Shown: positions 1-64,000, numbered from the stretch's first letter. The stretch is 64,000 bases of DNA from Betaproteobacteria bacterium Ga0077523 (GCA_001464695.1 LNDQ01000058.1:1-64000), one strand, 5' to 3'. Notes: generated by a model from the sequence alone, not told the origin. A program made the numbers and translations.

Positions 1-372
1 CTTCAGTTCGCCCCGGTCGTCGATCACGATGCCGCTGTTGAACGGGTTGCCGCGCGGATTGCGCTCCATGATGGAGAAGCAGCCCCAGATGCGGTTGTTG
101 ATGCACGCTTGCCGGAAGGCCGCCACTTCCGGACCGTCGAGGCTGCACATGATCTCGGGGTTCGTGTCCATCGACAGGCCGTGCAGCGAATACTCGGGAA
201 ACACCACGAGGTCCATCGTGGGCATGTTGCGCCGGGCCTTCGCGACCATGGCGCAGATCCGTTGCGTCTGCGCATCGAGATCTGCCGGAGTCTTGACGAC
301 CGGCAACTGCGATTGCACCAATCCCATCACCACGCCGTTCGGCGACTTGTTCAATCCACCCAGTCCGCTCAT
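1..372 (-). CDS. Aliphatic amidase/formamidase (nitrilase superfamily), C-terminus beyond the window edge
   Basis: Reverse complement reads MSGLGGLNKSPNGVVMGLVQSQLPVVKTPADLDAQTQR...MDLVVFPEYSLHGLSMDTNPEIMCSL...WGCFSIMERNPRGNPFNSGIVIDDRGELK; FPEYS catalytic Glu motif of AmiE/AmiF. Absent from the ORF track because it is truncated. Confidence 0.85.
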   Translation of the reverse strand, partial: MSGLGGLNKSPNGVVMGLVQSQLPVVKTPADLDAQTQRICAMVAKARRNMPTMDLVVFPEYSLHGLSMDTNPEIMCSLDGPEVAAFRQACINNRIWGCFSIMERNPRGNPFNSGIVIDDRGELK

Positions 373-394
373 CGGTGTCCGCCTCCGCAAGAAT

Positions 395-1318
395 TCATCG
401 GGTCACGCTCAACTCGCCCGGGGCACCCGCCAGGGTCCGGCGCGTGGAGCAGGTTGCGATCATCACGCCCAGGGTCAGCACGTAGGGCGCCGCGTTGAAC
501 AGGTAGTAGCCACTGGTGATGCCGACCGACTGCAGTGCCGGTCCGAGAGCGCTGGCACCACCGAACAGGAGCGCTGCCCAGAAGCAGTGGATCGGACGCC
601 AGCGCGCGAAGATCACCAGCGCCACCGCCATCAGCCCCTGCCCGCTCGACAGGCCTTCGTTCCAGCTGCCGGGGTAGTAGAGCGACAGGAACGAGCCCCC
701 GACACCGGCAGAGAAACCGCCGAGTGCAGTCGCAAGGACGCGTACGGCGTTGACGTTGTATCCCATGGCCCGCGCAGCGTCGGCACTGTCGCCCACCATG
801 CGCACGACCAGACCCCAGCGCGTGTTGCGGAACACCCAGTGCAATGCCACCGCCAGAACCGCCCCGACGATGAACAGCACGTTGATCTGCAGCGCGGCCT
901 GGACTTGCGGCGACGAAGCCCACGCGCCCAGGGGCAGCGCCGGCAAGGTCGGCGCCTTCGGTTGCACGAACGGCTTGCCGAGGAAGAACGCGAGCCCGGT
1001 GCCGAACAGCATGAGTCCGATGCCAACGGCGATGTCGTTGACCCTCGGAAGGCTGCACACCATGCCGTGCAGCAGACCCAGCAGCAGACCCGCGAAGCCG
1101 GCGGCGAGCACGCCGAGCCATGGACTGCCGCTGAGATAGGAGACGCCGTAACCGGTCATCGCCCCCATCACGAGGATGCCCTCGAGGCCGAGATTGATCC
1201 GCCCGCTCTTCTCGGTCAGGCACTCGCCCAGGCTCACGAACAGGAACGGGGTGCTGATGCGGATCGCGCCGCCCAGCACGGCGATCGGCACGCCCCACCA
1301 GCCTAGCGATGCATCCAT
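395..1318 (-). CDS. ABC transporter permease, BMP/nucleoside type
   Basis: MDASLGWWGVPIAVLGGAIRISTPFLFVSLGECLTEKSGRINLGLEGILVMGAMTGY, characteristic GEclteksGriNLGlEG segment, multiple TM helices. Confidence 0.9.
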   Translation of the reverse strand: MDASLGWWGVPIAVLGGAIRISTPFLFVSLGECLTEKSGRINLGLEGILVMGAMTGYGVSYLSGSPWLGVLAAGFAGLLLGLLHGMVCSLPRVNDIAVGIGLMLFGTGLAFFLGKPFVQPKAPTLPALPLGAWASSPQVQAALQINVLFIVGAVLAVALHWVFRNTRWGLVVRMVGDSADAARAMGYNVNAVRVLATALGGFSAGVGGSFLSLYYPGSWNEGLSSGQGLMAVALVIFARWRPIHCFWAALLFGGASALGPALQSVGITSGYYLFNAAPYVLTLGVMIATCSTRRTLAGAPGELSVTR

Positions 1319-1364
1319 TGGCCCCCCGGCATCTGGATAAGCACAGCTTCGGATTCGCGCACGA

Positions 1365-2465
1365 TCACGCCCCCTTCGGCTGGAAGATTCGTGCGCGCCC
1401 GTACAGCGTCTCGCTCGCGAGGATCACCATGAATGCAATCCCCTGGAGCAGCAGCACCGTGGCATCGGGCAGGTCGAGCCGCCGCTGCAACAGGCCGCCG
1501 CTTGCGGCGATGCCACCCAACAGGATGGCGACCGGCACGATGGCGAGCGGGTTGTGGCGCGCGATGAAGGAAACCAGGATCCCGGCGTAACCGTAACCCG
1601 CGATCAGCGATGCGTTGGCGTTGCCGTGCACGGCAGCCACTTCGACCATGCCGGCCAGCCCCGCGGCGGCACCGCCGAGCCCGCAGCTCGACAGGATCAG
1701 GATGCCCACCGGCAGCCCCGCGAGCTTCGCCGCGCGCACGTTGCCGCCGACGATGCGCATGGCGAAGCCCTGCACGGTGTAGCGCACCAGCACGAAGGCG
1801 ATCAGGCAGAACACGATCCCGAACACGAGCCCCCAATGCACATCGGTGCCGGGGATGACGCCGATCATGCTGGCCTCGCCGATGGGCATGGTCGAGGGCT
1901 TGTTGAGGCTCGCGGGATCGCGCAGCGGCCCTTCGACGAAATGATTGAACAGCGCGATCGCGATGTAGCTCAGCAGCAGGCTGCTGATGGTTTCGTTGAC
2001 ACCACGGTAGTGCCGCAGCGCTCCGGCAAGAGCAATCCAGGCGCCGCCCACCAGCATGGCTGCAATCGCCATGGCGATCTCGATCGCGAGCGGACTTGAG
2101 CCTGACAGCGCGTGACCCGCAACCGCCGCAGCCAATCCGCCGAGTACCAGCGCACCTTCGCCGCCGATCACGATAAGGCCCACCTGCGCCGGCAATGCAA
2201 CACACAACGCCGTCAGGATCAGCGGCGCCGCGCGCTGCAACGTGTTCTGCCACGCGAAGGCGCTGCTGAAGGCGCCTTTGTAGATAAGGGCGTAGACCTC
2301 GACCGGATCCTTGCCGAGCACCGCCACGAAGGCACCGAAGATGACCATCGCCGCCAGCAGCGCCCCGAGCGGAACGAGCACCGCTTCCGCGGGACGCCGC
2401 AGGCGATCGAGCCACAATGGCGAGGCAGTCGCGGCCACGACGGGCAGGCTGGCGGTATCGCTCAT
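1365..2465 (-). CDS. ABC transporter permease, BMP/nucleoside type (second permease)
   Basis: 366 aa polytopic protein; VIGGEGALVLGGLAAAVAGH and GYGYAGILVSFIARHNPLAIVPVAILLGG, adjacent to the paired permease. Confidence 0.9.
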   Translation of the reverse strand: MSDTASLPVVAATASPLWLDRLRRPAEAVLVPLGALLAAMVIFGAFVAVLGKDPVEVYALIYKGAFSSAFAWQNTLQRAAPLILTALCVALPAQVGLIVIGGEGALVLGGLAAAVAGHALSGSSPLAIEIAMAIAAMLVGGAWIALAGALRHYRGVNETISSLLLSYIAIALFNHFVEGPLRDPASLNKPSTMPIGEASMIGVIPGTDVHWGLVFGIVFCLIAFVLVRYTVQGFAMRIVGGNVRAAKLAGLPVGILILSSCGLGGAAAGLAGMVEVAAVHGNANASLIAGYGYAGILVSFIARHNPLAIVPVAILLGGIAASGGLLQRRLDLPDATVLLLQGIAFMVILASETLYGRARIFQPKGA

Positions 2466-2517
2466 GGTCCGGTCCGGCTCGCAGCCGTGGGGCAGCGAAC
2501 CGGATCGCGCGTAGGTG

Positions 2518-3633
2518 TCAGACCTTGCCGATCACGCCGGCCACGAGATAGTTCATGCCCTCCAGGGTGACGTCCTGCTGCTTGAGCGCAGTGCCGCCGG
2601 CGATCACGACCTTGCCGCCGTTATCCTTGAGCGGGCCTTTGAAGATGACGAACTCATCCTTCATCATCTTCGCCTTGACCCCGTCGGCCATCTTGCGGCC
2701 GGCCTCGGGTACCGCCTTGCCGTAGGGCGAAGTCTTGACGAACCCTTCCTTCAGGCCACCGCGCAGGAAGTTGTTCATCGGCTTGCCGGCCATCGCGTCC
2801 TTGACGTGCTCGGTGTAGGGTGTCAGCCAGTTCCACTCGGCGCCGGTCAGGTAGCCTTTCGGCGCGAGCGCCGACTGATCCGCGTGGTAGCCGCAGACGA
2901 AGACGCCGCGGCGCTCGCAGGTCTCGACGATCACCTTGGGGCTGTCGACATGCATCGTGATGACGTCGATGCCCTGGTCGATCATGCTATTCGCCGCCTC
3001 GGCTTCCTTCACCGGCAGCGCCCAGTCGCCGGTGAAGATCACCTGGCAGGTGATCGCCGGATTCACGCTCTGGGCACCGAGCGTGAACGCGTTGATGTTG
3101 CGCAGCACCTGCGGAATCGGCTTGGCGGCGATGAACCCAAGCTTCTTGCTCTTGCTCGCGTGGCCCGCCGCGACGCCGTTCAGGTACTGGCATTCATCGA
3201 TGTACCCGAAGTAGCTGCCCGAGTTCTTCGGGTGCTTGCCCTCGGTCCAGAGGCCACCGCAGTGGGCGAAGCGCACCTTGGGATACTTCTCTGCCATCTT
3301 GATGACGTGCGGATCGAAATAGCCGAACGAGGTGGGGAAGATGAGCGAGGCACCGTCCTGTTCGATCATCGAAGCCATGGTCTTCTGCACGTCCATGGTT
3401 TCGGGAACCTTCTCTTCCTCGATCACCGTGACGCCCGGCAGCTTCTTGAGGGCGGCTGCGGCCTGCGCCTGCGCCTGGTTGTACCCGTAGTCGTCCTTCG
3501 GTCCGACGTAGATCACGCCGACGGTGATCTTGTCCGCGGCGAAAGCGCGGCTGAACGGCAATGCGACGGTACCCGCTGCGACGAGCGCGCGCAGCAGCTC
3601 ACGGCGGACGGGACGAAAGGACTGGCTGGACAT
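2518..3633 (-). CDS. BMP family ABC transporter substrate-binding protein
   Basis: Likely start [55 protein letters not shown]; signal peptide and BMP-family body. Confidence 0.9.
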
Positions 3634-3968
3634 CGTGGACCTCCCTGGGATCGGTATCTTGTATTGGAATGTCGGCGCGGCCTGCGTGGGCCGCAACGAG
3701 CCCGCGGCACGTTGCGGGCAGGCCCCTTTTCGCAAGGCACGTGCCCAGGGGTTTCCGATTCGCACAAACGGTCTCCGCCCCGCGAGTTATGCGCGAAAGT
3801 GGTTGCAGGTCGGTACGGAGGGCGCTCTAAATACGTGCGCCGGTCAAATCGAGCGCGCCGTCATGGTGCGTGGCTCGGGTCGCCGACGCGGACCTGGTGC
3901 ACCGATCGGGCGGGGATTCGCGTTGGCCGTGCTCGGCACCCCACCTCGCAAATTTCTTGTGGCGGACC

Positions 3969-3997
3969 CTTGAAAGCATCTGCCGGAACCCAAATTT
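3969..3997 (+). promoter_or_regulatory. Candidate heat-shock (sigma-32) promoter of groES-groEL
   Basis: CTTGAAA - 13 nt - CCCAAATTT, close to the sigma-32 consensus CTTGAAA-N13/14-CCCCATNT, about 80 nt upstream of groES. Confidence 0.6.
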
Positions 3998-4077
3998 CGC
4001 GCGCAGGCGGGGCTCATTGCCTCGTCCGACCACCCCTTCATCTGTCGCCAGATTCAGACATCAAGGAGAGCAGACTC

Positions 4078-4365
4078 ATGAAGATTCGTCCGCTGCACGA
4101 CCGAATCATCGTCAAACGCCTGGAGGAGGAGCGCAAGACCGCCTCCGGCATCGTCATTCCCGACACCGCCGCCGAAAAACCCGACCAGGGCGAAGTGATC
4201 GCCGTGGGTACGGGCAAGGTCCTGGACGACGGCAAGACCCGCCCGGTTGCGGTCAAGCCCGGTGACCGGGTGCTGTTCGGCAAGTACTCCGGACAGACCG
4301 TCAAGGTTCAGGGCGACGAACTCCTCGTCATGCGCGAGGAGGACGTCATGGGCGTGATCGAGTAA
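4078..4365 (+). CDS. groES: Co-chaperonin GroES
   Basis: [47 protein letters not shown]...MGVIE, 95 aa. Confidence 0.98.
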
Positions 4366-6030
<1,665 letters not shown>

Positions 6031-6055
6031 TCCGCACCAGCAACGCGCAACACCG

Positions 6056-6084
6056 AGCCCCGCCGCAGTGCGGGGCTTTTTTTT
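6056..6084 (+). terminator. Rho-independent terminator after groEL
   Basis: AGCCCCGC CGCAGT GCGGGGCT followed by TTTTTTT. Confidence 0.9.
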
Positions 6085-6267
6085 GTGACCCACCCACGGA
6101 GTCGCCATGTCGAAGATTCTGACACTCGCGTCGCGGGCCGCTACCCGCATGTCATGGCGGCGCTTGCTTTTTCGTCGCACCCGACCGACCATACTTTTGC
6201 GCCCGAGCCGCACTTCAACGCCATGCCCAGCGGCTGCCACATTGCAGCCTCCGCAGGAGAGTCGAAC

Positions 6268-7101
6268 ATGCGCAACAAGCATCTGCCCAACACCAGCATG
6301 CACCGGGCGCTTGCCGCGTCGCTCACGGTTCTTACCATGTTCTTGGCGGCACCAGGACAGTCGCTGGCCGATCCATGCAGCAGTTCGGTGTACTCGGGTT
6401 GCCTTACCGATCCGGCTTCGTACCGGATCCGGTACAACGTCAGTGCGCTCATCCCCATCACCAACATCGTCGACATGTGGGGGCAGGCCGGCCAATTCGT
6501 CAGCGACCAGGGAACCTTTCCCGGGGGCGGTCAGACCTCCCTGCCCCTGGGCACCGGCGTGATCGATGCCGGCTATTTCTACGGCGAGGACGAGCACTAT
6601 CTCATTGGGCTGACCAATTTCGGCGGGTCGGATCACGTCGTGGTGATGATGAGTCCGGCGACCGCGGCCCTCGTCGCCCCCGCCTCGGGCACCGGTCTCA
6701 CCCTCGAGGACATGGCCAACGGCAATCCTGTCGATCCGGTCTTCCAGTACGGGCCCGGCGAAGTCGAATCCATCGTCATGGACCGGCTCAGGACTCAGCC
6801 CACGGAATGGAACACCGACATCGATCAGTTCTTCCGGACAAGCAGTCGCTACCCCAACCGGTTGCTTCCGGCGCTGCGCATCAACAGCGGCGGAACCTTC
6901 GACATCTACGGGGGCGCTCCGGCCGATTTCGTCATGATGGCGTTTTCCACCGGCACGGTGATCGGCTCGGTGACAGTGGAAATCGTGCCCGTGCCGGAGC
7001 CCGTGACGTGGCTGTTGGTTCTCGCCGGTATCGGTTTGCTCGCCTGGCGGGTGCGGTCGACGCATCGCCACACCTCCCGGCACGCTGTCTTCGGCGACTG
7101 A
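6268..7101 (+). CDS. PEP-CTERM sorting domain-containing exported protein
   Basis: Signal peptide MRNKHLPNTSMHRALAASLTVLTMFLAAPGQSLA; C-terminal VPEPVTWLLVLAGIGLLAWRVRSTHRH (PEP motif, TM helix, basic tail). Confidence 0.88.
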   Translation: MRNKHLPNTSMHRALAASLTVLTMFLAAPGQSLADPCSSSVYSGCLTDPASYRIRYNVSALIPITNIVDMWGQAGQFVSDQGTFPGGGQTSLPLGTGVIDAGYFYGEDEHYLIGLTNFGGSDHVVVMMSPATAALVAPASGTGLTLEDMANGNPVDPVFQYGPGEVESIVMDRLRTQPTEWNTDIDQFFRTSSRYPNRLLPALRINSGGTFDIYGGAPADFVMMAFSTGTVIGSVTVEIVPVPEPVTWLLVLAGIGLLAWRVRSTHRHTSRHAVFGD

Positions 7102-7118
7102 GCGTACGTTGCGGTACC

Positions 7119-7141
7119 GAGCCCCGCCGCGCGCAGGGCTC
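7119..7141 (+). terminator. Possible weak terminator hairpin
   Basis: GAGCCC ... GGGCTC inverted repeat just after the PEP-CTERM gene, but no strong T-run. Confidence 0.35.
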
Positions 7142-7287
7142 GTTCCGTTCGGCCTTCGCTTCGACATTCCTGAAGCGCAACGGAGGAATTTCCGAACCAG
7201 TCCGCACCCGCGGCGAACGTAGCATCGCATTGCAACATGCAGGGCGATCCCGCCCTGGTGTGTGCACCGCCACGAACGGGGACAACG

Positions 7288-8343
7288 ATGCAAGCGATCA
7301 AGGCCGCGGCAGTCCAGGCAGCACCGGTGTTCATGAACCTCGAGGCGTCCATCGACAAGGCGGCGCTGCTGATCGAGGAGGCCGCGAAGAACGGCGCGCA
7401 ACTGGTCGCGTTTCCCGAGACCTGGCTGCCCGGGTTTCCGTGGTTCATCTACCTCGGCAATCCGGCAGAAGCACTGGCGTACTTCCCCCAGTACCACGCC
7501 AACAGCCTCGCCGTGGACTCGCCGCAGATGCGACGCCTCCAAGGCATCGTGAAGCGCATCGGCGTGACGGTCGTGATGGGATTCTCGGAACGCGACGCCG
7601 GCTCACGCTACATGGCGCAGGCCATCATCGATCCGGAGGGCGAACTGCTGCTGACCCGGCGCAAGCTGAAACCCACGCATATCGAGCGCACCGTGTTCGG
7701 GGAAGGCGATGGGTCCGACCTGGTCGTCGTGGATGCTCCCTTCGGGCGACTCGGCGCCCTCAACTGCTGGGAACACGTGCAGCCGCTCATGAAGATGGTG
7801 ATGTATGCGCAGCACGAAGAGGTGCACGTGGCCTCGTGGCCCAGCCTTTCCATCTATCGCGACCTCGCCTACGCGCTCGGCCCGGAGGTCAACAACGCGG
7901 CGAGCATGCTGTACGCCGTCGAAGGCGGCTGCTTCGTGCTGGCGCCGTGCGCGGTGATCTCCCAGGAAATGTTCGATCTGCTGTGCGACACACCGCAGAA
8001 GGCACATCTGCTGAACCCGCGCACCGACGGTCCCGGCGGCGGTTTCACCGTGATCTACGGCCCCGACGGCCGCATGCTCTGCAATCCGCTCGAGGAGGAC
8101 CAGGAGGGCATCCTCTACGCCGACCTCGACCCGACGGCGATCGTGCTCGCGAAGGCCACGACCGACACGGTCGGGCACTATGGCCGCGGCGATGCGGTGC
8201 GGCTGGTGGTGAATCGCGCCAAGCGGCAGGTCATGCACGAGGTGAACCTCGCGCCGGTCGCCGAGCCGCGTCGCGCTACTGCCGACACGCCGGGACTAGC
8301 CGCCGCGCCCGACTTCGCGATCAGTCCCGCCAGCGTCCAGTAG
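7288..8343 (+). CDS. Nitrilase / cyanide hydratase family carbon-nitrogen hydrolase
   Basis: MQAIKAAAVQAAPVFMNLEASIDKAALLIEEAAKNGAQLVAFPETWLPGFPWF; catalytic E (FPETW), K (RRKLKPTH), C (LNCWEH). Confidence 0.93.
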   Translation: MQAIKAAAVQAAPVFMNLEASIDKAALLIEEAAKNGAQLVAFPETWLPGFPWFIYLGNPAEALAYFPQYHANSLAVDSPQMRRLQGIVKRIGVTVVMGFSERDAGSRYMAQAIIDPEGELLLTRRKLKPTHIERTVFGEGDGSDLVVVDAPFGRLGALNCWEHVQPLMKMVMYAQHEEVHVASWPSLSIYRDLAYALGPEVNNAASMLYAVEGGCFVLAPCAVISQEMFDLLCDTPQKAHLLNPRTDGPGGGFTVIYGPDGRMLCNPLEEDQEGILYADLDPTAIVLAKATTDTVGHYGRGDAVRLVVNRAKRQVMHEVNLAPVAEPRRATADTPGLAAAPDFAISPASVQ

Positions 8344-9577
8344 CGGCAACGCGCTGCAGGTAGACACGGACGCGGGGATCGGCCGTGAGGCCGATCGCGC
8401 GTGTCAGCGCGGCATCCGCTGCTTCCCCCTGCCCCGCTCGCCCCCGCAGGTAAGCGAGCGCGACCCAGTAGGGCTGGTACGTTCCCATCTCTCCGGGCGG
8501 CAGTGATTCAAGCAGACGCAATCCGCCCGCGTCATCACCGCTCTCCGCCCGCGCCACCGCGTGACCGATCCGCGCACCGGTACTCGGAGAATGCGCCACG
8601 AGCTGCGCGTAGAGCACCTCGATCGCGTCCCACGGTGTCGCTCCGCCGAAGGCACGCCGGCAATGGGCCGACTGGATCGCCGCCTCGATCTGAAAGTGTC
8701 CCGGCTCGCCCCGCTGCGACGCCCGCATCAGCAGCGCTTCGGCCTCCGCGATTCGAGACCGGTCCCAGGCCGTGGTGTCCTGAGTCGCCAGCGGAACGAA
8801 GCGACCATCCGGCCCGAACATCGCCGGTCGCCGCGCTTCGCAGTACTGCAGGAGTGCGAGCAGGCCGAGCGCTTCCGCGTGGCTGGGTTCGAGCTGCACG
8901 ACCAGGCGGGCGAGGTACAACGCCTCCTCCACCAGATCGGAAAAACTGCCGGCACTGTCGGCATCCACCCCGTTCACCGCCACGTGCGACCCGATGCCGT
9001 AAGCCCCGTAGATCGCTTCGAGCACGGCAGCCATGCGCTCGGGCCACTCGCGCGGCTCCGGCACTTCGAAGCGGATGCCGGCGTCGCGGATCTTGGACTT
9101 CGCACGGACCAGCCGTTGCGCCATTGCCGCGGGCGACACGAGAAACGCGCGCGCGACGTCCTTCGCGTCGAGACCGAGCACCGTCTGCAGCATCAACGGC
9201 GCATGGACCGACGGCGGGAGCGCCGGATGCGCACACACGAACATCAGCGCCAGGCGGTGGTCGGGGATGTCGGGCATCGGTTCGGCCTCCGCTTCGTCGT
9301 TCAACAGCGCCTGCACGGCCGGCGATTGCACCATGCGAGCGTGCCGTGCGCGCTGGCGCAGATTGTTGCGCGCGGCGGTGAGCAGCCAGGCATCCGGGTT
9401 CGCCGGTACGCCGGCGTGCGGCCAATGGGTCAGTGCCGAGATGAAGGCCTCGGAAAGTGCATCCTCCGCGCCCGCGATGTCGCGCCACCGAAACGCGAGC
9501 CACGCGACGAGCCGTCCGTACGACTCGCGCGCGGCCCGCTCCGCGGCATCCCAGCCCGGCGGGGCTGGTTCCTTCAC
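8321..9577 (-). CDS. ECF42-like RNA polymerase sigma factor with long C-terminal (TPR-like) extension
   Basis: RRIAGAEDALSEAFISALTHWP..., DVARAFLVSPAAMAQRLVRAKSKIRDAGIRFEVP, then a helical C-terminal extension; likely GTG start overlapping the YCII stop (ATGTGA). Confidence 0.85.
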   Translation of the reverse strand: MKEPAPPGWDAAERAARESYGRLVAWLAFRWRDIAGAEDALSEAFISALTHWPHAGVPANPDAWLLTAARNNLRQRARHARMVQSPAVQALLNDEAEAEPMPDIPDHRLALMFVCAHPALPPSVHAPLMLQTVLGLDAKDVARAFLVSPAAMAQRLVRAKSKIRDAGIRFEVPEPREWPERMAAVLEAIYGAYGIGSHVAVNGVDADSAGSFSDLVEEALYLARLVVQLEPSHAEALGLLALLQYCEARRPAMFGPDGRFVPLATQDTTAWDRSRIAEAEALLMRASQRGEPGHFQIEAAIQSAHCRRAFGGATPWDAIEVLYAQLVAHSPSTGARIGHAVARAESGDDAGGLRLLESLPPGEMGTYQPYWVALAYLRGRAGQGEAADAALTRAIGLTADPRVRVYLQRVAATGRWRD

Positions 9578-9942
9578 ATCGGGGCGCTCTGCGGCGGCGG
9601 CAAGACCGGACGCACCTCGGTACTGCCGGTGGTGACGTTGGGCGAGCGCGCCGCCCACGCGAGCGCATCGTCGAGCGACGGTACATCGAGGATCACGTAG
9701 CCACCCAGGTGCTCGCGCGTGTCGGCGAACGGACCATCCTGCACCTGGCGCTTGTCATTGCGCACGCGCACGGTGGTGGACGTATGCGGCGGCTGCAGGC
9801 CGTTGCCGCTGACCATCACGCCGGCGCCCGACATGGCACCGATGTACGCGGTCCAGGCGCCCCAGTACGCGGGGGCCGCCTTGGGGTCGTTGCGCGCGGC
9901 CAGGTCCTGGTCGGTCTCGCGGTAGATGAGCATGTATTGCAT
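9574..9942 (-). CDS. YCII-related (DGPF) domain protein
   Basis: MQYMLIYRETDQDLAARNDPKAAPAYWGAWTAYIGAM...VQDGPFADTREHLGGYVILDVPSLDDALAWAARSP; DGPF motif. Confidence 0.92.
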   Translation of the reverse strand: MQYMLIYRETDQDLAARNDPKAAPAYWGAWTAYIGAMSGAGVMVSGNGLQPPHTSTTVRVRNDKRQVQDGPFADTREHLGGYVILDVPSLDDALAWAARSPNVTTGSTEVRPVLPPPQSAPM

Positions 9943-10185
9943 GGTGTTCTCCAGAAGCTTGGAAGTCGACCGGCAGGGATCACCCTGCCGGCAGCGGACC
10001 GCGCCCATCGCGGTTCCTGATCCATCGATGCACGGATCGTTGCCCAATCGACATCGGTCGACGGAAAATAGGACCAGCGCCCCGACATCTCAAGCCTGGA
10101 CAAACGCCTCGAGGGCTTCGCCGAGGCACCGCCGCACCCGAACGCCATGCGTCCGGGTGAACCCACCCGCAGCCGCCATTGCAGC

Positions 10186-11178
10186 ATGCTTCGACGCCAC
10201 TTCGCGCTCCGGGCCTTTGCCCTCGCTTCCCTCGCATTGCCTTCGTTGAACACCACCACCGCCATGGCGCAGGACCCTGCCTTGCCACACGCCGTCACCG
10301 GAGAACGACGGGCCTTTTCGGGTCGCCTCGGCACCGTGAGCTACTACGTGGCCGGCCCGTCGGAGACCAATGCCCCGCCGCTGCTGCTTGTCCACAGCAT
10401 CAACGCCGCCGGCTCGGCCTACGAAGTGCGACCGCTGCACGAGCACTACCGGACGCAGCGTACCGTGTACTCGATGGAACTACCCGGCTTCGGCCACTCG
10501 GATCGCAGCGACCGCGAATACTCCCCGCGCCTCATGACCGACGCGATCCTCGAGATGGTGGAAGAAATCCGCCGGCGCCAAGGGCCCGTTGCCGTCGACG
10601 CCCTGGCGCTGTCGCTCTCGTCGGAGTTCCTGGCACGCGCGGCATCGGAGGCACCGGATCGCTTCCGGTCCCTGGCCCTGGTGAGCCCCACGGGTTTCGA
10701 CAAGCGGGCGCCCTGGAACGGGCCGGACGGCAGCACGCGCGGCAAGCGGTGGTTGTACAACACGTTCACGGTCGGGCTCTGGAGTCGGGGCTTCTTCGAC
10801 CTCCTGACCTCGCGCCGCGGTGTGCGCTTCTTCCTCGAGAAGACCTGGGGTGCCAGGAACATCGACGAAGGCTTGCTCGAGTACGACCTGATCACCACCC
10901 GCGACCCCGATGCGCACCACGCGGTGTACTACTTCGTGTCGGGCTACCTGTTCAGTGCGGACATCACGCGGATCTACGAATCCCTGACCATGCCCGTGTG
11001 GATGAGCCACGGCGTTCGTGGAGACTTCACCGACTATCGCTACAAGCAGGCTTTCGCCGGCCGACCGAACTGGTCCTTCGACGTATTCCAGGCCGGCGCC
11101 CTGCCGCATTTCGAGGTGCCCGTGGAGTTCATGGCCAAGTATGACGCGTTCCTGGAGCATCCGAACCGCCAGGATTAG
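10186..11178 (+). CDS. Exported alpha/beta hydrolase
   Basis: Signal peptide MLRRHFALRAFALASLALPSLNTTTAMAQ; LLLVHSINAAGSAYEVRPL, MELPGFGHSD, ALSLSSEFL nucleophile-elbow region. Confidence 0.82.
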   Translation: MLRRHFALRAFALASLALPSLNTTTAMAQDPALPHAVTGERRAFSGRLGTVSYYVAGPSETNAPPLLLVHSINAAGSAYEVRPLHEHYRTQRTVYSMELPGFGHSDRSDREYSPRLMTDAILEMVEEIRRRQGPVAVDALALSLSSEFLARAASEAPDRFRSLALVSPTGFDKRAPWNGPDGSTRGKRWLYNTFTVGLWSRGFFDLLTSRRGVRFFLEKTWGARNIDEGLLEYDLITTRDPDAHHAVYYFVSGYLFSADITRIYESLTMPVWMSHGVRGDFTDYRYKQAFAGRPNWSFDVFQAGALPHFEVPVEFMAKYDAFLEHPNRQD

Positions 11179-11317
11179 GGCTCCCGTGCCTGTCTATCGA
11201 TTCGGTCCGTGACTCTGCCTTCGACGCGGCGCGATTCTGGCCTGCGCCTCACGTGCCATCCGACTACGCCGTGGTTCACAGGGCCTGTTACGAATCCCTG
11301 GGGTCCCACACCGAGCC

Positions 11318-12925
11318 TCAAGGATTCAAGGCCCATGCCTTGAGCTTCTTCGCCGCCGTGCCGAAACTGCCCAATTGGTAGACGGCCGCGCCCGCTGGTG
11401 AAAAGGTGAACGGCTCGAACGGTTCGGCGAGCATCTGGTCGAGGAATTCCCTGGTGGCGACGCCGGTGGTGACATGCGGATTGAAGCGCTCTCCGGAAGA
11501 CTTGGGAACGAACGTCGACACGTAGTCGATCAACGCCGCATTGTTGGGATCGTCGGGTGTGGTGACGAACGCATCCCACTGGCCGCTTGCCACCGTGAAC
11601 GGGGCTACGGCGGTAATCAGATCCTGTTGCAGCTTGATCAATTCAGGGGTGGGCCTCGCGACAATGCCGGCGACGCCAATGTCGTTGCTCGGGATGTAGT
11701 AGTACTTGAAGGCGTCCAGCTTCATGGCGTTCACGTTGGCGCTGCCAAGTACGTTGCCGGCCGCGGCGTAGACCTTGTCCAGGTCCGCAGTTCGGACGAA
11801 CCGCTGGACGAGCGTGATGTGCGGACGGTGCGTTGCGTCCAGGGCAAAGCCCTTGGGGAAGACCTCGAGCAGGCGGGCGTTGTTGGCTTCGGCATGCCGG
11901 AGCATCGTGGCGTCCGGCTCCAACAGGATGTCGATGGCCGTGACCGCCTTGGGTACGGCAGGGAAGACCAAGTTCCAGTCGTTCTTCATGTCGACAACGG
12001 TCCACCCATTCGCCTGCGCCTCGTCGAGCGCCTTGTCCAGATGGCCAATGGAGGACTTGCGGTCGTAGGCCCATTCGCGCTCGGCGTCCGTGTGGCGGAC
12101 TATGAGTGCGAACCGCGCGCCGCTGCCGGCGGTCGCCCATTGAAGCATCTGAAGGTCGCCGTCGGAATTGCCGAAGGCCGCGATGGGCCGGCGGCCGATG
12201 TGCGAGTGGATGCCCACGGGCTTGCCTTCCTTGTCGTCGACGAAGTTGAGTTGCGGCAGGCGCACGAGTACGGGCTTGCCCTCGCGCATCTCGAACTTCG
12301 TCTTGATGCTGCTGCCGACCACCTGTTCAGGCGGAATTCCGTAGACCTTCTCCACCCAGGGGCGCATGAACTCGATGCCCCCGCCGGAAACGATGAAGGT
12401 CTTGAAGCCGTTGGCACGCAGATACGCGAGCAGTTCCAGCATTGGCTGGTACACCATCTCCGTGTAGGGACGCTTGGTCACGGGATGCTTCGCGGTAGCG
12501 ATCCAGTGGCTCACGATCTGTTCGAATTCCTCCGTCGTCATGCCCGCGTGCGTGGCCATCACGATCTGCGCAATGGCGGGTTCGCCGCCGGCGAGGGCGG
12601 CCTTCACGTCGCCCTTCAGCAGCGAGGCAAAGGGTTCCTTGGTCTTCCATTCGGGATGCTGGGGCGCGAGCGCCTTCACCCGGTCCAGTGCGAAGAAAAG
12701 CTGGAAATACATCGGCTGCTCGGCCCAAAGCGTGCCGTCGTTGTCGAAGGTGGCGATGCGCTCAGCGGGCGGTACAAAGTCGGGCGAACCTCCCTGGGTG
12801 ACCTTCTCGACGAATTGAATGATCGCCTGCTTGGGCGCGCTATCGTTCCATGACGGCAACGGATCGGCCGCGAAAGCGCTCACCGCGGACAACGCCGAAA
12901 CGAACACAATCAGTAGTCTGTTCAT
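11318..12925 (-). CDS. Exported HAD-family phosphatase with C-terminal 2H phosphoesterase (LigT-like) domain
   Basis: Signal peptide MNRLLIVFVSALSAVSAFAA; HAD motifs FDNDGTLW, VSGGG, FGNSDGD; C-terminal paired HxT motifs RPHITLVQRF and NPHVTTGVAT. Confidence 0.8.
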   Translation of the reverse strand: MNRLLIVFVSALSAVSAFAADPLPSWNDSAPKQAIIQFVEKVTQGGSPDFVPPAERIATFDNDGTLWAEQPMYFQLFFALDRVKALAPQHPEWKTKEPFASLLKGDVKAALAGGEPAIAQIVMATHAGMTTEEFEQIVSHWIATAKHPVTKRPYTEMVYQPMLELLAYLRANGFKTFIVSGGGIEFMRPWVEKVYGIPPEQVVGSSIKTKFEMREGKPVLVRLPQLNFVDDKEGKPVGIHSHIGRRPIAAFGNSDGDLQMLQWATAGSGARFALIVRHTDAEREWAYDRKSSIGHLDKALDEAQANGWTVVDMKNDWNLVFPAVPKAVTAIDILLEPDATMLRHAEANNARLLEVFPKGFALDATHRPHITLVQRFVRTADLDKVYAAAGNVLGSANVNAMKLDAFKYYYIPSNDIGVAGIVARPTPELIKLQQDLITAVAPFTVASGQWDAFVTTPDDPNNAALIDYVSTFVPKSSGERFNPHVTTGVATREFLDQMLAEPFEPFTFSPAGAAVYQLGSFGTAAKKLKAWALNP

Positions 12926-13028
12926 CGCAATTCCCCATTCGCCCCTCGACTGCCTGCGTCGGGATGCCGATCGATTGCAAGAAGGAACGAGGCGCCCCAG
13001 TCTGGCAGCACCTCGATCCCAAACCGCT

Positions 13029-14615
<1,587 letters not shown>

Positions 14616-14739
14616 GTCTTCTCTCCCTTGTTACCTCTCGACGATTCCCGCAAAGCAGGAGCACCCGTCGGACCCGATCAACGCCAGGTCTCGGTGCTCC
14701 CGGGTTGCAGACTCAAGCACGTGCCACCCGGCGCTGACT

Positions 14740-14767
14740 TGCAGCACCCGTGAGAATGGGTGCTGCA
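14740..14767. other. Perfect 10-bp stem hairpin between the two sulfatase genes
   Basis: TGCAGCACCC GTGAGAAT GGGTGCTGCA; no T-run on the minus strand. Confidence 0.6.
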
Positions 14768-14804
14768 GCCCGCGATGATGCGGACTCCCACGGTCAGAGT
14801 GAGC

Positions 14805-16361
14805 TCACTGCTTCCCGACGTTGCTCATCACCGCTTCCATCACACGGTCGAGGTTGAAGCTCCCCGGTTTCTGCCGCGGCGGAAACTCCTTGAAGCTCTG
14901 CAGCCACTGTCCCACGAAAGCCCCTGCCGGCGCCATGAGGAACATCCGATCCATGTACCAGCGCTGATAGTCCATCGCGTACTCTTCCTCCGCACGTTCG
15001 AACGGGTCCATGCGCAGGTTCGTGAGTGACGGAGCACGCAGGGGAACGAATGGCTCCTGCCACACCTTGAGGCCCTTGCCGTCCTGCCGGAGGAAGGTGA
15101 TCTTCCACGCGTCGTAGCGCAGCGCGGCCACGCTGCCGTCGTCGGTCCAGTAGATGAACTCGTGGCGTGGCCACGCCGCTTCGCCGCGCAAAGCGGGGCC
15201 GAGGTCGTAGCCGTCGAGATGCACCTTGTAAGTCCTGTCACCGATCGTGCGACCCTTCAAGAGGTCTTCCTTGGCGGTCTTGTCGCCGGCTGCGGCGACC
15301 AGCGTGGTCAGCATGTCCTCGTGCGCGCCGATATCGTTGATCACCGTGCCGGGCTTGACGACGCCCGGCCACCTGATCATCGTCGGTACGCGGTAGCCGC
15401 CTTCCCATTGGGTGTTCTTCTCACCGCGAAACATCGTGCTGCCGCCATCGGGCCAGGTGAACGTCTCGGCGCCGTTGTCAGTGGAATACATGACGATCGT
15501 GTTCTCGTCGAGCCCCAGCTCCTTGAGCCGGGCGAGCACCTGCCCCACATGTCCATCGTGCTCGGCCATGCCGTCCGCATAGATACCCAACCCGGTCTTG
15601 CCGGCCGATTCCTTCTTGAGGTGCGTGAAGACGTGCATGCGGGTGGAGTTCCACCACAGGAAGAACGGCTTGTCGGCCTGCTTCGCGCGCTCCATGAAAT
15701 CGAGCGCCTTGGCAGTGACTTCCTCATCGATGGTCTCCATGCGCTTGCGGGTGAGCGCGCCGGTGTCGGTGATGCGACCGTCGGCGAAGCTGTGGATGAC
15801 GCCGCGCGGACCGAAGCGCTTCTTGAACTCAGGACTCTTCGGGTAGTCGGCGTTCTCCGGTTCTTCCTCTGCGTTCAGGTGGTAGAGATTGCCGAAGAAC
15901 TCGTCGAACCCATGGTTCGTCGGCAGCATGTCATCGCGATCACCGAGGTGATTCTTGCCGAACTGCCCGGTGACGTAGCCCTGTGCCTTGAGCAAAGTGG
16001 CGATCGTCGGGTCTTCCTTCTTCATGCCCTCGGGCGCGCCCGGCAGACCGACCTTGGTGAGGCCGGTGCGAATCGGCGACTGGCCGGTGATGAACGCTGC
16101 GCGGCCGGCGGTGCAGCTCTGCTGCCCATACCAGTCGGTGAAGATCGCGCCCTCTTTTGCGATGCGGTCGATGTTCGGGGTCCGGTAACCCATCATGCCC
16201 ATGTTGTAGGCGCTGACGTTGAATTGACCGATGTCATCCCCCCAGATGACGAGGATGTTGGGTTGCTTCGCTTCTGCCTGCGCGGACAACAGGCCGAGGG
16301 TCGTGAACAGCGCGACCATGAGACCTTTCGATGCGGATAACCCGCCAGCCATTGACTTCAT
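14805..16361 (-). CDS. Type I sulfatase (arylsulfatase), paralogue of the neighbouring gene
   Basis: MKSMAGGLSASKGLMVALFTTLGLLSAQAEAKQPNILVIWGDDIGQFNVSAYNMGMMGYRTPNIDRIAKEG...QQSCTAGRAAFITG. Confidence 0.93.
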   Translation of the reverse strand: MKSMAGGLSASKGLMVALFTTLGLLSAQAEAKQPNILVIWGDDIGQFNVSAYNMGMMGYRTPNIDRIAKEGAIFTDWYGQQSCTAGRAAFITGQSPIRTGLTKVGLPGAPEGMKKEDPTIATLLKAQGYVTGQFGKNHLGDRDDMLPTNHGFDEFFGNLYHLNAEEEPENADYPKSPEFKKRFGPRGVIHSFADGRITDTGALTRKRMETIDEEVTAKALDFMERAKQADKPFFLWWNSTRMHVFTHLKKESAGKTGLGIYADGMAEHDGHVGQVLARLKELGLDENTIVMYSTDNGAETFTWPDGGSTMFRGEKNTQWEGGYRVPTMIRWPGVVKPGTVINDIGAHEDMLTTLVAAAGDKTAKEDLLKGRTIGDRTYKVHLDGYDLGPALRGEAAWPRHEFIYWTDDGSVAALRYDAWKITFLRQDGKGLKVWQEPFVPLRAPSLTNLRMDPFERAEEEYAMDYQRWYMDRMFLMAPAGAFVGQWLQSFKEFPPRQKPGSFNLDRVMEAVMSNVGKQ

Positions 16362-16571
16362 CAGGACCCCTCCGGTTTGAACTGGTTTTGGTGCTGCCGA
16401 CGTCACCCTTAACGGTCGGCGGAACAGGCTTCCGGTCTATTCGCGACACCCGACTTTCAGCACTCTAACCGATCCTCGTCCGGCAGGTCGCTGCATCGCC
16501 GCCAGTCCTGTGCTGCTCCCGGCAGATCACGTCCATCGTCCGGCACTCCGCGGATCGCGCGTCGACGGATG

Positions 16572-17573
16572 TCAGAATGCGGCGACTCGCTGGATGACCC
16601 AGAACATCGCGAAGCTGCCGATGGCATAGGGCGGAACGCGCCAGGCCCAGGTCGGTGCCTGCACGCCCGAACGGCGGGCGACTCTTCGGGCCAGGGCCAG
16701 GCTTGCGATGACGCACCCGATGAACAGGATCTGTCCGATCTCGACGCCGACATTGAAGCACAGCAGCGCGACGGGGATCGCGGTTTGCGGCAAACCCACC
16801 TCGCTCAATGCACCGGCGAAGCCGAAGCCGTGCAGCAAACCGAAGACGAATGCGACCAGCCAGGGAAAGCGTTGCGTGAGCCCTGCCTGGCTCTCCCGGC
16901 CACGGACGATTTCGGCCGCCACGAACACGATGCTGAGCGCGATGGTGGCTTCCACCGGCGGCCCCGGCACATGCACGAATCCGAGCGTCGCGCCGGCCAG
17001 GGTGATGCTGTGCGCCAGCGTGAACGCCGTTACGGTCACGATGAGGCGCCGCACGCCTTGCACCAGGATCAACAGTGCGAGCACGAACAGCAGGTGGTCG
17101 AACCCTCCCAGAATGTGCTCCATGCCGAGCACGAGATAGGTGCGGGCGATCTGCATCGCACCCGATGCGGCCTCGACCACGAAGGACGCAGCGGAGGGCG
17201 TGAGGCGTGTCACCTGCGCCGTGCCGTCGAGGCGCTCGATGCGCACGAGCACGTCGGTCATCGTTACGCTGAGCCCCTTGATCCCGATCCGGCCTTGCGC
17301 CAACCCGCCTGCGCAGCGGATCGCCCAGCGCTCGGTGAACGCGCCGTTGACCATCGCGGCGCGCGGCTCGCTCACACTCCTGCAAGTCGCCGGCAGTTCG
17401 GGGTAGAGCCCGAGGCGAAGGTTCTCGCCGAGCCCCGGCACCTTCCAGAACACGTCGTAGGCGTCGTCTGCGGTCTGGCGAAACTCCAGGTATCCAGGGC
17501 GCACCTCGTGCGCCGCGGCGGGCGTGGCTACGAACGCCAGGAGCAGATGCACGATCAGCAGCGCGCGATTCAT
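16572..17573 (-). CDS. HupE/UreJ family membrane protein
   Basis: Signal peptide ...ATPAAAHEVRPGYLEFRQTADDAYDVFWKVPG; C-terminal GMEHILGGFDHLLFVLALL..FTLAHSITL..FGLLHGFGFAGAL..FNVGVEIGQ. Confidence 0.9.
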   Translation of the reverse strand: MNRALLIVHLLLAFVATPAAAHEVRPGYLEFRQTADDAYDVFWKVPGLGENLRLGLYPELPATCRSVSEPRAAMVNGAFTERWAIRCAGGLAQGRIGIKGLSVTMTDVLVRIERLDGTAQVTRLTPSAASFVVEAASGAMQIARTYLVLGMEHILGGFDHLLFVLALLILVQGVRRLIVTVTAFTLAHSITLAGATLGFVHVPGPPVEATIALSIVFVAAEIVRGRESQAGLTQRFPWLVAFVFGLLHGFGFAGALSEVGLPQTAIPVALLCFNVGVEIGQILFIGCVIASLALARRVARRSGVQAPTWAWRVPPYAIGSFAMFWVIQRVAAF

Positions 17574-17591
17574 CGACGGCAGCCGATCCGG

Positions 17592-18440
17592 CTACTGCGC
17601 GGGCAGCCCCGGCAAGTCGACCGTGACTTCATAGCGCTTCAGCAGTTCCTGGTAGGTCTGCTCGTTCGCCTCGACCCGTCGTGCGTTGATCCACTCGCGC
17701 CGAACCGCATCGCGAACATCCGCCAGCGCCGGCACGTGCCCCTCCGTACGTTCGCTCACTCGCACCAGGTGCACGCCGAAGCCGGACTCGGTCGGGCCCT
17801 CCCATCGGCCCGGCGCGAGCCCCTTCAGTGCTGTGGCGAACGCTGCACCGAATTGCTTGGCGACCACGTTCTCCGGGATGGCCGTGAAGCGGCGCTCCAG
17901 CAGGAACGGGTCGCCGAGGGAGGACCATTCATCCTTGGCGTCACCTCGCCTCAACCGGGTAAGCAACGCCTCGGCATCGCGCGCGAGGTTCGCGCCATGC
18001 TTCCCGGGGTCGAGATAGACCTGGCTGAAGGTGAACGCAGGTTCCACGCGAAACGAATCGGGATGCGCCGCCAGGTATGCGGTCAAGTCGGCGTCGCTCG
18101 GTTCGGCCGGCGCCGCACGATCCTCCGAAATGAACTCCATCTTCTGCCGCAGGCGGCGGCGGATGACCGTATCGTCCTGGTCCAGCCCCAACGCCATCCC
18201 TTCGCGGTAGTAGACCTCTTCGCGAATGCGCTCGCGGACGAGTCCTGCAAGCTCGTCAGCCGTGGGCGAGCGCTGCCAGGTCTTCGCAAAGCCGAGAGCG
18301 AGACTCTCGACCTGGCCCCGCGTGATCACGATCCGACCCGGCTCCGCACCGCTGCGCTTGGACACCATTGCGTAGGCCGCGAAGAGCGCAGCCCCCAGCA
18401 ACAGGAAATGCAGCAGCGGTTCGCGCAGGAACCTCCGCAC
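17592..18440 (-). CDS. Membrane-anchored peptidyl-prolyl cis-trans isomerase, parvulin type
   Basis: N-terminal TM; LREPLLHFLLLGAALFAAYAM; GRWEGPTESGFGVHLVRVSERTEG parvulin C-terminal motif. Confidence 0.88.
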   Translation of the reverse strand: MRRFLREPLLHFLLLGAALFAAYAMVSKRSGAEPGRIVITRGQVESLALGFAKTWQRSPTADELAGLVRERIREEVYYREGMALGLDQDDTVIRRRLRQKMEFISEDRAAPAEPSDADLTAYLAAHPDSFRVEPAFTFSQVYLDPGKHGANLARDAEALLTRLRRGDAKDEWSSLGDPFLLERRFTAIPENVVAKQFGAAFATALKGLAPGRWEGPTESGFGVHLVRVSERTEGHVPALADVRDAVRREWINARRVEANEQTYQELLKRYEVTVDLPGLPAQ

Positions 18441-18442
18441 GC

Positions 18443-20335
18443 TCAGGGGTTTTGCGGCGTGTACCAGATCGGCGAGCTCCAGGCGCGCTCCTGGATGGTC
18501 GCCGGTACTTTCGTGAGGGGTGTCATGTTCTGGCGCACTGCGTCGTAGGTGTTCCAGCGGGGGGTCGGAACCTCGAGGACGCGGGCATAGTAGAAGGCGC
18601 GCTCGCCCGCCTTGAACGCCGGATCGGTCCAGCTCGCGGCAAGCTGTGTCGCGCCGATCTCGTTCGTGTAGGTGGCCGTCTTCAGGTCGACGCTGTTACC
18701 GACCGGGGCGAGCTTGCCGTTCGCGCCGATCTTGCGATCGCCCGACCAGGCAACGTCGAAGACCTTCTCGTGTTGCTTGCCGGCCGCGTCGACCCAGCCC
18801 TTGACGATCTGGACCCGATCGAGATTGCCACTGTTCGGGTCCTTGATCGCCATGACGAGGAACGTGGGCGCCTTGCCGGCACCCGGCTTCAGGTCCCCAC
18901 CCATGGGAACGCCCTTGGCATAGGCGAGCTTCACGAAATCCGGCTTGTTCACCTCGTCCGCAGCATAGTCGAAGCTGCCGAAGAAGCGCACTTTCATCAT
19001 CGGTCCCGAGGTAGCGAAGGTCTCCTTGCGCTGCATCGCATCCCAGATGGCCTCGCGCGTGTTCTGCGGTGCCCAGACCCCGGCCAGTCCGCCCGAGCTG
19101 AATTCCTGGATCTGCTGGATCTGACCTGCGGGTGCGCCGGGCAAGCCGGTCAAGCGCTCCTTCGCATTGTTCTCGAAGGCGAACTTGCCCGTGAAGTTGT
19201 ATTCCTCGTGACTGGCTGCCGCATTGTGCGTGTCGGTGTCGCCGATGAATCCGTACTTGAACGGATTGCCGGCGCCTGTCTTGTCCTGGCTCATGCCGTC
19301 GAGCAGCGCCTGGCGGACGAAGCTGCCCTTGCGGCGCTTCGGCCGCTCGAAATCCGCCGACAGCGTGTAGTCCCATTGCTCGAATCCGGCGAACTCGTCG
19401 GTCGGTGAAAGGTCGGGGTGGGTTTCCGAAGTACCCTTGATCTGGGTGATCTCGTACAGCGGTTCGTTGTCCGCGCGGGTCTTGTTGTAGGCCGCATCGA
19501 TCGGCTTGCCGTCACGCTTCACCGTGTCGAACATGAGGCCGTCGCTCGCATTGCCGTTGTGCGGGATGGCGAACAACGTTGAACTCCTGGCGCGCTGCTC
19601 GTCCATCCATTTCCACAGGACTTCCGGATCGTCGGAGTCGAGCGCCGACAGCACGAGGTCCGGCAAGTGTTGGGTGTCGCGAAAGACGATCACCCGGTGC
19701 AGGTTGCGTTTCTGCGGATTCGAAGTCCATTCGAAGCCGGCGAAGGTGGTGAACTTGCCGGGCACGTAGTTGGCGTCGGCTGCCTTGATGATCTCGGCCC
19801 AGACCGACCGCGCCAGCGCCGGGTCGCTCAGTTGCGGGTCGACCTTGCCGGCACTCATGTCGCGCAGAACGCCGGCAAAGGCCTGGAGCCGCACGTTGGC
19901 GTCCGACGAAGTCACGCCCTTGGCGAGCTCGGTCTTGCTGAGCGGGCTGTCGGGGTTCGCCATCTGGTTGAACACACCCATGTACTCGGCGTGGTCGGCA
20001 ACCATGTAGAAGTCGAGTGGCGTCTTCAGCTGCAGGTCCGGGCCGCCGCTGCCGGTGATCGCCTTGCCCTGCGCCCAGGCGTAGGCATCGGACGGCGTCG
20101 TCTTGGAGCCATTGGTGAACCCGTCGAAGGACCATCCGGTGTGGACATGGACATCACCGAAATAGGCGTTGTTCTCCGGATTGGGGGGCGGCAACGTGGC
20201 TGCCGGCACTGCTGGTGCCGCGGGCGCAGATGCCGTGGGTGCAGGCGGCGACGAAGAAGGCGAGCAGGCCGATACTGCCAGGGCGAGACCCGTGCAGATT
20301 GCGGTAATCGGGAAACGGATTCGCCTGACATTCAT
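18443..20335 (-). CDS. DUF3604 domain lipoprotein, predicted PHP-like metallohydrolase
   Basis: Lipobox LALAVSACSPSS; NAYFGDVHVHTGWSFDGFTNG...LDFYMVADHAEYMGVF...IPHNGNASDG...GFIGDTDTHNAAASHEEYNF. Confidence 0.9.
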   Translation of the reverse strand: MNVRRIRFPITAICTGLALAVSACSPSSSPPAPTASAPAAPAVPAATLPPPNPENNAYFGDVHVHTGWSFDGFTNGSKTTPSDAYAWAQGKAITGSGGPDLQLKTPLDFYMVADHAEYMGVFNQMANPDSPLSKTELAKGVTSSDANVRLQAFAGVLRDMSAGKVDPQLSDPALARSVWAEIIKAADANYVPGKFTTFAGFEWTSNPQKRNLHRVIVFRDTQHLPDLVLSALDSDDPEVLWKWMDEQRARSSTLFAIPHNGNASDGLMFDTVKRDGKPIDAAYNKTRADNEPLYEITQIKGTSETHPDLSPTDEFAGFEQWDYTLSADFERPKRRKGSFVRQALLDGMSQDKTGAGNPFKYGFIGDTDTHNAAASHEEYNFTGKFAFENNAKERLTGLPGAPAGQIQQIQEFSSGGLAGVWAPQNTREAIWDAMQRKETFATSGPMMKVRFFGSFDYAADEVNKPDFVKLAYAKGVPMGGDLKPGAGKAPTFLVMAIKDPNSGNLDRVQIVKGWVDAAGKQHEKVFDVAWSGDRKIGANGKLAPVGNSVDLKTATYTNEIGATQLAASWTDPAFKAGERAFYYARVLEVPTPRWNTYDAVRQNMTPLTKVPATIQERAWSSPIWYTPQNP

Positions 20336-20496
20336 GGGTTGGTCCTCATTGCGATGGGTGCGCCTGCAGTCGATGCGTTCGGGCGTGCGGACTGCGTTGC
20401 GCCCGGCATCATATCCGACGGGGCGATGCCTTTGCCGGGATTGAACGGCGGCCGCCGCGGCAGCACAAGAAAGAACGCGTTGGCGACCCTACAACT

Positions 20497-22833
20497 TCAG
20501 CGAGCGTCGCCCGATCCATGCACCGGTTGCGCCCATTGCGCCGCCTTGGCGGCATTGCCCCGTCGCCGCTCGAAGTCCGCCAGTGCCTCGCGAATCGCGC
20601 GATCGCCCGGTTCGCGCGCTGCGATCCCCTCGAGAACCCGGATCGCCTGATCTGTCCGGCCGGCATCCTGCAGTGCGATGGCATAGACGTAGCCAAAGCG
20701 CGCATTGCTCGGATCGAGTTCGCTGGCGCGACGCAACGCCAGCAGCGCTTCGGCCTTGCGCTGCTGGCGCACGAGGGCAAGTCCTCGCGCGTGATGCAGA
20801 GCCGCGAACCCGGGGGAATGCTCGAGACCCGCTTGCAGCACGGCCTCGGCGCCCGGTTCGTCGCCGCTGCCCCGCAACGCATCGGCGAGATTGATCGTCG
20901 CAGGCGCATAGCCGGCATCCAGTTCGAGGGCGCGGCGCAACTCGGCGATCGCCGCGTCCCATTGCCCGCGCGCTGCGAACAGCGAACCGAGGTTCGTGCG
21001 CGCCTCCGGACGGTCCGCATCGAAGCGCAGGGCCGCGACCAGTTCCGCCAATGCGGCGGAAAACGCTGTCCGATCCAGCTCGGCCAACTCCCGCTCGTGC
21101 GCACCGGCCAGCGCCCGCGCCACACCCATTCGCACCTCGCGCACCGGATCGCGCAGGCGATAGGCGAGCACGGGCACAGCGTCACCCGGATCGACCTGAT
21201 GGAATGCCCGTGCGGCGGCAGCGCGTACGAGTGCATCCTCGTCGTTGAGCATCGTCTTCAGTATTTCGCCAGTGGACCGGCCCGGCCACCGCGCCAGCCG
21301 CTCGATCGCACTCGCCCGTGCCATTGCCGACTGCGTTCGATCGGCGACGACCGCTCGCAACCGTGTCGGAGCATCCGCATCGCGCCGATCGTCGGTGTGG
21401 AAGGCGTCGGCGAAGCGCTGGAAGCCTTCCGGCGTGCGACCGCCCCAGCTCTCGATCGCCGCCGCGGCCCACGCGGGCTTGCGGTCGCGGTGGCATTCCG
21501 TGCAAGGCTCGGGCACACCCATCGCCACTGCACGATCAGGCCGGGGAATCCGCATCGAATGATCGTGGCGCGGATCGACGACCATGTAGCGCCGCACCGG
21601 CATATGACAGGTCACGCATTCAGAACTCTTCGAAGCGACCGGATGACGGTGATGACTCGCGGCGTCGTACTTCGTCGCGAGATGGCATTGCGTGCAGACG
21701 CCGTTGCCGGGCACTACGAGCTTCTGTGAATGCGGTTCGTGGCAATCGCTGCAGGTGACACCCTTCGCGTTCATGCGGCTCTGGAGGAACGAGCCGTGGT
21801 TGTAGACTTCGTCGCGCATCTGACCATCCGGGAAATACAGATCCGGCTGCAACGTCGCCACCTGATGGGTGTCACCCAGCGGACGCCCGTGGATGCCCAC
21901 ATCGGCGAACTGCCCGCGCCGTGCATGGCAGACTCCGCAGGTTTCGATCTCGCGCCGGCTTGCGCGCGGCGCGCTGCGTGCCGCATTGCCGCTGCCAGGG
22001 TCGATCGTCCACTTCGCGCCGCGACGTTCGTCGAGCGCGATGGGCAATCCTTTGCCGGCTCCGGAGAAACGCTGCCATCCGTCAGCTTGCTTCGCCCATG
22101 CAACATGATTCGACCCGGGACCGTGGCAGGACTCGCAATTCACGTCGATATCGGTCCACGAGGTCTTGAACGTGTCGGCTGCCGCATCGTAGTTCTTGCG
22201 CAGATTGGTCGAATGGCATCCGGCACACTGGTAGTTCCAGTTCTGGTCGATGCCGGTCCAGTGCAGGCGGTCGCCGGCACGCAGCTTCTCGTTCGGATAG
22301 AGGTGGAACCAGCGCTGCCCGCCCTCGCTTTTCGGCCTCGTATCCCACGCCACGCCGAGCGCCTGCAGGCGGCCGTCCGGAAACTCGATCAGATATTGCT
22401 GCAGCGGCTGGAAACCGAAGGTGTAGCGGATCTCGAAATCGGCAAGCCTGCCATCGGGGCCGTCGGTGTTCACGAAGTAGCGGTCGTCACGGCGGAAGAA
22501 CGTGCTGGTGATCCCGGCCTGCGTGAACTTCGCGTTGTCGAAATTGCCGAGTACCGCAGCACCCGACGCCTCCTGCATCGCGAGGTCGTGGTGCGATCCG
22601 CGCCATGCCTGCGCCTCCTTGGCATGACACGACGTGCAGTTCGCGCCGCCAACGAAGGTCGGCTCCGGCCGAGGCAGCGCAGGCGTTTCTCGCTGCTGAA
22701 TCCACCATGCGGCTCCGATCGTCAGCGCAACGATCGCACCGAGTCCAACCCACAGGCTGACGCGGTTGCGAGCCGGCACCTCCGCCGCGACGGGTGTAGC
22801 CGCCACCGGCGGCTTGCGCGACTTGCGGCTCAC
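20497..22833 (-). CDS. Multiheme c-type cytochrome (8 CxxCH motifs) with HEAT and TPR repeats
   Basis: CTSCH, CAGCH, CESCH, CGVCH, CSDCH, CTQCH, CVTCH, CTECH; N-terminal TM; C-terminal HEAT-like then TPR repeats. Confidence 0.93.
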   Translation of the reverse strand: MSRKSRKPPVAATPVAAEVPARNRVSLWVGLGAIVALTIGAAWWIQQRETPALPRPEPTFVGGANCTSCHAKEAQAWRGSHHDLAMQEASGAAVLGNFDNAKFTQAGITSTFFRRDDRYFVNTDGPDGRLADFEIRYTFGFQPLQQYLIEFPDGRLQALGVAWDTRPKSEGGQRWFHLYPNEKLRAGDRLHWTGIDQNWNYQCAGCHSTNLRKNYDAAADTFKTSWTDIDVNCESCHGPGSNHVAWAKQADGWQRFSGAGKGLPIALDERRGAKWTIDPGSGNAARSAPRASRREIETCGVCHARRGQFADVGIHGRPLGDTHQVATLQPDLYFPDGQMRDEVYNHGSFLQSRMNAKGVTCSDCHEPHSQKLVVPGNGVCTQCHLATKYDAASHHRHPVASKSSECVTCHMPVRRYMVVDPRHDHSMRIPRPDRAVAMGVPEPCTECHRDRKPAWAAAAIESWGGRTPEGFQRFADAFHTDDRRDADAPTRLRAVVADRTQSAMARASAIERLARWPGRSTGEILKTMLNDEDALVRAAAARAFHQVDPGDAVPVLAYRLRDPVREVRMGVARALAGAHERELAELDRTAFSAALAELVAALRFDADRPEARTNLGSLFAARGQWDAAIAELRRALELDAGYAPATINLADALRGSGDEPGAEAVLQAGLEHSPGFAALHHARGLALVRQQRKAEALLALRRASELDPSNARFGYVYAIALQDAGRTDQAIRVLEGIAAREPGDRAIREALADFERRRGNAAKAAQWAQPVHGSGDAR

Positions 22834-22864
22834 GACCCAGCCGATCGCGCTGGCTGCATCCCCT

Positions 22865-23590
22865 TCACGCCGCGAGCTGCGCCGCGAAACGCGGATAGGT
22901 CTCGGCGATCTCGCTGCGGATACGTCCGCGCAGCAACGTGAGCGTCGACGGATCCGGCGCCGGTGTCATCGGTACTTGTTCCGGGATATCCAGCGTGAAC
23001 CCGGTGTTGTCGAGAATCTCTTCCACCGTATGACCCGGGTGAACGCTCTCAACGGCAAAGCGCTTGCGCGCGCGATCGAAGGCGAACACACCGAGCCCCG
23101 TCACCAGTTTCCAGGGGCCACCGGGGCGATACACGTTCGGCGGGCTCGAGCCCGGAGCACTGACGAAATCCACCTTCGGCACGAAGACCCGGCGCGTGTG
23201 TTCTTCGCGAAACAGGATCACGCGCGGCACCAGGAAATAGAGATAGGCCGAACCGAACGAGCCGGGCCAGCGCACATCGCCCGCCGGGTACTCACCCGTT
23301 CCCACCAGGTTGATGTTGGCCTCCCCGTCGATCTGGCCGCCGCCGAGAAAGAACGCATCGACGCGACCCTGGGCGGCGAGATCGAAGGTCTCCACGCCAC
23401 CGTTGGTGAAGCTGTTGTGGCGCTGCGAGCCGAGCACGTTCACGCGCAGCGCGCCGTCCGTGCGGGCTCGAACCAACAGTGCGGCGGCACCCGGGATCGG
23501 CGATGCGGCGCCGACGATCACATGGCGGCAACCTTCGAGCAGGCGCGCGATGGCGGTGATCAGCAGTTCCGAACGGTTGAACGGTTCCAT
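22865..23590 (-). CDS. CoA-transferase beta subunit
   Basis: MEPFNRSELLITAIARLLEGCRHVIVGAASPIPGAAALLVRA...TNGGVETFDLAAQGRVDAFFLGGGQIDGEANINLVG. Confidence 0.85.
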   Translation of the reverse strand: MEPFNRSELLITAIARLLEGCRHVIVGAASPIPGAAALLVRARTDGALRVNVLGSQRHNSFTNGGVETFDLAAQGRVDAFFLGGGQIDGEANINLVGTGEYPAGDVRWPGSFGSAYLYFLVPRVILFREEHTRRVFVPKVDFVSAPGSSPPNVYRPGGPWKLVTGLGVFAFDRARKRFAVESVHPGHTVEEILDNTGFTLDIPEQVPMTPAPDPSTLTLLRGRIRSEIAETYPRFAAQLAA

Positions 23591-24393
23591 CACGCCGTGA
23601 CCGTATCCGCCTGCAGCCACTGGTCGAGCCATTCCCGGAATCCCGATTCGGTCCGCGCCATGGCAGCGTAGCGGCCGACCGCCGCCTCGTCGCGGGCGTA
23701 GTGACCGACGAACTTGAGCGGTTTCGCGCCACCGGGCGCAAGTGCCACGTGCGTGACGTAGATCGCCGGAATCACACCGGCCGCCCTGGATTCGTCGCCC
23801 ATCAGATCATCGTCGGTCATGGCTTCCACCGTGACCAGCGACCGCTGCGATGCGTGAGCGATCGTGAGCAGGTCACGCTGGCGGCCGATCCAGACGTTCC
23901 CGTGGCGATCCGCCAGGGGTGCGTGGAACAGGCCGAAATCCGGACGGATGGCCGGCAGCAGCACGATCGGATCATCGGCGCCGAACGGATTGTCGATCAC
24001 TTTCCAGTCGGGCCGATGGCGCACGAGGTCGGTGCCGATCAATCCGCGCAGCGGCATGAAGGGCAGGCCCTTCTGGCCGGCCTGCAGCGCGGCATGGATG
24101 GCGGGGCAGGTGGAATCCAGCACCCGGATCGTGCCCGCCTTGAGCGCCGCCGCGAACCGCGGTGCGGTACCGAATTCGCCGAGAGTCACGGCCGAAGTCT
24201 CGATGGATCGCACGCAGCCCGCCCCGATGAGTACGTCCGCCTGCATGCCGCTGATCGGCACCCCCACCAGATCGAGGTCGCGCACGCCACGGCGCACGAG
24301 TTCGCGCGTCACAGCCATCGCGACACCGACCGAATCCTGCGCCAGCGCGACCGTCGCGCCGTCGGGAATGGCGGCGGCAAGCCGGGCGATCAT
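23590..24393 (-). CDS. CoA-transferase alpha subunit
   Basis: MIARLAAAIPDGATVALAQDSVGVAMAVTRELVRRGVRDLDLVGVPISGMQADVLIGAGCVRSIETSAVTLGEFG; ATGA overlap with upstream NIPSNAP gene. Confidence 0.87.
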   Translation of the reverse strand: MIARLAAAIPDGATVALAQDSVGVAMAVTRELVRRGVRDLDLVGVPISGMQADVLIGAGCVRSIETSAVTLGEFGTAPRFAAALKAGTIRVLDSTCPAIHAALQAGQKGLPFMPLRGLIGTDLVRHRPDWKVIDNPFGADDPIVLLPAIRPDFGLFHAPLADRHGNVWIGRQRDLLTIAHASQRSLVTVEAMTDDDLMGDESRAAGVIPAIYVTHVALAPGGAKPLKFVGHYARDEAAVGRYAAMARTESGFREWLDQWLQADTVTA

Positions 24394-24719
24394 CCCTTGC
24401 GTTCCGGCATCGTGAAGAACGACGTGGGTCGGAGGATCTTGTTCTCCATGCTGTCGAGCAGTGGCATGGCCTTCGCGATGAATGCGCCCCAGGCCGGATC
24501 GGCGGCTAGCTTGTTGCGGCGTTCCTCGCGATCGGCGAGGCTCGCATAGGCCCACATGTGCACCACCTGTGACAGAGGCCCGATGTCGTTGGAGGAATAC
24601 CAACCGACGTTGTGGCCCAGGTACTTCAACTGCAGCGGGTAGGCCTCGGCCTCGTAGAGCTTGAGGTACTCGGCAAGTTTGCCCGGCTTCACGGCGTAGG
24701 TACGGTGATCGACGATCAT
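24390..24719 (-). CDS. NIPSNAP family protein
   Basis: MIVDHRTYAVKPGKLAEYLKLYEAEAYPLQLKYLGHNVGWYSSNDIGPLSQVVHMWAYASLADREERRNKL. Confidence 0.9.
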   Translation of the reverse strand: MIVDHRTYAVKPGKLAEYLKLYEAEAYPLQLKYLGHNVGWYSSNDIGPLSQVVHMWAYASLADREERRNKLAADPAWGAFIAKAMPLLDSMENKILRPTSFFTMPERKG

Positions 24720-24783
24720 TGCTCCCCCCTGGATGGATTGTCGTTGTGGCGAACGCGCGAAGGTTACACCGTCGCGCGGACGA

Positions 24784-24817
24784 CAAAAAACCCCGGCACC
24801 TTGCGGACGCCGGGGTT
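24784..24817 (-). terminator. Rho-independent terminator of the OmpA-domain gene
   Basis: Minus strand: AAACCCCGGCGTCCGCAAGGTGCCGGGGTTTTTTGTC. Confidence 0.85.
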
Positions 24818-24837
24818 TCGCCGGAGCAACCGGACGA

Positions 24838-26085
24838 TCATTGCACCTTGAGGTTGTACTCCTTCAAGGTCGCGACCACTTCGACCCGCCGATCGCGCTG
24901 CAGGCAATCGATCAGCGCATCGCGCTTCAACCCCTTGCAGTCGTCCGGCGTCGACAGCGGGGCGGCCTTGCCGCGCCCGACCACCGTGAGCTTGTACGGC
25001 GGCACGCCCTTGTCCATCAGGTACCCGGCCACCGCCCATGCGCGCTTCTCGGAAAGCTGCTGGTTGTATTCCTCGGTGCCGATACGGTCGGTGTAACCGT
25101 GCACGATGAGGCGATCGTAGGGCGCGTCCTTCAACTTGTCCCCGATCTCGTCGAGCTTCGCCTTGATCTCGTCGGTGAGCTCGTACTTGTCGAATTCGAA
25201 CTGGCCCTTTTCGTCCATGTTGAACGTCGCCGGCAACGTACCGCCCAGGGTCTGGAGTTTTTCGTCCTGGTCGATCACCACGCGGTTGGCGGCGGTCTCG
25301 ACGCGCCCACGACGCTCGGCCTCGAGGGCGGCCGCTTCGTCGCGTTCGCGCTGTGCGCGCGCCAGTGCCTCGCTCGTGGCGTCCTGGTCGCTGCCGCCTG
25401 CGCCTTTCGCTCCCGCGGCGCCTGCCGCACCGGCAGCACCAGCGCCACCTGCGGCTGCACCGCTGGTCCCGGCACCGCCGGCACCCTTGCCTGTCCCTGC
25501 AACGTCGGTGTCGCCACCCGCGCCCTTGCGTGCGCCCGCGGCTCCGGCCCCGGCACCAGCCCCGGCACCAGCCCCGGCACCAGCCCCGGCCGCACCGGCT
25601 GCGGTCGAAGCGGCGCCCGGCTTGTTGCCGCCGCCAGCCGCCGCGCTGCTCGATCCGGTGGAACCGGCTGCACCCGCCGCACCGCCCGCGCCTGCCGCGT
25701 TCGACCCTGCCCCACCCGCACCTGCCGTGCCGGCCCCAGCCGCACCCGCGGCGCCGCCGGAGCGTCCACCGGCTCCAGCTGCACCTCCGGCGTCAGCGCC
25801 CGAGCCATCCGCTCCGGAAGCATTCGCACCCACGGCATTCGCATCCGCGGGCCACAGCGGGGTCACGTCGCCATCGGCTGCGTTGGTTTTCTTCACCGTC
25901 GGTCCGGACGAACCACTGGTGCCACCGGCACCCGTGGTGCTGCTACCGGTTGAACCGCTCTGTCCAGCGGTCTTGGAACCTGCGGCCGTCGCCGAACTCT
26001 GACCGGTGTTGCCCGCTGCCTTCGTCGGTGCGACACCGACCAGCGAGCGCGTGCAGGCCCCGAGTCGGGTCGTTGCGTGCGTCAT
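24838..26085 (-). CDS. OmpA-domain (peptidoglycan-binding) protein with long Gly/Ala-rich low-complexity region
   Basis: RBS AAGGAGGA before ATG; MTHATTRLGACTRS...; GAGAGAGAGAGAGAAGARKGAGG; C-terminal YDRLIVHGYTDRIGTEEYNQQLSEKRAWAVAGYL. Confidence 0.88.
   Translation of the reverse strand: MTHATTRLGACTRSLVGVAPTKAAGNTGQSSATAAGSKTAGQSGSTGSSTTGAGGTSGSSGPTVKKTNAADGDVTPLWPADANAVGANASGADGSGADAGGAAGAGGRSGGAAGAAGAGTAGAGGAGSNAAGAGGAAGAAGSTGSSSAAAGGGNKPGAASTAAGAAGAGAGAGAGAGAGAGAAGARKGAGGDTDVAGTGKGAGGAGTSGAAAGGAGAAGAAGAAGAKGAGGSDQDATSEALARAQRERDEAAALEAERRGRVETAANRVVIDQDEKLQTLGGTLPATFNMDEKGQFEFDKYELTDEIKAKLDEIGDKLKDAPYDRLIVHGYTDRIGTEEYNQQLSEKRAWAVAGYLMDKGVPPYKLTVVGRGKAAPLSTPDDCKGLKRDALIDCLQRDRRVEVVATLKEYNLKVQ
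25548..25595. repeat. Direct tandem repeat, 12-mer CCCCGGCACCAG x4
   Basis: Four perfect consecutive copies inside the Gly/Ala-coding region. Confidence 0.95.
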
Positions 26086-26339
26086 GGTTCTATCCTCCTT
26101 CGTCAACTGCGCCATTAGTCCTGAACCTTCGTCATCGGTTCCCTTTGCGGGAATCTTGAGAGCAATTCGTCGCCGAAACCCGACGCTGCACTCGATCGCG
26201 GATTCGATACGAGTATTCTGCATTCGCAGCCGCGAACAGGCGAAACAAATTTCGTCGATCGCGGAGCAAGCGAGCGCAGTGGCAATGGCATGCCGGGTCG
26301 AATCGGGCGGGAGAGTCGCGTGCTAACCTCTCGCGCCAC

Positions 26340-28493
26340 ATGATCCGCCTCCTTCTCGCCGGATTGCTGCTGTTGCCGGCGGCAGCGTCCATCGGCGCCC
26401 CGCTCGACGTGCCCCATGCGCGCGTCGAACTCGTCGCCGCGCAGACATCGGTTCGACCCGGTCAGCCCTTGCTGGTCGCGCTGCGCATCGCCCACGAGGA
26501 CGGTTGGCATACGTATTGGAAGAATCCAGGCGATTCGGGCATGCCGACGCGCATCTCGTGGACGCTGCCGCCAGGATTCGCGGCGGGGCCGATCCTGTGG
26601 CCGGTGCCCGATCGCATCCCGGTCGGCCCGCTCACCAACATCGGTTATCACGGTGAACTGCTGCTGTTGACCGAGATTGCGACACCCCGGGCTCTCCCGG
26701 CCACGGCTCCCGTGCGCATCGAAGCGAAGGCCGAGTGGCTCATCTGCAAGGAGGTTTGCTTGCCCGGCGGGGCCACACTCGCGCTCGATCTGCCGGCCGG
26801 CGACGGCGCGCCCGACGCGCACTGGTCGCAGCGATTGCACGAAGCTCGCGCGGCCGTGCCGCAGCCCTTGCAGGGATGGCAGGCGACAGCCGGCCCTACC
26901 AACGATCATGTCGTGCTGCGCCTGAAGCCGCCAGCCGCGACGCAACCGACCCTCGAGCGGCTGACCTTTCACCCCGACGACACCGAGATCATCGACTATC
27001 CGTCACCGCAGACGCTGGTGCGAGAGACGGACGGCAGCTATCGCCTGGAGCTCACCGCAGCACCAGCTTTCAAGGGAAATATTGCCGCGCTGACAGGTTT
27101 GATCGTCGCCGAACCCGGGTTGGATGCGAGCGGCAACCTGCCCGCAGCCACCATCTCGGTCGGGTGGCCAGGCGGTGCGCCGACGGCGCGCGCCAGCCCT
27201 CCAGCCGCGGCCATGGATGCCGCCCAGATCGCCACCGCGGCCAAGGGCTCGGACGCCGATCGCCTCGGACTGACTCTCGCCCTGGCGTTCGCGTTCCTGG
27301 GCGGTCTCGTGCTCAATCTCATGCCCTGCGTGTTTCCGGTGGTATCGATCAAGGTCCTCGGTTTCGCACAGGAGGCCCACGGCAGCGCGCAACGCCTGCG
27401 CGCTCACGGCCTGGCGTTCGCCGCAGGCATCGTGGTGTGTTTCTGGATCGTCGCGGGCACATTGATCGCGTTGCGCGCCAGCGGCCATGCGCTCGGCTGG
27501 GGCTATCAGCTGCAGTCGCCGCCGATCGTCGCGGGTCTCGCAACGCTGTTCTTCGTGCTCGGCCTCAACCTGAGCGGCGTCTTCGAGTGGGGCCTGCGCT
27601 TGCAGGCGGCCGCGGGCAGCGCGTCGGATCGCGGCGGACTGCCTGGGGCCTTCTTTGCCGGCTTGCTCGCGACGGTGGTCGCGGCACCATGCACGGCGCC
27701 GTTCATGGGCGCAGCCCTGGGCTATGCACTGACTCAGTCGGCGATACAGGCGATGCTCGTGTTCACGGCGCTCGCCGCGGGGATGGCAGCGCCGTACGTG
27801 GCGCTGTCGTTCCAGCCGGCACTGGTGCGCTGGCTGCCGCGCCCGGGCCGCTGGATGGAAACGTTCAAGCAGGTGCTGGCGTTTCCGCTGTATCTCACCG
27901 CGGTATGGCTCGTGTGGGTCCTCGGCGAGCAGCTCGGCGTGGGGGCCGCAGCGCGCCTGCTCGCCGCGCTGGTGTTGGTGGCAGCCGCGCTGTGGGCATG
28001 GAATCGTTTCCGCATTTCGGCTCATGGCTTGCCGCGGGCACTCGCGATGTTCGCGGCTATCGCCCTGCTCGCGGCCGCTGCCCTGTTCGGCTGGCCGGCG
28101 GGTGCGCCGCAGGCCGCAACGGTCGACGCCTCGGGCCGCTGGCTCCCGTACACCGACGCGGCCTTGAGCGCCGAGCGCGAACGCGGCCGTCCCGTCTTCG
28201 TCGACTTCACCGCAGCATGGTGTGTCACGTGCCAGGTGAACAAACGCCTCGTGCTGGAGTCCGACGCGGTGCGGCGCGCCTTCGCCGACCGCGGTGCGAC
28301 GCGCCTGCGGGCGGACTGGACCAATCGCGACGCCCACATCACCGAAGCTCTGGCGCGGCTGGGCCGCAACGGCGTGCCGGTTTACGCGGTCTATTCGACG
28401 GCGCCAGGCAGCACCCCGGAGTTGTTGCCGGAGCTCCTGACTTCCGACATCGTGGTACGCGCGCTCGAGCGCGCGGCTGCTGGCAAACCGTAG
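26340..28493 (+). CDS. Protein-disulfide reductase DsbD / ScsB-like
   Basis: N-terminal HEDGWHTYWKNPGDSGMPTRISWTLP; TM domain LVLNLMPCVFPVVSIKVLGF and APCTAPFMGAALGYAL; C-terminal thioredoxin motif WCVTC. Confidence 0.92.
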   Translation: MIRLLLAGLLLLPAAASIGAPLDVPHARVELVAAQTSVRPGQPLLVALRIAHEDGWHTYWKNPGDSGMPTRISWTLPPGFAAGPILWPVPDRIPVGPLTNIGYHGELLLLTEIATPRALPATAPVRIEAKAEWLICKEVCLPGGATLALDLPAGDGAPDAHWSQRLHEARAAVPQPLQGWQATAGPTNDHVVLRLKPPAATQPTLERLTFHPDDTEIIDYPSPQTLVRETDGSYRLELTAAPAFKGNIAALTGLIVAEPGLDASGNLPAATISVGWPGGAPTARASPPAAAMDAAQIATAAKGSDADRLGLTLALAFAFLGGLVLNLMPCVFPVVSIKVLGFAQEAHGSAQRLRAHGLAFAAGIVVCFWIVAGTLIALRASGHALGWGYQLQSPPIVAGLATLFFVLGLNLSGVFEWGLRLQAAAGSASDRGGLPGAFFAGLLATVVAAPCTAPFMGAALGYALTQSAIQAMLVFTALAAGMAAPYVALSFQPALVRWLPRPGRWMETFKQVLAFPLYLTAVWLVWVLGEQLGVGAAARLLAALVLVAAALWAWNRFRISAHGLPRALAMFAAIALLAAAALFGWPAGAPQAATVDASGRWLPYTDAALSAERERGRPVFVDFTAAWCVTCQVNKRLVLESDAVRRAFADRGATRLRADWTNRDAHITEALARLGRNGVPVYAVYSTAPGSTPELLPELLTSDIVVRALERAAAGKP

Positions 28494-28515
28494 TTCCTGC
28501 AGGAAAGGACCCTCC

Positions 28516-29118
28516 ATGAAGAAATTACTGCGCGCGGTAGTGCTGATGTTCGTGGCAGCCAGTCCGGCGGCTTTCGCCAATGCCGTGCCGGGCAAGCCGG
28601 CCAACGACTTCACGCTGAAGGACGTGACCGGCAAGACCGTCCACCTCGCCGACTACAAGGGCAAGTACGTGGTGCTGGAATGGTTCAACCAGGGTTGCCC
28701 GTTCGTGCAGAAGCACTACGAGAGCGGCAACATGCAGAACCTGCAGAAGACCTACACCGGCAAAGGCGTGGTGTGGCTCGCGATCAGTTCCACCAATCCG
28801 AAGAGCGGCGACTATCGCGACCCGCAGGGCGCACAGGGTGTCATGCGCGACTGGAAGATGAATCCGACCGCGTTCGTGCTGGACGAGGACGGCACCGTCG
28901 GACGCACGTGGGGTGCGCGCGCCACGCCGCACATGTTCGTGGTGGATCCGGCCGGCAAGGTGATCTACGCCGGTGCCATCGACGACAAGGCCACCTGGCG
29001 CCAGGAGGACGTGCGTAGTGCGAAGAACTACGTCGCCACCGCGCTCGACGAAGCCATGGCCGGCAAGCCGGTGACCACGGCCAATACGGCGGCGTACGGT
29101 TGCTCGGTAAAATACTGA
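28516..29118 (+). CDS. Exported thioredoxin-like/redoxin protein
   Basis: MKKLLRAVVLMFVAASPAAFANAVPGKPANDFTLKDVTGKTVHLADYKGKYVVLEWFNQGCPFVQKHY. Confidence 0.9.
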   Translation: MKKLLRAVVLMFVAASPAAFANAVPGKPANDFTLKDVTGKTVHLADYKGKYVVLEWFNQGCPFVQKHYESGNMQNLQKTYTGKGVVWLAISSTNPKSGDYRDPQGAQGVMRDWKMNPTAFVLDEDGTVGRTWGARATPHMFVVDPAGKVIYAGAIDDKATWRQEDVRSAKNYVATALDEAMAGKPVTTANTAAYGCSVKY

Positions 29119-29152
29119 AAGCCAGGACACAGGAATCGAAGCGCGTTCCGGA

Positions 29153-30271
29153 ATGACCGGCACGCGCTGGGACATCTTCTGCAAGGTCGTCGATCACTAC
29201 GGCGACATCGGCGTGTCGTGGCGCCTCGCGCGCCAACTGGTGGCCGAATACGACCTCGACGTACGGCTGTGGGTCGACGACCTCGCCACGTTCCACCGGC
29301 TGTGCGCCGAGGTGGATGCGGCCGCGGAGCGCCAGGCGATCGCCGGGGTCGACGTCCGCCATTGGCGCCCGGATGCAGATTTCGGCGCGGCCGCGGACGT
29401 CGTGGTGGAAGCGTTCGGCTCGCGTGCGCCCGACCCTTATATCGATGCCATGGCTGCCCGCGAACGCAAACCGGTCTGGATCAACCTCGAGTACCTGAGC
29501 GCGGAAGACTGGATCGAGGAGTGCCACCTCGGCAATTCGCCCCATCCCCGGCTGCCGCTCGTCAAACACTTCTTCTTTCCCGGCTTCACCGCCCGCACCG
29601 GCGGGGTGCTGTGCGAACAGGATCTCGAGATCCAGCGTCAGGCCGAGCTCGCGACCAGGTCGCATAGGCCAGGCACAGTCACCAGCGTCTCCCTGTTCGG
29701 CTACGGCGGACCGGCGGTGGGCCCGCTGCTGTCGGCCTGGGCCAATGGCCCGGAAAACATCCTGGCCCTCGTGCCGGAGAGCCGGGTACTGCCCGACGTC
29801 CTGCGGTACTTCGGGGCCGCCGGCGTGCTGCCGGGCGCACGCCTGGAACGCGGCGCGCTGGCGGTGCTGGTGCTGCCGTTCCAGCCGCTCGACCAGTACG
29901 ACCGCCTGCTGTGGACCTGCGACTGCAACTTCGTGCGCGGCGAGGACTCCTTCGTCCGCGCCCAGTGGGCCCGGCGCCCGTTCGTCTGGAATATCTACCC
30001 CCAGGACGGCGGCGCCCATTGGGCCAAGCTGCACGCCTTCGTCGACCGGTATGCCGAGGGCCTCTCGGCCGAGGCGGCGAGCGCCACCCGCGAGCTGTGG
30101 CGGCTGTGGAACCGGGGCGAGACGGCCGCCGGCGACATCGGGGCGGCCTGGCGCCGCTTCCGGGCGGTCCGGACGGAGCTCAACGCCCACGGCGACGCCT
30201 GGGCAACGCGCGTCGCCCGCCTGGGTGACCTTACCTCCAATCTGGTGCGATTCGCGGCCGCGCGGCTATAA
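29153..30271 (+). CDS. earP: Elongation factor P arginine rhamnosyltransferase EarP
   Basis: MTGTRWDIFCKVVDHYGDIGVSWRLARQLVAEYDLDVRLWVDDLATF; directly upstream of efp. Confidence 0.95.
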   Translation: MTGTRWDIFCKVVDHYGDIGVSWRLARQLVAEYDLDVRLWVDDLATFHRLCAEVDAAAERQAIAGVDVRHWRPDADFGAAADVVVEAFGSRAPDPYIDAMAARERKPVWINLEYLSAEDWIEECHLGNSPHPRLPLVKHFFFPGFTARTGGVLCEQDLEIQRQAELATRSHRPGTVTSVSLFGYGGPAVGPLLSAWANGPENILALVPESRVLPDVLRYFGAAGVLPGARLERGALAVLVLPFQPLDQYDRLLWTCDCNFVRGEDSFVRAQWARRPFVWNIYPQDGGAHWAKLHAFVDRYAEGLSAEAASATRELWRLWNRGETAAGDIGAAWRRFRAVRTELNAHGDAWATRVARLGDLTSNLVRFAAARL

Positions 30272-30341
30272 TTACCGGCTTTCATTTCGGCACCTGATTC
30301 CGGTGTGCCGGTGACTCTAAACCGACCTTGGCAGAACGTTC

Positions 30342-30902
30342 ATGAAGATCGCTCAGGAACTGCGTTCCGGCAACGTCATCATGGTGGGCAAGGACCCGCT
30401 CGTGGTGCAGCGTGCCGAATTCAACAAGTCCGGCCGCAACGCGTCCGTGATGAAGATGAAGCTGAAGAACCTCTTGACCGGGGCCACCACCGAGACGGTG
30501 TACCGGGCCGACGAGAAGTTCGACGTGGTCGTGCTCGACCGCAAGGATGTGACCTATTCGTACTTCGCCGATCCCATGTACGTCTTCATGGATGCCGAGT
30601 ACAACCAGTACGAAGTGGAGAAGGAGAACATGGGCGACGCGCTCATGTATCTGGAGGACGGCATGCCGGTGGAAGTGACCTTCTACGAAGGCAAGGCCAT
30701 TTCGGTCCAGCTACCCTCCTCGTTCGTGCGCGAGATCATCTATACCGAGCCGGCCGTGCGCGGTGACACCTCGGGCAAGGTGTTGAAGCCCGCCAAGCTC
30801 GCCACCGGCTACGAAGTGCAGGTGCCGCTGTTCTGCGCCACCGGCGACAAGATCGAAATCGACACCGCTACCGGCGAGTACCGCCGGCGCGTGGCTGCCT
30901 AG
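30342..30902 (+). CDS. efp: Elongation factor P (Arg32 type)
   Basis: [47 protein letters not shown]; Arg at position 32. Confidence 0.97.
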
Positions 30903-30925
30903 GTCTGCGCCGCCCGCTGACGGAG

Positions 30926-30957
30926 AGGCCGCGGTTCTGCCGCGGCCTTTTCTTTTT
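30926..30957 (+). terminator. Rho-independent terminator after efp
   Basis: AGGCCGCGG TTCTG CCGCGGCCT TTTCTTTTT. Confidence 0.92.
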
Positions 30958-30967
30958 CGGCAGCCCG

Positions 30968-31030
30968 CGCCGGGCCGCCCCAAGAGGGCTGGCCCCCTCG
31001 GGGGGAAGGGCCACAGGCCCATCGGGGGGG
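30968..31030. repeat. GC-rich intergenic repeat, copy 1
   Basis: CGCCGGGCCGCCCCAAGAGGGCTGGCCCCCTCGGGGGGAAGGGCCACAGGCCCATCGGGGGG; matches copies at 35588 and 35664. Confidence 0.9.
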
Positions 31031-31040
31031 TGCCATCTCT

Positions 31041-31442
31041 TCAGCGGTTCGGCGATGGATCCGGCGCGCCGTCGCTGCAGGGAAACGTACTCGACAAGGC
31101 AGTGAAGAGCATGAGGTGCGCAGGCTGATCGAGCCGCTCCGGATGCTCCTTGAGATAGGCAACGATCGCGGGGATCACGTCCCGTGCGGAGAAGGTACCT
31201 TCCCCAGCGCCCGGCAGGCAGAAATACATGTCGCTGGATGCGCGCCAGGCCGCCCACCCGTGCCCCCAGAGGAAGCCCTCGACGAACGCGAGACAACGGG
31301 TGCCCTCGGGCCCCTCCGGCAAAGCTTCACAGGCGCCGAGCAACTCCGCAGCGGGGCGCCGTGCCATCACGTCCGGTTCGGCACTCGCGGCACCAGCCAG
31401 GAGCGCCCCCACCACCAGCGTTAGCAACCGCGAAGAACGCAA
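31041..31442 (-). CDS. Rap1a/Tai family immunity-like exported protein
   Basis: Signal peptide; CLAFVEGFLWGHGWA...YFCLPGAGEGTFSARDVIPAIVAYLKEHPERLDQPAHLMLFTALSSTFPC. Confidence 0.8.
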   Translation of the reverse strand: MRSSRLLTLVVGALLAGAASAEPDVMARRPAAELLGACEALPEGPEGTRCLAFVEGFLWGHGWAAWRASSDMYFCLPGAGEGTFSARDVIPAIVAYLKEHPERLDQPAHLMLFTALSSTFPCSDGAPDPSPNR

Positions 31443-31445
31443 CGC

Positions 31446-31973
31446 TCAGTGCCCGTCGAACGCGATCAGTGCGTGCATGCCGCATCCTAGCCCGGCGAGC
31501 CGCTCGCGTCCGCCCAAGGCCGGCAGTTCGACCAGAAAACAGCATTCGATCACGGTCGCACCGGCATGCGTCAGGATGCGCAGCGCCGCTTCAGCCGTGC
31601 CACCGGTGGCGATGAGGTCGTCGGCCACCACGATCCGTTCACCCGCCGCGACTGCATCGACGTGCATTTCGATGCGGTCGGAACCGTATTCCAGTTCGTA
31701 ATCGTGCCCGATTGCCTCGGCCGGCAGGCGCCCACGCTTGCGCAGTGGGACGAACCCCAGCCCAAGAGCGTGCGCGAGCGCGGCACCGACGATGAAGCCG
31801 CGCGCCTCGATGCCGGCGACCTTTTGCACCGCTGCATCACGATAGCGATCGGCCAGGAGGCCGATAGCCTGTGCGAACGCCGGACCGTGTTTCAGGAGGG
31901 TCGTGATGTCACGGAACAGGATCCCCGGTTTCGGGTGGTCGGGGATGGTGCGGATCGATGCGGCGAGTGACAT
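31446..31973 (-). CDS. apt: Adenine phosphoribosyltransferase
   Basis: MSLAASIRTIPDHPKPGILFRDITTLLKHGPAF...VAGIEARGFIVGAALAHALGLGFVPLRKRGRLP...RIVVADDLIATGGTA. Confidence 0.97.
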   Translation of the reverse strand: MSLAASIRTIPDHPKPGILFRDITTLLKHGPAFAQAIGLLADRYRDAAVQKVAGIEARGFIVGAALAHALGLGFVPLRKRGRLPAEAIGHDYELEYGSDRIEMHVDAVAAGERIVVADDLIATGGTAEAALRILTHAGATVIECCFLVELPALGGRERLAGLGCGMHALIAFDGH

Positions 31974-32180
31974 GGCAAGTTATGGAAGCGTGAGGTCCAG
32001 CGAGAACGCGGAGCCGCGGCCCGGACAGCGAACCGATCGCCCTAAATCCCGCTGGGCGCAGGCCGATAAGGTGACATTGAAGGGTGGCTTTAGCCATAAT
32101 TCAAGGGGATGGGCGCCGCGGGGGTGTGGCGAGCCCATTGAAGGCGCGAGCAACGCGTGATGTCAACAACAAGGTGAATC

Positions 32181-32261
32181 ATGTCCGTACTCGATATGGC
32201 AATGATCGGGGGCTTCGTTCTCCTGGTCGTGCTGATCGTTCTGCGCTTCAAGAAACGCTGA
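32181..32261 (+). CDS. Candidate 26-aa single-pass small membrane protein
   Basis: ATG..TGA reads MSVLDMAMIGGFVLLVVLIVLRFKKR; AAGGTG upstream; below the ORF-track length cutoff. Confidence 0.5.
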   Translation: MSVLDMAMIGGFVLLVVLIVLRFKKR

Positions 32262-32407
32262 ACTGACGTGGCTGTACCCGCGTGCGCGTGCGCCCGGTAA
32301 CGGAGCGCGCCGCTGCCGATCTCGACGCGGGGCGGAACTTCCGGTCGTTGACACCCTTCTATGCAGTCAGCATCATCGATCAACGACCACGGAAGGATTT
32401 GTCACCC

Positions 32408-32917
32408 ATGCCCGACACACACTCGAACTACAAGCTTCCCGTAGCTCTCGTCATCGCTTCATCGCTGGCGCTAGCCGCTTGCTCCAGCATGCCGGGCTCC
32501 TCGTCCAGCAGCTCCACCACCAGCAGCTCCAGCAGCAGCTCGACCAGCTCGGCCAAGGCGGCACCCAACAGCTATCAACCAGTGTCGGATGTTCCCATTC
32601 CCGGCGGAACGAAGATCAACACCGACAAGTCGGTCATCCTCGGCCAGGGCGACAAGTGGTTCGGTCGCATGGTTCTGGTGACTGATCGTCCGTCGACACA
32701 GGCCTACACCTACTACCAGGAACAGATGCCGACCTTCGGCTGGGAACCGGTGACGGCCGTGCAGGGCAAGACGAGCATCATGACCTTCACCCGCGGCGAT
32801 CGCGGGGCGACTCTGGAGATCACCCCGGGAACGCTCTCCGGTTCGGAGGTGGCGATCACGGTGAGCCCACGCCAGGGGAACGGAGCCGCACCCGCGCCCA
32901 CCGCCGAGAAGAAGTAA
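32408..32917 (+). CDS. Ser-rich lipoprotein
   Basis: MPDTHSNYKLPVALVIASSLALAACSSMPGSSSSSSTTSSSSSSSTSS; lipobox LAAC. Confidence 0.85.
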   Translation: MPDTHSNYKLPVALVIASSLALAACSSMPGSSSSSSTTSSSSSSSTSSAKAAPNSYQPVSDVPIPGGTKINTDKSVILGQGDKWFGRMVLVTDRPSTQAYTYYQEQMPTFGWEPVTAVQGKTSIMTFTRGDRGATLEITPGTLSGSEVAITVSPRQGNGAAPAPTAEKK

Positions 32918-32927
32918 GGCTGCGCGC

Positions 32928-33314
32928 GTGCCGATCCACGGGATGAACCATTTCACGGTGCTGACCGCGGACCTTGCGGCGACGCGCGATTTCTACATCG
33001 GGGTGCTGGGTCTCAAGGAAGGTCCACGCCCCGATCTCGGCTTTCCCGGTACCTGGCTCTATGTCGGCAACGAGGCGGTCTTGCACGTCATCGCCGGCCG
33101 GGCCTTGCCGCCCGATCCGCGCGGCGTGCTGGATCACATGGCGTTCACCGCTGCCGACCTGCCGGGCATGACGGCCAAACTGCAGGCGCGCGGCATCAAG
33201 TACGACCTGCGGCGCCAGAACGAGTCGGGCACGTGGCAGTTGTTCTGCTTCGATCCGAGCGGTGCCCGGGTGGAACTGGACTTCCCCGCCAGCGAGAACC
33301 AGGCGGCGGCCTGA
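32928..33314 (+). CDS. VOC family (glyoxalase-like) protein
   Basis: GMNHFTVLTADLAATRDFYIGVLGLKEGPRPDLGFPGTWLYVGNEAVLHVI...DHMAFTAADLPGM...LFCFDPSGARVELDF. Confidence 0.9.
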   Translation: MPIHGMNHFTVLTADLAATRDFYIGVLGLKEGPRPDLGFPGTWLYVGNEAVLHVIAGRALPPDPRGVLDHMAFTAADLPGMTAKLQARGIKYDLRRQNESGTWQLFCFDPSGARVELDFPASENQAAA

Positions 33315-34214
33315 TCAGTTGAGTTCGGGGACGGCGGCGAACTGCTCGCGCAGGTAGTCGATGACCACCCGGACCTTGGTGGAAAGCTGCCGCGCCGACG
33401 GGTAGACGGCATTGATCGCCACCGGCGGCGGCGCGAAGTCGCCGAGGACGGTTTGCAGCCGCCCGGCGCTCAAATGGTCGTGGACCATCCATAGCGGAGC
33501 CGCGGCGACGCCGATCCCGGCCAGCACCGCACGGCGAATGGCGCTGCCGCTGGTCGTGCGGAACGTGCCGGCCACACGCACATTGAACTCGCCCTTCGCC
33601 CCCTGGAACGGCCACAGGTTGCGACCTGGCAGGTAGCTGTACAGGATGCAGTTGTGCCGATCGAGATCCTGGGGCACGCGCGGCTCGCCATGGCGTGCGA
33701 AGTACTCGGGTGTCCCTACGACGACGCGGCGGCTCGACCCCAAGCGGCGAGCCACCAGCGTCGAATCATCGAGGTTGCCGACCCGCACGGCGACGTCGAT
33801 GCCCTCCTCCACCAGGTCGGCGAAGCGTTCGCCCTCGATCAGGTGCAGCTTGAGCCCGGCGTGCCGCGCCTGGAAGGCGATGAGCTGTTCGTCCAGGAAC
33901 TGCTGTCCCAGCGCGTTCGGCGCCGCGACGGTGAGGGTGCCGGCCAGACCGCTCGACAGTCTCGCCACCCCGGCCTCTGCTTCAGCGAGATCGTCGAGAA
34001 TGCGGCGGGCCGACTCGTAGTACGCACTGCCGGCCTCGGTCAGGCTCAGGCGCCGTGTCGTGCGCTGCAACAAAGTAACGCCCAGGCTGGCTTCGAGCGC
34101 CGCCAACTGCTTGCTCACGGTCGGCTGACTCGCACCAAGCTCCCGCGCAACTGCAGAAATACTGCCCGTTTCCGCAATGCGGACGAAGGCCTGCATCAGA
34201 CTGAATCGGTCCAC
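33315..34214 (-). CDS. LysR family transcriptional regulator
   Basis: MDRFSLMQAFVRIAETGSISAVARELGASQPTVSKQLAALEASLGVTLLQRTTRRLSLTEAG. Confidence 0.96.
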   Translation of the reverse strand: MDRFSLMQAFVRIAETGSISAVARELGASQPTVSKQLAALEASLGVTLLQRTTRRLSLTEAGSAYYESARRILDDLAEAEAGVARLSSGLAGTLTVAAPNALGQQFLDEQLIAFQARHAGLKLHLIEGERFADLVEEGIDVAVRVGNLDDSTLVARRLGSSRRVVVGTPEYFARHGEPRVPQDLDRHNCILYSYLPGRNLWPFQGAKGEFNVRVAGTFRTTSGSAIRRAVLAGIGVAAAPLWMVHDHLSAGRLQTVLGDFAPPPVAINAVYPSARQLSTKVRVVIDYLREQFAAVPELN

Positions 34215-34370
34215 TGGACCCCCTTTTCATGCATGACGTGCATGAATCATATTCCCATGGCGGTCTTGGTTGTGCGATGCAATATCGCTACATTGCAACC
34301 CATGGGATCCACCGCGCGACACATGGTGCACGGCGACAAGGGGTCCGGACCACACGAAAGGAAGAACAAC

Positions 34371-34799
34371 ATGCACGCAAGAATTCTGGCAACGGCACTC
34401 CTCGCAACCTGGCTTGGCCTGCTCGTCAGTGGTACAGCCCAGGCCGCGGACTGGCGCAGCTTGAGCGCCGACACCGCCACCCAGGTGTTCATCGACCAGA
34501 ACTCGGTCACCACCGACGGCGCTACCAGCGAGGCCTTGGTGCTGGTCAACTATTCCGCGACCCACACGCTGGGTGACGACTGGTTCCCCCACCGTTCGCA
34601 AGTGGTGCGCTACCAGCTCGCCTGCTCGACCGGCGAGACCGCACTGAAGGCCTGGGCCTTCAAGACCGGGGAACTGGGCAGTGGTGCCACGGTGTGGAAG
34701 AGCGCACAGACGGCACCGCAACTGGCCAAGCCGGCGGCGGACAGCGTCGAAAGCCTGCTGCTGGCCAGGCTCTGCGCGGGACCCGTGTCGCTGCGCTGA
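34371..34799 (+). CDS. Exported protein, surface-adhesin E-like domain
   Basis: MHARILATALLATWLGLLVSGTAQAADWRSLSADTATQVFIDQNSVTTDGATSEALVLVNYSATHTLGDDWFPHRSQVVRYQLAC. Confidence 0.65.
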   Translation: MHARILATALLATWLGLLVSGTAQAADWRSLSADTATQVFIDQNSVTTDGATSEALVLVNYSATHTLGDDWFPHRSQVVRYQLACSTGETALKAWAFKTGELGSGATVWKSAQTAPQLAKPAADSVESLLLARLCAGPVSLR

Positions 34800-34926
34800 C
34801 ACACACGATCGGCATCGCCTTGTTTCACCGGCGCTCCAGGTGCAAGCCTGGAGCGTCTTGTCGTTCGGACTCAGCGTGCATCTGCATTCAGGGTATCGTC
34901 GGGGTTTGACGCCACCCGCGGAACCC

Positions 34927-35583
34927 ATGCTGAATACCCTCGAACTCGCCACCGGCCCCGCGCCGAGCGCCGCCGTCATCTGGTTGCACGGACTCGGCGC
35001 CGACGGCAACGATTTCGCGCCGATCGTGGGCGAGCTCGACCTGCCGCCGACGGCGATCCGCTTCGTCTTTCCGCATGCGCCGGCAATGCCGGTCACCATC
35101 AATGGCGGCTACGTGATGCCTGCCTGGTACGACATTCTCGGCACTGACCTGAATCGCCGCGAGGACGAGTCCGGCGTGCGCGCGTCGCAGCAGGCGGTGG
35201 AGGCCCTGGTGGCGCGTGAAGGCGAGCGCGGCATCGCGCCGAACCGCATCGTGCTGGCCGGCTTCTCCCAGGGCGGCGCGATCGCGCTGCAGACCGCGCT
35301 GCGGCAATCCCGTGCGCTGGCCGGCGTGATGGCGCTGTCGACCTATGTCCCGCTCGCGGCCACCTTGCCCACGGAACGCAACGCTGCATCGAACACGGTG
35401 CCGATCCTGATGGCGCACGGGACCCACGACCCGGTCATTCCGCTCGCCATGGCGAAGCGCTCACGCGACCTGCTGCGGTCGCTCGGCTACGACGTCCAGT
35501 GGCACGAGTACCCGATGGAGCACTCGGTGTGTCCGGAGGAGATCGCCGCCATCGGCGCTTTTCTCCGGCGGGTGCTCGCCTAG
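34927..35583 (+). CDS. Phospholipase/carboxylesterase family alpha/beta hydrolase
   Basis: AAVIWLHGLGADGNDFAPIVGEL...VLAGFSQGGAIALQTAL...GTHDPVIPL...EHSVCPEEI. Confidence 0.94.
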   Translation: MLNTLELATGPAPSAAVIWLHGLGADGNDFAPIVGELDLPPTAIRFVFPHAPAMPVTINGGYVMPAWYDILGTDLNRREDESGVRASQQAVEALVAREGERGIAPNRIVLAGFSQGGAIALQTALRQSRALAGVMALSTYVPLAATLPTERNAASNTVPILMAHGTHDPVIPLAMAKRSRDLLRSLGYDVQWHEYPMEHSVCPEEIAAIGAFLRRVLA

Positions 35584-35587
35584 CCCT

Positions 35588-35649
35588 CGCCGGGCCGCCC
35601 CAAGAGGGCTGCCCCCTTGGGGGGAGAGGCCGCAGGCCTGTCGGGGGGG
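35588..35649. repeat. GC-rich intergenic repeat, copy 2
   Basis: CGCCGGGCCGCCCCAAGAGGGCTGCCCCCTTGGGGGGAGAGGCCGCAGGCCTGTCGGGGGG. Confidence 0.92.
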
Positions 35650-35663
35650 ATCACATCAGCCCT

Positions 35664-35723
35664 CGCCGGGCCGCCCCAAGAGGGCTGGCCCCCTCGGGGG
35701 GAGAGGCCGCAGGCCTACCGGGA
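35664..35723. repeat. GC-rich intergenic repeat, copy 3 (tandem with copy 2)
   Basis: CGCCGGGCCGCCCCAAGAGGGCTGGCCCCCTCGGGGGGAGAGGCCGCAGGCCTACCGGGAGG. Confidence 0.92.
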
Positions 35724-35734
35724 GGAACGTCGCC

Positions 35735-37294
35735 TTAGCCCGAGCGTTGCAGGACGCGGTATTCGGCGATGTCGAAATCCTGCCCCGCCTCCATCAGCCG
35801 CTTGGGCACGAGCAGGTAGTCCATCGCGTACATGCGCATGCCGTAGCTCTTCTGCGGCGAGAACGTGCCGAGCTTCATCACCAGCGTCACTTCCATCTTG
35901 CCGAGGCTGTTGTCGGCGGCCGAGGGCAGCAGCAGCGCGTCCTCGCCGAGCTCGTCGTCGGGATGCACCCGCCCATCCGGCAACAGCGGCAGCAGCTTCA
36001 CCGTGGTGACGCCGCGGGCGAACATCTCGATGCCGACGTTGCGATTGTTCTGCGCGTCGAAGTTGAGGCGCCGCACGATGCCGACTCCCCATGCCGCGCC
36101 GTCCTGATACTTGACCCCCAGCAGCGTGCCGATCTGCAGCCAGTCGCTGCGGTTGGCCGGCGCCACCGCGCCGAAGCCGCCGGAGCTCTCGTTGGTGACG
36201 CCCCAGCCTTCCATGCGGCGGTCGTCGAAATCGAGATCCATGATGTCGCGTTCCACCGCCGAGAGCACATCCTCGAGGCCGTGGACCACATCGATGCGTT
36301 CGGCCGATTCCTTGCGCACTTCGCGGCGCGCGGGCGGTTGCGGGGCCCAGTAGCGCGACAGGTGCTTCAGCGCTTCGATCACCTGGTCCGGCGGATACTC
36401 CCCACCCAGGTTGACGTTGGAAGGCACCGCACCGCCGGCCTTCACCATCGCGCCGAGCTTCTCCAGTTCATAGGCCGCGTTGCCGGGCCCGAAGAAGCGC
36501 ATCGACGGCGACAACGCAAGTCGATCGGCCAGGCGTGCCGGGGCCTTGTCCGAGGCGAGGTCGAACCAGAAGTGGCAACCGGTCGACGCCTGCTTCTGCA
36601 TGACGAACCACTCGGAGAACTGGGCACAGACGCGCTCCACGATCTCGACCTGCACTGCCGACAGGCTGTCGGTGGACGAGACCGACAACATGAAGACCTT
36701 GAGCAGCTCGCGCTGGACGCTCGATTCGCCGAAGATGCCCGGGTACACGATGACCTTGCCCGCCGAGAATCCGCGCGACTCCGCCACCTGGTAGATGCGG
36801 CCGAGGTCGCGCCAGAACGCCGGCGTCACCGGGCTGTAGCGGAACAGCCGCCACTTGAGATACAGATTCGCGGCGCGGATCGAGCGGCTCGCCGCGGTCG
36901 ACAGCTGCCCGCGGATGGATGTAGCCGTGGCGTCGCCCGCCTCGTGCATCTCGATCAACATGCGATAGGCGTTCGCGAGCCGCAGCCAGAACGTACCCAC
37001 CACGTGGGCGATGCGAGTCTCCTGCGCTTTGGCCAGTGCCAGGCCGCCGCTCACGTAGTCCTGCGAGAGCTTGCGCTGAAACGGCTTGGCCGCCGTGTCG
37101 ATGGTGTCGATGATCTCGAACACACGCTGGGCCTTGAGCCCGGAAGCTTCGCGCAGACCTTCCAGTTGCTCGGACAGCATCTCGAGCGATTGCGACGGGT
37201 TCTGCGTCGGCAGCGTTTCGATGATCGCCCGAGCCCCCTTGGGATCGGCCATCGGATGGTCGGCGCCACCGGAGGATTTCAGCCAGCCTAGCAT
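35735..37294 (-). CDS. Conserved-looking hypothetical protein, possible divergent PilZ-like C-terminal domain
   Basis: 519 aa ORF with normal codon usage; C-terminal RMEGWGVTNESSGGFGAVAPANRSDWLQIGTLLGVKYQDGAAWGVGIVRRLNFDAQNNRNVGIEMFARG. Confidence 0.75.
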   Translation of the reverse strand: MLGWLKSSGGADHPMADPKGARAIIETLPTQNPSQSLEMLSEQLEGLREASGLKAQRVFEIIDTIDTAAKPFQRKLSQDYVSGGLALAKAQETRIAHVVGTFWLRLANAYRMLIEMHEAGDATATSIRGQLSTAASRSIRAANLYLKWRLFRYSPVTPAFWRDLGRIYQVAESRGFSAGKVIVYPGIFGESSVQRELLKVFMLSVSSTDSLSAVQVEIVERVCAQFSEWFVMQKQASTGCHFWFDLASDKAPARLADRLALSPSMRFFGPGNAAYELEKLGAMVKAGGAVPSNVNLGGEYPPDQVIEALKHLSRYWAPQPPARREVRKESAERIDVVHGLEDVLSAVERDIMDLDFDDRRMEGWGVTNESSGGFGAVAPANRSDWLQIGTLLGVKYQDGAAWGVGIVRRLNFDAQNNRNVGIEMFARGVTTVKLLPLLPDGRVHPDDELGEDALLLPSAADNSLGKMEVTLVMKLGTFSPQKSYGMRMYAMDYLLVPKRLMEAGQDFDIAEYRVLQRSG

Positions 37295-37397
37295 CGTGTG
37301 AGTTCAGCCATCCGTAACGAGATTGAAACGAGTATATCCCCTGGGGTTCACCGGGTGCACAGGTAACGGCCTGAATGTGCTGGGGTTGAACCTTGTT

Positions 37398-38687
37398 TCA
37401 GGACTCTGCGGCGGCACGCCGGCCCCGTTCGGGATCGATGCCGGCCAGGATCGCCAGACCGGCCACGAAAAACCCTCCGGTAACGAGCATCGCCATGCGG
37501 TGGTCGCCACCGGTGACCCAGCTCACCAATCCATACGTCATGGGACCGAAAATGGACGACAGCTTCACAGCCAGCCCCCACAGACCGAAGAACTCGGCAC
37601 GCCGTGATTCGGGACTGAGGTAGCCCACCAGCGCGCGGCCGGCCGATTGACTGGCCCCCATGCACAGCCCGGCGAGATTGGCGGCCACCCAGAACAGCCC
37701 CGGGCCGGTCGACAGCCACGCGACCAGCGTCGTGGCCAACCAGCCGAGCAGCGTGATGGCGACGCTGCGCACATGACCCAACCGATCCTGGAAGTGACCG
37801 AACGCGAACGCGCCGATGCTCGCCGTGATGTTGACGAGGAGGACCAGCAGCAGTGTTTCCTGGGTGCCGAAGCCCATGGCCTGCTGGGCGTAGATCGCCG
37901 CGATGGCGATCACCGTCTGCACGCCGGCCTGGTAGAACAGGATGCACACCAGGAAGCGCGCGAGGTCGCCGTAGCGGCTCGCCTGGCGAATGGTCTCGCC
38001 CAACCGCGACCACACCGCCATGTAGGCACCGCTCGGCAGCTTCTGCGGCTGCGCGCGCTCCTTCAGGATGAAGAACGTCGGCAGGCATGCGACGGCGAAG
38101 ATGCCTGCCGTGATCAGCATGGTCACGGGCACGAAGTGCGCCGCCGGCAGCCCCTGGCCCTGCGCCACGGTCACATACGCGAGACACGCGCCGAGACTGA
38201 CGAGGCCGCCGACGTAGCCGAAGGCCCAACCCCAGCCCGACACCTTGCCCAGCGCCGAGCCCTTCGCGAGTTCCGGCAGGAATGCAGCGATCACGTTCTC
38301 GCCGGTGCCGAAGAAGTAGTTGGAGATGACCAGGGCGACGATGGCGACGGCAAGATCGCCGGGGCGTGCGAAGTACAGGGCCGCGGTGCCGACCACACAG
38401 CCGATCGTCGTGATCACCAGCAGCTTCTTCTTCGCCGCGTGCGCGTCGGCCCACGCGCCGATGATCGGTGCCGTGAGCACGATCGCGGCGTACGACAGCG
38501 ACAACGCGGAGGTCCAGGCGAACGTGGCCCAGGGTGCGTTGTCGGCGACGACCGCGACGAAATAGGCGTTGAAGATCGCCGTGATCACCACGGTCGTGTA
38601 GCCGGAGTTGGCGAAGTCGTAGCTCGCCCACGCCCACACCTCGCGTGGACGCACGCCTTCGTTCAGGTACTGCGAGGAGGTGCTCAA
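37398..38687 (-). CDS. MFS transporter, UMF1-like family
   Basis: VRPREVWAWASYDFANSGYTTVVITAIFNAYFVAVVA...GWGWAFGYVGGLVSLG; probable TTG start, start uncertain. Confidence 0.88.
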   Translation of the reverse strand: MSTSSQYLNEGVRPREVWAWASYDFANSGYTTVVITAIFNAYFVAVVADNAPWATFAWTSALSLSYAAIVLTAPIIGAWADAHAAKKKLLVITTIGCVVGTAALYFARPGDLAVAIVALVISNYFFGTGENVIAAFLPELAKGSALGKVSGWGWAFGYVGGLVSLGACLAYVTVAQGQGLPAAHFVPVTMLITAGIFAVACLPTFFILKERAQPQKLPSGAYMAVWSRLGETIRQASRYGDLARFLVCILFYQAGVQTVIAIAAIYAQQAMGFGTQETLLLVLLVNITASIGAFAFGHFQDRLGHVRSVAITLLGWLATTLVAWLSTGPGLFWVAANLAGLCMGASQSAGRALVGYLSPESRRAEFFGLWGLAVKLSSIFGPMTYGLVSWVTGGDHRMAMLVTGGFFVAGLAILAGIDPERGRRAAAES

Positions 38688-38697
38688 GGATTGCCTT

Positions 38698-40551
38698 TCA
38701 GGGCTTGCCCGGCAGCCACGACGTGAGCCAGGGCACATAGGTGATGAGCAGGACGCCGATCAGCAGGACGCCGAAGGTGGGCAGCACGGCCCGGACCATC
38801 TCGGGCATCGGTTTGCCGAATCGGTAGGCGGCGAAAATGACGTTCATGCCCACCAGAGGCGTGAGAAAGCCCAGTTCCATGTTGGCAAGGAACATCACGC
38901 CGAGGTGCAAGGGATCGATGCCGAAGGCCATGCCCACCGGCACGATCAGGGGCACCATCACGATGGTCGCCGAGAACACGTCCATCACGCAGCCGATGGC
39001 GAGCAGGCATACGTTCAGCGCCAGCAGGAAAACCCAGCGCGATTCGATGTTCGCCTTGACCCAGTCGGTCACGTGGTCCGGCACCTGGGCATCGACCAGG
39101 TAGTTGGTGAGCCCGAGAGCCACACCGAGGATGAGCAGGATGCCGCCCACCAGCAGGCCGCATTCGGCGAAGACTCGCGGCACGTCGCGCCTGAATTCGA
39201 GATCGCGGTGCACGACCACCGTCACGATGAACGTGTACAGCGCGGTGACCGCAGCCGCTTCCACCGGCGTGGCGAATCCGCCGAACAGCATGCCGATCGC
39301 CACCAGCGGTGTTGCCAGCTCCCATTTGGCGTCCCACAGCGCTGCGCGGACTTCGCCGGCATCGAACGGACGCGCTGCCTGCACGCCGCGGCCGCGCTGG
39401 CGTATGCCCCACGCCAGCAGCAGCGCCGCCATCAGCAATCCGGGCAGCACGGCTGCAAGGAACATGCGATCGAGCGGCACCTTCGCGATCACGGCATACA
39501 GGATCAGCGGCAACGACGGCGGCAACAGCACGCCGAGCGAACCGGCACTCGTGATGAGTCCGACGGCGGAGCGCTCGCGATAGTGCGCGCCGACCAGCAA
39601 CGGCAGCAGCAGGCCGCCCAGTGCGAGAATCGTGACGCCCGACGCACCGGTGAACGCGGTGAAGAAGGCACATGCGACCACGGTCACGAGCGCCGGTCCC
39701 GCCCGAAAGCCACCGAAGAGCGTCTGGAACACGCGGATCAGCCGCGTCGGGGCGCGGCTCTCGGCGAGCAGATAGCCCGCCAACGTGAAGAGCGGCACGG
39801 CCGGCAGGGACGGATTCACCACCAGCCGGTAGTGATCGAGCGGGAGCGAAGCGATCGGCAGACCCTCACCCCAGAAGAGCACCAGTGCCGCGCCCCCCAG
39901 CAGCGCGAACACCGGACCTCCAAGCGCGGTGGCGACGGCGATGATCGCGAGCAACGGCCAGGTGAGCCCGGCTGCCGGCAACGGCGCAAAGGCGAGCACG
40001 GCCGCAGCGGCAGCAACCGCCAGCAGCACGGCGATGCGAACCGACCACGCATCCGCGGCGCGCCAGAGGAGCCGCGCCAGGATCAGCGCGAATCCGATGG
40101 GTAGCAGCAGTTCGACCCACCACGTGGGCAGGCCGGCGACGAGCTCGTCGCCGGCGCCGCGCTCGGATTGCACGTACTGCACCGCCGCCACGCACAGGAA
40201 TACCGTCACCACGGCCGCCACGCCGTTCGCGATGGCGTGGGCGCCGACTCGTGCCTTGCCCGCGAGGAACAACTGCACCGTCGAGATCGTGAGCAACCGC
40301 CCTTCGCGCGCCGCGAGGGCAGGTCCGAGCATTCCCACGGCGAGCACCAGATGCTGCGTCAACGCCTGCACGCCGGGAATGCCGACGGCGAACACGGCAC
40401 GCAACACGATCTCCGCGATCGGCAGCAGCACCATCGCGGCGAGCGCCAGCGCCACGACACCATTCTCGAGGCGATGGGGCCACGCACGCGGCGCCTCCTC
40501 CGCGATCGGGGCATGAGCAGCGAGCGCCTCGGGTGCGGCGCCGGCGCTCAC
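38698..40551 (-). CDS. TRAP transporter fused small/large permease (DctQM)
   Basis: GTG start overlapping the expected DctP stop; HRLENGVVALALAAMVLLPIAEIVLRAVF (Q) then PLFTLAGYLLAESRAPTRL...FFTAFTGASGVTILALGGLLLPLL (M). Confidence 0.88.
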   Translation of the reverse strand: MSAGAAPEALAAHAPIAEEAPRAWPHRLENGVVALALAAMVLLPIAEIVLRAVFAVGIPGVQALTQHLVLAVGMLGPALAAREGRLLTISTVQLFLAGKARVGAHAIANGVAAVVTVFLCVAAVQYVQSERGAGDELVAGLPTWWVELLLPIGFALILARLLWRAADAWSVRIAVLLAVAAAAAVLAFAPLPAAGLTWPLLAIIAVATALGGPVFALLGGAALVLFWGEGLPIASLPLDHYRLVVNPSLPAVPLFTLAGYLLAESRAPTRLIRVFQTLFGGFRAGPALVTVVACAFFTAFTGASGVTILALGGLLLPLLVGAHYRERSAVGLITSAGSLGVLLPPSLPLILYAVIAKVPLDRMFLAAVLPGLLMAALLLAWGIRQRGRGVQAARPFDAGEVRAALWDAKWELATPLVAIGMLFGGFATPVEAAAVTALYTFIVTVVVHRDLEFRRDVPRVFAECGLLVGGILLILGVALGLTNYLVDAQVPDHVTDWVKANIESRWVFLLALNVCLLAIGCVMDVFSATIVMVPLIVPVGMAFGIDPLHLGVMFLANMELGFLTPLVGMNVIFAAYRFGKPMPEMVRAVLPTFGVLLIGVLLITYVPWLTSWLPGKP

Positions 40552-41562
40552 GACTTCTTCTTGCCGTTCCGGTATTCGGCCAGGACCTTGATGATCTCGT
40601 CCCACCTCCTCCGCCGCGGCACGCCACTGCGCCTCCTGATCCGGTGTGGGCACGGTGACCTTGAGACCGCGCTTCTTCATCGCTTCGATGGAGTCGAGAT
40701 CCTCCTGCCGCGCGCGAGCGCGCATGTCTGCACCGGCCTTCTCGCCGGCACGCTTCAATTCGTCACGCGCCGCCGGGCTCATCGCATCCCAGACCTTGCG
40801 GGTCATGACCGCGGCGCCGACGATGGGAACCCACTTCACGTCGAGCATGTTGGGCGCCGGGCCATTGAATTGCCCGGCAAGCGCGAAGAACGGCGCGGTC
40901 GGTACCGCGTTGATGAGGCCCGTCTGCAGGCTGGGCAGGATGTCGGCCGTCTCGAGCGGCACCGGCTGATACCCCATCGACTTCATCAGGTTCACCTGCT
41001 CGGCATTGCCGGCCCATGCGAACACCTTGAAGCGCTTGAACTCGGCCGGTGTCGCAGCCGGCTCCTTCGAGAAGTAGCGCACCCACCCACCGTCGGCCCA
41101 GAAGAGCACCACGAAGCCCTTCTCGCCCAGGCGCGCTTCCAGGGTCTGGCGCACGCGCTCGCGCACGTAGTCCACTTCGGCCCAGTCGCGAAACAGCATG
41201 GGCACGGTCTGCAGCGCGAGCGCCGACCGGTCGATCTCCGCCAGACCCACAGCGGAGAGCAGCGCCGCATTGAGCTGTCCGACGCGCATGCGCCGGACCA
41301 TGTCGGCCTCGCCACCCTGGCTGCCGTCGCCGTAGATGACGAAGGTGGAGCCCTCGCCCTGCACCTTGCGCCAGTCCTCGCCCAGCTCCTGCAGGATGCG
41401 GAAATACGACGATCCCTTCGGCGCGATGGTGCCCAGGCGCACCTTGACCGGATCGTCCGCCCGCGCCGCGGGCTGGGAAAATGCGACCGCGGCCAGCAGC
41501 ACCGCGGCGAGCATATGACGGGAGGATAGTGACATCGTCATCGAGCGCATCTTTCGAGTCAT
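40548..41562 (-). CDS. TRAP transporter substrate-binding protein (DctP), 3' end in a shifted frame
   Basis: Signal peptide; KVRLGTIAPKGSSYFRILQELGEDWRKV...; the frame after about 40601 reads DEIIKVLAEYRNGKKKS-stop, a typical DctP C-terminus. Confidence 0.82.
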
Positions 41563-42536
41563 TCGGCGAACAGCGAATCCCGGTGGGCCAGCAACCAGCG
41601 TGCCCGATCCTGCAGGATGAGATTGGCGAGGCGATGGCGCGGCACCGCGTCCGGATCGATGGCGAGCGCGGCCTTCAGCATCGACTCGAACTGCGCCTTG
41701 TCCTGCAACGGCACGGCCACGCTCTCGGCGTAACTCACATAGGGTGAGGCCTGGGCCTTGCCGCTCAACGCCACAGCACGTTCGAAGCGCGCCCGTGCCC
41801 GAGTGGCCGGGTCGCCCTGCCCGCCCTGCCGCACCATCTCGAGCGCGATCAGGAGCGACGGGATCGCCCCTTCGTCGTAGGGTTCGTCGAGCGCCACGGC
41901 GCGATCGGCCAGCGCCAGCATCTGCGGCGCATCGGCCACGGCATCGGGGTTCTCCTTGGACAACGAGATCTCCGCAGCCCAGGCCGCGGCCGTCCAGTAG
42001 AGCAAAGGCACGTCTGCCTTCGTCGTGGCAGCGAGCGCTTTCGACGGATTCTCGAGAAAGCCCGCGTGCCGCGCATCGAGACCCCGCAAGCCGTATGCAC
42101 GGGCCCGCGCATAGAGCTTGCGCGCGCGTCGCGCCTCAACCTGTGCCGCCTTCACGTCCTTGTCCTCGAGACGGTCCGCGTCCTGCTGCACGAACGCGTA
42201 GGAGTACTGCGTGAAGCCCCGGCACGCCGCGAGCAACAGCTTCTCGTTCTTCGGCGAAGCCTCGATCAGGCTTTCGATGGTCTTCAGGCTGAACGGCACC
42301 GCCTCGCGCACGAGCTGCGGGTCGTCGTCCGACGCGAACGCCGAACCGCCGTCGGCCAGCGCGTCGGCCGCGCGGTCGATCGCGTACTGCTTCACGCTGC
42401 AGCCGGCAGCGGTCAGCGCGAACGCAAGCGCGATCGTCGTCACGCAGCGACGCGACGCGAGGGACACTGGAAGTTCGGGCACCACCCGGAGTCGGGATCG
42501 GGGAGGAGGCATCGGGCAGGATTCTAACAACGTCAC
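41559..42536 (-). CDS. TRAP transporter-associated TatT-like TPR lipoprotein
   Basis: FALTAAGCSVKQYAIDRAADALADGGSAFASDDDPQLVREAVPFSLKTIESLIEASPKNEKLLLAACRGFTQYSYAFVQQDAD; adjacent to TRAP genes. Confidence 0.9.
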   Translation of the reverse strand: MTLLESCPMPPPRSRLRVVPELPVSLASRRCVTTIALAFALTAAGCSVKQYAIDRAADALADGGSAFASDDDPQLVREAVPFSLKTIESLIEASPKNEKLLLAACRGFTQYSYAFVQQDADRLEDKDVKAAQVEARRARKLYARARAYGLRGLDARHAGFLENPSKALAATTKADVPLLYWTAAAWAAEISLSKENPDAVADAPQMLALADRAVALDEPYDEGAIPSLLIALEMVRQGGQGDPATRARARFERAVALSGKAQASPYVSYAESVAVPLQDKAQFESMLKAALAIDPDAVPRHRLANLILQDRARWLLAHRDSLFAE

Positions 42537-42544
42537 CGCGAAGA

Positions 42545-43768
42545 TTACGTGACTGACGGAATTCCCCGTGCCTGCAAGATCACGCCGGCCGCCTCCAGCT
42601 CCCGTATTTCGGCGTCGGAGACTCCCACAGCGCTCAGCACCTCACCCGTATGCGCGCCCAGCGCCGGGCCGAGCCATTGCGTCCCACCAGGGGTCTCGGA
42701 AAGCTTGGGCACGATCCCGGGAAGCTGCACCGAACCGCCACCGGCGAGGGCGAAACGCTGGAACATCTCGCGCGCCGCGTATTGCGGATCGGCGACGATA
42801 TCGGCGATGTCGTAGATCTTGCCGGCGGGCACCTCTGCCGCCTCCAGCACGCGCAGGACTTCGTCGAGGTCGTGTGCGCCGGTCCATGCACCGATGGCGG
42901 CGTCGATCTCCTCGGTGCGGACAGTGCGGCCGTCGTTGCGCGCGAGCTGCGGATCGTCGGCCAGGTCCGTGCGCCCGATGGCGCGCATCATCCGCTTGAA
43001 GATGCTGTCGTTGTTGGCGCCGATCACGACGTACCTGCCATCGCGCGTGGTGTAGGTGTTGGACGGCACGATGCCCGGCAGCGACGCCCCGGTGCGCGTG
43101 CGCACGAAACCGTACATGTCGTACTCCGGCAGCAGGCTTTCCATCATCGCGAACACGGCTTCGTACAGCGCGACGTCGACGATCTGGCCACGACCGCCGT
43201 TCACCTCGCGTTCACGCAAGGCCGCCAACGCGCCGATGGCGCCATACAGCGCAGCGATGGAATCGCCGATGCTGACCCCGACTCGCACCGGCGCGCGATC
43301 CGGGTAGCCGGACAGGAACCGCAAGCCGCCCATGGCCTCGCCGATGGCACCGAAACCAGGGCGATCCTTGTACGGACCGGTCTGGCCATAGCCCGACAAC
43401 CGCACCATCACGAGGCCGGGATTGTCGGCCGACAACTGCTCCCACCCGATGCCCCAGCGCTCCAGCGTGCCGGGACGGAAATTCTCGACGACGATGTCGG
43501 CCTCGCGCGCGAGCTTGCGCACGATCGCCTGGCCCGCCGGTGCCTTGAGGTCGATCGCGACCGATTTCTTGTTGCGCGCCTGGGCGAGCCACCAGAGCGA
43601 AGTGCCCTCGTGCAGCTTGCGCCAGGTGCGCAGCGGATCGCCGCCGTCGGGCGATTCGATCTTGATCACGTCCGCGCCGAATTCCGCGAGGATGCGGCTG
43701 CAGAACGGGCCTGCGATCAGCGTGCCGAGTTCGATGACCCGCACGCCCTCCAGGGGACGCTTCGACAT
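42545..43768 (-). CDS. CaiB/BaiF-type (class III) CoA transferase
   Basis: MSKRPLEGVRVIELGTLIAGPFCSRILAEFGADVIKIESPDGGDPLRTWRK...KKSVAIDLK...DIVVENFRPGTLERWGIGWEQL. Confidence 0.95.
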   Translation of the reverse strand: MSKRPLEGVRVIELGTLIAGPFCSRILAEFGADVIKIESPDGGDPLRTWRKLHEGTSLWWLAQARNKKSVAIDLKAPAGQAIVRKLAREADIVVENFRPGTLERWGIGWEQLSADNPGLVMVRLSGYGQTGPYKDRPGFGAIGEAMGGLRFLSGYPDRAPVRVGVSIGDSIAALYGAIGALAALREREVNGGRGQIVDVALYEAVFAMMESLLPEYDMYGFVRTRTGASLPGIVPSNTYTTRDGRYVVIGANNDSIFKRMMRAIGRTDLADDPQLARNDGRTVRTEEIDAAIGAWTGAHDLDEVLRVLEAAEVPAGKIYDIADIVADPQYAAREMFQRFALAGGGSVQLPGIVPKLSETPGGTQWLGPALGAHTGEVLSAVGVSDAEIRELEAAGVILQARGIPSVT

Positions 43769-43776
43769 CGTAGGTA

Positions 43777-45456
43777 CTAGCTGTCGAAGGAGCGCAGCAC
43801 CTGCCCCGCCAACGGCGCCTGCGGCCGCAGGCCGTCGGCATCCGCCACCTGCTCGCCGTTCACCCATACGCCGTGCAGGCCGCGCGCCGGCGTCACGAGA
43901 CGCGACGCCCCCGAGGGCAGGTCGTGCATGCGCACAGCGGGTCCGCGGCCGACCGTGGCCGGATCGAACAGCGCGAGATCGGCCCACGCCCCGGGCTCGA
44001 TGCGGCCCCGGTCCTGGATGCCCAACGCTTCCGCCGTCTCCGACGTGAGGCGGCGCACGGCACGCTCCATGGGCATGATCCCGCGGTCGCGCACCCAATG
44101 CCCCAGTACATGCAGGCCGGCACCGGCATCGCAGAAGAATTCCAGATGCGCGCCGGCATCGGACAGCGAAATGAGCGCGTTGTCGTCGGTCAGCATGCGC
44201 GTGAGCGCGGCTTCGTCCGAGTTGAGCAGGGTCGCGATGAACATCGTGTCGAGATCCTCGGCGAGCGCCAGGTCGAGGATGAAGTCGAGCTCGTGCTTGC
44301 CGGCCTGTGCCGCTGCCCGCGCCACGCTCACACCTTCAAGATGCTTGTGCTCGGACTTCCGCACCATCAGCACCTGCATCCGTTCCCACTCGCCGTTGAA
44401 CATGCGCCGGGTGGGCTGCGCGATCTCGGCCTTCACCCTGGCGCGGAAATCGGCGCTCGCCAGCAGGGCGCGGTACGCCGGGCCGGCGTGGGCTTCCATG
44501 GCCGGCAGCCAGGAAGCGAGGCCTTCGAGCACGTACGGGGCGTGGAAATTGAACTCGAAGGTGAGCGGGCAAGGCGAAACGGCGCCGTACAGGCGGCGAC
44601 CCCGGGCGCGGGCATCCCCGATCGACGCGAGGTCCTCGAACACCTGTTCGGGCGTGATGTTGCTGTGCAGGAGTGCCGCGACGATGAATGGCCGTCCGGC
44701 GAGCGCGGCGAGCGCTTCGAGGCGCGCCATCGGGGTCGCCTGATTCTTGGTGATCATCAGGGTGCCCTTGCCCGATTCCGCCAGGGTGGACGCGAGCGCG
44801 TCGAACTCGACGTCGTCGGCAAGGCGTGAAGGCATCGGAATGCCGGCTTCGCCGTTGTGCTGGAGCGACGTGGTGGTGGAGAAGCCCACGGCCCCCACCG
44901 CCATCGCCTCACGCACCATGGCCTGCATCTCGCCAATTTCGGCCGCCGTGGCGGCGCGCTTCGATGCATCCCCGCGCAGCGCCCAGGTACGCACCGAGGA
45001 ATGGCCCACGAACACGGCAGCGTTCGGGCCGACGCCGCGGTTCTCGAGGAAATCGAGGTACTCGGGAAAGGTCTCGAACTCCCACTGGATGCCGGTGCGC
45101 AGAGCGTCGAGCGACATGCCTTCCACGTGGGTGAGGTTGCGCATCACCAGGTCGCGATCATCGGGGCGGCACGGCGCGATGGTGAAACCGCAATTGCCCA
45201 TCACCACGGTGGTCACGCCCAGCGCCGGTGAAGGCGACGCGAACGGATCCCATGTGATCTGCGCGTCGTAGTGAGTGTGGTTGTCGATGATGCCGGGCAT
45301 CAGCGACAGTCCCTGCGCATCGATCCGATGGTACCCCTTGCCCACCCCATCGCCGACGGCAACGATCCTGCCGTCGGCCACAGCGACCGAGCCCGGAAAG
45401 GCCGGCCGGCCGGTGCCGTCGATGACGGAGGCGTTGTCGATGATCAGGTCGTGCAT
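43777..45456 (-). CDS. N-acyl-D-amino-acid deacylase family amidohydrolase
   Basis: MHDLIIDNASVIDGTGRPAFPGSVAVADGRIVAVGDG...LMPGIIDNHTHYDAQITWDPFASPSPALGVTTVVMGNCGFTIAPCRP. Confidence 0.94.
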   Translation of the reverse strand: MHDLIIDNASVIDGTGRPAFPGSVAVADGRIVAVGDGVGKGYHRIDAQGLSLMPGIIDNHTHYDAQITWDPFASPSPALGVTTVVMGNCGFTIAPCRPDDRDLVMRNLTHVEGMSLDALRTGIQWEFETFPEYLDFLENRGVGPNAAVFVGHSSVRTWALRGDASKRAATAAEIGEMQAMVREAMAVGAVGFSTTTSLQHNGEAGIPMPSRLADDVEFDALASTLAESGKGTLMITKNQATPMARLEALAALAGRPFIVAALLHSNITPEQVFEDLASIGDARARGRRLYGAVSPCPLTFEFNFHAPYVLEGLASWLPAMEAHAGPAYRALLASADFRARVKAEIAQPTRRMFNGEWERMQVLMVRKSEHKHLEGVSVARAAAQAGKHELDFILDLALAEDLDTMFIATLLNSDEAALTRMLTDDNALISLSDAGAHLEFFCDAGAGLHVLGHWVRDRGIMPMERAVRRLTSETAEALGIQDRGRIEPGAWADLALFDPATVGRGPAVRMHDLPSGASRLVTPARGLHGVWVNGEQVADADGLRPQAPLAGQVLRSFDS

Positions 45457-45548
45457 GTTCGATCCTCAAATGTAGTTGTTCTGGATGCCGGGCATCGCAG
45501 CGGCCCGCCGCAGGGCACGATGTTACCTCCCAAGGCTAGAATTGGGAG

Positions 45549-45800
45549 ATGGACCTCCGCTCGCAGTTTCGAATCACCCTCGCGCTCGCCCTTTCGATGG
45601 TCGCGACCGTCGCGGTCCGCGCCGAGGAGACCAGACGGCCGAAGGACGCGGCCGAGGCCGTGCAGGAAGGCAACGTCAAGAACTGGGTCGAGTACTACGA
45701 ACGCACGCGGGAAGCGCAGCGGGCGCCCGCCAGACCACCGCCGACCGCACCGGAGGCAGCTGCGCCCAAGGAACCCCCGCCCGCCACGGCGCCGCGTTGA
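45549..45800 (+). CDS. Small exported Pro/Ala-rich hypothetical protein
   Basis: Signal peptide MDLRSQFRITLALALSMVATVAVRAEE; Pro-rich tail. Confidence 0.55.
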   Translation: MDLRSQFRITLALALSMVATVAVRAEETRRPKDAAEAVQEGNVKNWVEYYERTREAQRAPARPPPTAPEAAAPKEPPPATAPR

Positions 45801-45809
45801 CGACCGGTG

Positions 45810-46385
45810 TCAGTGGCCTTGCGCGTCGTCCGGGGATTTCCCCCCCGGCGCCGGCAGGTGCCCCTCCGAGGCGTGGGTGAGGTAGAGAGCGAGGCCGACC
45901 AGGGCGATCGCGCCGCCCAGATAGAGCAGTTCAAGCACGGTATCCATCTTCATCTTCACCGCGTGCTCGAACAGCTTCACGATCAGGATCATCAGGATGA
46001 CCTTGGCGAGCCGCGTCTTGAGATCGTCGAGGCTCTCGATCAGCAGCACCTTGCTCGATGCGCGAGATCCGTGCGCCGCGTCGATGTCGCTCACGAACAG
46101 TTCGTACAGGCCAAGCGCGAAGATCAGCATCACGGTGGCGAGCAGATAGCCGTCCACCACCTCGACCACGTGCGTCACCGTGTCGTCGTGCAGCAGCTTG
46201 CGGGCCTCCGGGGACAGCGACGGATCCGAGTAGTGGAAGATGTGCAGCACCAGGTACCAGACGTCCACGGTGGAGATGAAGAACACCGCGATGGCCGAGA
46301 CCATGCTGGCCACGACCGCAACCACCACGACGAAACGGCTGTTCCAGAGCACGTTTTCGAACCAGCGTTCGAGGATCTTCAGCAT
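45810..46385 (-). CDS. YqhA/UPF0114 family membrane protein
   Basis: MLKILERWFENVLWNSRFVVVVAVVASMVSAIAVFFISTVDVWYLV...LFVSDIDAAHGSRASSKVLLIESLDDLKTRLAKVILMILIVKLFEHAV. Confidence 0.9.
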   Translation of the reverse strand: MLKILERWFENVLWNSRFVVVVAVVASMVSAIAVFFISTVDVWYLVLHIFHYSDPSLSPEARKLLHDDTVTHVVEVVDGYLLATVMLIFALGLYELFVSDIDAAHGSRASSKVLLIESLDDLKTRLAKVILMILIVKLFEHAVKMKMDTVLELLYLGGAIALVGLALYLTHASEGHLPAPGGKSPDDAQGH

Positions 46386-46509
46386 GGGAAGCGGCAGGCA
46401 GACAGGGAAGGAGCCGGATTATAGGCACCTCGCCGGTAGTAGTCCGATACCACCCCGATGCGAATTGCACGCCGCAACATGGCCGCTTGTCATCGCTTCG
46501 GGAGTCCTC

Positions 46510-46899
46510 ATGCATGCTTCGGTTCGCCGCACCGTCGCCGCGACAGCCCTTGGAATGGCCGTGGTCGCAACCCAGAGTCTCGCGCAGGACGATCTCGCGG
46601 CAGCCCGGAAGCTCGCGTTGAATCACTGCGGCGTCTGTCACGCATTCGATGCCGGCGAGGGCACGCGGCAGGGGCCGAACCTCTGGGGCGCGCTGACGCG
46701 AGTCGCAGGAACGGTGGAGGGCTTCGCCTACTCCGACGGCTTTCGCAAGGCGCTCGCCGGCAAGAACTGGGATGCAGCGCTGCTCGATCGCTGGCTCACC
46801 GATCCGCAGTCGGTCGCGCCCGGCACCGTGATGCTCTACAAGCAGGACGATGTGGAGAAGCGCGCGGCACTCATCCGCTTCCTCGAATCGCTGCAGTAG
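46510..46899 (+). CDS. Class I c-type cytochrome
   Basis: Signal peptide; LALNHCGVCHAFDAGEGTRQGPNLWGALTRVAGTVEGFAYSDGFRKA...APGTVMLYK. Confidence 0.92.
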   Translation: MHASVRRTVAATALGMAVVATQSLAQDDLAAARKLALNHCGVCHAFDAGEGTRQGPNLWGALTRVAGTVEGFAYSDGFRKALAGKNWDAALLDRWLTDPQSVAPGTVMLYKQDDVEKRAALIRFLESLQ

Positions 46900-46900
46900 G

Positions 46901-46930
46901 AAAAAAACGACCCGCTTATGGGGCGGGTCG
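46901..46930 (-). terminator. Minus-strand rho-independent terminator
   Basis: Minus strand: CGACCCGCCCCATAAGCGGGTCGTTTTTTT. Confidence 0.75.
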
Positions 46931-47149
46931 AAAGTCACGGAGGATCTCAGTGGGCAACCGCCGCGGCGTTAGCCGCACCGATTGACACCGCTCACTGTTT
47001 TGCAATCGGCGTGCCATCCGTCGTTTCTCGGTGAATCATGAAGTTATGATTCGCGAGGCGGGATGAATCGGCTCCACCCGGGTGCGACTGCCCGAGCCAT
47101 CGCACCAAAAGCGAGCCGCGCGTCGCGGTTGTTGCCGACAGACGACGCG

Positions 47150-48298
47150 TCAAGAGATCCGGTAGCGATCGAGAACGGAACGATCCACCTCGACCCCGAG
47201 ACCAGGGCGCGACGGAATGTCGACCCACCCGTCGCGCTGCTCCACGGGTTGTGCTACCAGCGCCTGCCGGAACGGATGCGACGACCGGTCGTATTCGAAG
47301 ATCGGCTCCAGCGCGAATACGGAGTGGTGCGCGACAGGCACGGCCGCGATCAATTGCAGCGATGCAGCCTGCGCGATCGCGGACCCCCAGACATGCGGAT
47401 TCACTTGAACACCGTGCGACTGGGCCAGCGCAATCACGTGACGGCACGCGGTGAAACCGCCGACCGATCCGATGTCGGGCTGAGCGATGTCCACGGCACC
47501 GGCTCCAAGAAAATCGCGGAAGCCGTAGAGCGTGTGCTCGTTCTCGCCGCCGGCGATCGGCATCGACACGCGGCTGCGCACTTCGCGATAGCCCGCAATG
47601 TGCTCGGGCGCGACCGGCTCTTCGTACCAGCGCAGGTCGTAGGGCGCGAGCGCATTTCCCAGGCGCACCGCGTCGCCCACGCCATACGCGTGATTGGTGT
47701 CGACCATCAGCGTGACGGGACGGGTATCGAGCGATCGCGCCACGGCGGCCATCACTGCGATATCGTCCGTGAGGCCGTAGCCGAGCTTCACCTTCATCGC
47801 GCGGAATCCAGCCTCGTAGTGCGCGATGGCTTCCTCGCCCAGGCGGGCCGATTCACCCTGCCCCGAGATGCGGTAGAAGCCGGTCGCGTACGCCTGCACC
47901 TTGGTGCGGAAGGCACCGCCGAGCAGGCGATAGATCGGCACGCCGTAGGCTTTGCCGGCGATGTCCCAGAGCGCGATGTCGATGGCGCTGATGCCGGCCG
48001 TCACCGAACCCTTGCGGCCGAAGTCGCGGGTCGCGTGATACATGCGATGCCACAGCACTTCGATGTCGAGGGGGTCGGCCCCCAGCACCAGCGGCTTCAG
48101 CGCGGATTCGATCACGGCAGCGGCGATCTGCGGCGGCTCCAGCCCCTGGGCGAACGCTTCGCCCCAACCGGTGATGCCCGCGTCGGTCACGACCTCGACC
48201 AGCGTGGCCGAGCGGTTCTTCACCCAGCCCTGAGAGAAGGCGAACGGCTGCTGCAGCGCCGTGCGCAACGGATGCGCCTTGACCTCGACGATCTTCAC
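47150..48298 (-). CDS. Mandelate racemase/muconate lactonizing enzyme family protein (enolase superfamily)
   Basis: MKIVEVKAHPLRTALQQPFAFSQGWVKNRSATLVEVVTDAGITGWGEAFA...MKVKLG...DTNHAY...YEEP...GGENEHTLYGF...QPDIGSVGG. Confidence 0.94.
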   Translation of the reverse strand: MKIVEVKAHPLRTALQQPFAFSQGWVKNRSATLVEVVTDAGITGWGEAFAQGLEPPQIAAAVIESALKPLVLGADPLDIEVLWHRMYHATRDFGRKGSVTAGISAIDIALWDIAGKAYGVPIYRLLGGAFRTKVQAYATGFYRISGQGESARLGEEAIAHYEAGFRAMKVKLGYGLTDDIAVMAAVARSLDTRPVTLMVDTNHAYGVGDAVRLGNALAPYDLRWYEEPVAPEHIAGYREVRSRVSMPIAGGENEHTLYGFRDFLGAGAVDIAQPDIGSVGGFTACRHVIALAQSHGVQVNPHVWGSAIAQAASLQLIAAVPVAHHSVFALEPIFEYDRSSHPFRQALVAQPVEQRDGWVDIPSRPGLGVEVDRSVLDRYRIS

Positions 48299-48314
48299 GA
48301 AGCGACTCCCTGTG

Positions 48315-48626
48315 TCACGACTTTTCGCAGGGGAAGGCAGCGCGCAACCCCTGGATGATGAGATAGCGCTGCGGGCGCCACATTTCCTGCGGATGCGCCT
48401 CGAAGTACGTGAGGACCGCCTGGAAGCGTGCCTCCTCGCGATCTTCGACGGGGGTGCAGACCACCCTGCCCTCCCATTTGTTGGCCGCGTTGTCGATATG
48501 CTTCTGCGCGACCTCGCGCGTGGCCTTCTGGCGCATCAGCTTGAGGAACTCCTCGCCGTCATCTTCGGCGAGGGCCTGGGCCGCGGCGAGCAGGCACAAG
48601 GCGGCGATCAGACTTCGCAGGAGCAC
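48315..48626 (-). CDS. Rap1a/Tai-like small exported protein (second in the window)
   Basis: Signal peptide; AVLTYFEAHPQEMWRPQRYLIIQGLRAAFPCEKS resembles the Rap1a/Tai C-terminus. Confidence 0.65.
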   Translation of the reverse strand: MLLRSLIAALCLLAAAQALAEDDGEEFLKLMRQKATREVAQKHIDNAANKWEGRVVCTPVEDREEARFQAVLTYFEAHPQEMWRPQRYLIIQGLRAAFPCEKS

Positions 48627-48644
48627 GGTGCTTCCTCCCTACAA

Positions 48645-48670
48645 ACAAAAATGGTTAGCCGGAGCTAACC
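48645..48670 (-). terminator. Rho-independent terminator of tRNA-Thr
   Basis: Minus strand: GGTTAGC TCCG GCTAACC ATTTTTG. Confidence 0.88.
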
Positions 48671-48684
48671 ACGTTTCCCTGGGT

Positions 48685-48760
48685 TGGTGCCGCTGGCCGG
48701 ATTCGAACTGGCGACCTTCGCATTACGAATGCGCTGCTCTACCAACTGAGCTACAGCGGC
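48685..48760 (-). tRNA. tRNA-Thr(CGU)
   Basis: GCCGCTGTAGCTCAGTTGGTAGAGCAGCGCATTCGTAATGCGAAGGTCGCCAGTTCGAATCCGGCCAGCGGCACCA; anticodon CGT, encoded CCA. Confidence 0.97.
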
Positions 48761-48828
48761 GTAAGGGCGCGCATTATATCCACAAATCCACGGTTTCCTC
48801 GTGGTCGGCCGGGTAAAACCAAAAGCCT

Positions 48829-48942
48829 TCAACACGAAGGGCACGAAGGACGCGAAGGGTCACGAAGAAAAACAAGGCAGAGTCGCTTCCTGGATACCTT
48901 CGCGGACCTTCGTGTCCTTCGTGCCCTTCGTGGTTCACGCCT
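48829..48942. repeat. Intergenic ACGAAGG-rich inverted repeat element
   Basis: AACACGAAGGGCACGAAGGACGCGAAGGGTCACGAAG ... CCTTCGCGGACCTTCGTGTCCTTCGTGCCCTTCGTGGTT; arms are reverse complements. Confidence 0.85.
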
Positions 48943-48949
48943 TGCCGAA

Positions 48950-49738
48950 CTACCGGTGCTTGAACACCGGCTTGCGCTTCTCCACGAAGGCCGCCATCCC
49001 CTCCTTCTGATCCTCGGTGGCGAAGGCCGAGTGGAACAGGCGCCGCTCGAAGCGCACGCCTTCGGCGAGCGTGGTCTCGTAAGCGCGATTGACCGATTCC
49101 TTGGCCATCATCACGATCGGCAGGGACAGCTCGGCGATCCTGGCTGCGGTGGCCAACGCATCCTCGAGGAGCTGGTCCACCGGCACCACCCGGCTCACCA
49201 GTCCGACCCGTTCGGCCTCGGCGGCGTCCATCATGCGGGCCTGGCCGAGCAGCGTCATTTCCATCGCCTTCGATTTGCCGACGAACCGCGGCAGTCGCTG
49301 GGTGCCGCCGGCCCCCGGAATGATGCCGAGATTGATCTCCGGCTGTCCGAAGCGCGCGTTGTCGGCGGCGATGATGAAGTCGCACATCATCGCGAGCTCG
49401 CAGCCGCCGCCGAGGGCGAAACCCGCCACTGCCGCGATGACCGGCTTGCGGCAGCGCGTGACCCGTTCCCAGTTGGCGGTGATGAAGTCGGACTTGTAGA
49501 CGTCCATGTACGACTGTTCCTTCATCGCCTTGATGTCGGCGCCGGCGGCGAAGGCCTTCTCGTTGCCGGTGATGACCATGCAGCCGATGGCATCGTCCGT
49601 TTCGAATGCATCGAGTGCCTGGGTGAGCTCGTTCATGAGCTCAGGCGAGAGCGCGTTGAGGGCCTTGGGGCGATTCAGGCTGACGAGGCCGACGCGGCCG
49701 CGCGTCTCCACCAGGATGTTTTCGTAGCTCATGGCCAT
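48950..49738 (-). CDS. Enoyl-CoA hydratase
   Basis: [42 protein letters not shown]...[11 protein letters not shown]...[19 protein letters not shown]. Confidence 0.95.
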
Positions 49739-49838
49739 GGGCTTCCTTGGAATGCGGGAGGGGATGGGATAATGCGGCGCCGTTCGTGCGAAAACCAAGC
49801 AGCCGGCCACCGCGCTGCGTCCGGAGGAAGAGACCTCG

Positions 49839-50630
49839 ATGACTGCCCAGACGATTCTATTTGAGATCGCCGACGACGTTGCCACCATCACCCTGAACCG
49901 GCCGGAGCGGCTCAACAGTTTCACCGAGCAGATGCATCGAGAATTGCGCTTGGCGCTCGACGCGGTCGAGAAGCCCGGCGCCGCGCGCGCGCTCATCATC
50001 ACCGGCTCCGGCCGGGGATTCTCCGCCGGACAGGACCTCGCCGAGGCGATCGACACGGGCGAGCCGCGCGACTTCGACGTCGGTACCACCCTCGAGCGCA
50101 ACTACAACGTGATGCTGGGTCGCCTGCGCGCCCTGCCCATGCCGGTCATCGCTGCGGTGAACGGCGTGGCCGCAGGCGCCGCCGCGAACGTGGCACTTGC
50201 CTGCGACATCGTCATCGCGGCACGGTCCGCCTCGTTCCTTCAGGCTTTCGCGAAGATCGGGCTGATCCCCGACGCCGGTGGAACCTACAGCCTGCCCCAT
50301 CGCGTCGGCATGGCACGCGCGATGGGCCTTGCGATGCTGGCCGAGCCGCTACCGGCCGAGAAGGCCGCCGAGTGGGGCCTCATCTGGAAGTGCGTGGACG
50401 ACGACAAGCTGATGGAAGAAGCCCGCGGTCTCGCCAAGCGCCTCGCTGCGGGGCCGACCAAGGCCTACACCCTGATCAAGCGTGCGCTCTACGCGGCTGC
50501 CGACAACGACTTCGACCGGCAACTGGCGGTGGAAGTGGAATTGCAGCGGCAGGCGGGGCAGTCGGAAGACTTCCGCGAGGGCGTGAAGGCTTTCCTCGAG
50601 AAGCGACCGGCGCGGTTCACGGGACGCTGA
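49839..50630 (+). CDS. Enoyl-CoA hydratase/isomerase, PaaG-like
   Basis: [40 protein letters not shown]...[14 protein letters not shown]...[50 protein letters not shown]. Confidence 0.92.
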
Positions 50631-50645
50631 ACACCCGAAAGCGCG

Positions 50646-50709
50646 CAACGCGGCGGAAAAGCTGGAATGATGGACTCAGGTCTGGATTCACGCCGTGTCC
50701 GCCGCGTTG
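50646..50709. terminator. Inverted repeat between convergent genes, possible bidirectional terminator
   Basis: CAACGCGGCGGA - 40 nt - TCCGCCGCGTTG, perfect 12-bp arms. Confidence 0.5.
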
Positions 50710-50719
50710 AGGGATGTCC

Positions 50720-51136
50720 TTACGCCCGCTTCACCCGGATGATCACATCCATCCCCGCCGCCACCTTGCCCGGGGGCAGTTCAGGCAGCCCGGCAATCGA
50801 GACCTTGGCAGCATCGATATCGGTGATCTCACCGGTCTCGATGTCGTAGAAGTGATGATGAGGGTCGGTGTTCGGATCGAAGAACACCTTGCTCGGATCG
50901 ACGATCACTTCGCGCACCAGGCCGCTTTCCACGAATAGCTTCAACGTGTTGTAGACCGTGGCCTTCGACGTTTCCGCGTGGCGCTCGTTGACGATGGCGA
51001 GCACCTGGTCAGCGGACAGGTGCGCCATCTTCGAGAACAGCGCATGGGCGATCTCGATGCGCTGGTGGGTGGGCGTGATCCCGTGCCCCCTCAGTACCTC
51101 GGCCAGGTTCGCCCGCGAATAGTCGGTATTCATCAT
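50720..51136 (-). CDS. Fur family transcriptional regulator (Irr/PerR-like)
   Basis: GITPTHQRIEIAHALFSKMAHLSADQVLAIVNERHAETSKATVYNTLKLFVESGLVREVIVDPSKVFFDPNTDPHHHFYDIETGEITDI. Confidence 0.94.
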   Translation of the reverse strand: MMNTDYSRANLAEVLRGHGITPTHQRIEIAHALFSKMAHLSADQVLAIVNERHAETSKATVYNTLKLFVESGLVREVIVDPSKVFFDPNTDPHHHFYDIETGEITDIDAAKVSIAGLPELPPGKVAAGMDVIIRVKRA

Positions 51137-51467
51137 GGACTTGAGTTTAAGATAAGAATTGGACTCTGTCTAACTCCCGGCGCCTGCACCGTAGCCTGAC
51201 TCTGTGCCGGGCGACCGCACGGCGGCCACGATGGACGATGCAAGACCGGTTCCCGGACCCCGGATTGCTGCCGCGCCGCGTCCGTCCGGCTGCCGAATTT
51301 CTGCATCTCCGGGCCGCCGAATTGCCCGATCTTCCGATCCGACGGCCTGTCGACCCGGGCGGCTGACCGGCCCGGATACCGTTCGTTCCGGGGAATCGAC
51401 CGCTCGTACCGAGGCCACCCGTTCGTCGGCTTGAAATGGCCGTCGCCGTACTTGTTCAATCCGCAAC

Positions 51468-51481
51468 GGCGTGAATCTTGC
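51468..51481 (+). promoter_or_regulatory. Candidate sigma-54 (-24/-12) promoter upstream of pilE
   Basis: cGGCGTGAATCTTGCc: GG-N10-GC spacing, partial match to TGGCACG-N4-TTGCW. Confidence 0.4.
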
Positions 51482-51614
51482 CTTGGATTAACAAGGGGTT
51501 GGGTTTGCAGGTTCACCGGTCGTTCCGCCGATTCAACCACCCATCGGGTCAATTTGCCGGATCGCCGACGGGCTCCATACGATGCCATCAACCTTGAAAC
51601 GGGGAGCGGTAGCC

Positions 51615-52061
51615 ATGAAACGAAACCAGACGGGCGTCACCTTGATCGAGCTGCTGATCGTCGCAGCGCTGATCGGCATCCTCGGCGCCATCGCCGTGCC
51701 CGCCTACCGCGACTACGTGATTCGCGGCAAATTGTCCGATGCCCATTCGATCCTGTCCGGTACCCGGGTGCGGATGGAACAGTACTATCAGGACAACAAG
51801 GCCTACCCGCCCTGGTGCGGCAGCGCCGCGACCGCCACCTTCACGGCACCGGCCGCAACCCAGTATTTCACGTTCACATGTGTCGCCGGCGGCACGCCCG
51901 GACAGAACTACACCATGCGAGCCGACGGCATCGCTGGCGGCGGCACGGGCGGCTTCACCTACACGATCACCGAAGCCAACGTCCGCGCCACCACGGCCGT
52001 GCCCACCGGCTGGACCACCAGCACCACGTGCTGGGTGGTCAAGAAGAACGGCAGCTGCTGA
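51615..52061 (+). CDS. pilE: Type IV pilin PilE-like
   Basis: MKRNQTGVTLIELLIVAALIGILGAIAVPAYRDYVIRGKLSDAHSILSGTRVRMEQYYQDNKAYP. Confidence 0.93.
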   Translation: MKRNQTGVTLIELLIVAALIGILGAIAVPAYRDYVIRGKLSDAHSILSGTRVRMEQYYQDNKAYPPWCGSAATATFTAPAATQYFTFTCVAGGTPGQNYTMRADGIAGGGTGGFTYTITEANVRATTAVPTGWTTSTTCWVVKKNGSC

Positions 52062-52063
52062 TC

Positions 52064-52609
52064 ATGCGCGCCCGCCAGCAAGGCGTGACTCTGATCGAGA
52101 TCACCATCGGGCTGATCCTGGTGGCGGTGCTCGCTGCTCTCGCGGTGCCGTCGTTCCGTGACTGGATCCAGAACGCGCAGGTGCGCACGGCGACCGAATC
52201 GATCCAGGAAGGCCTGCAGCTCGCCCGCGCAGAAGCCGTGCGCACGAATGGTCCGGTGGCGTTCACGCTGACCAACACCGCCGGCGCCGGCTGGACCGTC
52301 CGGACCCTGAACGTGAACGATCTCACTGCGGTCGCCACCACGCAGGACCGGTCGGCCGCCGAAACCAGCAGCGCACGGGTCACGGCGTCGGCCACCGTGG
52401 TGTGCTTCAACGGTACCGGCCAGCAGATCCCTGCCGCCGAAGGTCTCTGCCCGGCGCGTACCCAGGTCACCTTCAACGTCGACAACCCGACCGCGGGCAC
52501 CTGCGCACCGTCGGGCACCGTCCGTTGCCTGCGCGTGGTCGTGCGCACCGGCGGCCAGGTGCGCATGTGCGACCCGGCACTGCCCACATCCGATTCGCAG
52601 TCCTGCTAG
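52064..52609 (+). CDS. fimT: Minor pilin FimT/GspH family
   Basis: MRARQQGVTLIEITIGLILVAVLAALAVPSFRDWIQNAQVRTATESIQEGLQLARAEAVRTNGPVAFTL. Confidence 0.9.
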   Translation: MRARQQGVTLIEITIGLILVAVLAALAVPSFRDWIQNAQVRTATESIQEGLQLARAEAVRTNGPVAFTLTNTAGAGWTVRTLNVNDLTAVATTQDRSAAETSSARVTASATVVCFNGTGQQIPAAEGLCPARTQVTFNVDNPTAGTCAPSGTVRCLRVVVRTGGQVRMCDPALPTSDSQSC

Positions 52610-52629
52610 ACGACGAGGAGCGACCCACC

Positions 52630-53118
52630 ATGAAACCGATGCCACGCCACCGTCGCGACCAATCCGGCGCCATGCTGCTCGAAGCGCTGATCGCCATCCT
52701 GATCTTCTCGCTCGGCATTCTCGCCATCATCGGCCTGCAGGCGCAATCGATCCGCAACAGCGCCGAGGCCAAGTACCGCTCCGATGCAGCGTACCTCGCG
52801 AATCAGTTGATCGGGCGCATGTGGGCGGACCGCGCGAACCTCGCGAACTACGCCCATCGCCCCGGCGGCACGACCGTGTGCAGCCCGACCGGAACCGCGG
52901 CGGGTACCACGACCAACGTGGGACGCTGGGTCGCGAGCTTCACCACCACCGGCACCGGCGCCAGCAACCAGATCCTCCTGCCCGGAGCCACTGCGAACAA
53001 CCAGCAGGTGATCATCGGCAACGTCGTGAACAACGCGCGCACCGTCTTCATCCGCATCTGCTGGAACTCGCCCACCGGGCAGCACAACTACGACGTGCGC
53101 ACGGTCATCAACGTATAG
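52630..53118 (+). CDS. pilV: Type IV pilus modification protein PilV
   Basis: QSGAMLLEALIAILIFSLGILAIIGLQAQSIRNSAEAKYRSDAAYLANQLIGRMWADR. Confidence 0.92.
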   Translation: MKPMPRHRRDQSGAMLLEALIAILIFSLGILAIIGLQAQSIRNSAEAKYRSDAAYLANQLIGRMWADRANLANYAHRPGGTTVCSPTGTAAGTTTNVGRWVASFTTTGTGASNQILLPGATANNQQVIIGNVVNNARTVFIRICWNSPTGQHNYDVRTVINV

Positions 53119-53134
53119 AGCGGCGGACCCAGCG

Positions 53135-54310
53135 ATGAAACTCCCATCCCACGCGATGTTCGCCGCCCAGCGGGGCTTCAGCCTGGTCGAGATTCTGGTG
53201 GCCATGGTCATCGGCCTGATCGGCATGCTGGTCATCTTCCAGTCCTTCGATACGTTCGAGGCGCAGAAGCGCACCACCACCAGCGCCACGGACGCCCAGG
53301 AGTCCGGCCTGATGGCCTTGAGCTCGATCGAGCGCGACGTGCGGCTCGCGGGCTACGGACTGTTCTACGCCAATCAGCTCGCCTGCAACCGCATGAACGT
53401 ATGGACCGGCGCTGCCGCGACCCAGGTACCGATCATGCCGGTGATGATCACCGACGGCGGTTCGGCCTCCGACACCATCGTCACGAGCTACAGCACGTCC
53501 GCCTTCGGTAGCCTGCCCTCGCAGTTGCTGCTCGACACCAGCAGTTCGGCAGCGGTGCTGCAGGTCAACAACGCCGCACGCACGGCCAGCTTCGCCGTCG
53601 GCAACATGCTGCTGGTCGCGAATCCGCTCCTGGGGCAGAGCTGCACCCGCCTGCAAGTGAGCGCCACGGCCCTGACGCCGGACGGCGCAGCCCTGTCCAT
53701 CACGACCGCGCCGGGCAGCGCGACACCCGCCAACCCGCCGGCAGCGACCAATCTGTTCGCGACTGCACCCAATCCGGTCGCGCGTTACGGCAACTCACCG
53801 GCCGAGCCGTCCGTGGTCATCAACATGGGAACCTTCACGCGCAACCAGTACTCGGTGGTGACCATCAACGCCACCACCCGCGAAGGCGAACTGCAGCAGC
53901 TCGACCTCACCACCTCCGGCGCGACGGCGGTCAGTCTCGCGTCGGGGGTGGTCAACCTGCAGGCGCAACTGGGTGTGTCCACCACACCGCAGACCCAGGA
54001 GATCAACACCTGGGTCAACCCGACCGGCACGTGGGCGCCGGCGACGATCACCACCAACGACATCGGTCGGGTGAAGGCGATCCGGGTCGCCGTGGTCACG
54101 CGCAGCTCGCAGATCGAGCGCACCAACGTCTCCGCGACCTGCACGACCCCGGTGGGTACCGCCAACAACGGCCCCTGCGCCTGGAACGATACCGGCACCA
54201 CGGCCGCACCGCAGATCGACCTTTCCGGCGACACGAACTGGCAGCGCTACCGCTACCGCGTCTACGAAACCATCATTCCGCTGCGCAACGTGATGTGGCA
54301 GACCTTCTGA
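53135..54310 (+). CDS. pilW: Type IV pilus assembly protein PilW
   Basis: QRGFSLVEILVAMVIGLIGMLVIFQSFDTFEAQKRTTTSATDAQESGLMALSSIERDVRLAGYG. Confidence 0.92.
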   Translation: MKLPSHAMFAAQRGFSLVEILVAMVIGLIGMLVIFQSFDTFEAQKRTTTSATDAQESGLMALSSIERDVRLAGYGLFYANQLACNRMNVWTGAAATQVPIMPVMITDGGSASDTIVTSYSTSAFGSLPSQLLLDTSSSAAVLQVNNAARTASFAVGNMLLVANPLLGQSCTRLQVSATALTPDGAALSITTAPGSATPANPPAATNLFATAPNPVARYGNSPAEPSVVINMGTFTRNQYSVVTINATTREGELQQLDLTTSGATAVSLASGVVNLQAQLGVSTTPQTQEINTWVNPTGTWAPATITTNDIGRVKAIRVAVVTRSSQIERTNVSATCTTPVGTANNGPCAWNDTGTTAAPQIDLSGDTNWQRYRYRVYETIIPLRNVMWQTF

Positions 54311-54323
54311 GGACGGCGCGATC

Positions 54324-54914
54324 ATGACCCATCATTCGATCCGAATTTCCGCCCGGCCACCGCGCGAACGCGGTGTGGTGCTGGTGATCTCGCTGATCAT
54401 CCTCGTGGCCCTGTCGCTCGCCGGCCTGGCGCTGGTGCGCTCCACCGACACCGGCAACGTCATCTCGGGCAACATGGCCTTCCGCGCCGCGGCGGTGCAG
54501 GCCGTCGACACCGGCGTCGAGGATGCTTTCAACACCGTTGTCGGCGCCACCGGCTACGCCCTGTCGCCTGAAACCGCAGTCGCCAACAGGTACTTCCCGC
54601 AGATCGCGGACACCACCGGCCCCGACGGAGTACCCGACGGGCTGCCGGACGTGACCTGGTCGAGCGTGACCGGCACCACCGTGGGCGAAGGCAACGTGGT
54701 GCGCTGGGTGGCCGAGCGCATGTGCAACGGCGCCACCACCTCGACCGAACTGATCGTCGCCAACTGCTCGACCTCACCGGGCAAGCCGAACAGCAGCCAG
54801 AAGCCAGGTCTGCAACCCACCAACACCAACTATGCGGTGGCCTATCGCGTGACCGTACGCGTCGAAGGCCCCCGCAACACCGTGGCGATGGCCCAGGCCG
54901 TCGTCGCGCGCTAG
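54324..54914 (+). CDS. pilX: Type IV pilus assembly protein PilX
   Basis: PPRERGVVLVISLIILVALSLAGLALVRSTDTGNVISGNMAFRAAAVQAVDTGVEDAF. Confidence 0.9.
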   Translation: MTHHSIRISARPPRERGVVLVISLIILVALSLAGLALVRSTDTGNVISGNMAFRAAAVQAVDTGVEDAFNTVVGATGYALSPETAVANRYFPQIADTTGPDGVPDGLPDVTWSSVTGTTVGEGNVVRWVAERMCNGATTSTELIVANCSTSPGKPNSSQKPGLQPTNTNYAVAYRVTVRVEGPRNTVAMAQAVVAR

Positions 54915-54955
54915 AGCTTGCCGTAATGACACGCCCGCTTGAAGGAGTATCCGCA

Positions 54956-57900
54956 ATGAACACCCTTCGCTTCAACGTGAAACGCATCGCCGCCTCGGCG
55001 CTGGCTTGCCTGCTGGTCTGGGCCGACCTGGGTGGAGTCGCCCAGGCCGTATCCACGGACATCGCCAATATTCCGATGGCGACCAAGAGCCGCGCCAAGC
55101 CGAACCTCATCATGGCGGTGGACGACTCCGGCTCCATGGACGGGGAGTTCTCGCCGGTGCGCGGCTTCTCCACGAACGACGGCGCTGCCTGGTGGAACAC
55201 GTGGATCAACAGCTTCGTGGGCTGCGGTGCGGCCTTCGAAGTGAACGGGTACGGCACCGGGGCGAATCAGTGTAACGACCCGCCCGTGGTCTCCAGCGTC
55301 CCGCAGATTTCGGTGAACGACTGGAACTTCAATATCGGCGGCAACGCCGGCTCGTTCACGTCCGGCGGCACTACACGACACTGGAAGAAGTACACGTACC
55401 TCTTTCCCAACGGCCAGTGCGGCAAGGACTGCGACACCCGCTCGTACAACGACGCACGCCACGACCACTTCGCCATTCCGCCCACGCGCGAAATGGCCTG
55501 GTTCCGTAGTCCGCTCTTCAACGCCCAGTACTACAACCCGGCCGTGAACTACGACCCGTGGCGGCCGTACAACAACGGCTCCACGACGACCACGCCGCCG
55601 GCCTACGACAACGGCGGTACCGGCCGCAACTGGAACGCGGTGCGCAGCCATCCGATCCATTCCGGCACCACGATGAACCTGACGTCCAACATCAACAGCA
55701 ACACCGCCGATTGGACGTTCCGGATGTACCCCGGCATGTTGCTGCCGGCCGGATCGAGCTACCGCCGCTGCTCCTCGGAGGACAACGGCTCCTGTGGATC
55801 GTGGACAGCCGCGCCCGGCGACCGGTGCATCTTCAAGACCTTGACCCCGGCCGTGAACTGCATCTTCGGTGCCGCCTACGGCGTGACGACCAATCTGGAC
55901 ATCGGCACCGACGATCACCTCGACGTGCAGATCTCCTACTGGGCACCGACGGTATGGGTCGCCTCCACGGCAACCGGCTCACTGGCCGCCGACGAAGCGT
56001 GGGGACCGATCGTGCCGCCCGCGACCACACCGACCCGCTTGAAGCGGATCGAGATCCGGTCCACGGTGACCAGCTACACGAAATACTCGGCGCGTACTGA
56101 CTGCGCCGGTACCACGTGCACCTACAACGAAGAGATGCAGAACTTCGCCAACTGGTTCGCGTACTACCGCAAGCGCCACCTCTACCTCAATGCCGCGACC
56201 GGTCTCGCCTTCGACCAGGTAACCGGCATTCGCGTCGGCCAGTTCCGGTTCAACGACCGGAAGGATGTGTCGATGTTCGACTTCGACAGCACCACCGACT
56301 CGAACAATGCCAAGCGCCTGCTGTACGACCTCTACTACATCAAGGGTGACGGCGGCACGCCGACGCGTCCGGCACTGGAACACGCCGGCAAGCAGTTCCA
56401 GCGCAATGGCTCCGGCGCGCCCATCAATGCCGCGTGCCAGTACAACGGGGCGTTCGTCATCACCGATGGCTTCGCCAACGACGAGAAGGCGTCCGACACC
56501 TACGGCAACGTCGACGGCAGCTCGGCCAGCCGCTTCAACATTCCCTACGACCCGGCCAATCCGAGCCTGCGCCTCGCCAGCGAGGAACCGCTCGGCATCG
56601 GCACCCTGCCGGCACCGCCGACCGACACCCCTGCGGTCACGGTGACGCCCGCGGCACCGTACCCCGACAAGTGGGACAACACACTTGCCGACATCGCGAT
56701 GTACTACTACTCGACCAACCTGCGCCCCACGCTCGCGAAACGCCAGGTACCGCTCGACCTCAACGACATCGCCCCCGACGCCGACCGTCAGGACTATCTG
56801 CACATGTCCACGTATGCCCTCGGCCTGGGCGTGCAGGGCCTGATCTTCAACCGCAGCGACACGACGGCACTGGTCAACAGCAACACCGATCCCTACAAGT
56901 ACCCGCCGGACTGGAACGTCAACGGTGACCCCACGTCCCAGGTCCGTAGCCCGACCGCCGTGGACGAACTGTGGCACGCCACCATCAACGGCCGCGGCGC
57001 CATGCTCTCGGCCAGTTCGCCGGAACAGGCCCGCAGCGGCGTGGTGGATGTCGTGAACAGCGTCGGCGCCAAGGGCGGTGCCGGTGCCGCGGTGGCCGTG
57101 GCCAACCCGAACCTGTCCTCCGCCGACAACTTCGCCTACGCCTCGTCCTACAACTCGGGAGCGTGGTCGGGCGACATCAACAAGTTCACGATCGACCTCG
57201 TGACCGGCTTCCAGAGCACCACGCCGGTGTGGAATCCGTCGCCGCAGAAACAGCTCGCCAACCGCGAGACCAGTCCCACGGACACGCGCAAGCGGGTGAT
57301 CTTCACCTTCGACGGAACCGTGGGCCAGCCGTTCCAGTGGGCCAACCTCACCACCGCCCAGAAGACGGCGCTCAACAACGACACCGACATCCTGGGCTTC
57401 CTGCGCGGCAATCGCCAGAAGGAGGTGGAGAAGTTCCGCTCGCGCGGTCCGCGTCCCGACCAGGCGACCAACCCGCCGTCGTTCCCGAACGGCGTCACGC
57501 CGGCCAACATCTCGGTGCTGGGCAGCATCATCAACGGCGAGCCGGTGGTGATCGGCACGCCGCAGCTGCGCTACTTCGATGCGGGCTACTTTGACTATCG
57601 CACCACCAACGCCAGCCGGCCGACCGTCGTGCTGCAGGGTGCCAACGACGGCATGCTGCACGCCTTCGATGCCAGCTCCGGTGCCGAGAACTGGGCGTAC
57701 GTTCCCAGCTTCGTGTACGGCAACCTGAAGAACCTGTCGGACCGCAACACCTTCACCCATCGCTACGGCGTGGATGGCACCCCCAACTTCAACGATGTCG
57801 ACATGGCGTACACGGATCCGGTCCCGTCGGGCGCGTATACGCCGAGCTGGAAGACGCTCCTCGTGGGCAGCCTGCGCAAGGGTGGCTTCGGCTACTTCGC

Positions 57901-59035
57901 GCTCGACGTGAGCCTCGCTGGTACCGGCACGGAAGCCAGCCAGGCGGGCCGCGTGCTCTGGGAGTTCCCGAATGCAGCCACGCCTTCGGCGGATCGCCTG
58001 AACGTCGGCTTCACTTACGGCCGCCCGGTGATCGTCAAGACCCGCGCCGCCGGCTGGGTGGTGGTCGTGTCCTCCGGTTACAACAACGGCACCGACGCCG
58101 GTTCCAGTGGCGGTGACGGTCAGGGCCGCATCTGGATCCTGAACGCCCGCACCGGCACCATCATCCGGTCGATCAGCACGGGCGTGGGCACCACCGGCGA
58201 CCCGAGCGGTCTCGCACACCTGTCGGCCTTCGTCGAGCGCCCTGACGTCGACGCACTGGTGGAAGCCGTCTACGGCGGCGACCTCAAGGGCAACCTGTGG
58301 CGCTTCGACCTCTCCGGCACCACCACGGCCTCGTGGTCGGTCACGCGCCTCACCACGCTGGTGGACACGGCGGGCAACATCCAGCCCATCACGAGTGAAC
58401 CGGAACTGGGCATCGTGAGCCGCAAGCGCATGATCTACGTCGGTACCGGCCAGTACCTGGGCGATTCCGACGTGCCTGGCGCCACCAGCCCCAACGTCTA
58501 CGCGACGCGCAGGATGGCCTTCTACGGCATCAAGGACGACCTGTCGGTACCGACCTTCCCCAACCCTGTCATCAGTGCGCTGCGCTCGAATCTCGTCGCG
58601 CAGACGGTCGCCAAGAACGCGTCGACCGGCCAGGCGACCGTGACCTCGAACACGGTCGACCTCGGCACCAAGGCCGGCTGGGTCGTGGACTTCGTCGACA
58701 ACGGCGAGCGTTCCGTGACGAATCCGGTGTTGTCGGGCGGCGTGCTCGGCTTCACCACGATCATCCCGGACCAGTCGGACCTCTGCGTGCCGGGCGGTTC
58801 GTCGTGGCTCTGGTTCCTCGACTACGCCACCGGCGGCAAGGTCATCAATTCGACCCTGCCCTCGGGCAGCAGGCTCGGTACCGGCCTCGCCTCGCGACTG
58901 GTGCTGGTGCGCCTGCCCAGCGGCAAGATCGTGGCCCTGATCCGGCGCGATCAGAAGGTGGACAAGGAGGACTTCCCCTCGAATCCGGATGCCGCGAGCA
59001 GCCGCCGGATGTCCTGGCGCGAACTGGTGCAGTAA
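54956..59035 (+). CDS. pilY1: Type IV pilus tip-associated protein PilY1
   Basis: GAAGGAG RBS; signal peptide; KPNLIMAVDDSGSMDGEF (vWA/MIDAS DxSxS); C-terminal beta-propeller region QGANDGMLHAFDASSGAENWAYVPSFVYGNLKNLSD. Confidence 0.94.
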   Translation: MNTLRFNVKRIAASALACLLVWADLGGVAQAVSTDIANIPMATKSRAKPNLIMAVDDSGSMDGEFSPVRGFSTNDGAAWWNTWINSFVGCGAAFEVNGYGTGANQCNDPPVVSSVPQISVNDWNFNIGGNAGSFTSGGTTRHWKKYTYLFPNGQCGKDCDTRSYNDARHDHFAIPPTREMAWFRSPLFNAQYYNPAVNYDPWRPYNNGSTTTTPPAYDNGGTGRNWNAVRSHPIHSGTTMNLTSNINSNTADWTFRMYPGMLLPAGSSYRRCSSEDNGSCGSWTAAPGDRCIFKTLTPAVNCIFGAAYGVTTNLDIGTDDHLDVQISYWAPTVWVASTATGSLAADEAWGPIVPPATTPTRLKRIEIRSTVTSYTKYSARTDCAGTTCTYNEEMQNFANWFAYYRKRHLYLNAATGLAFDQVTGIRVGQFRFNDRKDVSMFDFDSTTDSNNAKRLLYDLYYIKGDGGTPTRPALEHAGKQFQRNGSGAPINAACQYNGAFVITDGFANDEKASDTYGNVDGSSASRFNIPYDPANPSLRLASEEPLGIGTLPAPPTDTPAVTVTPAAPYPDKWDNTLADIAMYYYSTNLRPTLAKRQVPLDLNDIAPDADRQDYLHMSTYALGLGVQGLIFNRSDTTALVNSNTDPYKYPPDWNVNGDPTSQVRSPTAVDELWHATINGRGAMLSASSPEQARSGVVDVVNSVGAKGGAGAAVAVANPNLSSADNFAYASSYNSGAWSGDINKFTIDLVTGFQSTTPVWNPSPQKQLANRETSPTDTRKRVIFTFDGTVGQPFQWANLTTAQKTALNNDTDILGFLRGNRQKEVEKFRSRGPRPDQATNPPSFPNGVTPANISVLGSIINGEPVVIGTPQLRYFDAGYFDYRTTNASRPTVVLQGANDGMLHAFDASSGAENWAYVPSFVYGNLKNLSDRNTFTHRYGVDGTPNFNDVDMAYTDPVPSGAYTPSWKTLLVGSLRKGGFGYFALDVSLAGTGTEASQAGRVLWEFPNAATPSADRLNVGFTYGRPVIVKTRAAGWVVVVSSGYNNGTDAGSSGGDGQGRIWILNARTGTIIRSISTGVGTTGDPSGLAHLSAFVERPDVDALVEAVYGGDLKGNLWRFDLSGTTTASWSVTRLTTLVDTAGNIQPITSEPELGIVSRKRMIYVGTGQYLGDSDVPGATSPNVYATRRMAFYGIKDDLSVPTFPNPVISALRSNLVAQTVAKNASTGQATVTSNTVDLGTKAGWVVDFVDNGERSVTNPVLSGGVLGFTTIIPDQSDLCVPGGSSWLWFLDYATGGKVINSTLPSGSRLGTGLASRLVLVRLPSGKIVALIRRDQKVDKEDFPSNPDAASSRRMSWRELVQ

Positions 59036-59059
59036 CCGACTGTTCGCTCACCCACTGCG

Positions 59060-59091
59060 AGCCCCGGGTTACCGCCCGGGGCTTTTTCTTT
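59060..59091 (+). terminator. Rho-independent terminator after pilY1
   Basis: AGCCCCGGG TTACCG CCCGGGGCT TTTTCTTT. Confidence 0.9.
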
Positions 59092-59118
59092 GCAGTCGGG
59101 TGCTGTCCACCCGGGCAG

Positions 59119-60045
59119 TCAGCCCGCCGACAGCGCCTTCGGGATCGGGAACGTGACGTCCTCGACGATGCCCGAGACCTCCTCGACCTCGAGCGCACCG
59201 AACGACTTCAGGCGCGCGATGACGTCCTGGACCAGCACTTCCGGCGCCGAGGCCCCGGCCGTGACGCCGATGCGCTGCTTGCCTGCCACCCACGCCGGAT
59301 CCAGCTCGGCGGCGTTGTCGACCATGTAGGAGAGCACCCCCGCGTTCGCCGCGACTTCACGCAACCGGGTGGAGTTGGAACTGTTCGGCGAGCCCACGAC
59401 GATAACGACGTCGCTCGAACGTGCCACCGCCTTCACCGCATCCTGCCGGTTCTGCGTGGCATAGCAGATATCGTCCTTCTTCGGCCCCACCACCTTGGGA
59501 AAGCGCCGCTTCAGCGCCTCCATCACCGCGCGAGCGTCGTCCACCGACAGCGTGGTCTGCGTGACGTACGCGAGGTTGTCGGGATCCTTGACCTCCAGTC
59601 GCTCGACGTCAGCCGGCGTTTCGACCAGGTACATGCCGCCGCGCGACTGCCCCATGGTGCCTTCGACTTCCGGGTGGCCTCGATGCCCGATCATCACGAT
59701 CTCGCGCCCCTGCTCCCGCATCCTGGCGACTTCGACGTGCACCTTGGTGACCAGCGGGCAGGTCGCATCGAACACGTTGAGGCCGCGCGCCTCCGCATCG
59801 GTACGCACGGCTCGCGCCACGCCGTGCGCACTGAACACGACGGTCGCACCGCGCGGCACGTCTTCCAGCTCCTCGACGAACACCGCGCCTTTGCGCCGCA
59901 GATCGGCGACGACGAACTTGTTGTGCACCACTTCGTGGCGTACGTAGATCGGCGCGCCGTGGAGCTGGAGGGCACGCTCGACGATCTCGATGGCCCGGTC
60001 GACGCCGGCGCAGAAGCCGCGCGGATTGGCGAGCAGTACTTTCAT
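59119..60045 (-). CDS. ispH: 4-hydroxy-3-methylbut-2-enyl diphosphate reductase
   Basis: [26 protein letters not shown]...[12 protein letters not shown]...[15 protein letters not shown]...[10 protein letters not shown]...[15 protein letters not shown]. Confidence 0.98.
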
Positions 60046-60076
60046 GGGCGGTCTCCGTGGTTGCAGCGAGGCGTTT

Positions 60077-60565
60077 TCATCGATCGCCCGCTTCGCGCGC
60101 CGTGCGCCGGTGCCCGGACCGATCGAAGAAGCTCTCCCAGACCAGCACCGCCGCACCGCAGAAGATGGACGAGTCGGCGAGATTGAACGCAGGCCAATGG
60201 TAATCCGCGACGTGGAAATCCAGGAAATCCACCACGGCACCGAGCATGATGCGGTCGATCAGATTGCCCACCGCGCCGCCAAGGATCAAGGCAAGTGCGA
60301 AACAGAACAGCGGCTTGTCGCGATGCTTCACGATGAGAAAGCTCACGAACGCGGAGGCCGCGAGCGCCACGGTGACGAAGAACCCGCGCTGCCAGCCGGA
60401 GGCCTCGGACAGGAAACTGAAGGCGGCACCGGGGTTGAACACCAGCACCAGATCGAAGAACGAAGTGATGCTGACCGATTCGCCGAAGACGAAGGCCTGC
60501 CGCACCGCGTACTTCGAGAGCTGGTCGAGCCCCACCGCCAGCGCCGCCAGCGCGAACCAACGCAT
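60077..60565 (-). CDS. lspA: Lipoprotein signal peptidase
   Basis: [17 protein letters not shown]...[14 protein letters not shown]...[26 protein letters not shown]...[16 protein letters not shown]. Confidence 0.97.
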
Positions 60566-60572
60566 GCTCGCC

Positions 60573-63353
60573 TTAAGCGGAGGCACGCGGCTCCCCTGCA
60601 CCGTACAGATTGGCCGTACACCGCCCGCACAGGTCCGGGTGCGCGGCATCGCGCCCGACATCCGCGCGCCAATGCCAGCAACGACCGCACTTGGGATGCG
60701 GACTCGCGGTCACCCGGACGTATTCCTGATCTGCGGCATCGACCCGCGTCAGCGACGCCTGCGAGGTGATGAGTACGAATCGCAGATCGTCGGCCAGAGT
60801 CGCCAATGCCGCATGCCGTGTGCCGTGCATGGCGAGTTCCACCTCCGCCTGCAGCGACGACCCGATGGCGCCAGAGGCGCGGACCGCCTCGAGTTCCTTC
60901 TGCACCCAGGCGCGCGCCTCGCGGATGGCGTTCCATTTTTCGCCGAGAGCAGCTTCGCCGGATTGAGGCGGCAGCTCGTACCAGGTGCACAGCAGGATGC
61001 TGTCGTCGCCTTTCCCCGTGAAAGTGGCCCACGCCTCCTCCGCGGTGAACGAGAGCACCGGCGCCATCCAGGTGAGCACGCTCTGCGTGATGTGCCACAG
61101 CGCACTCTGCGCGGAACGACGTGCCGGGCTGTTGGCCGCGGTCGTGTACAAGCGATCCTTGAGGATGTCGAGATAGAAGCCGCCGAGTTCCTCGGAACAG
61201 AAGGTCTGCAGCCGCTGCACCACCACGTGGAACTCGTAGCGATCGTAGGCCGCCGTGATTTCCGCGTGCACCGCCCGCGTGAATGCCAGCGCATAGCGAT
61301 CGATCTCGACCCACTGCTCGGGCGGCAGCAGATCGCGCGTCGCATCGAAATCGGAAACGTTGGCGAGCAGGAAGCGCAGCGTGTTGCGGATGCGCCGATA
61401 GCTCTCCACCACCCGCTTCAGGATCTCCTTGGACAGCGAGATCTCGCCCGAGTAGTCGCTGGAGGCCACCCACAGGCGCAGGATCTCCGCGCCGAGCGTG
61501 CCCGAGACTTCCTGCGGGTCGATGCCGTTGCCGGCCGACTTGCTCATCTTGCGGCCCTTCTCATCCACCAGGAAGCCGTGGGTGAGCAATTGCCGGTACG
61601 GTGCACGACCGTCGATGGCGCAACCGGTAAGCAGCGACGACTGGAACCAGCCACGATGCTGATCCGAGCCTTCGAGATACAGATCAGCGGGCTTGGCGAG
61701 ATGGGGCCGGCGTTCCAGCACGCTCACGTGCGTCGTGCCGGAGTCGAACCAGACGTCCAGCGTGTCGGGCACCTTCACGTAGTCCTGCGCCTCCGCTCCC
61801 AGCAATTCAGCCGCTTCGAGTGCGAACCACGCTTCGATGCCGCCTTGCTCCACGCGCTGAGCGACTTGCTCCATCAACTCGAGCGTATGCGGATGCGGCT
61901 CGCCGGTTTCGCGATGCACGAACAGCGACATCGGCACGCCCCAGCTGCGCTGGCGCGACACGCACCAGTCGGGGCGACCCTGGATCATCGCTTCGAGACG
62001 TGCGCGGCCCCACTGCGGGAAGAATTCCGTCGCATCCACCGCCTGGTGGGCCGATTGCCGCAGCGTGCGGCCGTCGGGACCGTGATACTCCATGCCGATG
62101 AACCATTGGTGCGTGGCGCGGAAGATCACGGGGGTCTTGTGGCGCCAGCAATGCGGATAGCTGTGACGATAGGCCTCGTTGTGCAACAGCAACGTCTTCT
62201 CTTCGAGCACCGCGATCACGTCGGCGTTGCCCTCCCAGACGGTCTTGCCGCCCACCAGGCCGATGCTCTCCTTGAAGCGGCCGTCGGGCCCGACCGGATT
62301 GTCGACCGGCAGGCCGTACTTCTGGCCGACCGCGAAGTCCTCGACGCCATGCGCGGGCGCGGTGTGCACGAGACCCGTACCGGCATCCAGTGTCACGTGA
62401 TCGCCCAACACGATCGGCACGCGGCGAGGTTGGAACGGATGCCACACTTCCAGCTTCTCGAGCTTCTCGCCCTTGACGGTGCCGATGATCTTCCACCGCT
62501 CGATGCCGTAGCGCTTCATGCAGGCCTCGACCAGTTCGGCCGCGAGCAGCAGGAAATACTTGGGCCCTTCCACCAGGGCATAGTCGAGCTCCGCGTGCAC
62601 CGAGATCGCCTGGTTCGCCGGCAGCGTCCACGGCGTCGTGGTCCAGATGACCGCGTACGAGGGCATCTGCAGATGACTGAACCCGAACGGCCGCGCCAGC
62701 TCCTGCGCGTCCTTCGCGGGAAATGCGACGTCGATCGCGGGCGAGACGCGGTCCTCGTACTCCACCTCCGCCTCCGCCAGCGACGAGCGGCAATCGAGGC
62801 ACCAGTGCACCGGCTTCGCGCCCTGATACAGGTAGCCGCGCGCGTAGATGCGCGCGAGCGAACGGATGATGTCGGCCTCGGCCTTGTAGGCCATGGTGAG
62901 GTAGGGATCGTCCCAGTCGCCGAGCACACCCAGGCGTATGAAGTCCTGCTTCTGGCGCTCCACCTGCGAGGCCGCGAACTCGCGGCACAGCTTGCGGAAC
63001 GCGTTGGGCTCGAGGCCCTTGCCGTGCTTCTTCTCGATCTGGTGTTCTATGGGCAGGCCGTGGCAATCCCACCCCGGCACATAGGGCGCGTCGAAGCCCG
63101 CCAGAGTGCGGCTCTTGACGATGATGTCCTTCAGCACCTTGTTGACGGCGTGACCCATGTGGATGTCGCCGTTCGCATAGGGCGGGCCGTCGTGCAGGAT
63201 GAACTTGGGGCGGCCCGCGGCCTGTTCGCGGATGCGCTGGTACAGGCGGCGCTCCTGCCACTGGGCGACCCAGCCGGGTTCGCGTTTCGCCAGGTCCCCG
63301 CGCATCGGAAACGGCGTGTCGGGGAGATTGAGGGTGCTCTTGTAGTCGGCCAT
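60573..63353 (-). CDS. ileS: Isoleucyl-tRNA synthetase
   Basis: [32 protein letters not shown]...[29 protein letters not shown]...[13 protein letters not shown]. Confidence 0.99.
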
Positions 63354-63376
63354 GTCGGAGTGGGAAGTCGAGGGCG

Positions 63377-64000
63377 CTAGACGCCCGCTCTGCTGCGGAA
63401 GAATTCCTGGGTGGCGCGCACGTCGCGCGCAATCTGTGCCTTGAGGAGGTCCAGGGTCGGGTACTTCTCCTCATCCCGCAACTTGTGCAGGAAGTCGAGA
63501 CGTACGCGGCGCCCGTAGATGTCCCGGTCGAAATCGAACAGGAACACCTCCAGGGTCGGCCGGTTGGTGTCGCTCACGGTGGGCCGCACGCCCAGGCTCG
63601 CGGCACCGCGCACCGGCGCGTCGCCGAGGCCGTGGGCTTCCACGGCGTAGATGCCCTTGAGCGGCGGGCGATTCAAGGTCATGTGGATATTGGCGGTGGG
63701 AAAACCGAGCTGGCGGCCGAGCCGGTCGCCGCCGACCACGCGACCGGTGATGCCGTAGGGCCGGCCCAGCAGTTGTCGCGCGGCATCGAGTTCGCCGGCA
63801 GCGAGCGCATCGCGCACGGCGGTGCTGGAGGCGCGCGCACCGTCGACCAGGATGGTGTCCATGCGATCGATCTCCATCCCGGATTCGGGGGCCAGCCGCT
63901 GCAGCAACGCGACGTCGCCACCGCGCTTGGCCCCGAAGCGGAAATCGTCGCCCACCAGCAACCAGCGCACGCCGAGCCGTCGGACCAGCATTTCGCGCAC
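63377..64000 (-). CDS. ribF: Bifunctional riboflavin kinase/FAD synthetase, N-terminus beyond the window edge
   Basis: [21 protein letters not shown]...[49 protein letters not shown]...[31 protein letters not shown]. Confidence 0.96.

Follow-up and report, generated by a model that had tools for sequence, protein, structure and literature searches.

Three adjoining genes of a 64,000-nucleotide stretch of DNA from Betaproteobacteria bacterium Ga0077523, which is called here the window, encode a DUF3604 protein, a parvulin-like PPIase and a permease of the HupE/UreJ kind. We think that there is about an even chance that the function of these three genes, as a cassette, is the maturation of an exported metallohydrolase of the PHP type. 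The DUF3604 family is without an assigned function, and a search of open literature found it named in one paper only; its recognition as an exported relative of the CehA/McbA enzymes provides a testable metal site and a substrate class. Besides offering the anglerase-permeases a candidate client, the cassette has an independent second version in the same genome, which suggests how exported multi-metal hydrolases may fold and gain their metals outside the cytoplasm, a process that is poorly understood. A wider proposal, which we hold only tentatively, is that the PPIase and the anglerase-permease may make up a dedicated periplasmic folding and metallation system that serves at least two families of PHP enzymes and spreads between phyla together with its client.

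Organization of the locus

The DUF3604 gene (18443–20335, minus strand) codes for 630 amino acids and matches Pfam PF12228 with an E value of 8e-224. It is followed on the same strand by the PPIase gene (17592–18440, minus; 282 amino acids, GTG start; Pfam Rotamase_2, E 4e-13) and by the HupE gene (16572–17573, minus; 333 amino acids; Pfam HupE_UreJ_2, E 7e-47). The initial annotation had described three adjoining genes separated by 2 nt (DUF3604/PPIase) and 18 nt (PPIase/HupE), and the ORF calls and the Pfam matches bear this out. The spacing alone suggests that the three genes would be read as one transcript; no promoter-like site was found, and terminator-like matches were no commoner than in shuffled sequences.

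The cassette is part of a row of seven minus-strand genes (11318–22833) in the order multihaem cytochrome-TPR, DUF3604, PPIase, HupE, sulfatase, sulfatase and HAD phosphatase. The cytochrome at the head of this row (20497–22833, minus) is a membrane-anchored neighbour with eight CXXCH motifs and HEAT and TPR repeats, and its gene is not conserved together with the cassette. At the other end, a type I sulfatase that is probably exported (14805–16406, minus) begins 165 nt downstream of HupE and carries a formylglycine-type CTAGR motif, which is also found in the second exported type I sulfatase (13029–14615, minus). The mutual identity of these tandem sulfatases (13029–16406) is about 55%. The last gene of the row encodes an exported protein in which a HAD-type phosphatase is joined to a 2H phosphoesterase-like (2_5_RNA_ligase2) domain (11318–12925, minus), a neighbour whose membership of the unit is uncertain. 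A long plus-strand ORF at 16569–18548 was rejected as an antisense artefact. Elsewhere in the window (38698–41562) there is a TRAP transporter in which the DctP, DctQ and DctM parts are apparently joined in one ORF of 954 amino acids.

The DUF3604 protein and its PHP-like metal site

We are highly confident that DUF3604 belongs to the PHP superfamily, and the enzyme very probably uses several metal ions. The PF12228 match is full-length (positions 1–591 of 591), with 745 bits against a curated cut-off of 20.4. All nine metal-ligand positions of PHP proteins (HxH, DH, E/H, H, DxH) are found in order, and their codons lie on the minus strand. Motif I, DVHVHTGWSFD (residues 61–71; 20123–20155), holds the ligands H63, H65 and D71, and motif II is D114-H115 (19991–19996). 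E202 (19730–19732), a glutamate of the bridging type, is placed by the structural model at the end of a predicted strand formed by residues 195–203. The ligands H213 (19697–19699) and H259, the latter within IPHNGN (19559–19561), come before motif IV, D368-T-H370 (19226–19234). Classical PHP sites have their ligands in this same succession, HxH..D, H, E, H, H, DxH. H63, H65, D71, D114, H115, E202, H213, H259 and D368 are identical in all 87 DUF3604 homologues, and H370 is kept in 86 of the 87, the single exception being H370R. The PHP-like motifs that had been noticed beforehand are consequently present and not due to chance.

The N-terminus of the protein is hydrophobic (residues 6–24) and ends in a lipobox-like VSAC, which is consistent, for this member of the family, with the lipoprotein predicted in the initial annotation. 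In several homologues an ordinary signal peptide takes the place of the lipoprotein signal.

An AlphaFold2 model of the protein (pLDDT 93) locates H63/H65, E202, H259 and D368/H370 in predicted strands or directly after them. The protein has a C-terminal beta domain. When this model was compared with the PDB by Foldseek, the PHP domain of RNase AM was the match with the highest probability among those listed (0.92, with an E value of 0.026 and a low TM-score). No match had an E value below 0.001, and most of the other matches listed are beta-sandwich proteins. Large insertions in DUF3604 are perhaps the reason for the weak E value to PHP. Sequence searches of the PDB with the DUF3604 protein, with a DUF3604 profile and with HupE gave nothing usable. 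Taken together, the nine ligand positions, the AlphaFold2 model, the Foldseek result and the hhalign comparisons described below support the PHP-like metal site.

The confident model and the profile comparison point to DUF3604 as a probable remote, exported relative of the PHP enzymes of CehA/McbA type. Comparison by hhalign with a gathered set of CehA/McbA-like proteins gave 95.3% when the whole protein was used, the match running through the segment that follows the barrel. The PHP part gave 93.8%, and here a relaxed alignment pairs the motifs colinearly. In the gathered proteins GDxHxHT, H, E, H and SDxH are invariant or nearly so, and this is the ligand order of DUF3604. As with CehA/McbA (NF038032; carbaryl and carbofuran hydrolases), DUF3604 is an exported PHP-type protein with such ligands, and in both cases a conserved LxGLRxGxxF segment comes after the ligands, with a beta domain behind it. 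For its activity, McbA depends on the histidines of its polymerase/histidinol phosphatase-like domain (review PMC8292978). Unlike CehA/McbA, DUF3604 constitutes a Pfam family of its own, with large insertions in the barrel and with its own invariant motifs. The protein had no match to NF038032 at the curated cut-off, nor to PF02811, and a search of NCBIfam returned no model for it or for the HupE protein.

The PPIase and the HupE protein

The PPIase is a membrane-anchored, parvulin-like protein with one N-terminal transmembrane segment (about residues 8–27). This anchor and the Rotamase_2 domain make it similar to the membrane-anchored parvulins of the PpiD/SurA kind; unlike those, the cassette PPIases are tied to DUF3604/HupE gene clusters and frequently have glutamine instead of the first parvulin histidine. 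Catalysis by parvulins requires both of their active-site-type histidines, but their fold does not. In the protein of the window these positions are occupied by Q140 and H224. Among 46 relatives the first one is Gln in 21, this protein included, and His in 23, and the second one is kept in 45. Isomerase activity is uncertain because of the 21 glutamines at the first position, and judging from these residues a role as chaperone would be as likely as catalysis. A function as folding helper is plausible.

The HupE protein is best read as an anglerase-permease with predicted metal binding. A signal peptide is followed by a ZrgA/anglerase-like beta-sandwich (about residues 22–132) and by the transmembrane permease domain, and the structural model (pLDDT 91) combines a beta-sandwich with a membrane domain made of helices. 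The HupE_UreJ_2 domain comes after a non-cytoplasmic domain, as in the Ang-1 anglerase-permeases. The top structural match of the sandwich is ZrgA of Vibrio cholerae (8EZW, 8F1B; probability 1.00, E 1.6e-4), and the Ang-1 structure 9GCE was not among the best 50 matches listed for this outer domain. For Ang-1, the Cu/Ni-binding domain of the HupE/UreJ-2 'anglerases', ZrgA has been reported as the nearest structure (PMC12537917). The outer domain resembles the zinc-binding ZrgA proteins (PMC9820375) in its best structural match; ZrgA, however, serves an ABC transporter as a free solute-binding protein, whereas the ZrgA-like domain of the cassette is fused to the HupE permease domain.

The predicted first mature residue of HupE, with the cleavage site placed by inspection between AAA and HEVRP, is H22 (17508–17510, minus). 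Immediately behind the AxA-type end of the signal, 40 of the 46 cassette HupE proteins have His and the other 6 have Asp, and this Asp in place of His1 is a difference from the Ang-1 anglerase-permeases. The permease domain has a motif of HX5DH type, H153-x5-D159-H160 (17094–17117, minus), which is invariant in the HupE alignment. The view of HupE as a metal-handling protein, put forward in the initial annotation, is strengthened because of the ZrgA/anglerase fold outside the membrane and the predicted N-terminal histidine. The neighbours of anglerase-permeases described in PMC12537917 are DUF4198, indigoidine-synthase-like and PfkB genes, and the main text of that paper mentions neither DUF3604 nor an isomerase.

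Linkage of the three genes

The linkage was studied in 299 genomes sampled by phylum, 21 of which have DUF3604. In this sample the profile of the cassette PPIase matched 20 genes with E values of 4e-65 or lower; the next match, at 2e-45, is the second copy in the window's own genome, and the following ones are at 2e-21 and worse. DUF3604 is present in all 17 genomes that hold the 20 genes of this PPIase subfamily (Fisher p 2.8e-24, an optimistic value since the species are related). The distance between the subfamily gene and DUF3604 is at most about 1.5 kb in 19 of the 20 cases, and about 40 kb in the exception (genome G300). In a collection of species, both partners stand beside DUF3604 in 45 of 80 loci, among them loci of Pseudomonadota, Bacteroidota, Verrucomicrobiota, Acidobacteriota and Nitrospirota. 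In 24 of the 80 the genes follow one another strictly as DUF3604-PPIase-HupE within 200 nt, but the pair may also be placed upstream or inverted. Gene order is kept between phyla at about 40–45% protein identity, and a DUF3604 protein with only 25% identity (locus L157) still has both the PPIase and HupE. Conservation of the three-gene unit is supported in this way across several phyla.

The three genes are not an obligate trio. Of the 40 DUF3604 loci that have flanks of 5 kb or more in both directions, 17 are without the pair, and many of these 17 belong to marine lineages (e.g., SAR86), so that DUF3604 is either not always dependent on the pair or is served by other copies of it. HupE_UreJ_2 exceeds the cut-off in 65 of the 299 genomes, mostly in unrelated contexts. 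The use of any HupE_UreJ_2 gene as a marker of the cassette was rejected, as the PPIase was found at only 2 of 30 sampled HupE loci, both of the close subfamily. The possibility that the genes occur widely apart from each other therefore has a divided answer: HupE_UreJ_2 in general does so and DUF3604 can be alone, but the cassette PPIase subfamily was not found apart. One locus (L188 8426–10752, genome G279) has a PPIase-HupE pair but no PHP gene, and the neighbours of the pair are TonB-receptor-like and PepSY-like genes.

A second cassette in the same genome

Contig C119 of the window's own genome carries a second cassette (L146 3617–8584) composed of genes for an exported PHP protein, a PEP-CTERM protein, a PPIase and HupE. 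This PHP protein has 773 amino acids, with the motifs GDFHNHTTCSDG...SSDWHN. Its match to NF038032 (CehA/McbA) has an E value of 3e-10, which is below the curated cut-off, and its profile probability against the gathered CehA/McbA-like set is 100%. It lies within about 5 kb of that PPIase in all five other members of the genus having the PPIase (six of six including the own genome), and DUF3604 is absent from 11 of 11 relatives in the genus. Phylogenetically the second cassette is one event in one genus, yet it is independent of the DUF3604 linkage. Direct comparison of DUF3604 with the second-cassette protein by hhalign gave a weak 6.6%, from an alignment with 6 close sequences only, and the link between both proteins runs through the CehA/McbA-like set. 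In the sampled genomes, no homologue of this protein outside the genus was found beside a PPIase-HupE pair. On contig C104 of the same genome (L145 8440–10880), another HupE_UreJ_2 gene adjoins that of an exported acetamidase/formamidase (FmdA_AmdA), and a similar acetamidase match occurs near the second cassette at locus L211.

Proposed mechanism and alternative explanations

In a maturation cassette, the DUF3604 protein would leave the cytoplasm in an unfolded state and be anchored in the cell envelope, and the inner-membrane PPIase-like protein would help it to fold during its emergence. The nine His/Asp/Glu ligands would hold a two- or three-metal site for hydrolysis of an ester, which might be a phosphoester, a carboxylester or a carbamate. 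HupE would capture a transition metal in the periplasm via its N-terminal His/ZrgA-like domain and would control how much metal is available locally, whether by taking it up, by presenting it to the enzyme, or in both ways. The second PPIase-HupE pair would serve the CehA/McbA-like PHP enzyme in the same genus, and the pair would thus be a helper module that can be used again with more than one exported PHP enzyme. Computation supports the PHP ligands and fold class, the linkage, the anglerase-like fold and the second cassette; catalysis, folding help by the PPIase and metal delivery or control by HupE are what we infer. Against this reading count the 17 loci without the pair, the weak Foldseek E value to PHP, the lack of the first parvulin histidine in about half of the PPIase relatives and the pair at L188 that has no PHP gene. 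The weak point is the direction of transport. Permeases of the HupE type are expected to bring metal into the cytoplasm, but DUF3604 is an exported protein and lies outside it, and for this reason periplasmic delivery can be proposed only conditionally: it would need a hand-over from the capture domain of HupE. Without such a hand-over, the unit may serve general scavenging or metal uptake, the two main rival explanations.

In the case of general scavenging, the PPIase-HupE pair would assist whatever hydrolases a scavenging locus exports (sulfatases, HAD phosphatase and PHP enzyme) and would not be specific for PHP proteins. We consider this unlikely, even if sulfatases are clearly enriched within 10 kb of DUF3604: 8 were observed against 0.68 expected (p 6e-7), and when the window is left out there are still 6 against 0.66 (p 6e-5). 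The test covered 20 genomes with 29 separate DUF3604 places, genome G201 being left out as it has a DUF3604 fragment only. In genomes G212 and G110 the cassettes likewise have sulfatases of this type at their flanks, two sulfatases and the exported HAD-2H protein come next on the same strand in the window, and the HupE gene adjoining the acetamidase/formamidase would also fit a general helper. However, all 17 genomes with the PPIase subfamily have DUF3604 as well, whereas sulfatases are near only some of the cassettes. Metal acquisition seems to us likewise improbable. The exported PHP hydrolase, with the sulfatases, would degrade an ester or organic ligand to which metal is bound, HupE would import the freed metal, and the PPIase would be a general helper of the envelope. 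The fusion of a metal-capture domain (PMC12537917) to a permease, for which import is the natural direction, and the TonB-receptor-like and PepSY-like neighbours of the related pair at L188 speak for this explanation. On the other hand, a Zur-box search of the window matched no Zur-type operator, a TonB gene is absent beside the cassette in the window, and the second cassette too pairs with a PHP enzyme, not with uptake genes.

The genes might also be co-transferred cargo, for instance on plasmids, without functional coupling, which in our opinion is very improbable. The absence of DUF3604 from all 11 relatives in the window's genus would agree with such transfer, as would a conjugative plasmid of Sinorhizobium meliloti (L254 5091–10790) that carries DUF3604-DUF3604-PPIase-HupE between VirB and TraA genes. 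Among plasmid records, 78 have DUF3604 and 78 have the PPIase, with nearly identical lists of genera. Against mere cargo stand the gene order kept between phyla at about 40–45% protein identity and the existence of the independent PHP-PPIase-HupE set.

Other arrangements around DUF3604 were observed. A flavobacterial genome has five consecutive DUF3604 genes (L035 153–11842), followed after about 3.6 kb by a single PPIase-HupE pair, and DUF1254/DUF1214 proteins recur next to DUF3604 (L054 6970–8364; L253 6970–8403).
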